A DNA stretch of 38,446 nt, taken from Bacteroides sp. (GTDB lineage Bacteria > Bacteroidota > Bacteroidia > Bacteroidales > Muribaculaceae). A model generated the notes under the pieces. That model had not been told where the DNA came from and did no database searches. It was given only the letters and a program-made list of their open reading frames with translations. The stretch lies in the NCBI GenBank assembly GCA_014802175.1, contig JAAVCU010000003.1, positions 1-38,446 of the forward strand, read 5' to 3'. Position 1 is the stretch's first letter. Every line of letters starts with the position of its first letter. Shown one piece after another: positions 1 through 38,446 of this stretch. The translations under genes were made by a program, and so were the position numbers.

Positions 1-350
1 AGTTCAACCATCGTCTTGATATAGACGTAAGTCTTACCTGTACCGGTCTCCATCTCAACATCAAGGTTGACAGCACCTAAACCGTCAATCTTGCTCAAGG
101 ATTGGGAAAGCGGCACACCGGCGGCAGTCTGAACGGAGTGCAAATTATCGAGGAGCTGTTTCGATGAAAGCTCAACATCCGCATTACGGTAGCCGTCATC
201 GTCTCCATCAAAGCGGATTAAGTCAGAGTTTCGCGTCCCGAGATCTCGACGATACTTCGAGGGGTCACGGTTGGGCTGACCTATGAATATGGCGGTTGTG
301 TTATCTACCGCCTCCGTCTGATAGCCCTGTATCTTAAACTTAAATTTCAT
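1..350 (-). CDS. res: Type III restriction endonuclease subunit R (res), N-terminal part, cut by window edge
   Basis: Only the first 116 codons are present; the gene runs off the left end. I translated it by hand because it is not in the ORF track. It starts MKFKFKIQGYQTEAV at an ATG complementary to 348-350 and is open to base 1. Near the edge it has EMETGTGKTYVY, the Walker A motif of the superfamily 2 helicase/translocase in type III Res subunits, preceded by the usual GYRNADVELS-like stretch. Res joins Mod to cut DNA after ATP-dependent communication between two unmethylated sites. It lies 12 nt downstream of the fic stop, so mod, fic and res are probably one transcription unit. The nuclease end (PD-ExK) is outside the window, so whether Res is intact cannot be judged. 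Confidence 0.9.
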   Translation of the reverse strand, partial: MKFKFKIQGYQTEAVDNTTAIFIGQPNRDPSKYRRDLGTRNSDLIRFDGDDDGYRNADVELSSKQLLDNLHSVQTAAGVPLSQSLSKIDGLGAVNLDVEMETGTGKTYVYIKTMVE

Positions 351-362
351 CACTTAGAATGT

Positions 363-1430
363 TTAAATTGACGATGAAGCAAAAATTCTCCAACTGCCGT
401 CAGATTCACTTCGTTGAATATATCCTTTATTCAAAAGTTGACGCAATTGCTTATTTACCGCTGCTACTGAAATATCGGCAGCTGCTGCAAGCCCTTCAAT
501 TGTAATATCCGGGTTATATTGCATTGATTTCAATAACTTTGGAGTAGACGAACTTCTAAATACAATCTTTTGTCCGTCATACCACCATACGTTAGGTGAA
601 GTTTCTGCGATGAAATCAATATTATATTTCAATTCTTCTGTCACAAGGCTTTTGAAATATCTTAGAAAATGTCTGATTTGTTTTATATCAGCATTAGCAC
701 CGACTGATGGTAACAGACCAGTCTCAACGTCACTTTGATGTAAAGCTTCAATATATTTATGCTTATTCCGACTACGTACAACTATCATTGGCCAGTTATG
801 ACGAGCCAGAATATAGTTAACCATTAGTCGAGCAATTCTGCCGTTACCATCTTCAAACGGATGAATTCTGATATACCGGTAGTGAAACAATGCCGCTAAT
901 TCTATTGGAGTATATTTACCAGATTTTTCCGCATCATTGTACCAGTCAACCAATAATGTCATTAACGCCGGGGTCTCTTCCGGCGAAGCGTATTCAAAGC
1001 GATCTCCATATCGGGTGATTACACTATTGGGTCGATTCTTGTATTGACCTGCATGAACGGTGTAGCTCGTTGTAATACCTCCAGGTAATTGACGATAAAC
1101 TGTATAATCCTCTCGAAGTATAGTTTTATGAAGTTGTCTGATAAAATTTTGAGTTAGTGGCTGTTCTTTAAGATGCGCTTCTTCAGACATCATCTTTACT
1201 CCCACTTGGCTGGCCTTCATATCAACAAAATCCTTCAAATCACCTTCTCCCACAACTTTACCAAAAAGAAGCAATAATTCTGTCTGACCGTAAGTCAGAG
1301 TATTACCTTCAATATGATTGCTGTTGTAGTTATAGTCAACTGAAAAGCGCTGACTCAATAAATATTGCTTCCTTTCACTCAAAGGTTGCAACGATTGCCA
1401 TGTAGTATATAGATTCTGAAGTTTATCCAT
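363..1430 (-). CDS. Fic family protein (class II), probable AMP-transferase with C-terminal winged helix
   Basis: 355 aa. The Fic core motif HPFEDGNGRIAR sits near residues 190-201 and matches HPFx(D/E)GNGRxxR, with the catalytic His and nucleotide-binding Gly/Arg all present. The N-terminus has SNHIEGN (Ser37-Glu41-Gly42), the (S/T)xxxE(G/N) inhibitory motif. Its N-terminal position defines class II Fic proteins, which restrain their own AMPylation. The last ~70 residues (TIEGLAAAADISVAAVNKQL, then a short basic wing) look like a winged helix-turn-helix, so the protein may bind DNA. It sits between mod and res of a type III R-M system, 12 nt before res, and is preceded by a 37-nt inverted repeat that could be its operator. 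The target protein is unknown. All motif residues are intact, so it is probably active. Confidence 0.93.
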   Translation of the reverse strand: MDKLQNLYTTWQSLQPLSERKQYLLSQRFSVDYNYNSNHIEGNTLTYGQTELLLLFGKVVGEGDLKDFVDMKASQVGVKMMSEEAHLKEQPLTQNFIRQLHKTILREDYTVYRQLPGGITTSYTVHAGQYKNRPNSVITRYGDRFEYASPEETPALMTLLVDWYNDAEKSGKYTPIELAALFHYRYIRIHPFEDGNGRIARLMVNYILARHNWPMIVVRSRNKHKYIEALHQSDVETGLLPSVGANADIKQIRHFLRYFKSLVTEELKYNIDFIAETSPNVWWYDGQKIVFRSSSTPKLLKSMQYNPDITIEGLAAAADISVAAVNKQLRQLLNKGYIQRSESDGSWRIFASSSI

Positions 1431-1442
1431 TTTATCAATTTT

Positions 1443-1479
1443 TACGTTTAAAGGTATATGCCATATACCTTTAAACGTA
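1443..1479. promoter_or_regulatory. 37-nt inverted repeat just upstream of fic, candidate operator
   Basis: The two arms are TACGTTTAAAGGTATATG and its exact reverse complement, 18 nt each, separated by one C. It begins 13 nt upstream of the fic ATG in a 140-nt gap between mod and fic. No U-run follows it on the minus strand, so it is not a classical terminator. The symmetry and position suit a site for a dimeric repressor; the winged helix at the end of Fic itself is the obvious candidate. Folded in RNA it could instead mask the fic ribosome-binding region. The function is inferred. Confidence 0.6.
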
Positions 1480-1570
1480 TTTTATTGTTCTTTTCTTGCA
1501 ACTATATCCATGTTTTTAATTTTACAGACGCGTCTGCAAAATTAGTCTGATCAATGATATCATTAATTCA

Positions 1571-3532
1571 CTACAGTACTTTGTGGATAGTGTCGGGAGA
1601 ATAATGCTTGAAAATCTGCTCGAAGTTATCGAGGACGTTATCGTTAGCGGCAGAAGCATCGCGCATTACGAAGTATTGAGGCTTCATCTTGGCGATTTCG
1701 GTAACGGTGGACTCGTTCACATCGGTGTCGAACGTAGCGACAAGATAAGTGCCGTCAACGAAGAACACCTTTTTGCCATTGACTTCTTTTTCTTCAATCT
1801 TTGCCGAAAGTTCAATACCAAGTTCCGGCATTACTTGGAAAAGTAAATCAAGCGGAGTTCGGTCGGACTTCACATTATCAACCGATTTGAATAGGTCACT
1901 TTCGTTAAAATCTTCGGGAGTGTAGAACACATCCTCCATATTCGACGAGTCAAGTTTGAGCACACGGAAACCGACGTCTGGTAGGGACGCGATTCTTCGC
2001 GTCCGCGCCGAATTATCGGAATCATCAAACAAATCCGACTGGTTGGTATTCTCCTTGTCTTCGCGGACGCGATTAATCGCGTCCCTACAGATCTGCTCCC
2101 CGGCACGGCGGATGCGCTCTTCTCCGATTTGGCAAATGTTCTCATAACCAGCCTTACGCGCTTCGCTCTTCTCATCTGTCACTTCGGGAAGCTGCACCAT
2201 AATGAATTTGCGTTTTCCTCCGTCCTCAGCATTGAGTTTCATGACGGCGTGTGCGGTTGTTGCACTCCCGCTGAAGAAGTCAAGAATCGTAGAAGATTGA
2301 GTGGATGCTATTTCAAGCATTTTAGCAACAAGCTCGTATGGTTTAGGAGTATCAAAAACCTGTATACCATCAAACAATTCCTTTATAACAGAGGCAGCTT
2401 GACGAGTCGTACCATATTTTTGTCCTTCCCAAAGATTTTCCGGAGTGCGTCCTTTTTGATCTGATAAATATATTTTTCTGATTATTCCTGTATTATCCTT
2501 CTTGAATATTATTTCACCAGACGCAATTTTTTCTGATACAGACTCTTCTGACCATCGCCATCCATTTGCAGGAGGAGGAATTATATTTCCATTAGGGGCA
2601 ACTATATTGAAACATAATGTTTTTCGATAATTTGGACTTCGTACATCACCACTTCTCCATAATCCTTTAGGATCGTTATCGGGATTTGAATAGTTAACAT
2701 TGTCCTCTTCGGTTCTTTGAAAATAAAATTCGTGAAGATTATTTTTATATTTCGAGAAGCACAATGTATGATTATATTGACGAGAAAAATGACGCTCGTC
2801 ATTTTTACTCTGCTGTGTATGCTTCCAAATTATATCTGAAATAAAGTTGTTCTCACCGAATATCTCCGAACATATTTTTTTTAAATTTTCGACTTCGTTA
2901 TCATCAATAGAAATGAAGATCACTCCATCATCAGAAAGTAAGTCGCGAGCGACTTTCAGTCGAGGATATATCATGTTGAGCCAGTCGGTATGAAAGCGAC
3001 CATTGCTCTCCGTGTTACGCTGCATGGGGTCAGCGGTAAGGTTACCTTCTTCATCGCGGACGCGATTAATCGCGTCCCTACGCCAGTCTGCATAATCCTG
3101 AGCGAAATCGTCGTTATAGACGAAGTCATTGCCTGTATTATAAGGAGGGTCAATATAGATCATCTTGATTTTACCAAGATAGTTCTCGCGGAGAACCTTA
3201 AGCACATCAAGATTGTCTCCCTCGATATAAAGATTTTCTGTATTCCAAAAATCCTTTGAGGCATCCACGTCAGGACGCAGTGTCATATCCGTAGGAGTAT
3301 TGGCAAGACGCGAAGCGGCACGCTTATCTGGCCACGTGAACTGATAACGCTCTTCAGAAGAATCAATAATTTCATCAGATAACTCTTCCTTAAGTTTATC
3401 AAAGTCGATTTTTAATCGGGGGGGGGTATTATATTTCCCTTTTACTTCAGTAACGCAATAGGGGAACAACGCGGCTATCTTTGCCACGTTTCCATCTACA
3501 GCACTGCGAGATGACATTCTGAGTTTATCCAT
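1571..3532 (-). CDS. mod: Type III DNA adenine methyltransferase (Mod), phase-variable candidate, with three in-frame REP inserts
   Basis: 653 aa, beta-class N6-adenine methyltransferase. The catalytic motif DPPY is at residues 128-131. NTESNGRFHTDWLNMIYPRL follows, the SAM-binding motif DFFSGSATTAHAV lies towards the C-terminus, and FRVLKLDSSN marks the conserved tail. Between them is the target-recognition domain, which is visibly more AT-rich than its flanks (about 2290-2930). Codons 36-39 contain nine consecutive C, currently in frame. Three palindromic REP copies are read in frame: one adds RRDAINRVR after residue 150, and an inverted pair near the C-terminus adds RDAINRVR and RTRRIASLP. 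They lie between conserved blocks and may be tolerated linkers. The start lies 9 nt after the RAYT stop, so its promoter or RBS must be inside that gene unless it is co-transcribed. Mod also gives specificity to Res. Confidence 0.95.
   Translation of the reverse strand: MDKLRMSSRSAVDGNVAKIAALFPYCVTEVKGKYNTPPRLKIDFDKLKEELSDEIIDSSEERYQFTWPDKRAASRLANTPTDMTLRPDVDASKDFWNTENLYIEGDNLDVLKVLRENYLGKIKMIYIDPPYNTGNDFVYNDDFAQDYADWRRDAINRVRDEEGNLTADPMQRNTESNGRFHTDWLNMIYPRLKVARDLLSDDGVIFISIDDNEVENLKKICSEIFGENNFISDIIWKHTQQSKNDERHFSRQYNHTLCFSKYKNNLHEFYFQRTEEDNVNYSNPDNDPKGLWRSGDVRSPNYRKTLCFNIVAPNGNIIPPPANGWRWSEESVSEKIASGEIIFKKDNTGIIRKIYLSDQKGRTPENLWEGQKYGTTRQAASVIKELFDGIQVFDTPKPYELVAKMLEIASTQSSTILDFFSGSATTAHAVMKLNAEDGGKRKFIMVQLPEVTDEKSEARKAGYENICQIGEERIRRAGEQICRDAINRVREDKENTNQSDLFDDSDNSARTRRIASLPDVGFRVLKLDSSNMEDVFYTPEDFNESDLFKSVDNVKSDRTPLDLLFQVMPELGIELSAKIEEKEVNGKKVFFVDGTYLVATFDTDVNESTVTEIAKMKPQYFVMRDASAANDNVLDNFEQIFKHYSPDTIHKVL
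1981..2006 (+). repeat. REP-like palindrome, copy 1 (in mod, GTAG head on plus strand)
   Basis: GTAGGGACGCGA, TTCT, TCGCGTCC then GC. It has a GTAG head and 8-bp arms, and belongs to the same family as the other five copies. Read from the mod strand it encodes RTRRIASLP in frame. It faces copy 2 head-outward across 56 nt, forming a BIME-like pair. Confidence 0.9.
2063..2088 (-). repeat. REP-like palindrome, copy 2 (in mod)
   Basis: The core GGACGCGATTAATCGCGTCC is a perfect 20-nt palindrome. The GTAG head is on the minus strand. It is translated in mod as RDAINRVR. It forms the inverted partner of copy 1. Confidence 0.9.
3056..3081 (-). repeat. REP-like palindrome, copy 3 (in mod)
   Basis: Identical over 26 nt to copy 2, including the GTAG head on the minus strand. 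It encodes RDAINRVR between the DPPY block and the NTESNGRFHTDW block of Mod, where related methyltransferases have a variable loop. Confidence 0.9.
3418..3426. repeat. G9/C9 homopolymer tract inside mod
   Basis: Nine G on the plus strand, nine C on the mod coding strand (AAT ACC CCC CCC CGA), covering codons 36-39. With one C more, the frame reaches TGA eight codons after CCG; with one C fewer it reads GAT TAA at once. Both single-base slips would switch mod off. Long G/C tracts near the 5' end of type III mod genes are a known phase-variation mechanism. The sequence shown is in the ON length. Confidence 0.9.
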
Positions 3533-3660
3533 ATTTAAAATTTAATTTGAAAAACAATCCTTAGTCCAATTTTCAACATTCGTATCAACATAATTCATAA
3601 TGTTGTCGAATGCCATCTGGTTACGAATTATATGTTCGTGATAACGCGATTGCCAGCACG

Positions 3661-3684
3661 GTAGGGACGCGATTCTTCGCGTCC
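3661..3684 (+). repeat. REP-like palindrome, copy 4 (in RAYT 3' part)
   Basis: GTAGGGACGCGATTCTTCGC followed by GTCC, the same TTCT-loop variant as copy 1, with the GTAG head on the plus strand. Read from the transposase strand it gives WTRRIASLP, inserted just before the conserved WQSRYHEHIIR block. Confidence 0.9.
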
Positions 3685-3842
3685 ACAGTGTCCTTGTGAC
3701 ACCGGCCTTGAATGATCCAATGATCGTTGCCAACCTGTTGTTGTGATGTTTATCGATGCATTCATCCCCATGTTCCGGCGACTTCAGACATCCGGTATTT
3801 ACCGACTGGTCCGTCGCCGCAGAATGCGACTGGTCGGTCGCG

Positions 3843-3867
3843 GCGGACGCGATAATCGCGTCCCTAC
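3843..3867 (-). repeat. REP-like palindrome, copy 5, one base short (in RAYT)
   Basis: Same as copies 2 and 3 except that the centre reads GATAATC instead of GATTAATC on the plus strand. It directly follows the codons for MPNHIHMVIS of the transposase. The missing base is what puts the rest of the transposase out of frame. Confidence 0.88.
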
Positions 3868-3979
3868 AGAGATGACCATATGTATATGATTGGGCATCAC
3901 CACATGATTTAATAACTCGACATCCACATAATGTGAGGGAATGCTCTGTATGTTTTCTTCTACAATTTTGCCTGATTCT

Positions 3980-4002
3980 GACGCGATGAATCGCGTCCCA
4001 AC
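3980..4002 (-). repeat. REP-like palindrome, copy 6, diverged (in RAYT 5' part)
   Basis: Read on the minus strand: GTTGGGACGCGATTCATCGC followed by GTC. The head is GTTG rather than GTAG, and one outer arm base pair is lost, so this is the most decayed copy. It is translated as VGTRFIAS within the transposase N-terminal half. Confidence 0.8.
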
Positions 4003-4099
4003 GATTCTTCCGAATAAATGTCGCTTCTCATGCGAACATATCGTCACGAAGTAGATACCACCGCTGTAGTCATGCCATTTGGCTCGGAATTGATGTCTG

Positions 4100-4396
4100 T
4101 CAGCCATTCAGTCCTCCTTTCAATCGTTTGAGTTCGATAAATAGTTCTCGCTTGCGGCGTGGCTGTTTGGTAGCGTTCATAAGACGTTTCAATGCAGCAA
4201 TCTGACGTTCAATTTTGGCGCGTTCTTCGTCAACCTTGATTTGTTCAGAAAGAGTTTTGTCCTCTTCGACTGAGAATTGTCCGATTGAGGATACATTGTT
4301 TTCCCAAACAGCATAAAGATTAAGACCTGACAGTCTTAAAGAGCTGCGCCTTTGGCTGCGTTTTTTAACCTCGGTTGATTGTGGCAGTCCTAACAT
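4100..4396 (-). pseudogene. DUF4391-type protein, C-terminal remnant
   Basis: 98 aa. LRLSGLNLYAVWENNV followed by a charged coiled-coil-like stretch (EERAKIERQIAALKRLM...KRELFIELKRLKG) resembles, from memory, the C-terminal end of DUF4391 proteins. Those are full-length at over 200 aa and are found beside helicases and methyltransferases in defence loci. The frame has a TGA 4 codons upstream of the ATG, and the four-helix-bundle cassette begins exactly there, so the N-terminal part has been lost or displaced. The stop overlaps the transposase start (ATGGCTGA). It may still be translated as a small protein, but I treat it as a remnant. The family assignment is moderate. Confidence 0.55.
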
Positions 4397-4398
4397 TG

Positions 4399-4430
4399 GT
4401 AGATTTCAGATTTCAGTGATTAGATTTCAG
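4399..4430 (+). repeat. Left AGATTTCA-type repeat of the four-helix-bundle cassette
   Basis: GTAGATTTCAGATTTCAGTG then ATTAGATTTCAG. It overlaps the last codons of the four-helix-bundle gene and marks the break point of the DUF4391 remnant. Its outer end matches the inverted copy on the other side of the gene (GTAGATTT, then AGAT and TTAGAT). Confidence 0.6.
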
Positions 4431-4781
4431 TTTATTGCTACTGGTTTTTGCAGTGGCAGTTAGAAGTTTAATCAATTCAGTACAGTCTTGTTCGATAGAA
4501 TCATATTCCGTTTTTGAGAGATAATCGGTTTCACATAGAAGATCTAACCAATATTTTGTCTCAGTACATTCTTTCAATGAAATGTAGATTTTTGAAGTAA
4601 AGTCCTTCATACTTATCCCACAAATAGCCTCAGCAAGATTCGCACCAATGGAAGTGCCACTCCGTAAAAGTTGCTTTGATAGCACAAATTCTCGCTTTTC
4701 TTCACTTAAATATTTGTACAGCCTTACAATCCTAATTGCAAACGCTTTAGCTTTTATGAATGTAATCGAATTCTGTGACAT
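4413..4781 (-). CDS. Four-helix-bundle protein (S23 / TIGR02436-like)
   Basis: 122 aa, all-helical. FVLSKQLLRSGTSIGANLAEA and KIYISLKECTETKYWLDLL are the hallmark blocks of the family first seen in 23S rRNA intervening sequences. Members are common in Bacteroidota genomes as orphan genes; related helical bundles serve as accessory proteins of diversity-generating retroelements. The molecular role is unknown. The gene is flanked by AGATT-rich short repeats that are inverted relative to each other, and it lies where the DUF4391 gene is cut off, so it may travel as a small cassette. The start ATG is the only good one, directly after the repeat tract. Confidence 0.85.
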   Translation of the reverse strand: MSQNSITFIKAKAFAIRIVRLYKYLSEEKREFVLSKQLLRSGTSIGANLAEAICGISMKDFTSKIYISLKECTETKYWLDLLCETDYLSKTEYDSIEQDCTELIKLLTATAKTSSNKLKSNH

Positions 4782-4827
4782 ATCTAATATCTAAAATCTA
4801 CAATCTGCAATCTATTATCTAATTATT
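4782..4827 (-). repeat. Right AGAT-type repeat tract upstream of the four-helix-bundle gene
   Basis: Five to six imperfect units of about 8 nt (on the minus strand AGATTGCAGATTGTAGATTT then TAGATATTAGAT) end directly at the ATG. GTAGATTTTAGATATTAGAT is the imperfect inverted counterpart of the left repeat. Such runs around this gene family suggest element ends or a replication-slippage-prone leader. Confidence 0.55.
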
Positions 4828-5026
4828 AAAAAGCAAATTAGCTCAAAATCGTCGAGACCTTTTACTTCATTGCCAAAGAGTGAGCCGCTGTCACCATCGA
4901 GATTTCCATTTACTATTCCAATTGCGTACAGATTGAGTTAAATGTCGGCCTATAGGTCTATCATGATTCAAGATGCGAATATACCAATTATTTTCAATCA
5001 TTGCAACTATTGCTCCGAAACATACG

Positions 5027-5074
5027 CAGAAATTCCGATTCTGAAGCACAAAGCAAACAGGATCGGAATTTCTG
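5027..5074. terminator. Long hairpin downstream of clpX, possible transcription end
   Basis: Arms CAGAAATTCCGAT and ATCGGAATTTCTG pair over 13 bp and can extend by four more pairs including a G-U. It lies 75 nt past the clpX stop. There is no U-run on either strand, so it may stabilise a 3' end rather than terminate. It could also be the boundary of the accessory region. Confidence 0.4.
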
Positions 5075-5148
5075 TATTGAAGTTGTTTAAATTAATTTTT
5101 ATTAAGATTTACGAGATATTTTTGAGAGGATCTCTAAAAATTGGCGTA

Positions 5149-6399
<1,251 letters not shown>

Positions 6400-6424
6400 T
6401 TTTTATGTTTGACTTTGAAGTTGA

Positions 6425-6448
6425 CGAAGTTGTTTTAAAACAACTTCG
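6425..6448. repeat. Perfect 24-nt palindrome in the clpP-clpX gap
   Basis: CGAAGTTGTTTT followed by its exact reverse complement. It starts 26 nt upstream of the clpX ATG. Closely related palindromes lie between rho and aroC (26288-26309) and, less perfectly, in the yicC leader (12702-12721). It could be a processing or stability hairpin in the mRNA, or an interspersed repeat. Confidence 0.75.
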
Positions 6449-6465
6449 ATTATACAACTTCCAAA

Positions 6466-7179
6466 TTATTTTGCTTCCTTACGCGGATTTACGAGCACCT
6501 TGTCGATCATGCCGTATTCCTTAGCCTCGCCGGCAATCATCCAGTAGTCGCGATCTGAATCCGCCTCTACTTTCTCGAAGGGCTGACCTGAATGCTCAGA
6601 GATAATCTTGTAAAGCTCCTCTTTCAATTTGAGGATCTCACGTGCAGTGATCTCGATATCAGATGCCTGTCCCTGAATGCCACCCATAGGCTGATGGATC
6701 ATGACACGTGAGTGAGGAAGTGCATAACGTTTGCCATGCTCACCTGCCACGAGCAACACTGCCGCCATCGACGCAGCCATACCTGTACAGATAGTTGACA
6801 CGTCAGAGCTGATATATTGCATTGTATCGTAGATACCCAGACCTGCATATACAGATCCGCCGGGTGAGTTGATATACAATGCTATATCCTTCTCAGGATC
6901 CACTGAGTCGAGATAAAGGAGCTGAGCCTGAATAATGTTGGCGCTCTGGTCTGAAACCTGTGTTCCGAGGAAGATGATGCGATCCATCATCAAACGTGAG
7001 AATACATCCATCTGAGTCACGTTAAGCTGACGCTCCTCAAGGATATAGGGGTTCATATAATCAGAAGTGGGCACCATCACACCACCTGCTGTCTTCTCCA
7101 TCTGGCGAGCGTATGAATCAAGAGTGTTTGAACTCATTCCAAGATGATTCACCGCGAAATTTCTAAAATCGTTTTTCAT
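6466..7179 (-). CDS. clpP: ATP-dependent Clp protease proteolytic subunit ClpP
   Basis: The ORF track opens at 7212, but I place the start at the ATG at 7179 ([14 protein letters not shown]), giving 237 aa. The eleven extra codons fall in a strong hairpin that separates clpP from tig. The serine-protease triad is present: Ser in [11 protein letters not shown] (about S137), His in [10 protein letters not shown] (about H162) and Asp in DSDRDYW (about D211). The N-terminal ~30 residues are a lineage-typical extension that may be processed. It forms the 14-mer degradation chamber with ClpX. It sits between the genes for trigger factor and ClpX, the same order as in many bacteria. Confidence 0.97.
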
Positions 7180-7196
7180 ACTTTTATAAAATGACA

Positions 7197-7230
7197 TATA
7201 TCTGCACGGCATGATCGTCGTGCAGATATA
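7197..7230. promoter_or_regulatory. Hairpin in the tig-clpP gap
   Basis: Arms TATATCTGCACG and CGTGCAGATATA, 12 bp each, loop of 10 nt. It lies 17 nt upstream of the chosen clpP ATG and 28 nt after the tig stop. No U-run follows on the minus strand, so it is more likely an mRNA stability or processing element than a full terminator. Confidence 0.6.
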
Positions 7231-7258
7231 CGTAAAACAAATATTGTGCCAATTCCGT

Positions 7259-8608
7259 TTAGTTGCGGAAGAGATCGTTGAACTCTTCTACGCTTACCTC
7301 TTTGTTTTCGAGGTTAACGAGTGCGCGCACGCCATTGAAGAGCTTGCTGTCTACTGTCTGGTTGTAGATCTGGTTACGTGCTTTCTGATCCTTGAGGATG
7401 TCGGAAGCGTAACGGTCGAGAGTGTCAGCGGGAACGCTGTTCATGCCGTACTGAGCGAACTGGCTCTGGGCGATGCGGCGTGCAGTGTTCATCAGATCCT
7501 CCTCCTCAACCTTGATATCGAGTTCAGAAGCGATAGCCTCTTTCTCAAGCTCCCACTGGAGTTCGGGAAGAAGACGGGTGTACTCCTCGTCAATGTTCTC
7601 GTCGTTGAGTGCCTCATTCTGGCTCTTCAAGAAGTCTTTAAGGATCTCTGTGGGGAGATTGAGCTCACCGATAGCATCCTGGATAGCCTTACGTGCATCG
7701 ATTGTGAAACGATAGTCAGAATCGTTTGCAAGACCCTCCTCAAGAGCCTTCTTAAGCTCTGCACGGAATTCCTCTTCGCTCTTCACCTTGTCGGGACCGA
7801 ACACCATATCGAAGAATTCCTGATTGTATTCTGCCGGTTTGAGAACGATGATCTCCTTGATATCAAAGTTGAAGTCGCCCTTGTGAGAGTCAACCTCACC
7901 TTTGTCGATATTAAGCATGGACGACATCTCAGTGGCGTTACCGTCGCAAGTTGCAGCGGGATTGAATTTAACAACATCACCTACTTTCTTGCCGAGGAAG
8001 AGATTACGCTGCTCCTCGCTCTTGAAATACTGCGGAGCTACGATAGCGCTCTCCACAACTACTCCACCCTCTTTGGGCTGACCATTCTCATCAAGCTCGG
8101 TGATAACACCTTTAACGAGTGCGGTTGCGTCAACCTCATCGCCGGGCTCCTGCTTGCCATAACGGCGTGTGAGCTGCTCGGCCTGATTGTTGATCATATC
8201 CTCTGTTACCTTGATTGTGTAGTAAGGCACGGTGAGGTCCTTGTTTACCTTTGTCTCAAATTCGGGTGCGATACCTACTTTGAATTTCAGAGTGAATTCG
8301 TTAGCGTTGATATCGAAGTCGTTGCCCTGCTGAGGAACGGGGTTACCGAGAACGTGAAGCTTGTTCTCCTTGATATAATCAAACACAGCGTTACCCACCT
8401 CTTTGTTGATGATATCATACTTGACAGCAGTGCCATATTTCTTCTGAATGAGGCCGGCAGGAACGTGCCCGGGACGGAATCCGGGCTCTGCATGGTTCTT
8501 ACCAATCTCTTTCAATTGTTTCTTTACTTTGTCTGCATAATCCTTTTCTTCGAGTGTGACGGTGATTTCGCCGTTCACATCGTCGATCTTGGCATAATCT
8601 ACTTTCAT
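7259..8608 (-). CDS. tig: Trigger factor, ribosome-associated chaperone
   Basis: 449 aa. The ribosome-docking signature of trigger factor, [17 protein letters not shown], is at residues ~44-60 (compare GFRxGxxP). A degenerate peptidyl-prolyl isomerase domain follows, then a long helical C-terminal arm region (from about residue 240) rich in Glu and Lys. It binds nascent chains at the ribosome exit near L23. A Bacteroidota promoter lies just upstream. First gene of tig-clpP-clpX, linking folding and degradation. Confidence 0.96.
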
Positions 8609-8645
8609 TTCTATATATTAATTAATTTATTTTCCTTTCAAGCCA

Positions 8646-8677
8646 CAAAATTACTAAATAATTACTTGCTTTCCAAA
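8646..8677 (-). promoter_or_regulatory. Bacteroidota-type promoter for tig-clpP-clpX
   Basis: On the minus strand: TTTG (8677-8674), 20-nt spacer, TAATTTTG (8653-8646). This fits the primary sigma consensus of Bacteroidota (TTTG, N19-21, TAnnTTTG). It leaves a leader of about 30 nt before tig. Confidence 0.8.
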
Positions 8678-8716
8678 TTGACGACTAAGGAAGTTGTACA
8701 AAGATCATCCGCAAGC

Positions 8717-10045
8717 TTACTTCTCGTAGAATTTCGTGAATACCTTAACGCTGTCTATGTAATCCGAAAGACCCGCCGTCTCACGAGCCGAGTGCATAGC
8801 CCAGATCGCCGCTCCCATATCCACACCACGGATATCAAACTGCGACGAGGAGATGTTTCCTAACGTGGAGCCACCTGCCACATCCGCATGATTTACGAAA
8901 TACTGGCACTCCACCCCCGCTTCCTTGCAAAGCTGCGAGAAAACGGCCGAGCCCTGAGCGTCTGTCATATATTTGCAGTTGGCATTTATCTTGATTACCG
9001 GTCCACCTCCAATCACTGGGTGATTCGTGGGGTCATATTTCTCGTTGTAATTAGGATGCCATGCGTGAGCATTGTCGGCTGAAATCATGAATGAATTGGC
9101 AATGGCGCGATAGATATTCTGCTCGTCACCTCCATCCATGATCTTTACAATCCTCTCCATTGCATCGCGAAGCACCGGTGAGGCTGCTCCCTGCTTGGTG
9201 CCGGAACCGGTCTCCTCATTGTCAAATATCGCCAGCACCCTTGTTGCATTCGATTTCTCCGTGGTAGCCAACAATGCCTCCAGTCCGGCAAATGCCATGG
9301 AAAGATCATCGATACGCGCCGACTGGAAATACTCCTCAGTGGCTCCTACCACTCCTGCCGGTTCTGCCGGATAAAGACACAATTCAGAATCCAATATCGT
9401 CCGGGGATCGATCTCAAGATGATAAGCCACTAAAGATCTCACCACTCCCCCCTGCTCTTTATATGCAGCAAGTTCTTCGGGCGAGAAATAACCGATCACG
9501 GGTTTCATATCTTTCTGCACCGACAACGGATTCCCTTCATTGACACCACGATTGAAATGAATGGCAAGGTGCGGGATTGTAGCCACAGGTCTCTTAAGAT
9601 CCACAAGCAATGTACGCGGATGAAGCGCATCCTCACCTGCCACCATCACTCTTCCGGAGATCGACAAGGGGCGATCGAACCATGTGTAAAGAATACCACC
9701 GCCATACTTCTCGACATTCAAGGAAACAACGCCTCCATCACCATATATCTCGGCATTGGGCTTTAATTTGAAACAAGGGCTGTCGCTGTGTGCGGATATG
9801 ATATGGAAACCGCCACTGACAACATCATCGCCAACGATGAATGCAAATATGGAGCTGTCGTTTTTCTTGAAATAATATTTGCCGCCGCACTCAAGCGACC
9901 ACACATTTTCCTGAAACAACTCAATGAAACCGTTTTCCAACAAACGAGTCTCGATCTCCGCCACCGCCATAAAATTGCAGGTGCTTTTGTCCAGGCTATC
10001 CAACAGACGCTTGCATAAAGCATTATCTGAATTTGTCTTGTTCAT
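8717..10045 (-). CDS. M18 family aminopeptidase
   Basis: 442 aa, cytosolic zinc metallo-aminopeptidase of the ApeB/aspartyl-aminopeptidase family. Visible metal and catalytic blocks are SAHSDSP, DDLSMAFAGLEAL, FDNEETGSGT, ADNAHAWHPNY and NHADVAGGSTLGN, spaced as in M18 enzymes. It removes N-terminal residues, usually acidic or neutral, from peptides. Its ATG overlaps the upstream DUF5063 stop as ATGA, showing translational coupling. It is the last gene of the yicC-gmk-nadD-DUF5063-peptidase unit. Confidence 0.95.
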   Translation of the reverse strand: MNKTNSDNALCKRLLDSLDKSTCNFMAVAEIETRLLENGFIELFQENVWSLECGGKYYFKKNDSSIFAFIVGDDVVSGGFHIISAHSDSPCFKLKPNAEIYGDGGVVSLNVEKYGGGILYTWFDRPLSISGRVMVAGEDALHPRTLLVDLKRPVATIPHLAIHFNRGVNEGNPLSVQKDMKPVIGYFSPEELAAYKEQGGVVRSLVAYHLEIDPRTILDSELCLYPAEPAGVVGATEEYFQSARIDDLSMAFAGLEALLATTEKSNATRVLAIFDNEETGSGTKQGAASPVLRDAMERIVKIMDGGDEQNIYRAIANSFMISADNAHAWHPNYNEKYDPTNHPVIGGGPVIKINANCKYMTDAQGSAVFSQLCKEAGVECQYFVNHADVAGGSTLGNISSSQFDIRGVDMGAAIWAMHSARETAGLSDYIDSVKVFTKFYEK

Positions 10046-10557
10046 CCTTTATAACGTATATGATTTAAGGCGCGCATAACATTACACAATGTCTGCGACC
10101 AATATCCTTCAAAATTTTCCTTGCACTCGGCGAAAGCTCCGCCGGCATTCTCCCCTTCTGAATCTTTCACTACAGAGATGAAGTTGTATAACGGCTGGAA
10201 AATATCAGCCAACGACTCGGAGACGGATGCCGCCACCGGTGTGTCGCTGTACTTCATATCCTCCTCGAATGTCTCAAGGAAAGTGTCATTCTCCCCCATC
10301 AGTATCTCTACATTACGCCTCACACTCTCGTAGAAGTCCTCATCAACATAAGTGGGGAAATATTCGAATTCAAGCCCGGGTGCAACTTCCTCTGCCTCTA
10401 TATCTGAAAACTCAAGATATATCCGAGGAAGATAATCAAGCATCTCCTTCACGAATTCCTCTTGTTCGCTCTCCTGACAGTTCTCAACAGCAGCGCAATA
10501 TTTTGCACATAATGCTGTCAGATTCATCAAACGGGCATTTATCTCATTTTCTTTCAT
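10042..10557 (-). CDS. DUF5063 domain protein
   Basis: 171 aa, acidic and mostly helical, with no signal peptide or membrane segment. LTALCAKYCAAVENCQES and MLDYLPRIYLEFSDIE near the N-terminus fit the DUF5063 family common in Bacteroidales. The molecular function is unknown. It lies 3 nt after nadD and overlaps the aminopeptidase by 4 nt, so it is firmly inside the operon. The family call is from memory. Confidence 0.75.
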   Translation of the reverse strand: MKENEINARLMNLTALCAKYCAAVENCQESEQEEFVKEMLDYLPRIYLEFSDIEAEEVAPGLEFEYFPTYVDEDFYESVRRNVEILMGENDTFLETFEEDMKYSDTPVAASVSESLADIFQPLYNFISVVKDSEGENAGGAFAECKENFEGYWSQTLCNVMRALNHIRYKG

Positions 10558-10560
10558 TAC

Positions 10561-11136
10561 TTATTGATACAAATTGTTCCTATGAATATAATCATAAACC
10601 CCCGCAGGCACGAAAAAGTTGACATTTTTGCCTTCTTTAACCGATTGCCTTATGAATGTCGATGAGATCAGCGCCTGTGGAGCATTGCGCATCACCCTTA
10701 CAGTTCCGGGCAGCGATGAGTCATCGATTTCGTATCCGGGGCGCGGATAGATTAGTATCTCAAATTCAGCTGCAATTTCATCACAGTTGCGCCAGCGATC
10801 GAATTCTATCCAATTGTCAGATCCTATTATGAGAATAAAAGTGTGTTCGGGATATTTCTCCCTAAGCATTGTGAGCGTACGGTAAGTGTACGAGGGCTTG
10901 GGGAGGTGCTGCTCGAAACGGCTCACACGCACATTGCTGCACTCCGCTGCTACAATCTCCGCCATTTCGCACCTAACCTCCTCGGACGATAACGAACCGT
11001 CATCCTTAAACGGATTCTGCGGACTCACCATCAGCCACACCTCGTCGAGTGTTTCCCATTGCGAAGCATAGTTGGCTATCATGGCATGACCGGAATGTAT
11101 CGGATCGAAACTTCCTCCGAATATACCTATTCTCAT
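10561..11136 (-). CDS. nadD: Nicotinate-nucleotide adenylyltransferase
   Basis: 191 aa. The nucleotidyltransferase motif GGSFDPIHSGH near the N-terminus carries the (H/T)xGH signature, and ISSTFIRQSV near the C-terminus is the second signature (ISSTxIR). It converts nicotinate mononucleotide and ATP to deamido-NAD, in both de novo and salvage NAD synthesis. Length is typical. It follows gmk by 36 nt and precedes DUF5063 by 3 nt. Confidence 0.97.
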   Translation of the reverse strand: MRIGIFGGSFDPIHSGHAMIANYASQWETLDEVWLMVSPQNPFKDDGSLSSEEVRCEMAEIVAAECSNVRVSRFEQHLPKPSYTYRTLTMLREKYPEHTFILIIGSDNWIEFDRWRNCDEIAAEFEILIYPRPGYEIDDSSLPGTVRVMRNAPQALISSTFIRQSVKEGKNVNFFVPAGVYDYIHRNNLYQ

Positions 11137-11172
11137 ATTGTCTCCAATTGCTTGGCGTAATTATCCGGAATA

Positions 11173-11745
11173 CTAATCAGCTATAGCCTTTTTTATCGCA
11201 GACTCAACCTCCTCTGTGGCAGTTGAGAGATCTTCATTCACCACGCGGGCATCGAACTGCGGAGCGAAACTCATCTCATACTCAGCTTTCTCCAGACGCT
11301 TGCGGATCGATTCTTCCGAATCTGTGGAGCGGACACGCAACCTACGCTCCAGTTCTTCCAACGACGGGGGTAATATGAAAAGCGACAGTGCTAACTGTCC
11401 GTAACGTTTCTTGACGTTCAACGCCCCTTTGACGTCTATGTCCATGATAAGATTATGACCGCTTTCTATCACGCGCTCAACTTCCGAAACCAGCGTGCCA
11501 TAACAGGTGCCGGCATAAACCTCCTCCCATTCCACGAATTCTCCATTATCCACTTTCTCCTTGAATTCTTCAGGCGTAAGGAAATAATACTCTTTCCCGT
11601 GAACTTCGCAACCGCGCGGTGCCCGACTCGTGGCTGAAACCGAAAAACCGAGTTTGAGCTCGGGTTTCTTCATCAGTTCGGCAATGATGGTTGACTTCCC
11701 TGTTCCAGACGGAGCTGACAAGATGATAATCTTTCCCTTCTTCAT
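11173..11745 (-). CDS. gmk: Guanylate kinase
   Basis: 190 aa. The P-loop SAPSGTGKST is at residues 9-18, followed by the GMP-binding block VSATSRAPRGCEVHGKEYYF and the lid region RLRVRSTDSEESIRKRL. It phosphorylates GMP to GDP. It begins 1 nt after the yicC stop, so the two are translationally coupled, an arrangement seen in many bacteria. Confidence 0.98.
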   Translation of the reverse strand: MKKGKIIILSAPSGTGKSTIIAELMKKPELKLGFSVSATSRAPRGCEVHGKEYYFLTPEEFKEKVDNGEFVEWEEVYAGTCYGTLVSEVERVIESGHNLIMDIDVKGALNVKKRYGQLALSLFILPPSLEELERRLRVRSTDSEESIRKRLEKAEYEMSFAPQFDARVVNEDLSTATEEVESAIKKAIAD

Positions 11746-11746
11746 A

Positions 11747-12631
11747 TTACAATACGTTTAGAACCTGCTCCTTGATCTGCTCAAGATTATCTTTCATCCT
11801 GACCACAATTTTCTGCATCTCGGCATGATTGGATTTAGAACCGAGAGTATTAATCTCGCGTCCCATCTCCTGGGCGATAAATCCAAGTTTCTTACCTTGT
11901 CCCTCTTTTGCAAATTCCTCACCACCCATTGTTTCAAGGAAATAATTGAGATGCGCACGCAAACGAAGTTTCTCTTCATTCACATCAAGCTTCTCGATAT
12001 AGAAAATCATCTCCTGTTCGAGTCGGCCGGCATCATATTCAATCGAGGTCAGTCTCGACAACTGTTCTTCAAGTCGAGCCTTTATGCGCGGCACACGCTC
12101 CTCTTCAAACGGAGCAACCTGATCAAGCAGTTCTTCGATAGCCTTGATCTTGGAAACGAAGAAGTCATAAAGTTTCCTCCCCTCCTGCACCCGGAATTCA
12201 TCAAGATGCTTCACAGCCTCATGCAACGCATCTGTCAAAGCGTTCCGATCCGCTTCATCGGCAGTTGCAGCCTCAATTTTCATGGCATCCGGCATACGCA
12301 TAAGGAGTGAATACCAGTCGGCCGGATTCGGCAGATTCAACTCCGCACCCATCTTCTCGAACTGTTCTTTGTATACTGCCAGCAACGGAGTGTTGATTGT
12401 AGAAGTGGCCTGCACTCCGATATTCTCCACGTTTACTGACATCTCGATCTTTCCCCGCTCAAGTTTCCCTGCCACATAATTGCGCATTTCGATCTCAAAC
12501 TCACGGAAAGCTGACGGCACTCTTACCGACAGATCAAATTGCTTACTGTTAAGCGATTTCAGTTCTACTGTGATTTTCTTGGAAGAGGAAGAGGAACAAC
12601 CGCGGCCGAAGCCGGTCATTGACTTTATCAT
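11747..12631 (-). CDS. YicC family endoribonuclease
   Basis: 294 aa. It starts with the family hallmark MIKSMTGFGRG and ends with the DUF1732 block EMGREINTLGSKSN and a helical tail (IKEQVLNVL). YicC proteins were long called stress-induced and are now known as endoribonucleases acting on mRNA and small RNA. The start is fixed by the hallmark. First gene of its operon, coupled to gmk. Confidence 0.95.
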   Translation of the reverse strand: MIKSMTGFGRGCSSSSSKKITVELKSLNSKQFDLSVRVPSAFREFEIEMRNYVAGKLERGKIEMSVNVENIGVQATSTINTPLLAVYKEQFEKMGAELNLPNPADWYSLLMRMPDAMKIEAATADEADRNALTDALHEAVKHLDEFRVQEGRKLYDFFVSKIKAIEELLDQVAPFEEERVPRIKARLEEQLSRLTSIEYDAGRLEQEMIFYIEKLDVNEEKLRLRAHLNYFLETMGGEEFAKEGQGKKLGFIAQEMGREINTLGSKSNHAEMQKIVVRMKDNLEQIKEQVLNVL

Positions 12632-12701
12632 ATATTATCCTTATTATCCTTTATTTACAAAAGATTCCGGGCATCAAGCATAGGAGCAGGCTTCACCCTG
12701 T

Positions 12702-12721
12702 GAAGTTATTTAACCAACTTC
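12702..12721. repeat. Imperfect palindrome in the yicC leader
   Basis: GAAGTTATTTAACCAACTTC differs at two positions from the perfect GAAGTTGTTTAAACAACTTC found between rho and aroC. It lies about 70 nt upstream of yicC, between the likely promoter and the start codon. Confidence 0.5.
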
Positions 12722-12735
12722 TATACTTGATATCG

Positions 12736-12743
12736 CAAATTTA
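12736..12743 (-). promoter_or_regulatory. Possible -7 element for the yicC operon
   Basis: TAAATTTG on the minus strand fits TAnnTTTG. The upstream element is weak (TTTT instead of TTTG at about 20 nt). It leaves a leader of ~98 nt that includes the palindrome at 12702. Confidence 0.45.
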
Positions 12744-12777
12744 ACATTTTTTTCTTATAGAAAAAATAAATCAGCTT

Positions 12778-14316
12778 CTAAAACTTATAAGTTAGCATCG
12801 CAGAGAGCGACATTGTGGAAGATACGCGGTCGGGCCAGTCGCGATAATGGGTGGAACGCACTTTATTCACGTATGAGAGAGTGCCGTATAATTTCTTGTA
12901 AAGCTGATAATCGAATCGGACTTCTGTAACATTAAATGAAGCTACAGACTTATCCCCCATCACATTCAGCGTGTGAAAATCTTCCTCCGCGAGGTTTGTG
13001 CCCGGCTTGTACCCTTTCCATGTGAAAAGACGGTAGAATTCGTGGGACACAGAAAGCGACGATCTTTTCTTTCCCCACACGATGTTCGCTCCCCCTTTCA
13101 AAGAGAATCCGGAAGCGAAATTATAGTTGCGTTCATCGGTCCAGTAATGATCGCTAAGAATTGAGCCCAACAGGATGGCATTGGCGTGAGCATAGAAATC
13201 GAAGATGTAACGCTTGCGCTGCACATCGCGAAACAGAAAACCGACACCCACACTGGCCGGCACTCCTAATTTATACGGAACTTTGTCGATATTTGTTATC
13301 GTATCGCTGTCATAGAAATCGAAATGCTGGTAAAGACCGATACTTCCGGAAGAGTTTTTATGATCAAGCACCTCGCGTGAAAGCAATCGTCCTTTGATAT
13401 TCAGTTGTGAAAGTATAGGCTGATACTTCATACCCTGCAGTTTTGCACGAACCACAAAATAATCGTAAGGTTTGGTGGATTTAGCCTCGAACCTGTCGCC
13501 ATATTCAAGATCTAACTGCACCACACCTCCCGGATAAGGCGATCGCATACGCCCCTGGAATGTCATGACCTCAACACCTGCCGATACTTGCAACGCAATA
13601 TTTGGAGTTCCGAACATTCGGCCGGATGTAGGCCGGTGTTTCCATGCCTGACCGGTGATCAACCGGTTGATACCTCTCATCGGGGAAAGGATGAACACAG
13701 CCAGCTCTCTTTCGAAACGATCCGCGCCATGTGTTCGGTCATCTATCAGCGCATCTGATGCCCTGAACAGGGTCTCTCCTATTACCGCTCCTCCGATCGG
13801 AGTGGCTATAACATCGTTGGTCGACGGATATTCACATTCCATAAACAACTCCCACAACGCACTCCCCGATATTGCGAAGAGTTCCGATTGCCAATAGTTG
13901 AACCCATTGGCACGTCCTGCCGTATAGTAGAGACTTCCGTTGTAGGGATGAAGGAATGTGTTGGTGCCTAACTGATCGTTATCCCAGATGAAACCATGCT
14001 TGAAATTCTCTTTGATTGTCTTGAAACTGATATACGACCAATCTCCGTGCTGCACAAAGCGGTCGAAAGCCCAGAGTCCGGTATTGAAGCCGATCACCTC
14101 CGCCCCCGCGCGCCAGAAATGCTTCTTGCCATAATATGCCAGATCGGCGGAATCAGGCGGAAGCTGCTCTACCATACGGTATTTGATAGGCATCTGCGCG
14201 GTGATCGGGATGTCATTTATCAATAAAATTACACCGAACATCGCAAAAAACACGATTTTTCGGAATATGTCAGATAATAGTGGTCTCAAAATTTTATGTA
14301 TAAAACAGTAGAACAA
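12778..14316 (-). CDS. DUF3943 outer-membrane beta-barrel protein
   Basis: Up to 512 aa. A hydrophobic signal segment (IVFFAMFGVILLINDIPITA) is followed by MPIKYRMVEQLPPDSADLAY and a family-typical GLWAFDRFVQHGDW...NQLGTNTFLHPYNGSLYY region. The C-terminal half has alternating strands, and the protein ends in SAMLTYKF, with the terminal Phe expected of an outer-membrane barrel. The substrate or role is unknown. The tracked start is TTG; another TTG at codon 10 or the ATG at 14241 is possible, but the ATG would leave a weak signal peptide. It is a single gene between the pgm terminator and the yicC operon. Confidence 0.8.
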   Translation of the reverse strand: MFYCFIHKILRPLLSDIFRKIVFFAMFGVILLINDIPITAQMPIKYRMVEQLPPDSADLAYYGKKHFWRAGAEVIGFNTGLWAFDRFVQHGDWSYISFKTIKENFKHGFIWDNDQLGTNTFLHPYNGSLYYTAGRANGFNYWQSELFAISGSALWELFMECEYPSTNDVIATPIGGAVIGETLFRASDALIDDRTHGADRFERELAVFILSPMRGINRLITGQAWKHRPTSGRMFGTPNIALQVSAGVEVMTFQGRMRSPYPGGVVQLDLEYGDRFEAKSTKPYDYFVVRAKLQGMKYQPILSQLNIKGRLLSREVLDHKNSSGSIGLYQHFDFYDSDTITNIDKVPYKLGVPASVGVGFLFRDVQRKRYIFDFYAHANAILLGSILSDHYWTDERNYNFASGFSLKGGANIVWGKKRSSLSVSHEFYRLFTWKGYKPGTNLAEEDFHTLNVMGDKSVASFNVTEVRFDYQLYKKLYGTLSYVNKVRSTHYRDWPDRVSSTMSLSAMLTYKF

Positions 14317-14366
14317 AGCAATACCTATGTTTGCTAAACGCCATAAGTAATTATTAAGTTCACTAT

Positions 14367-14420
14367 AAATACAATTAAGGCATCATTCTGCATGAGCGAA
14401 ATGATGCCTTAATTGTATTT
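14367..14420. terminator. Bidirectional hairpin terminator after the phosphohexomutase gene
   Basis: Perfect 20-bp arms, AAATACAATTAAGGCATCAT and its complement, loop of 14 nt, with A/T-rich outer ends giving a U-rich tail. It lies 12 nt past the stop of the phosphohexomutase gene. Confidence 0.85.
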
Positions 14421-14432
14421 ATGTAATATGTG

Positions 14433-16184
14433 TTACTTTACATTTAGATCGCTGAGCACCTGATCGATGTGTGCCTCGGCTTTCTTTACAGTAGCCTCGT
14501 AATCCTCTTTGCTCTTCATATCCTCACGAACCTCAACATAGAATTTGATCTTAGGTTCTGTGCCTGAAGGACGGATTGAAACCTTATCGCCCGCCTCGGT
14601 GAAGAACTGGAGCACGTTGGATGTTGTCGGGAAATCAAGCTTGGTGATTTCTCCGTTCTTGAGATCCTTGCAGTTGAGATCAAGATAATCCTTGATGCAG
14701 GTCACAGGACTTCCGGCCAACTCTTTGGGAGGATTCTCGCGGAAATTCTTCATCATGGCCTGAATCTCCTCTGCACCACTCTTTCCAGGACGAACCACAC
14801 TCACACCTCTTTCACGAGAGAAGCCGTAAGTAGCGTAGATGTCAACAAGAAGCTCATAGAGGTTCATACCCTTGTCGGCAGCCCAAGCGGCAGCCTCGGC
14901 GATAAGGGAGTTGGCTGAGATTGAATCCTTATCGCGAACAAATGTCTCGGCAAGGAAACCATAGCTCTCTTCACCACCTCCGATGTAACGGCCGGTAGCC
15001 TCCATGTTGCGCATTACGTCGGCGATCCATTTGAAACCGGTGTAGCAATCGAAGCATTTGATGCCGTTGGCATCTGCGATACGCTTAACGGTCTCTGTAG
15101 TTACGATTGTCTTAACGCAATATTCGTTGCCGTTGAGGAGTTTCTTCTCTACATTCTGAGTGATGATGTAATAGAGAAGAAGCATCACGAGCTGATTACC
15201 ATTTACGAGCTGATACTCACCTTTCTTATCGCGGACAACAAGACCGATGCGGTCTGCATCAGGATCGGAAGCGAGTACGAGATCAGCGCCGACCTCTTTT
15301 GCTTTGGCAACACCCATTGTCATAGCCTCGGGGTTCTCAGGGTTCGGAGATACAACTGTGGGGAAGTCTCCGCTCTGGATATCCTGCTCGGGAACGTGGA
15401 TAACGTTCTCGAAGCCCCAGAGTTTAAGAGAATCGAACATCAGACGTGAACCGGTTCCGTGAATCGGAGTGTAAACGATCTTCATGTCGCTGTGACGTTT
15501 GTCGGCCTCAGGATCAAGGCTGAGAGAATGAATGTCGGCAAGATACTGCTCATCGAGATCCTTACCTATTTCCTGAATGAGATCCTTGTTCGGCTCGAAC
15601 TTGATCTGATCTACGGATGTGATGGCGTTAACATATTCGATTGTTTTCACATCGTGGGGAGCAATCATCTGAGCGCCATCGCTCCAGTATGCCTTATAGC
15701 CGTTATACTCTTTCGGGTTGTGGCTTGCAGTGACCATAACACCGCTCTGGCAACCGAGTTTACGGATAGCGTAGGAAACCTCCGGTGTGGGGCAAGGACC
15801 ATCGAAAAGATAAACCTTGATGCCGTTTGCTGAGAATATGTCTGCTGTCAGTTCAGCAAACTTGCGTGAATTGTTACGCACGTCATGACCTACGGCAACT
15901 GCAATCTGTGGAAGATCCTTGAAACAGTCTTTCAGATAATTGGCAAGACCCTGGGTGGCAGCTCCTACAGTGTAGCGGTTCATACGGTTTGTGCCCGCGC
16001 CCATGATGCCACGCAAACCACCAGTACCAAATTCGAGATCCTTGTAGAAAGATTCGATGAGTTCTGTCTTATCGTCAGCATCCACCATCTTCTTGACCTC
16101 GACACGTGTCTCCTCGTCATATTGGGGACCCATCCACTTCTCGGCGCGCTCGGTAACGCTCTTGAGCAATTCTTCGTTATTCAT
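14433..16184 (-). CDS. Phospho-sugar mutase (alpha-D-phosphohexomutase; phosphoglucomutase/phosphomannomutase)
   Basis: 583 aa. All four active-site loops are visible: the phosphoserine loop TASHNPKEYNGYKAYW, the metal loop DPDADRIG, the sugar loop GGEESYGF, and the phosphate loop RPSGTEPKIKFY. The N-terminal GTGGLRGIMGAGTNRMN marks the PgcA-like long subgroup. It interconverts hexose 1- and 6-phosphates for glycogen and cell-envelope sugars. It is monocistronic: a hairpin terminator follows, and the divergent flavin reductase gene lies upstream. Confidence 0.96.
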   Translation of the reverse strand: MNNEELLKSVTERAEKWMGPQYDEETRVEVKKMVDADDKTELIESFYKDLEFGTGGLRGIMGAGTNRMNRYTVGAATQGLANYLKDCFKDLPQIAVAVGHDVRNNSRKFAELTADIFSANGIKVYLFDGPCPTPEVSYAIRKLGCQSGVMVTASHNPKEYNGYKAYWSDGAQMIAPHDVKTIEYVNAITSVDQIKFEPNKDLIQEIGKDLDEQYLADIHSLSLDPEADKRHSDMKIVYTPIHGTGSRLMFDSLKLWGFENVIHVPEQDIQSGDFPTVVSPNPENPEAMTMGVAKAKEVGADLVLASDPDADRIGLVVRDKKGEYQLVNGNQLVMLLLYYIITQNVEKKLLNGNEYCVKTIVTTETVKRIADANGIKCFDCYTGFKWIADVMRNMEATGRYIGGGEESYGFLAETFVRDKDSISANSLIAEAAAWAADKGMNLYELLVDIYATYGFSRERGVSVVRPGKSGAEEIQAMMKNFRENPPKELAGSPVTCIKDYLDLNCKDLKNGEITKLDFPTTSNVLQFFTEAGDKVSIRPSGTEPKIKFYVEVREDMKSKEDYEATVKKAEAHIDQVLSDLNVK

Positions 16185-16419
16185 ATCTTTTATACTTTTT
16201 TCTGCCGTGGCTGAACTTTGTTCAAGCCACAGTTCGGGTTATATAATTATGTTTCTATATATACAACGCAAAAATACAAAAAATTTCCTTACCTTTAACA
16301 CGTTTTATTTTTTCAATCGCTATTCTTACACTATTCTTAGCTAATCTATCGGAAATTATTACTATTTTTGTAGACTGATAACGACTGTATTTTTGAAAGA
16401 CGCTAAAAAACGCGACAAT
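16185..16419. promoter_or_regulatory. Divergent promoter region between phosphohexomutase and flavin reductase genes
   Basis: Minus-strand TATTTTTG (16276-16269) is a candidate -7 element for the phosphohexomutase gene, and plus-strand TATTTTTG (16363-16370) for the reductase. A stem-loop (GTGGCT-GAAC...GTTC-AAGCCAC, 16207-16230) lies in the phosphohexomutase leader. No good -33 TTTG was found for either. Confidence 0.55.
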
Positions 16420-16989
16420 ATGGCAAAGACATCCTGGAGACCGGGAACAATGATATATCCGCTGCCGGCAGTGCTGGTAACTTGCGGAGCCTCGCCCGAG
16501 GAATGGAATATGCTCACTGTGGCTTGGACCGGAACGATCTGTTCCGATCCCGCTATGTGTTACATCTCCGTGCGCCCCGAACGCCACTCTTATCCGCTGA
16601 TCAAAAAGAATATGGAGTTCACCATAAATCTGACCACAGCCGATATGGCGCGCGCCACAGACTGGGCTGGCGTACGCTCCGGAGCGGACTACAACAAGTG
16701 GAAAGAGACCGGACTCACTCCCCTTCCCGGTGAGAAAGTGGCCTCGCCGACAATCGAGGAGTCACCGCTGTCGATCGAGTGCCGAGTGAAGCAGATTGTG
16801 GCTTTAGGAACTCACGATATGTTTATTGCCGAAGTGCTCAACGTGAGGGCTGACGAGCGCTACATCGATCCCGCGACAGGACGCTTCTCGCTTGAAAGTT
16901 CCGGCATAATGGCTTACAGCCACGGACACTACTTTGAACTTGGCAAACTAATCGGTAAATTTGGATTCTCAGTGCAGAAAAATAAATAA
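16420..16989 (+). CDS. Flavin reductase family protein
   Basis: The ORF track opens at a TTG (16393); the ATG at 16420 (MAKTSWRPGTMIYPLPAVLV) is the better start, giving 189 aa. The fold is the FMN-binding split barrel. PAVLVTCGASPEEWNMLTVAWTGTICSDPAMC and YISVRPERHSYPLI are the FMN-contact regions of the flavin-reductase-like (DIM6/NTAB) family, and HDMFIAEVLNV is the conserved later strand. The substrate is unknown; these proteins reduce flavin or use FMN with NAD(P)H. It is followed after 2 nt by the PBP1A gene, so the two are co-transcribed. Confidence 0.9.
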   Translation: MAKTSWRPGTMIYPLPAVLVTCGASPEEWNMLTVAWTGTICSDPAMCYISVRPERHSYPLIKKNMEFTINLTTADMARATDWAGVRSGADYNKWKETGLTPLPGEKVASPTIEESPLSIECRVKQIVALGTHDMFIAEVLNVRADERYIDPATGRFSLESSGIMAYSHGHYFELGKLIGKFGFSVQKNK

Positions 16990-16991
16990 AT

Positions 16992-19460
16992 ATGGGAAAT
17001 ATAGATGATTACAATATGGATCAGGATAGCATTGATCCGAAACTTATAAAGAAGATACGAAGAAACCAGACCGTGGTCAAATGGCTGTGGGTATCCTTTC
17101 TTAGCCTCGGAGCATTCATTTTTCTGTTTCTGCTCCTGATATACAACGGTGTGATCGGTTATATGCCCCCGATCGAAGAGCTTGAGGATCCGCACGATAA
17201 ACTTGCATCGCTCGTTTTCGCCTCAGACGGCACAACCGAGTTGGGCCGCTACTATTTCGGAGCGGGCAACCGTGTTTATACCGACTATGATGCCGTGTCG
17301 CCATACGTGATCAATGCGCTCGTCGCAACCGAGGATGTCCGCTTCAACGAACATTCCGGTATAGACTTCAAAGCGCTCGGACGAACCATGATCAAGACCG
17401 TGCTTATGGGCGACAAATCTTCCGGTGGTGCATCAACCATCACTCAGCAGCTTGCAAAACAGCTTTATTCTCAGCCTACAGGCAATATTTTCAAGCGCGC
17501 AATCCAGAAACCTATCGAATGGATGATCGCTGTGAAGCTCGAAAGATTCTATACCAAAGATGAGATCATCAATATGTATCTCAACCGTTTCGACTTCCTG
17601 AATAATGCCGTGGGTATCAAAACAGCCGCAAATGTATACTTCGGCAAAGAGCCGGGTGATCTCAAGGCTGAAGAGGCTGCATTGCTTGTGGGAATGCTCA
17701 AGAACCCGAGCTACTACAATCCTCTGCGCCATGAGGAGCGCGCCACAAATCGCCGAAACACCGTGATTGACCAGATGGTGAAAGCCGATTTCCTCACAGA
17801 GGAGGAGGGTGATTCACTAAAAGCTCTCCCTTTGACACTTGATTATCACAAAGTGGATCATAAGGAGGGAGGAGCACCTTATCTGCGCGAGGAGATACGC
17901 CGACTGATGACTGCAAAAAAACCGGTGGCACCTAAGCGCTCCGATTATAAATCGCTGATGGCATACCGCATCGCATGGGGTAATTACAACAGCGATTCCA
18001 CACAATGGGAGGAGAACCCGCTTTATGGCTGGATACTTAAAAATCCTAAACCGGATGGATCATACTATGACCTCTACACCGACGGTTTGAGAATCTACAC
18101 CACCATCGACACCCGGATGCAAAGCTACGCCGAGGAAGCAATCTATCAACATCTCGGCGGGTACCTGCAACCGGCTTTCGAGAATGAGAAAAAAGGTCAG
18201 CGCACAGGTCCCTACACCTCCAATTCCTCCGAGTTGAGCTATGAGGGCGTGCAGAAACTTATCCGCAATGCCGTTAAACAGACCGAGCGCTACCGCCTGA
18301 TGAAGCAGGCCGGACAAAGCGAGGATGAGATCGACAAGGCTTTCCACACTCCATACGAAATGGATGTGTTCGCATATATTAAGGAGACACGAAAGGAGAA
18401 TGGCAAGAGCATGACCAAGATCGTGCCGGGCACGAAGACAGTAACTATGTCACCCTACGATTCACTCCTATATATGAAGACTGTGCTCCGCACCGGTCTT
18501 ATGAGCATGGATCCTGTCACCGGCAATGTGAAGGCATACGTAGGAGGTCCCGACTTCGCCCACTTCCAATACGATATGGTAAGCCGCGGTAAGCGACAGA
18601 TCGGTTCTACGGCGAAGCCCTTCCTCTACACATTGGCAATGGAGCAGGATTTCACACCATGTTCCATGCTTTCCAACACTCAGCCGGTATTCGGCAACTG
18701 GGCGCCGAGAAACTCCGGCAGTGCGCGTGTAGGTGAAATGGTAGACCTACGCTGGGCTCTCACCAACTCCAACAACTGGATTTCAGCCCGCCTCGTAAAT
18801 GCACTCACTCCGGTAAGCCTTGCCAACAAGATGCGTATGTTTGGTATCACCGGTTTTATCGACCCCACACTCCCACTGGCGCTGGGAACCGTGGATGTAC
18901 CGGTCGGACAGATGGTGGCAGCTTACACCACTTTCGCCAACAAAGGTATCCGCGTAGACCCCGTATTCGTTACCCGCATCGAGGATAATCAAGGTAACCT
19001 TATATATTCGGCAGTGCCCCACCGCACGGAGGTCACTTCAGAAGATGCCTACTATAAGATACTGTCAATGCTGCTTAATGTAGTCGACAGTGGAACGGGT
19101 GCCAGCCTGCGCTCACGCTATAACATCTCCGCGGAGATGGGTGGAAAGACAGGTACCACTAACTCCAACTCCGACTCCTGGTTCATGGGCTTCACACCGC
19201 AGCTTGTAACCGGAGTGTGGGTCGGCGGTGAAGAGCGCTACATCCACTTCAACTCTATGGCGTTCGGACAAGGTGCGAGAGCGGCATTGCCTATCTACGG
19301 ATTATATATGCAGAAAGTGTATGCAGATCCGAAACTCCCCTACCGTCAGGATGCCCGTTTCAAGTTCCCGGATGATTACAATGCCTGCGCCGGAGAGCTC
19401 TCCACATACTCCGGAGGAGAAACTGTGGAAGAGGAAGCAGTGGAAGGCATTTTTGAGTAA
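16992..19460 (+). CDS. Class A penicillin-binding protein (PBP1A-like, transglycosylase/transpeptidase)
   Basis: 822 aa. A short cytosolic tail is followed by one membrane segment (WLWVSFLSLGAFIFLFLLLI, about residues 36-55). The GT51 glycosyltransferase domain has ATEDVRFNEHSGID with the catalytic Glu, and GGASTITQQLAKQL. The transpeptidase domain has the SxxK motif in IGSTAKPF (about residue 540), SNN in LTNSNNWIS, and KTGTTNSNSDSW. It polymerises and cross-links peptidoglycan in the periplasm. It ends in an acidic tail (ETVEEEAVEGIFE). Start ATG is 2 nt after the reductase stop. Confidence 0.97.
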   Translation: MGNIDDYNMDQDSIDPKLIKKIRRNQTVVKWLWVSFLSLGAFIFLFLLLIYNGVIGYMPPIEELEDPHDKLASLVFASDGTTELGRYYFGAGNRVYTDYDAVSPYVINALVATEDVRFNEHSGIDFKALGRTMIKTVLMGDKSSGGASTITQQLAKQLYSQPTGNIFKRAIQKPIEWMIAVKLERFYTKDEIINMYLNRFDFLNNAVGIKTAANVYFGKEPGDLKAEEAALLVGMLKNPSYYNPLRHEERATNRRNTVIDQMVKADFLTEEEGDSLKALPLTLDYHKVDHKEGGAPYLREEIRRLMTAKKPVAPKRSDYKSLMAYRIAWGNYNSDSTQWEENPLYGWILKNPKPDGSYYDLYTDGLRIYTTIDTRMQSYAEEAIYQHLGGYLQPAFENEKKGQRTGPYTSNSSELSYEGVQKLIRNAVKQTERYRLMKQAGQSEDEIDKAFHTPYEMDVFAYIKETRKENGKSMTKIVPGTKTVTMSPYDSLLYMKTVLRTGLMSMDPVTGNVKAYVGGPDFAHFQYDMVSRGKRQIGSTAKPFLYTLAMEQDFTPCSMLSNTQPVFGNWAPRNSGSARVGEMVDLRWALTNSNNWISARLVNALTPVSLANKMRMFGITGFIDPTLPLALGTVDVPVGQMVAAYTTFANKGIRVDPVFVTRIEDNQGNLIYSAVPHRTEVTSEDAYYKILSMLLNVVDSGTGASLRSRYNISAEMGGKTGTTNSNSDSWFMGFTPQLVTGVWVGGEERYIHFNSMAFGQGARAALPIYGLYMQKVYADPKLPYRQDARFKFPDDYNACAGELSTYSGGETVEEEAVEGIFE

Positions 19461-19525
19461 ATATCCCCTTCCGCAGGCTTAATCACGTCCAATTAAAGAA
19501 ATTTTTCATTATTCAGCGCAAAATA

Positions 19526-19557
19526 TTTGTGCGAGATGAAATTTATATCTATATTTA
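19526..19557 (+). promoter_or_regulatory. Promoter of the carboxyltransferase gene
   Basis: TTTG (19526-19529), 20-nt spacer, TATATTTA (19550-19557), one base off TAnnTTTG. It gives a leader of about 105 nt. That leader contains an inverted repeat, AAGTAAGTGTT (19588-19598) and AATACTTACTT (19633-19643), with a competing inner pairing TAAGTG/CACTTA. Confidence 0.65.
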
Positions 19558-19668
19558 CCGCAAAATATAATCACAATATAATTTCATAAGTAAGTGTTCA
19601 AAATTGTTTAATGCAAAAATCACTTAATTGGTAATACTTACTTAACGAAATTGTAAAACTTAACCACC

Positions 19669-21564
19669 ATGGCAAAGGTATTACAAATTAGAGATCTTAC
19701 CCTCCGCGACGGTCAGCAGTCGCTGTTCGCCACTCGTATGAAACAGGAGAATATCGACAAACTTCTCCCCCTCTACCGTGAGGCTAAATTTTATATTATG
19801 GAGGTCTGGGGCGGTGCCGTTCCCGACTCTGTGATGCGTTATCTCGGTGAATCACCCTGGGATCGTCTGCGTGCATGCTCAAAAGAGATGAAAGGTATCT
19901 CTCTTCTCTCTGCTCTCTCTCGCGGTCGTAACCTCTTCGGATATGTTCCTTATCCCGACTATGTGCTCGAAGGTTTCTATAAGAAAGCTATCGAAAACGG
20001 TCTTAACGTCATGCGTATATTCGACGCCCTGAATGATATCGACAACATCAAGGAGTCAGTGAAGATGATCAACGCACTCGACGGAATCGCCGATACTGCT
20101 GTCTGCTATACAGTAGACCCCAAAGACGAACCCGTTGAGGCTCCCAAGAAAAAAGGATTCTTCGCTAAACTTTTCGGAAGCAAGGAAACTCCCGTTGTTC
20201 ACGAGAAGATCTTTACAGATGAATATTTCGTGAATAAGGCCAAGGAGATGGAATCTTTAGGAGCCAAGATGATTACACTTAAAGATATGGCAGGTCTCGT
20301 AAACCCGTCACGCATCTTCTCTCTCATGCCCAAGCTGAAACAGGCGTTGAAAGTGCCTGTTGATTTCCACACCCATTGCACACCCGGTTACGGTCTTGCA
20401 TCGGTGCTCACTGCAATCATCAAGGGCGTTGACATCGTTGACACCAACATCTGGTGGTTCGGTGGTGGTTCTGCCGCTCCTGCAATTGAGCTTGTATGGA
20501 TCTTCTGCCAGAAACTCGGCATCGAGATGGCTGTGAATATGGACGCTGTTGCCAAGATCCGTAAGGAACTCGTTGAAGCCCGCAGAGCTTTGGCAGACTT
20601 CGACCTCAACAAAGATAAATGGCCGAACGATTTCGACGAGTATTATGCCAAGATGCCTGCAGAGATCAATGCAGAATTTGATCGTGCCATCGAAGCAGCA
20701 ACAGAGAACAACGAAGCGGCTCTTCTTGATGCTTGCCACAAGATCGAGGCATACTTCGGATTCCCGAAACCCAACGAACTCGTTAAGAATGCAGAGGTGC
20801 CCGGCGGTATGTACTCCAACATGGTTGCCAATCTCCGCGCTCTCAAGGCAGAGGACGTTCTCGACGAAGCAATGGCCCTTATCCCGAAGGTGCGTCGTGA
20901 TGCAGGTTTGGTGCCTCTGGTTACACCTACCAGCCAGATCGTAGGTTCTCAGGCAGTGGCTCTTGCCCTCGACCGTCGCAAAGGTGCGGCCGACTACTCA
21001 AACAAGAACAATCAGTTCATCTCACTCGTAAAGGGTGAATACGGTCACACACCGGTTGCGATCGACCCCGCATTCCGCGAGCAGATCACAGGAGTTGCTG
21101 AGGAGCGTCCTTACGACACATCTTCATTCCGCGAGCCCAACAATCCGGAACTTCCCGAATTCGGTGGAGTGAAATTGGCTCAGGACGAAGAAGAGTTCCT
21201 TCTCCTCGAACTTCTCCCCTCTGTGGCCAACACATTCCTCAAAAACAAGCGTAAAGCAGAATTCGAGGCTAAACAGGCAGCCAATAACCCTGCCGAAGCT
21301 GAGAAAGCACCCGAGGCCAAAGCTGAGGCTGCCCCCCAGGAAGAGATCACCGGTCGCGTGTTCTGCGCACCGATGGGTGGCACAATCATCGAACTTCTCG
21401 CCAAACCGGGTCAGACAGTCAAAATGGGCGATCTCCTTCTCGTTTACGAAGCAATGAAGATGGAAAATGACCTCGCAACCGACATCGAAGGCACCATCAA
21501 ACGCTTCCTCGTTAAAGAGGGCGACGTAATCGCTACAAACCAGCCCCTCGTAGAATTCGAGTAA
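19669..21564 (+). CDS. Biotin-dependent carboxyltransferase / oxaloacetate decarboxylase alpha-like (OadA/PycB)
   Basis: 631 aa. The N-terminal TIM barrel (HMGL-like) has IRDLTLRDGQQSLFATR, the Lys-bearing LKDMAGLV and the metal motif FHTHCTPGYG. A PYC/OADA helical domain follows. An Ala/Pro/Glu-rich linker (about residues 535-570) leads to a biotinyl domain with the biotin-Lys motif EAMKMEND. It moves CO2 between biotin and pyruvate/oxaloacetate. No biotin carboxylase or sodium-pump membrane subunit lies nearby, so the partner, and thus direction, is open. An insertion after CYTVDPKDEPVEAP, rich in Lys and Phe (KKKGFFAKLFGSK), is not in classical OadA and could be a surface or membrane-touching loop. 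Monocistronic with its own promoter and terminator. Confidence 0.88.
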   Translation: MAKVLQIRDLTLRDGQQSLFATRMKQENIDKLLPLYREAKFYIMEVWGGAVPDSVMRYLGESPWDRLRACSKEMKGISLLSALSRGRNLFGYVPYPDYVLEGFYKKAIENGLNVMRIFDALNDIDNIKESVKMINALDGIADTAVCYTVDPKDEPVEAPKKKGFFAKLFGSKETPVVHEKIFTDEYFVNKAKEMESLGAKMITLKDMAGLVNPSRIFSLMPKLKQALKVPVDFHTHCTPGYGLASVLTAIIKGVDIVDTNIWWFGGGSAAPAIELVWIFCQKLGIEMAVNMDAVAKIRKELVEARRALADFDLNKDKWPNDFDEYYAKMPAEINAEFDRAIEAATENNEAALLDACHKIEAYFGFPKPNELVKNAEVPGGMYSNMVANLRALKAEDVLDEAMALIPKVRRDAGLVPLVTPTSQIVGSQAVALALDRRKGAADYSNKNNQFISLVKGEYGHTPVAIDPAFREQITGVAEERPYDTSSFREPNNPELPEFGGVKLAQDEEEFLLLELLPSVANTFLKNKRKAEFEAKQAANNPAEAEKAPEAKAEAAPQEEITGRVFCAPMGGTIIELLAKPGQTVKMGDLLLVYEAMKMENDLATDIEGTIKRFLVKEGDVIATNQPLVEFE

Positions 21565-21589
21565 AAAAATACAGGGAATTACCCCTTAC

Positions 21590-21633
21590 AGATAAAATGG
21601 AGTCGCTTCACAACGGCTCCATTTTATCTTTTC
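21590..21633 (+). terminator. Rho-independent terminator of the carboxyltransferase gene
   Basis: Arms AGATAAAATGGAG and CTCCATTTTATCT, extendable by three inner pairs, then TTTTC. It starts 26 nt after the stop codon. Confidence 0.88.
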
Positions 21634-21635
21634 AT

Positions 21636-21666
21636 TTTGTCATGTCGGAAAAAAGTGTTAACTTTG
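21636..21666 (+). promoter_or_regulatory. Bacteroidota-type promoter for rpmE2
   Basis: TTTG (21636-21639), 19-nt spacer, TAACTTTG (21659-21666): an exact match to the consensus. It begins right behind the upstream terminator and gives a leader of about 60 nt. Confidence 0.85.
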
Positions 21667-21674
21667 CAAGCCAT

Positions 21675-21697
21675 TTGACGGGATCGCGACCTGTCAA
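21675..21697 (+). promoter_or_regulatory. Hairpin in the rpmE2 leader, possible L31 autoregulatory element
   Basis: TTGACGGG pairs with CCTGTCAA (8 bp, one G-U) around a 7-nt loop ATCGCGA. It sits just after the expected transcription start and 37 nt before the ATG. L31 genes in several phyla have leader structures that bind L31; whether this is one is inference. Confidence 0.4.
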
Positions 21698-21734
21698 GAA
21701 TAACTATTAACAAATTAACTGCAGTATTACTACA

Positions 21735-21989
21735 ATGAAAAAAGACATTCATCCCAAAGAATACCGCGAGGTAGTATTCAAAGATATGTCTAACGACGAG
21801 ATTTTCATCACCCGTTCTACGGTTGCATCTCGTGAGACTATCGAAATCGACGGCAAAGAGTATCCTCTTGTAAAACTTGAGATCACCAGTGCTTCTCACC
21901 CCTTCTTCACAGGAAAGCAGAAGCTCGTCGATACAGCTGGACGTGTGGACAAATTCCGCAACCGTTACGGCAACCGCACAAAGAAATAA
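21735..21989 (+). CDS. rpmE2: 50S ribosomal protein L31 type B
   Basis: 84 aa. [17 protein letters not shown] and [21 protein letters not shown] are the L31 signatures. It lacks the CxxC zinc ligands, so it is the zinc-free type B form (about 80-90 aa). It bridges the large and small subunits. It is a single gene between a perfect promoter and a strong bidirectional terminator. Confidence 0.97.
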
Positions 21990-21990
21990 T

Positions 21991-22052
21991 TCAACCGTGC
22001 ATAAAAAAAGAGTTCTGAATTTCTTCGGAACTCTTTTTTTATGCACGGTTGA
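21991..22052. terminator. Bidirectional terminator between rpmE2 and mdh
   Basis: Perfect 25-bp arms, with AAAAAAAGAGTTC on the left and GAACTCTTTTTTT on the right, around a 12-nt loop. Seven A and seven T within the stem let it act in both directions for the convergent genes. Confidence 0.93.
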
Positions 22053-22074
22053 TAAATTCAGGCTATTGATAATT

Positions 22075-23073
22075 TCAGAGATTGGGGTTAATCTCACTCC
22101 AATCTGAGATGGGAGGCATGATACCAAGCTCAATCACCTCATCGCGAAGTTCACAAAGATGTTTGTAGCTCTTATCCAACTCCCTCTCCTCTTCAGGAGT
22201 GCCGCTAACCGGCTGGACTGTGACTCCATTCTTGTCAATGGTTGTCTCCATAGCCATCATGATATGACTGAATCGGTCATTGTTCACGTATGTGCCCACT
22301 GGCCAACGGAACATCGGACCTCCCATGGCAGCCTCTATCATCTCTATCGAGAGATATGCCGGACTCTGGAATGAACTTCTGCCACGAAGCTCGATAATTC
22401 TCTTTCCACCCTGGATCACTCGCTGCTTAAGATCCTCCCAAGCCTCTTTGGTAAGTGGCTCAGTCCCGATAAAGTCTACCAGCGGTTTACCGTTTACCTT
22501 GGCCGTAGATGCAAACACAGCCATCTGCTCACCGTGACCGCCATACGTGCGGCAGTTAACTATATTATCCGGGTCAACATTTAGCTGCTTTGAAAGCTCA
22601 TTGCGCAGACGCGTACTGTCGAGCGCTGCAAGCGTAGAGACCTGACTCGGTTTCAGACCACTGTAAAGCAGAGTAATCAGACCAGTTATATCAGCCGGAT
22701 TGAATATCACCACGATATGCTTTACGTCGGGGCAATACTTCCTGACATTCTTACCGAACTCCTCGGCGATCTCTGCATTTCCTTTCAGAAGATCCTCGCG
22801 AGTCATACCGGCTTTACGCGCGGCACCTCCGGAATTGACAATGTATTTGGCATCCTTCAATGCCTCCGCTATGTCGGTGGTAAACGTAAGATTAAGGCCT
22901 TCAAAACCGCATTGTTTAAGCTCCTCAGCCACACCTTCCAGTCCGGGACCATAAGGGTCATACAGACAGATATTCGGAGTCAGACCCTTCATTATGGCAG
23001 TTTGCGCCATATTGCTACCGATCATGCCGGCAGCTCCAATAATGACAAGCTTGTCATTCGATAGGTAATTCAT
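22075..23073 (-). CDS. mdh: Malate dehydrogenase
   Basis: 332 aa, NAD-dependent Rossmann fold (IIGAAGMIGSNMAQ). The substrate-binding arginines are in AARKAGMTREDL and DSTRLRNELSK, and the catalytic His is in TYGGHGEQM. It interconverts malate and oxaloacetate. In Bacteroidales this serves the reductive branch to fumarate and succinate, working with the oxaloacetate/pyruvate carboxyl-transfer enzyme encoded on the other strand about 0.5 kb away. Single gene; no clear promoter in the 205-nt gap above it. Confidence 0.95.
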   Translation of the reverse strand: MNYLSNDKLVIIGAAGMIGSNMAQTAIMKGLTPNICLYDPYGPGLEGVAEELKQCGFEGLNLTFTTDIAEALKDAKYIVNSGGAARKAGMTREDLLKGNAEIAEEFGKNVRKYCPDVKHIVVIFNPADITGLITLLYSGLKPSQVSTLAALDSTRLRNELSKQLNVDPDNIVNCRTYGGHGEQMAVFASTAKVNGKPLVDFIGTEPLTKEAWEDLKQRVIQGGKRIIELRGRSSFQSPAYLSIEMIEAAMGGPMFRWPVGTYVNNDRFSHIMMAMETTIDKNGVTVQPVSGTPEEERELDKSYKHLCELRDEVIELGIMPPISDWSEINPNL

Positions 23074-23171
23074 AATATTAATAATTTAAATCTCTATTGC
23101 CTTACATCAAACTCTTACTCATCCCTCTCCTCCACTCTTAATATTCAACAAACTCCTAAACACCATAGTTC

Positions 23172-23217
23172 AAAAATTAATGTCCGCTAACCCAAACCGG
23201 ATAGCGGACATTAATTT
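23172..23217 (-). terminator. Terminator downstream of the TlpA-like gene
   Basis: Arms AAATTAATGTCCGCT and AGCGGACATTAATTT (15 bp) around a 14-nt loop, followed on the minus strand by a U-rich run. It ends the rho-aroC-radical SAM-TlpA direction of transcription. Confidence 0.85.
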
Positions 23218-23278
23218 ATCAGAATTACCATATAAAGCCTGATAGAGAAAACTCCATTACAAGCTGAATTTCTCTCGA

Positions 23279-24373
23279 TTATTTCCCATTGATAAGTTTA
23301 GCGAGAGTATCGAAGAAAGAGGGATTCTCACCAACGGTAACATTCGCAATCTTACCCTCGGGGCTAACTATAACCTTTGTCGGGAAACCTGTCACACCAT
23401 AGTCTGCGAGGATATTGGTGCCTTCCGGATTGTATACATTCACCCACGGAAGCTGATATTTCTCAACACCCTTGCGCCAGTTTGCCTCCGGTTCGTTGCA
23501 ATCCACACCTATGATCTCAAGCTCAGGCTGATACTGCTCGTAAGCATCCTTGAGTTTAGGGAAACCTTTGATGCACCATCCGCACCAGCTTCCCCAGAAA
23601 TCAATGATGACCCATTTACCGCGATAATCGGAAAGTTTGATATCCTTACCTTCGAGATTCTTCAACGTGAAATCGGGCGCATCATAAGTGCCTGACTGCA
23701 TAGCCTCCAACTTACGTTCAGCAGCGAGCTCGCGCTCCACACTGTTTTTCTGCACCTCCACCATCGGATAAAGAATCGAAGACTTCAATGCTTCAGGAAT
23801 GGCATTATAAGCAGCTAAGAAATCATCGCCCTCAAGATTGAGCACAGCATACAGCGAAGCGGGATTGTCAGGGTTCGCCGCGATATAATTCTTGAACATC
23901 TCGGCATATTCGTTACGTTTAGCCTCCATGGCGCTCTGATTCACCGGCTGGGTGGTGGCGAGTGTGCGATATTCCTCTACTATGACATCGCCTCGGTTCT
24001 TAAGATCCGATATAGCTGTCATCAGCGGCGTTCCCGAAGCTGTATATTTCAATGGGTCGAGGGAGGTAACATCAACCTCCACGTTTTCGCCCGGTTGAGC
24101 ATAGACCAAAACAGCGCGACGCTCTACAGGGATAATAAACTGCACAGGCTCCTCGATCTTGAAATCGATATTCAATACACCGTTCACCAACTTCACTGAA
24201 TCTACTGCCGGTTTCGAACGTTCTGAAGCCGGTTTTGTCTGCTCATTGATAAGCTGACGATAAACGGTGTAATAACCATCCTGCGTACCGGCAGGCATCT
24301 TAACCGTAACATCAGCCATAGTCATGCCTGATGCTCCCAAAGCCACAAGTGTGGCAGCCAATATTCTTTTCAT
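23279..24373 (-). CDS. TlpA-like thioredoxin-fold protein with DUF4369-like N-terminus, exported
   Basis: 364 aa. Signal peptide MKRILAATLVALGASGMTMA. Residues ~21-120 are a beta-rich DUF4369-like domain, then a helical linker. From ~225 comes a TlpA/AhpC-type thioredoxin domain with the redox motif WCGWC and the cis-Pro loop TGFPTKV. It probably acts as a periplasmic or envelope thiol-disulfide oxidoreductase. Such proteins are expanded in Bacteroidales and their partners are mostly unknown. It lies 37 nt after the radical SAM gene. Confidence 0.92.
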   Translation of the reverse strand: MKRILAATLVALGASGMTMADVTVKMPAGTQDGYYTVYRQLINEQTKPASERSKPAVDSVKLVNGVLNIDFKIEEPVQFIIPVERRAVLVYAQPGENVEVDVTSLDPLKYTASGTPLMTAISDLKNRGDVIVEEYRTLATTQPVNQSAMEAKRNEYAEMFKNYIAANPDNPASLYAVLNLEGDDFLAAYNAIPEALKSSILYPMVEVQKNSVERELAAERKLEAMQSGTYDAPDFTLKNLEGKDIKLSDYRGKWVIIDFWGSWCGWCIKGFPKLKDAYEQYQPELEIIGVDCNEPEANWRKGVEKYQLPWVNVYNPEGTNILADYGVTGFPTKVIVSPEGKIANVTVGENPSFFDTLAKLINGK

Positions 24374-24410
24374 TGTTATCTTATTTTATCTTATTTTATA
24401 CATTAGAATT

Positions 24411-25304
24411 CTATTCTTTAGACAATCTGGAGCGCAGAAGGTTTACAAACTCGTAATTCTTCATACCCCACTTCGGTGCGAGGACACGTGCCGGTGGAGA
24501 ACTTGCCAGAAAACGCTCTATCGCAATGTTACGTGGCACTAATTTAATAATTCTTATGCACAACTCAATGTAATCCTCAACATTAAACAGACTCACTGTC
24601 AATTCTCCGTCTGCCATCATTCGTGCCAACGGTGTGGAGCTCAACACCTGTAGATGGTGCAGCTTGATCGATTCAATCGGTAAGGCAACAGCCCTGCGCA
24701 CTGTGGTCAGCACCATCTCTTCATCCTCTCCGGGCAAACCGGCTATAAGATGTAAACCTACAGAGATACCTGCACTGTGCAATCGCTCCACCGCATCTTC
24801 TACATCTCGCCATTTATGCCCCCGGTTTATCACCTTCAGAGTTGAATCATGACTCGTTTCAGCCCCGATTTCCACAATCACCGGCTTCTCCCGATTAAGT
24901 CTTGACAACATCGAGACTACATCGTCGGGTAATGTATCCGGTCGCGTACCGATGATCAGTCCAACCACGCCATCTACACCCAATGCCTCGCGATACATTC
25001 GCTCCAGCTCCGACACAGGTCTGCCGAATGTATTACTGAAAGATTGAAAATAGGCAAGATACTTCATCTTTGGGTATTTCCTTGCAAAAAACCTCTTCCC
25101 CTCTTCCAATTGCGACACAATATCGCCGTGATTGAAACAATAACCGGGGGTGAACGATGTGTTGTCACAATAGATGCAACCCCCTCTACCGATTGTGCCA
25201 TCGCGATTCGGGCAAGAGAAACCGGCATTCACCGAAATCTTCTGCACCTTCTCACCGGGAAATTTTTCCCGCATATATTCCGCAAAATCCTTATACATTG
25301 TCAT
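24411..25304 (-). CDS. TIGR01212 family radical SAM protein (YhcC-like)
   Basis: 297 aa. The cluster motif is in GFSCPNRDGTIGRGGCIYCD, with Cys spacing CX9-10CXXC as in the Elp3-like YhcC group, followed by FQSFSNTF and VGLIIGTRPDTLPDDV. It binds a 4Fe-4S cluster and SAM; the substrate is not established. The first 14 nt overlap the 3' end of aroC, so the two are co-translated. Confidence 0.92.
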   Translation of the reverse strand: MTMYKDFAEYMREKFPGEKVQKISVNAGFSCPNRDGTIGRGGCIYCDNTSFTPGYCFNHGDIVSQLEEGKRFFARKYPKMKYLAYFQSFSNTFGRPVSELERMYREALGVDGVVGLIIGTRPDTLPDDVVSMLSRLNREKPVIVEIGAETSHDSTLKVINRGHKWRDVEDAVERLHSAGISVGLHLIAGLPGEDEEMVLTTVRRAVALPIESIKLHHLQVLSSTPLARMMADGELTVSLFNVEDYIELCIRIIKLVPRNIAIERFLASSPPARVLAPKWGMKNYEFVNLLRSRLSKE

Positions 25305-26271
25305 GCCATTGAATGCGCATCAGATCAGCGACAGCTAATAAAGCCATCGCCTCCACTACTGCCACACCGCGCACCGCCACACAGGGATCATGACGCCCCT
25401 TTGGGTCAATCACCACCCTATCGCCGGCTGCATCGATTGTTTCAACCTGCTGCATCAACGTTGGTGTCGGCTTGAAGTAGACCTTAAAGTTAACAGGCAT
25501 ACCATTCGATATTCCTCCTTGAATGCCACCGGAATGATTCGCATTGAAACTCACCTTCCCGGTTGCCGCGTCAATAAAGGACACATCAAGGCTCTGACTA
25601 CCCAACATTTCAGCTGCTTTAGCACCATCGCCATACTCAAAAGCCTTGACAGCATTTATCGACATCATGGCAGCAGCCAATCGCGATGAGAGCTTATCGA
25701 ACACAGGCTCACCAACACCTACGGGCAACCCTTCTATCAATCCGCTTACAATCGCGCCGGTGCTGTCTCCTTTTGAAGCAGTGTCTGCAATATTATTTGT
25801 TTCGATCAACCCGGCGCTAACCTTGATCCCGAAAGTTTCGAGCCATTGACGGCATATTGCTCCCCCTACAACCCAGTTGACCGTTTCACGCGCACTGGCT
25901 CTCCCTCCTCCCCGGAAATCATGCACACCATATTTCTTATAATAAGTGTAATCAGCATGATTCGGACGGAACTTCTCCTGATAACCTGCATAATCTGCGG
26001 AATGTGCATCGCAATTGCGGATTATGAAACCGATCGGAGAACCCAATGTCAACCCCTCATCCGTTATACCCGACAAGATCTCAACCTTATCAGGCTCCCT
26101 GCGGGCGGAAGTGTTAGGCTGCCGCCCCGGAGCGCGACGGTCAAGCTCCTCCTGCACACGCTGCCGGTCTATCTGTACGCGCGAGGGCATTCCGTCAAGA
26201 ATGCCCCCCATCGCAGGCCCGTGACTTTCACCGAAAGTAGTAAGCCTTATATATTTTCCGAATGTGTTCAT
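25291..26271 (-). CDS. aroC: Chorismate synthase
   Basis: 326 aa, slightly short for the family (about 350-360) but with both ends recognisable. It starts MNTFGKYIRLTTFGESHGPA and contains HSADYAGYQEKFRPNHADYTYY, DFRGGGRASARETV, GGIQGGISNG and KGRHDPCVAVRGVAVVEAM. It forms chorismate from EPSP using reduced FMN, the last step of the shikimate route. It lies 68 nt after rho with a perfect palindrome between them. Confidence 0.97.
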   Translation of the reverse strand: MNTFGKYIRLTTFGESHGPAMGGILDGMPSRVQIDRQRVQEELDRRAPGRQPNTSARREPDKVEILSGITDEGLTLGSPIGFIIRNCDAHSADYAGYQEKFRPNHADYTYYKKYGVHDFRGGGRASARETVNWVVGGAICRQWLETFGIKVSAGLIETNNIADTASKGDSTGAIVSGLIEGLPVGVGEPVFDKLSSRLAAAMMSINAVKAFEYGDGAKAAEMLGSQSLDVSFIDAATGKVSFNANHSGGIQGGISNGMPVNFKVYFKPTPTLMQQVETIDAAGDRVVIDPKGRHDPCVAVRGVAVVEAMALLAVADLMRIQWHDNV

Positions 26272-26287
26272 CAGAAATGTTATTCAT

Positions 26288-26309
26288 TGAAGTTGTTTAA
26301 ACAACTTCA
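26288..26309. repeat. Perfect 22-nt palindrome between rho and aroC
   Basis: Centre GAAGTTGTTTAAACAACTTC with a flanking T and A. It is the same family as the palindrome before clpX. It lies 16 nt upstream of the aroC ATG and 30 nt after the rho stop. Confidence 0.75.
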
Positions 26310-26339
26310 TTGTCTATCTGGAAATTCAGTCGCTACGAT

Positions 26340-28373
26340 TTATTTACCCATAGTCACCAAAAGCTCCTCATTATTACGCGTCATCTCCATCTGCTTCTTG
26401 ATAAACTCCATAGCCTCAAGTGAATTCATATCTGCAAGATAATTACGCAAGATCCACATGCGGTTGAGCGTTTCATTGTTAAGCAACAGATCGTCGCGAC
26501 GTGTGGAAGAAGAGATGATATCCACAGCCGGGAAGATGCGCTTGTTGGAGAGTTTGCGATCGAGCTGAAGCTCCATATTGCCGGTTCCTTTGAACTCCTC
26601 GAAGATAACCTCATCCATCTTTGATGAAGTCTCGGTGAGTGCGGTAGCAATAATTGTCAGTGAACCGCCATTCTCTATGTTACGCGCTGCTCCGAAGAAA
26701 CGTTTCGGCTTCTGGAGGGCATTAGCGTCAACACCACCCGAAAGAATCTTACCCGAAGCCGGGCTCACTGTGTTGTAGGCACGAGCAAGACGTGTGATCG
26801 AGTCAAGCATTATCACCACATCATGTCCGCTTTCCACCAGACGCTTCGCTTTCTCAAGCACGATACCCGCAATCTTCACATGACGCTCTGCCGGTTCATC
26901 GAAAGTAGAGGCGATCACCTCAGCATTCACGCTGCGGGCCATATCCGTTACCTCCTCCGGTCGCTCATCGATAAGGAGCATGATGATATAAGTTTCCGGA
27001 TGATTTGCAGCTATAGCGTTGGCAATATCTTTAAGGAGGATAGTCTTACCGGTTTTAGGGGGCGCTACAATCAAGGCACGCTGACCCTTACCGATAGGCG
27101 CGAACATATCCACCACACGGGTTGATATATTACCCGATCTGCCTCCTGTAAGATTGAATTTCTCATCGGGGAAGAGAGGCACGAGGTGCTCGAACGGCAC
27201 ACGATCGCGAATCACATCGGGAGAGAGACCATTGATAGTATCGATCTTGCAAAGCGGAAAATATTTCTCACCCTGACGGGGAGGACGTATCCCACCCTCT
27301 ACCACATCACCGGTCTTAAGACCAAAATCTTTGATCTGTTGCTGAGATACATAGATATCATCCGGACTGCCAAGATAGTTGTAGTCACTTGAACGGAGGA
27401 ATCCATAACCATCGGGCATAACTTCCAGCACTCCCATTGAAGTCAGAATACCGTTGAAGTCGAAGCTTGTTTCCGGTTGACGCTGCATATTCTGGTTCTG
27501 CTTTTCGAGCATACGCTGCTGCATGCGCTGCTTTTTGGTCAGATGCTTCTGTTGTTTTTGATTCAATGGTTTTACAGGTGCCGGATCAGCTATTATAATA
27601 GGTGCAACGGCGGCAGCCTTCTCTGCCTCCTCGATCTCGCGCTGGGAACGGGGCACAAAAGTCCGCTTTTTTGCAACGGAGAAGAAAGAATCGAGCGAAG
27701 GTTTCTCTTTCTTTACTGTCACCATCTTTTCCTCCTCTGCACTCTTTACTTCCTCAGGAGCAATCCCCTCTTCCTTAACATCATTCACCGGAGCTGCAGG
27801 TTTCTCTTCCTCAATCACTGCCGGAAGCATCTCCGGCTCCGCTGCCTCTGTTTTCACCTTAGGCTTGGGACCTCTGCGTTTAGGTTGCTCCTTAACTTCT
27901 GCGGCCGACGAGGGTTGCTCTGCTACCGGTTCGGCGTCAGATGCAACTTCCGGTGTAGGTTCTGCCGGAGCTACCGGCTCCTCGACTTTTACCTTCGGCT
28001 TACGACCGCGTTTCTTGGGAGCGGGTGCTTCTGCCTCTACGGGAGCGTTGTCTGTCTTAGCCGGAGCTTCATTTGCGGCTATATCCGCGCTCTTCTCTGA
28101 CTCCTGTGTTTCGGCAGATGGTGCTGCATCTGCTGTTTCAGGCTTCTGAGCCTTCTTTGCGCGAGGCTTCCTCTCCTTCGGTGCTTTTTCTTTTCTTGAT
28201 TTACCTGCGCCCTTTGCCACTGCTTCCTTGGCGTGAGCTTCCGACTCACTGTCAATAACATAATAAGCCATCTCCTGCTGGTCAGCGGAAGCGGTCTTTT
28301 TCATTCCCATGGATGATGCAAGCTCTCGCAATTGCTCAGGCGCCATGTTCATTAAATCGTCGTAACTATACAT
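26340..28373 (-). CDS. rho: Transcription termination factor Rho with large disordered insertion
   Basis: 677 aa, well above the ~420 aa of E. coli Rho. The order is: N-terminal Rho_N helical domain ([18 protein letters not shown]); then about 250 residues rich in Ala, Glu, Lys and Pro, with basic AT-hook-like patches ([20 protein letters not shown]); then the cold-shock-like RNA-binding domain ([23 protein letters not shown]); then the RecA-like motor with Walker A PPKTGKTI (about residue 438), Walker [17 protein letters not shown], and the R-loop region. Low-complexity Rho insertions are known in Bacteroides, where one drives condensate formation. A long leader and its own promoter suggest autoregulation. 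Confidence 0.97.
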
Positions 28374-28663
28374 AAGAATTTTATGTCCTGCTTTCCATTT
28401 CCATCAGACGCAAGGCACATAATATCGAAACTCACCCCGGAGTTCAACCTCACCGATAAATGGAAATATCATTTTTTATTGGAATTTATCCACTTCGCAC
28501 TATCTGAACCCTTCGCGGCGTGCTGCGGATATTTGATTATTTTAAAATGTTTAAGCTAAAATATAAACTCAATGATTTCTGTGCATTTATGCAGTTCCAT
28601 TGAGACTTAGCAATATGTTCAAAAATTCATGGGCTATAGTAGAGTGAGAACCCTTACTTTCTG
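28374..28663 (-). promoter_or_regulatory. Long rho leader (about 280 nt) with small ORFs
   Basis: No gene of normal size is present between the rho start and the promoter. On the minus strand two short ORFs with ATG starts are visible: MELHKCTEIIEFIF (14 codons) and, nearer rho, MIFPFIGEVELRGEFRYYVP plus CV (22 codons). Rho genes are often controlled by Rho-dependent termination in their own leaders, so this segment is a likely regulatory site. The peptides are speculative. Confidence 0.5.
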
Positions 28664-28695
28664 CAAAGTTAAATAATACTTTTTTAATTTGCAAA
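28664..28695 (-). promoter_or_regulatory. Bacteroidota-type promoter for rho
   Basis: On the minus strand: TTTG (28695-28692), 20-nt spacer, TAACTTTG (28671-28664), a perfect consensus match. The -33 box lies inside the last codons of tilS, so the two genes overlap functionally. Confidence 0.85.
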
Positions 28696-29646
28696 AATTT
28701 GAGCACAATATTGCAGTCCTTTCATCGTAAACCGCAATCTTCCCTCTCCTGCCTTCCAACTTTTACCTACTATGGTCTGCGACCCGGCTTTTTTCTCATA
28801 CACGTCGGTGATCTCAACTGCAATATCCCGTGTGGCTCCATAACGCGATGAGAAGCGATAAATAATCCAGAAGGGATCGGGCGACAACGCGATAGTCTGC
28901 AATGGAAGAAAATCTTCGGCAGGTAATAACTCTTCAGCTGCCCATTCTAAAACGCGCTCCTCGCTCTGAAGGTTCACTATTGTTGTTGAAATCGCTTTTT
29001 TCACACCTTTCCACCTCTGTTCAATCGCTGGCAGAAGTTCATTGCGGATATAATTGCGGCGATAATCAGACGTAAGGTTTGATGAGTCTGTGATGTAATT
29101 CACCCCCACCTCTTCAAGATATTCCTCAATCTCTTTACGTGTGAAATCAAGCAACGGACGCATCACTCTGCCGTTATCCTTCAGCATCCCCTTCATACCT
29201 TTCACTCCTGACCCCCTAAAGAGATTGAGCAACAGGGTCTCCACATTGTCATCGGCATTGTGCCCTACGGCTACCCTATCGAAGCCGGATTCTGCAAGCA
29301 ACCTGAAGAAATACGCATAACGCAAGTCGCGACAGGCCATCTCCACCGAGACTCCCGGCTTGCCGCATTGAGCCTCCACATCAAAATCCACTACCGAAAA
29401 TGGAAGTCCCAACGACGAGCACAAAGCCTCGACATGACGCTGGTCGCGCATGCTCTCCTCTCTTCTGAGATGAAAATTACAGTGAACAACCTTCAACTGC
29501 AATCCCACACTATGCAGCGCATAAAGCAACGCACAACTGTCGGCGCCACCACTGACACCAACTATCACACGCCTAACATTCAGTTTGTTTACAATGCTCT
29601 TAACGCCCGCCTCAATCTTTGCGGAGATTTTCTGTTTTCTTTTCAC
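28684..29646 (-). CDS. tilS: tRNA(Ile)-lysidine synthase, short form
   Basis: The ORF track opens at 29697, but the first 17 codons cover a promoter-like TAATTTTG (29659-29652). The GTG at 29646 (VKRKQKISAKIEAG) is the likelier start, giving 320 aa. The PP-loop VGVSGGADSCALLYAL binds ATP, and VAVGHNADDNVETLLLNLFRGSGVKGMKGM is the conserved catalytic core. It converts C34 of tRNA-Ile(CAU) to lysidine, so AUA codons are read correctly. The protein stops after the middle domain and lacks the C-terminal substrate-binding domain of ~430-aa TilS; this resembles compact forms such as Aquifex TilS. Confidence 0.92.
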   Translation of the reverse strand: MKRKQKISAKIEAGVKSIVNKLNVRRVIVGVSGGADSCALLYALHSVGLQLKVVHCNFHLRREESMRDQRHVEALCSSLGLPFSVVDFDVEAQCGKPGVSVEMACRDLRYAYFFRLLAESGFDRVAVGHNADDNVETLLLNLFRGSGVKGMKGMLKDNGRVMRPLLDFTRKEIEEYLEEVGVNYITDSSNLTSDYRRNYIRNELLPAIEQRWKGVKKAISTTIVNLQSEERVLEWAAEELLPAEDFLPLQTIALSPDPFWIIYRFSSRYGATRDIAVEITDVYEKKAGSQTIVGKSWKAGEGRLRFTMKGLQYCAQIFAN

Positions 29647-29805
29647 GGATACAAAATTAACGAAAAGTGTTAAAAACATAAAACAAAATCGCCACAATGT
29701 TGTTTTAATGATAAACCCTTATTATGTTGATGAGATGCTAAGTCATAAAAAAGGGTGAATGATTAAAACAAACCTGAAATTTAACAATAAAAACACCAAA
29801 GAATC

Positions 29806-30357
29806 ATGGCAAAGAAATGGATTTGCACAGTATGTGGTTACATAGCTGAAGGTGAGGTAGCTCCCGAGAAATGCCCCCAGTGTAATGCTCCTCAGTCTAA
29901 ATTCAAAGAGATGAACGAGGACGAACTTCTCAACTTCGTTACAGAGCATGAGATCGGCGTTGCCAAAGGCACAGACGAAGAGATGATCAAAGATCTTAAC
30001 AATCATTTCCTCGGCGAATGCACAGAGGTTGGTATGTATCTGGCTATGTCACGTCAGGCTGACCGCGAAGGCTATCCTGAAATTGCAGACGCATTCAAAC
30101 GTTACGCTTGGGAAGAGGCTGAGCACGCAGCTAAGTTTGCAGAACTCCTCGGCGATATGGTTTGGGACACTAAGACAAACCTTGAGAAACGTATGCACGC
30201 TGAGGCAGGTGCTAACGCTGACAAGATGCGCATCGCCAAGAATGCTAAAGCTCAGAACCTTGACGCTATCCACGACACTGTTCACGAGATGGCTAAGGAT
30301 GAGGCTCGCCACGGTCGCGGCTTCGCAGGTCTTTACAAACGCTACTTCGAGAAATAA
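29806..30357 (+). CDS. Rubrerythrin with N-terminal rubredoxin domain (reverse rubrerythrin type)
   Basis: 183 aa. Rubredoxin-like Cys4 site at C7, C10, C23 and C26 (CTVCGY, CPQC) comes first. The ferritin-like di-iron domain follows, with [25 protein letters not shown] and [17 protein letters not shown] supplying the Glu/His ligands. Classical rubrerythrin has the opposite order. It reduces hydrogen peroxide with electrons from NADH via redox partners, protecting an anaerobe from oxygen. It is probably monocistronic, with a terminator after it. Confidence 0.95.
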
Positions 30358-30402
30358 AAAAAGAGCCGTGCATGGTGCTTTAACGCACATAGCAACAATA
30401 TC

Positions 30403-30443
30403 GGAAAGACTGTATCTCATAAAGATACGGTCTTTCTCTTTTT
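30403..30443 (+). terminator. Terminator after the rubrerythrin gene
   Basis: GAAAGACTGTATCT pairs with AGATACGGTCTTTC (14 bp, one G-U) around a 5-nt loop, followed by TCTTTTTAT. It separates rubrerythrin from ruvX. Confidence 0.85.
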
Positions 30444-30461
30444 ATACTCACTTATTTTTAT

Positions 30462-30469
30462 TAAATTTG
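30462..30469 (+). promoter_or_regulatory. -7 element for ruvX-def-ettA-ddh
   Basis: TAAATTTG fits TAnnTTTG; the -33 box is only TTTT-like and overlaps the U-run of the upstream terminator. The ruvX ATG is 7 nt further on, so the mRNA would be leaderless or nearly so. Confidence 0.5.
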
Positions 30470-30476
30470 CAGTGAA

Positions 30477-30887
30477 ATGGGAAGAATATTAGCTATAGAT
30501 TACGGCAGGAAGCGCTGCGGCGTAGCCGTTACCGATCCACTGCAGATTATCGCAAATGGTCTGCCAACTGTGCCGACACATGAACTCATGAACTTTCTAA
30601 AGCGATATTGCGCTGAAGAGCAGGTGGAAACGATCATTGTCGGAGAGCCGCGACAGATGGACGGCACACCTTCCGAATCAGAAAGATATATAGCGCCGTT
30701 TCTCAGACAACTCAGTCGCGAGATGCCTGACATGAAGGTGATGCGCCGCGATGAACGATTCACCTCCGTCATAGCCCACCGCGAGATGCTCGCCGCAGGG
30801 TTCCGAAAGACGCAACGTCAGGAGAAAGGGCGTGCCGATGAAATGTCGGCCGTTATAATCCTCACCGAATATTTAGAAAACAAATAA
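30477..30887 (+). CDS. ruvX: Holliday-junction resolvase-like protein YqgF/RuvX
   Basis: 136 aa, RNase H-like fold. ILAIDYGRKRCGVAVTDP at the N-terminus has the first catalytic Asp, VGEPRQMDGTPSE is the middle block, and DERFTSVIA plus KGRADEMSAVIIL carry the remaining acidic residues. In bacteria this family is linked to 16S rRNA 5' processing as well as Holliday-junction resolution. First of a tight operon; the def gene starts 7 nt after its stop. Confidence 0.94.
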   Translation: MGRILAIDYGRKRCGVAVTDPLQIIANGLPTVPTHELMNFLKRYCAEEQVETIIVGEPRQMDGTPSESERYIAPFLRQLSREMPDMKVMRRDERFTSVIAHREMLAAGFRKTQRQEKGRADEMSAVIILTEYLENK

Positions 30888-30894
30888 AACATAT

Positions 30895-31455
30895 ATGGTA
30901 TTACCAGTATATCTCTACGGTCACCCCGTGCTCCGCAAAGAGGCGGAGGATATCGAGCCCGACTATCCCGGTCTCGAAAAACTCATCAAGGATATGTGGG
31001 AGACTATGTATTTCACCGAGGGTGTCGGACTGGCCGCACCCCAGATCGGTAAATCCATCAGTCTCATCGTCATTGATGGCTCTGTATTAGGAGAGGATTT
31101 CCCCGAATGCAAGGATTCCAAGATGTGCCTTATCAACCCCGAACTTGAGGTTATCGAAGACATGGAACCTGTGAGCCGCAATGAAGGTTGTCTATCATTG
31201 CCCGGAATGTCGGAAAATGTTAAGCGTATAGAGCACGTGCGCCTCAACTGGCTTGACGAAAATTTCGTAGAACACGAAAAAGAGTTTACCGGTTTCCTCG
31301 CCCGAATCATCCAGCATGAATTCGACCATCTGCTCGGCACGGTTTACACAGACCGCATCTCCCCCATCCGCAAACAGATGGTGCGCAACAAACTCAACAA
31401 CCTCGCCCGCGGAAAAGTGAAATGCGACTATCGCACAGTTTCCGCTAAAAAATAA
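30895..31455 (+). CDS. def: Peptide deformylase
   Basis: 186 aa. All three motifs are present: GVGLAAPQIG (motif 1), EGCLSLPG (motif 2, Cys metal ligand) and QHEFDHLLG (motif 3, HExxH-type). It removes the formyl group from new proteins. It lies between ruvX and ettA. Confidence 0.97.
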   Translation: MVLPVYLYGHPVLRKEAEDIEPDYPGLEKLIKDMWETMYFTEGVGLAAPQIGKSISLIVIDGSVLGEDFPECKDSKMCLINPELEVIEDMEPVSRNEGCLSLPGMSENVKRIEHVRLNWLDENFVEHEKEFTGFLARIIQHEFDHLLGTVYTDRISPIRKQMVRNKLNNLARGKVKCDYRTVSAKK

Positions 31456-31480
31456 ACTGATAACTGAAACCACAAAATAA

Positions 31481-33169
31481 ATGGCCGACGATAAAAAAAT
31501 CATATTCTCGATGGTAGGTGTGAGCAAAATCATACCCCCACAGCGACAGATTCTTAAAAACATATACCTTTCGTTCTTCTATGGTGCCAAGATCGGCATC
31601 ATAGGTCTTAACGGATCCGGTAAATCCACACTTCTGAAGATAATAGCCGGTCTCGACAAGAGCTACCAGGGAAACGTTGTGTTCTCTCCCGGTTACAGCG
31701 TGGGATACCTTGAGCAGGAGCCGAAACTTGATCCTGAAAAGACAGTGAAAGAGGTTGTGCAGGAAGGTGTGCAGCCAATTATGGATCTCCTCAAGGAATA
31801 CGACGAGGTCAACAACGCCTTTGCTGATCCCGCAGTTCTGGAAGATCCCGAGGCTATGGATAAACTCATTGCCCGTCAGGCTGAGATTCAGGATAAGCTT
31901 GATGCCACAGATGCCTGGAATATCGATAACAAGCTCGAACGCGCAATGGACGCCCTTCGCTGCCCGCCCGACGACAAGAAGATCGCCGTGCTTTCAGGAG
32001 GTGAACGCCGCCGCGTGGCATTGTGCCGCCTTCTGCTTCAGCAACCCGACATCCTGCTTCTTGACGAGCCTACCAACCACCTTGATGCAGAGTCTATCGA
32101 CTGGCTTGAACAGCATCTTCAGCAATATCCCGGGACCGTTATCGCCGTCACACACGACCGTTACTTCCTCGACCACGTTGCCGGCTGGATTCTTGAACTC
32201 GACCGCGGTGAAGGTATTCCATGGAAAGGTAACTATTCATCCTGGCTCGACCAGAAGACACAGCGAATGGCGCAAGAGGAGAAACAGGCAAGCAAACGTC
32301 GCAAAACCCTAGAGCGCGAGCTCGAATGGGTGCGCATGGCTCCCAAAGCTCGTCAGGCTAAAGGTAAGGCTCGTCTGTCGAGCTATGACCGCCTGATGAA
32401 TGAGGACCAGAAAGAGCGTGAGGAAAAACTCGAAATCTATATCCCGAACGGCCCGCGCTTGGGAAATAAGGTTATCGAAGCCAAGCATCTTGCCAAAGCT
32501 TACGACGACAAGGCTCTCTTCACTGATCTTAACTTCATGCTTCCGCCTAACGGTATTGTAGGCGTAATCGGACCTAACGGTGCCGGTAAGACAACTCTTT
32601 TCCGCCTGATCATGGGTCAGGAGAAGCAGGATGCCGGTGAATTTGAAGTGGGAGAAACAGTAAAAATAGCTTACGTAGACCAGAACCACAAGGACCTGTC
32701 GCCCGACAAGAGTGTGTATGAGGTTATCTCGCAAGGTGTTGAATCTTTCCGCATGGGAGGCAGAGACATGAATGCACGAGCATATCTCAGCAAATTCAAC
32801 TTCACGGGAGCTGACCAGGAGAAGAAGATCGGAGTACTCTCCGGCGGAGAGCGCAACCGTCTGCATCTGGCCATGGCATTGAAAGAGGAGGGAAACGTGC
32901 TGCTGCTCGATGAGCCAACGAATGATATCGACGTCAATACGCTCCGTGCGCTTGAAGAGGGTCTGGAGAACTTCGCCGGCTGTGCGGTGGTTGTAAGCCA
33001 CGACCGTTGGTTCCTCGACCGAATCGCAACCCATATCCTGGCGTTTGAAGGCGACAGTCAGGTTACATATTTTGAAGGTTCATACTCGGAATACGAAGAA
33101 TTCAAGAAGAAACGCGACGGCGGAGTGGAAACACCCCACCGCATCCGCTACAAAAAACTTACCAAATAA
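31481..33169 (+). CDS. ettA: Energy-dependent translational throttle protein EttA (ABC-F ATPase)
   Basis: 562 aa, two ABC domains in tandem without membrane segments. Walker A sites are GLNGSGKSTLLK and GPNGAGKTTLFR; signature motifs are LSGGERRRVAL and LSGGERNRLHL. The EttA-type arm and linker (KRRKTLERELEWVRM and SSYDRLMNEDQKER) match E. coli EttA. It binds the ribosomal E site and gates the first elongation steps according to ATP level. It stops 1 nt before the ddh start. Confidence 0.96.
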   Translation: MADDKKIIFSMVGVSKIIPPQRQILKNIYLSFFYGAKIGIIGLNGSGKSTLLKIIAGLDKSYQGNVVFSPGYSVGYLEQEPKLDPEKTVKEVVQEGVQPIMDLLKEYDEVNNAFADPAVLEDPEAMDKLIARQAEIQDKLDATDAWNIDNKLERAMDALRCPPDDKKIAVLSGGERRRVALCRLLLQQPDILLLDEPTNHLDAESIDWLEQHLQQYPGTVIAVTHDRYFLDHVAGWILELDRGEGIPWKGNYSSWLDQKTQRMAQEEKQASKRRKTLERELEWVRMAPKARQAKGKARLSSYDRLMNEDQKEREEKLEIYIPNGPRLGNKVIEAKHLAKAYDDKALFTDLNFMLPPNGIVGVIGPNGAGKTTLFRLIMGQEKQDAGEFEVGETVKIAYVDQNHKDLSPDKSVYEVISQGVESFRMGGRDMNARAYLSKFNFTGADQEKKIGVLSGGERNRLHLAMALKEEGNVLLLDEPTNDIDVNTLRALEEGLENFAGCAVVVSHDRWFLDRIATHILAFEGDSQVTYFEGSYSEYEEFKKKRDGGVETPHRIRYKKLTK

Positions 33170-33170
33170 T

Positions 33171-34064
33171 ATGGAAAAGAAAAGAATTGCAATTGTCGGT
33201 TACGGCAATATCGGTCGCTTCACTCTTGAGGCAGTAGAAACTTCGCCGGATTTTGAGATTGCCGGTATTATCCGCCGTAATCCCGCCGATCGCGGTGACA
33301 TCCCTGCCGACATCCCGGTTGTGGGTTCTATCAAAGAACTTAAGGATGTTGATGTGGCAATCCTCGCCACTCCCACACGAAGCGTAGAAGAGCATGCCAA
33401 CGAAATACTCTCCATGGGTATCAACACCGTGGATTCATTCGATATTCACACTCAGATTCCTGCACTCCGTAAGCGTCTTGACGCTAAAGCGAAGGAAGGG
33501 AATGCAGTGTCGGTGCTTTCCGCCGGTTGGGATCCTGGCAGCGACTCGGTGGTACGCGCTCTTTTGGAGGCTATCGCCCCCAAAGGTATCACTTACACTA
33601 ACTTCGGTCCCGGAATGAGCATGGGTCACACCGTAGCCGTGAAATCCAAAGAGGGTGTCAAAGATGCGCTGTCCATGACCATTCCTTTGGGCACAGGCAT
33701 TCATCGCCGTATGGTGTATGTGGAGCTTCTTCCCGGATATGAGCTTGCAACAGTAGCTCAATCCATCAAGGAAGATCCCTATTTCGCTTCGGACGAGACT
33801 CACGTAATGGCTGTGGAAAGTGTAGACGCATTGAAAGATATGGGACACGGCGTAAACATGGTGCGTAAAGGTGTTTCCGGAAAGACTCACAGCCAGCGTT
33901 TTGAGTTTGACATGGCTATCAACAACCCCGCCCTCACCGCTCAGATCCTTGTGGCTTGCGCCCGCGCCACATTCCGTCTGCAACCCGGCTGCTACACCAT
34001 GATCGAGATTCCCGTCATCGACCTTCTGCCGGGCGATCGCGATTTATGGATTCACCTCGTCTAA
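33171..34064 (+). CDS. ddh: meso-Diaminopimelate dehydrogenase
   Basis: The ORF track opens at 33045 inside ettA; the true start is the ATG at 33171 (MEKKRIAIVGYGNIGRF), giving 297 aa. The Rossmann motif GYGNIG binds NADPH. SAGWDPGSDSVVRALLEAI and NFGPGMSMGHTVAVK are the substrate-side blocks of Ddh. It aminates tetrahydrodipicolinate to meso-DAP in one step, feeding both lysine and peptidoglycan synthesis. This short route is common in Bacteroidales. It overlaps nothing and begins 1 nt after the ettA stop. Confidence 0.95.
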   Translation: MEKKRIAIVGYGNIGRFTLEAVETSPDFEIAGIIRRNPADRGDIPADIPVVGSIKELKDVDVAILATPTRSVEEHANEILSMGINTVDSFDIHTQIPALRKRLDAKAKEGNAVSVLSAGWDPGSDSVVRALLEAIAPKGITYTNFGPGMSMGHTVAVKSKEGVKDALSMTIPLGTGIHRRMVYVELLPGYELATVAQSIKEDPYFASDETHVMAVESVDALKDMGHGVNMVRKGVSGKTHSQRFEFDMAINNPALTAQILVACARATFRLQPGCYTMIEIPVIDLLPGDRDLWIHLV

Positions 34065-34079
34065 GACTCATCCAAACTT

Positions 34080-34137
34080 ATATATAAGAAACAGACAGGG
34101 AGCGGTGATTGCCACTCCCTGTCTGTTTCTTATATAT
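34080..34137. terminator. Bidirectional terminator between ddh and HAD gene
   Basis: Perfect 23-bp arms (AAACAGACAGGGAG in the inner part of the left arm) around a 12-nt loop. A/T-rich outer pairs serve both convergent genes. Confidence 0.92.
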
Positions 34138-34162
34138 CTTATACGGATTACAAGACACGACC

Positions 34163-34795
34163 TTATTTTCCGTTCAGCTCCTCAAGTTTGACTGCAAGAA
34201 GTGGGCGCCAATCGGAATTTGAGGGCACATAAAGTCCATGTATGCCCACCGACTCAGCCCCTTCGATGTTTCGCTGACTGTCGTCTACAAACAATGTTTC
34301 CTCCGGGAGCATATTGTCACGACGCAATGCTTCAAGATAGATCTCTTTCCCAGGTTTATATAAGCCCATCTCATAACTCAGAAACAACGAATCGAAATAA
34401 TCCGAAATGGGCTTTTCGTCGGTGCTGAGTGCCGGACTGTCGGTCAATCCCATCATGAAAGGATTCGTGTTCGACAACAAACCAAGATGATACTGCTTTC
34501 TCAACTCTTCAAGAGCATGCAACTTGTAAACCGGAGTTTCTTTGAAAAAACCTCTCCAGCAATCTGCCGCCTCCTCGATCGGAACTGTGTCTCTTCCCGT
34601 CAGTTCCGCCATTTTACTACAGAACTCCTCTTTTGAAATATCTCCCTTCTCCAGTTCGAGGAAACATCCCTGCTGCTCATATTTACCCAGATAGCGGTCG
34701 GTGTCAACACCTGCCGCACGGAAACGTGCTATGGCCTGATCGGTATCCTGCGTGAATACCACACCTCCCATATCAAACAATATATTCTTAATCAT
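34163..34795 (-). CDS. HAD family hydrolase (subfamily IA)
   Basis: 210 aa. Motif I is IKNILFDMGGVVF, with the nucleophile Asp followed by a Gly where many phosphatases have a second Asp. Motif II is in LLSNTNPF and motif IV in ETLFVDDSQRNIEGAESVG. The cap is helical (residues ~15-85). It is probably a small-molecule phosphatase; the substrate cannot be predicted. Last gene of the tsaB-to-HAD run, 11 nt after ompA. Confidence 0.9.
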   Translation of the reverse strand: MIKNILFDMGGVVFTQDTDQAIARFRAAGVDTDRYLGKYEQQGCFLELEKGDISKEEFCSKMAELTGRDTVPIEEAADCWRGFFKETPVYKLHALEELRKQYHLGLLSNTNPFMMGLTDSPALSTDEKPISDYFDSLFLSYEMGLYKPGKEIYLEALRRDNMLPEETLFVDDSQRNIEGAESVGIHGLYVPSNSDWRPLLAVKLEELNGK

Positions 34796-34806
34796 ATAAT
34801 TTCTAC

Positions 34807-35466
34807 TTAAAACACGATCCTGCCCTTTTTAGCCTGCTCAAGCATCTTCTTACCGGGCACCAGATAAACCTCCAGCCGGCGGTTCTTCTCGCGGTTCTCA
34901 AGCGAATTATTCTCCTCTAACGGCATATCATCGCTGTATGCATACGAGAAAAGATAGCGCGTATCGCAACCTTCATCTACAAACCAATCAAAAAGTGCCG
35001 TGGAGCGCTCTTCCGTGATATGCTCGCGATATTTCTCCGAACCGGTGTTGTCCGTGTGCATCACAAGTAGCACGCGATACATATCCGGCTCTTTAAGGTA
35101 TCGCTTGAGAGGTGCGAGCAGATGCGCGGCATCCTTCCGCACCTCCACTTCGTTTGGCGCGAAAAGTTTTGATGCCGGAATCGTAACGAGTAAAACCTCC
35201 TTGTTACGATAAGTCTCCACCATTGAGGAATTGCGCGAATTATACTCCTTATTGTAAAGTCGCGTCCTACCCTCTTTCTCCTGAAACTTGCGGATTAGGT
35301 CGGCACTCTTGGCATCAAGCTCCACGCTATTGATCATCTCGCTGAACGACAACTCGTCGAGAGCATCAATGCGCGGCAATACAGATTGAGCCGCGCCTGC
35401 CTGCGAAACAGACAGCAATCCTGCCAACACACAACCCTTAAAAAATATCTTCAATCGATTCCTCAT
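34807..35466 (-). CDS. OmpA family protein, exported
   Basis: 219 aa. Signal peptide FFKGCVLAGLLSVSQAGAAQ. The C-terminal OmpA-like peptidoglycan-binding domain is seen in LLVMHTDNTGSEKYREHITEERS and LENREKNRRLEVYLVPG; the latter has the conserved NRR block. It has no N-terminal barrel, so it is probably a periplasmic, wall-associated protein. The first 29 nt overlap the 3' end of the preceding small gene. Confidence 0.9.
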   Translation of the reverse strand: MRNRLKIFFKGCVLAGLLSVSQAGAAQSVLPRIDALDELSFSEMINSVELDAKSADLIRKFQEKEGRTRLYNKEYNSRNSSMVETYRNKEVLLVTIPASKLFAPNEVEVRKDAAHLLAPLKRYLKEPDMYRVLLVMHTDNTGSEKYREHITEERSTALFDWFVDEGCDTRYLFSYAYSDDMPLEENNSLENREKNRRLEVYLVPGKKMLEQAKKGRIVF

Positions 35467-35758
35467 ACTGCAATTCTCCTCTAACGATAAGGTCGATATC
35501 CTGCGGATCCATCAGAACCTCTCCATCTTTCTTGATCTCCTTAGCCACGAAAGCGGTAAGTTTCTCAACATCAAGTTCCTCTTCGTCCGTAACACCGGCA
35601 TCGATCTTAAGATAGCCATTACGCTCATACCAATCCCAGATGATATCAATAACATAAAGGATCTCATCATCTGAATATTTCTCGCTTACCTCCTGCGGAA
35701 GTGTTTCGCGGATGAATTTAATGGCGTCATCCTCGTCATATTTCATTAATTCACTCAT
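35438..35758 (-). CDS. Small acidic hypothetical protein
   Basis: 106 aa, strongly acidic, probably cytosolic and helical (YDEDDAIKFIRETLPQEVSE; DEILYVIDIIWDWYERNGYL). I do not recognise a named domain. It lies between rimM and ompA and overlaps ompA by 29 nt, which, with a normal ATG start, supports expression. Similar small genes occur beside rimM in relatives, as I recall, but the function is unknown. Confidence 0.75.
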   Translation of the reverse strand: MSELMKYDEDDAIKFIRETLPQEVSEKYSDDEILYVIDIIWDWYERNGYLKIDAGVTDEEELDVEKLTAFVAKEIKKDGEVLMDPQDIDLIVRGELQYEESIEDIF

Positions 35759-35797
35759 TCCAAATAATTTTAAATTTCCTCAAGACTGTGTTGAGTA

Positions 35798-35834
35798 CGA
35801 AAGCGCGAAATTTCAAAATCGCGAAAGCGCGAAG
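35798..35834. repeat. Short direct repeat CGAAAGCGCGAA, two units, 24-nt period
   Basis: CGAAAGCGCGAA occurs twice in the 84-nt gap between rimM and the small acidic gene, with TTTCAAAATCG between. It may be an interspersed-element relic; no role is known. Confidence 0.6.
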
Positions 35835-35842
35835 CCTCTTCA

Positions 35843-36382
35843 CTACTCTCCCTTCACATTCAGATCCACCAGTCCCTCGGGTAAGCTTGTATTTATAATT
35901 CCGTTCTCCTGATCTATATCCACGATGAAATCATCGACAATAGGAATATAAACCTCCTCATCGTCCGGAGTGCGAACCACAAACAACTCATTTTCCGTGC
36001 TGCTGTCGATTGACTCAAGCACTCCGATTTCACCGAGATCCTTATCCACTACGCGATAACCTTCAAGGTCATCGCCTAAAAGCAACTCCTCTCCCATATA
36101 ATCCTCTACATCCTTACGGGGCGCGAAAATCAGATTATTGACCAATTCATCGGCCTCCTCTACCGAATCCACCCCTTCGAGCTTAATCAGGTAAGATGAT
36201 GCACCTTTCGGACGTATTGATTCTGCATAGAAAGGAACCGGAATACCATCTGTCTCGATAATCAGCGGATTACCCTCCTCCACATATTCCGGATCTATAT
36301 TAAGCACGGCATTCAGCTCCCCCTTAAGCGCATGGGTCTTCTGGAACTTGCCGATCTCTATCAATTCTTTTTTCTCAATCAT
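35843..36382 (-). CDS. rimM: Ribosome maturation factor RimM
   Basis: 179 aa. The N-terminal domain IGKFQKTHALKGELNAV is the RimM hallmark; the PRC-barrel follows (LLGDDLEGYRVVDKDLGEIG and YIPIVDDFIVDID). It helps mature the head of the 30S subunit, binding S19. It follows murA by 11 nt. Confidence 0.96.
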   Translation of the reverse strand: MIEKKELIEIGKFQKTHALKGELNAVLNIDPEYVEEGNPLIIETDGIPVPFYAESIRPKGASSYLIKLEGVDSVEEADELVNNLIFAPRKDVEDYMGEELLLGDDLEGYRVVDKDLGEIGVLESIDSSTENELFVVRTPDDEEVYIPIVDDFIVDIDQENGIINTSLPEGLVDLNVKGE

Positions 36383-36393
36383 AAATTCAACAT

Positions 36394-37707
36394 CTAATCA
36401 TCTATTCTAATGATTTTAGCACCCAAACGGTTCAAACGCTGGTCGATGTTTTCATATCCGCGATCTATCTGTCCGATATTCTGGATCTTGCTTGTGCCCT
36501 TAGCTCCCATAGCGGCGATCAGCATCGCGATACCCGCACGGATATCAGGGGAAACCATATCCGTAGCTTTTAATGAATTGAATTTCCCCGAGCCAATGAC
36601 CACCGCACGGTGAGGATCGCAAAGGATGATTCTGGCACCCATGTCAAGCAGCTTATCCACGAAGAAGAGTCTGCTCTCGAACATCTTCTGATGTATCAGC
36701 ACACTTCCCCTCGCCTGCGTGCAGACCACAAGGAATATACTGATAAGATCAGGGGAAAAACCGGGCCATGGTGCATCGGCAATCGTAAGTGTCGACCCAT
36801 CTATGAAATTCTCGATCTCATAAATCTCCTCCTGGTTGATGCGTATGTCGTCACCTTCGATTTCAAGGTGAATACCGATTCGTTCAAACATCTCGGGCAT
36901 CAGTCCGAGATCTTTGACACCTACATTCTTCAGCAACAGGTTTGAGCCGGTCATGGCAGCCATTCCGATGAAGCTGCCAACCTCAATCATGTCCGGGAGC
37001 AGCTTATGTTCCGCTCCTCCAAGCTCCTTGCAACCATGGATAGTCAATAGGTTGGAGCCGATGCCATCTATCTTCGCCCCCATGCGCACAAGCATACGGC
37101 ACAACTGCTGGATGTAAGGTTCACAGGCCGCATTGTAGATTGTGGTGGTTCCCTCGGCAAGCACAGCTGCCATTATGATGTTGGCTGTGCCCGTGATCGA
37201 AGCCTCATCAAGAAGCATATACTCACCCTTCAGACCGGCTGGTGCCGATATCTTATATAACCTTTCGTCTGACACATACTCGAAGGTTGCACCCAATTTC
37301 TGCAAACCGAGGAAATGAGTGTCAAGACGCCGACGTCCAATCTTATCTCCACCCGGCTTAGGAAGTACAGCCATTCCGAAACGTGCCACAAGCGGTCCGA
37401 GAATCATAACCGAACCGCGCAAAGATGCTGCTTTCTTACGATATTCCGGTGTGTTGATATAGTTGATATCTATATCATCTGCCTGAAATTCACATGTCGA
37501 CTCATCCAGATAATTCACCTTTACCCCTAACTCTGCCAACAGATTGATGAGATTGGTGACATCAAGGATTCGCGGGAGATTTGATATCACAACCTTCTCA
37601 GAAGTGAGTAATGTTGCACATATAACCTCCAGAGCCTCATTTTTAGCTCCGCGCGGACTTATCTCTCCGGTGAGACGATGCCCACCCTCTACAATGAAAC
37701 TGCTCAT
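36394..37707 (-). CDS. murA: UDP-N-acetylglucosamine 1-carboxyvinyltransferase (MurA), Asp-type active site
   Basis: 437 aa, EPSP-synthase-like fold with two inverted domains. The N-terminus FIVEGGHRLTGEISPRGAKNEAL carries the Lys-Asn pair. The catalytic loop reads PKPGGDKIGRRRLDTH, with Asp121 at the position of Cys115 of E. coli MurA (PGGCxIGxRP). It makes the first committed peptidoglycan precursor. The Cys-to-Asp change is known to make MurA insensitive to fosfomycin. Start overlaps the DUF4290 stop as ATGA. Confidence 0.97.
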   Translation of the reverse strand: MSSFIVEGGHRLTGEISPRGAKNEALEVICATLLTSEKVVISNLPRILDVTNLINLLAELGVKVNYLDESTCEFQADDIDINYINTPEYRKKAASLRGSVMILGPLVARFGMAVLPKPGGDKIGRRRLDTHFLGLQKLGATFEYVSDERLYKISAPAGLKGEYMLLDEASITGTANIIMAAVLAEGTTTIYNAACEPYIQQLCRMLVRMGAKIDGIGSNLLTIHGCKELGGAEHKLLPDMIEVGSFIGMAAMTGSNLLLKNVGVKDLGLMPEMFERIGIHLEIEGDDIRINQEEIYEIENFIDGSTLTIADAPWPGFSPDLISIFLVVCTQARGSVLIHQKMFESRLFFVDKLLDMGARIILCDPHRAVVIGSGKFNSLKATDMVSPDIRAGIAMLIAAMGAKGTSKIQNIGQIDRGYENIDQRLNRLGAKIIRIDD

Positions 37708-38303
37708 TTTTTCTTCTTTTTGCCCTTCGGCTGGTTAACGGGAGTTGCCTCTTTGAACTCATGCAGTAGATAAGTGGCGGGATCGAGGTCTATCCGCCCC
37801 TCTGAATATTCCCTGAGATCCTTTAAGATCTTGGCATCATCCACACCCTCTTTATTATGAATCAACATCAGTTTCTTCATGTGGTGCGCTATCATGGAAA
37901 TCAACAGATCTTTCTCCTCGCCCGGTTCCATATCAGCCACAACCTCAATCATGCGCTCTATGCTCTTACCGTAATGGCGATAACGCATCGGGCCGGCGGT
38001 GTAGGGAATCTTATAGGGCTTCGGATTCATACGTTCCTTAGTGATTACGTCACAAGGGAAATCTATGTCGAGCTGGAAATTTGAAATAATGTTCACCTGA
38101 TCCCATATCTGAGAATAATCATTCTTCTCTTTCACAAGTTCAGGGAAAAGGTTCGCCATTATCTCCACTACGCCGTAAGCGCATCTGGTGCGCTCTTCAC
38201 GATCCTCGATCGACAAACAATAGTCCACCATCTGCTGGACATTTCTACCGAATTCCGGCAAAACTATCGGTTTTAAATCCGTATTATATTGAATCATATA
38301 CAA
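37704..38303 (-). CDS. DUF4290 domain protein
   Basis: 199 aa. CLSIEDREERTRCAYGVVEIMANLFP and YRHYGKSIERMIEVVADMEPG are the conserved blocks of DUF4290, a Bacteroidota family of unknown function usually next to murA. It is soluble and helical, and ends in a basic tail (KGKKKKK). The 4-nt overlap with murA indicates translational coupling and a possible role in wall-precursor synthesis. Confidence 0.85.
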   Translation of the reverse strand: MYMIQYNTDLKPIVLPEFGRNVQQMVDYCLSIEDREERTRCAYGVVEIMANLFPELVKEKNDYSQIWDQVNIISNFQLDIDFPCDVITKERMNPKPYKIPYTAGPMRYRHYGKSIERMIEVVADMEPGEEKDLLISMIAHHMKKLMLIHNKEGVDDAKILKDLREYSEGRIDLDPATYLLHEFKEATPVNQPKGKKKKK

Positions 38304-38336
38304 TCTATCTTTATCTTACAAAGATAATAAATATTT

Positions 38337-38446
38337 TTAGATTTTCGCTTTTGGAGTGGTGGTTTGATACTCCTTTAAATATTCGGGCACCGAATATGCG
38401 ATATCCAGAAAATCTCCCTCACGAAACGCCTTCTCCGATAATGCCA
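38337..38446 (-). CDS. Probable TsaB C-terminal end (tRNA threonylcarbamoyladenosine synthesis), cut by window edge
   Basis: Only 35 codons and the stop are present; not in the ORF track. The translation is ALSEKAFREGDFLDIAYSVP then EYLKEYQTTTPKAKI. The YxxPxYLKE(F/Y) tail resembles the C-terminus of Bacteroidales TsaB, the partner of TsaD in t6A modification. The stop is 33 nt before the DUF4290 start, so it probably heads this operon. Identification from so short a piece is tentative. Confidence 0.5.
   Translation of the reverse strand, partial: ALSEKAFREGDFLDIAYSVPEYLKEYQTTTPKAKI

What the first reader, a model, noticed from the sequence alone, without database searches (positions are those of the whole stretch)
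1431..1480. 37-nt near-perfect operator-like palindrome before fic, paired with a winged helix in Fic
18-nt arms around one base, 13 nt before the ATG, and a wHTH at the Fic C-terminus. This suggests direct autoregulation: Fic binding its own leader and decoupling fic-res from mod. That would allow timing of restriction after methylation, as controller proteins do in type II systems.
Basis: inference. Interest (0 to 1): 0.5.

Follow-up and report, generated by a model that had tools for sequence, protein, structure and literature searches.

The report
Self-regulating operator of a Fic toxin
A perfect DNA palindrome just before a gene for a Fic (AMP-transferring, toxin-like) enzyme is almost certainly the site where that enzyme's own DNA-binding tail docks to control its gene: nearly all of the closest relatives examined carry the matching site, and one amino acid of the tail changes in step with one base of the site.

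Summary
The palindrome is real and better than described: 18/18 nt arms around one base (window 1443-1479), ending 12 nt before the fic ATG, unmatched in 515 control upstream regions or 2,000 shuffles. Of 81 wHTH-bearing Fic genes (window plus 80 relatives, 64-89% identity), 79 carry AAAGGT-N11/12-ACCTTT upstream, with compensatory arm changes. About ten Fic homologues without the winged helix lack it. Operator sequence tracks the wHTH, not the Fic domain (partial Mantel 0.51 vs -0.03). One residue of the predicted recognition helix (N326) predicts base 9 of each half-site (Asn-A, Lys-C, Gln-T), the strongest of all residue-base pairs, and the rule held in further loci not used to find it. Autoregulation by Fic through this operator is therefore strongly supported, though binding and repression are untested here. 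The precedent is CccR of Yersinia pseudotuberculosis.

In this genus the mod-res gap is a variable cargo slot, and fic appears to have arrived with its operator. A side effect on res remains possible.

The parts
1450..1472 (-). Conserved operator core AAAGGTATATGGCATATACCTTT: two half-sites AAAGGT-ATA-nn facing each other (N11 class)
1443..1479 (-). Full 37-nt perfect palindrome (core plus 7-nt outer arms; outer arms not covarying in the family)
363..1430 (-). fic gene, 355 aa: class II Fic enzyme with C-terminal winged helix
1305..1322 (-). Inhibitory-helix motif SNHIEG (residues 37-42), class II pattern [ST]xxxE[GN]
   Evidence: sequence directly
828..863 (-). Catalytic Fic motif HPFEDGNGRIAR (residues 190-201)
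384..548 (-). Winged-helix DNA-binding domain (residues 295-349)
426..467 (-). Predicted recognition helix (residues 322-335), containing specificity residue N326 (codon 453-455)
1499..1506 (-). Candidate Bacteroidota -7 box TATAGTTG (one mismatch to TAnnTTTG); would put the operator just downstream of the start site, as in much of the N11 class
   Evidence: inference
1517..1544 (-). Second palindrome TAATTTTGCAGACGCGTCTGTAAAATTA, containing TAATTTTG (exact TAnnTTTG); role unknown
1571..3532 (-). mod, type III DNA methyltransferase, upstream of fic on the same strand
1..350 (-). 5' part of res (cut by the contig end), starting about 12 nt after the fic stop

Best explanation
The palindrome is the operator of fic itself. 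Fic is a class II AMP-transferase whose C-terminal winged helix binds, as a pair of subunits, the two facing half-sites AAAGGTATA; recognition-helix residue N326 reads base 9 of each half-site. Bound Fic sits next to the fic promoter and most likely represses its own transcription, keeping a potentially toxic enzyme low. The operator came with fic when fic was inserted as cargo into the mod-res gap of a type III R-M operon; res, read after fic, may be affected as a by-product. Shown by sequence comparison: the operator, its conservation, its dependence on the wHTH, and the residue-base link. Inferred: physical binding, dimer binding, the sign (repression), and any effect on res.
For: 79/81 wHTH-Fic genes have AAAGGT-N11/12-ACCTTT upstream. 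Palindromes scoring >=7 lie upstream of 72% of fic genes against 7% of 306 intergenic controls, p about 1e-28. Arm positions 7, 9 and 10 vary in compensation, and the nearest relative L041 (89% identity) shows a two-sided change. Fic homologues without wHTH (L010, L012-L015, L039, L137, L147, L151, L152) lack the element. Operator distance follows wHTH distance after removing Fic-domain distance, partial r 0.51 (p 0.0005); the reverse is -0.03. Residue 326 against half-site base 9: N-A 19/19, K-C 11/13, Q-T 46/47; normalised MI 0.89, top of all residue-position pairs, next residue 0.60. Further loci follow the rule, including a separate Lys clade with N12 spacing. On a tree built without the wHTH both traits need at least 8 changes. 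Residue 326 lies in the modelled recognition helix. Precedent: CccR of Y. pseudotuberculosis, a class II Fic with C-terminal HTH, represses its own promoter through a palindrome (PMC9755527).
Against: No binding or expression data. Two of 81 loci (L042, L045) have a different palindrome, and L002 (71% identity) has none recognisable. The 53%-identity clade (L006-L009, L034, L035) has GGTGGTA sites in the opposite orientation. L052 breaks the residue-base rule (K with A). Only a few of the residue changes are on strongly supported tree branches. Within the N12 group alone the partial correlation with the wHTH vanishes (0.02; little variation left). The loose outer-core motif scan alone is not specific: 960 of 5,069 control windows reach its threshold, so the claim rests on palindromicity, position and covariation.
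Confidence: 0.83

Rival explanations
1. RNA hairpin in the fic leader: the palindrome acts as transcript, masking the fic start or attenuating read-through from mod.
For: The leader would fold into a 17-pair hairpin, -20.6 kcal/mol, z -5.9, ending 12 nt before the ATG.
Against: In most of 41 N12-class relatives the same element lies 37-39 nt upstream of the -7 box and is not expected to be transcribed. In the N11 group GU-type and AC-type mismatches are equal (23 against 22), so no pairing in RNA is being kept. The element follows a DNA-binding-domain residue. No Rfam match.
Confidence: 0.07
2. Operator for Fic whose real purpose here is to delay res relative to mod.
For: The operator sits between mod and fic-res; fic stop and res start are about 12 nt apart, and in empty loci res starts right after mod, so insertion of fic with its operator could uncouple res.
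Against: Operator conserved in dozens of loci with no mod/res nearby; the other mod-fic-res locus (L039) has a wHTH-less Fic and no palindrome; other cargo in the same gap is unrelated. No second instance of the arrangement found.
Confidence: 0.08
3. Intrinsic terminator or chance/mobile palindrome (REP or MITE-like) with no link to Fic.
For: On the + strand the palindrome is followed by TTTTATTG and scores as terminator-like; REP-like repeats lie inside the neighbouring mod gene; L062 and L064 hold a second copy near fic.
Against: No + strand gene ends there and the minus-strand side has no T run; core unique in the genome; consistent position before fic in 79 loci with covariation to the Fic wHTH.
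Confidence: 0.02

Closest known systems
CccR of Yersinia pseudotuberculosis (PMC9755527)
   Same: Class II Fic domain plus C-terminal HTH; footprinted palindrome in its own promoter; represses its own gene as a dimer (from the paper).
   Different: CccR half-sites AGATAATCAT are 26 bp apart; here half-sites face each other within 23-24 nt. CccR is a T6SS effector; nothing of that kind was found or sought here. The two proteins were not aligned here.
SoFic / Sofic class II Fic proteins (3EQX, 9TCL; anti-phage, PMC12249575)
   Same: Fic plus C-terminal domain alignable over residues 30-352 (PADLOC SoFic, 111 bits); same overall fold in Foldseek.
   Different: NCBIfam SoFic equivalog cut-off not reached (32.6 against 550 bits); operator or DNA binding not described for SoFic in the papers read.
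CbFic2 of Coxiella burnetii (PMC10628234, 8CIL)
   Same: Class II Fic with wHTH; DNA binding induces dimerisation and changes (de)AMPylation activity (from the paper).
   Different: Bound random DNA; no specific operator known.
BT_2513 of Bacteroides thetaiotaomicron (3CUC)
   Same: Closest solved structure to the Fic domain (phmmer 9e-96; Foldseek top hit, 53% identity).
   Different: The match ends at residue 268 of the query; the wHTH is not covered.
Controller (C) proteins of type II R-M systems
   Same: Autoregulator next to a restriction gene.
   Different: Small XRE-type HTH proteins in type II systems (own knowledge); here a 355-aa Fic enzyme in a type III operon, operator independent of R-M.

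Membership tests
Class II Fic proteins | Fic motif HxFx(D/E)GNGRxxR | tested here: met
   HPFEDGNGRIAR, invariant or nearly so in the family; Pfam Fic 3e-20
Class II Fic proteins | N-terminal inhibitory motif [ST]xxxE[GN] | tested here: met
   S37-N-H-I-E41-G42, invariant or nearly so
Class II Fic proteins | AMP transfer activity, inhibited by the glutamate | not testable with these tools
   needs biochemistry
Autoregulatory wHTH-Fic (CccR-like) | C-terminal HTH/wHTH DNA-binding domain | tested here: met
Autoregulatory wHTH-Fic (CccR-like) | Palindrome in its own upstream region, conserved with the protein | tested here: met
Autoregulatory wHTH-Fic (CccR-like) | Half-sites 26 bp apart | tested here: not met
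   Half-sites adjacent, N11/N12 between AAAGGT and ACCTTT; hence works like CccR, not filed as a CccR orthologue
Autoregulatory wHTH-Fic (CccR-like) | Protein binds operator and represses | not testable with these tools
   needs gel shift and reporter
SoFic defence protein | NCBIfam SoFic equivalog cut-off (550 bits) | tested here: not met
   32.6 bits; PADLOC SoFic 111 bits
Type II R-M controller protein system | Small XRE-type C protein with C-box controlling res | tested here: not met
   Regulator is a Fic-wHTH enzyme; MTase is type III
Type III R-M operon with cargo | mod and res adjacent or separated by one variable gene | tested here: met
   res cut by the contig end

The most novel reading that the evidence does not exclude
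The operator is more than a promoter switch: as in CbFic2, DNA binding may change the oligomeric state and activity of Fic, so the bound operator would hold the toxin in its safe form and loss of the DNA (degraded by a phage, or a lost locus) would free it, making the DNA site itself the antitoxin. In this locus it would tie a type III restriction operon to a DNA-sensing abortive toxin.
Probability: 0.08. Interest if true: 0.8.

Novelty: new variant of a known kind. Interest (0 to 1): 0.5.

Why it matters
Autoregulation by a Fic enzyme was shown for one protein, CccR; no broader description was found in the papers searched. The comparison here indicates it is the rule in a whole Bacteroidales Fic-wHTH family (with one Capnocytophaga locus), gives the operator for each subgroup, and offers a one-residue, one-base recognition rule (Asn-A, Lys-C, Gln-T) that a few gel shifts can test. 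It also shows that the R-M timing idea is unnecessary: toxins in the mod-res gap are cargo that can bring their own control.

Tried and rejected
Type III R-M origin of the operator: rejected, mod/res homologues flank fic only in the window and L039. RNA hairpin: disfavoured by position and GU/AC parity. Terminator: only on the antisense strand. REP/MITE: core unique in the genome. Whole 37 nt as the conserved unit: rejected, the outer arms pair no better than shuffled. A simple AAAGGT/ACCTTT scan as evidence: not specific on its own (960/5,069 control windows). The held-out scan picked weak sites in some loci (L168, L169, L174, L177); these are not among the 13 clear sites quoted. Strict independent-pairs test on strongly supported branches had too few pairs to reach significance. 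Papers on Fic inside type III R-M operons: none found.

Full report
Observation. The fic gene (window 363-1430, minus strand) is preceded by a perfect palindrome, TACGTTTAAAGGTATATG-G-CATATACCTTTAAACGTA on the fic strand, at 1443-1479. It ends 12 nt before the ATG. Its score exceeds all 515 control upstream regions and all 2,000 shuffles, and its core occurs once in the draft genome. The Fic protein has the class II inhibitory motif SNHIEG, the catalytic motif HPFEDGNGRIAR and a C-terminal winged helix.

Conservation. Eighty Fic relatives (64-89% identity, Bacteroidales and one Capnocytophaga) were fetched with flanks. Seventy-nine of 81 loci including the window carry AAAGGT-N11/12-ACCTTT upstream. 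There are two classes. In the N11 class, to which the window belongs, the operator tends to lie shortly downstream of the Bacteroidota -7 box TAnnTTTG, though a box was found in only 26 of 38 loci and its position varies. In the N12 class (AAAAGGTTGTAnnnnTACAACCTTTT) it lies 37-39 nt upstream of the box in most loci. The same element before and after the start site is what a DNA operator, not an RNA element, would show. In the N11 class GU-type and AC-type mismatches are equally common (23 and 22). Arms change in compensation at positions 7, 9 and 10.

Link to the winged helix. Fic homologues without the wHTH have no such element. Operator distances follow wHTH distances, not Fic-domain distances (partial Mantel 0.51, p 0.0005, against -0.03). 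Scanning every variable residue against every variable half-site position, the best pair is residue 326 with base 9 (normalised mutual information 0.89; the next residue 0.60). Asn goes with A, Lys with C, Gln with T; read on either strand these are the classic Asn/Gln-adenine and Lys-guanine contacts (own knowledge). Loci not used to find the rule follow it: of 13 non-duplicate loci with a clear site (core at least 9/12, at least 8 pairs), 12 match on both arms and L161 on one. Among these is a Lys clade with N12 spacing (L162, L163, L171). On a tree built without the wHTH the residue and the base each need at least 8 changes, though few lie on strongly supported branches. AlphaFold2 places residue 326 in the recognition helix (322-335).

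Exceptions. L042 and L045 have other palindromes; L002 has none recognisable; the 53%-identity clade has GGTGGTA sites in the other orientation; L052 has Lys with A.

Context. Mod and res homologues flank fic only in the window and in L039, where the Fic lacks the wHTH and the palindrome. In the genus, the gap between type III mod and res is empty in eight loci and otherwise holds Zeta-toxin-like, SIR2-like, DUF2971, 23S-IVP or unassigned genes. Fic is thus one cargo among several. A fic remnant in G150 keeps both upstream palindromes after a different upstream gene. So the operator belongs to fic. Whether it also shapes res expression is open.

Comparison with the literature. CccR (PMC9755527) is the direct precedent: a class II Fic with C-terminal HTH that represses its own gene through a palindrome, but with half-sites 26 bp apart. 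CbFic2 (PMC10628234) shows that DNA binding can alter oligomeric state and activity of such enzymes. SoFic-type proteins are anti-phage (PMC12249575). The present family works like CccR but is not shown to be an orthologue.

Limits. All evidence is comparative. The relatives are related by descent; the ranking of residue 326 above all other residues, which share the same tree, is the main guard against that. The promoter is not mapped, and the window contig ends inside res.

Noticed in passing
L182-L210 (mod-res gaps) and window 1-3532: In this genus the gap between type III mod and res is a variable cargo slot: empty in eight loci, otherwise Zeta-toxin-like, SIR2-like, DUF2971, 23S-IVP, DnaJ-zinc-finger or unassigned genes, or Fic.
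   Followed up: partly
window 1517-1544; L126 about 1501; L135 about 1501: Second palindrome (TTTTGCA-N8-TGCAAAA type) in the mod-fic gap recurs after mod in G113 and before a fic remnant in G150 with a compensatory change; it contains a -7-like TAATTTTG. The same letters encode ILQTRLQNLSWSH in DUF1016/YhcG-like genes, perhaps by coincidence.
   Followed up: partly
window 1985-3998: Five REP-like palindromes GGACGCGATTNNTCGCGTCC within 2 kb, three of them inside the mod reading frame, near a REP-transposase-like ORF (3799-4107); only one further copy in the genome.
   Followed up: partly
L105 5248-5271: A Fic-type operator also stands before a sodB-like superoxide dismutase gene directly upstream of fic in Xylanibacter ruminicola; only this one of 80 loci has sodB beside fic.
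   Followed up: partly
L062 3964; L064 495: A second copy of the locus's own operator lies just downstream of fic (L062) or about 340 nt upstream of the fic operator (L064).
   Followed up: no
L042 about -66 to -8 before fic; L045 about -48 to -18: Two close relatives have a different palindrome (GAACGTTC type), suggesting a further specificity class (recognition helix RAVKKQ/RAVKNQ).
   Followed up: no
window 1233-1331 (Fic residues 34-66): The inhibitory-helix region is modelled with pLDDT below 50 although its sequence is nearly invariant.
   Followed up: no
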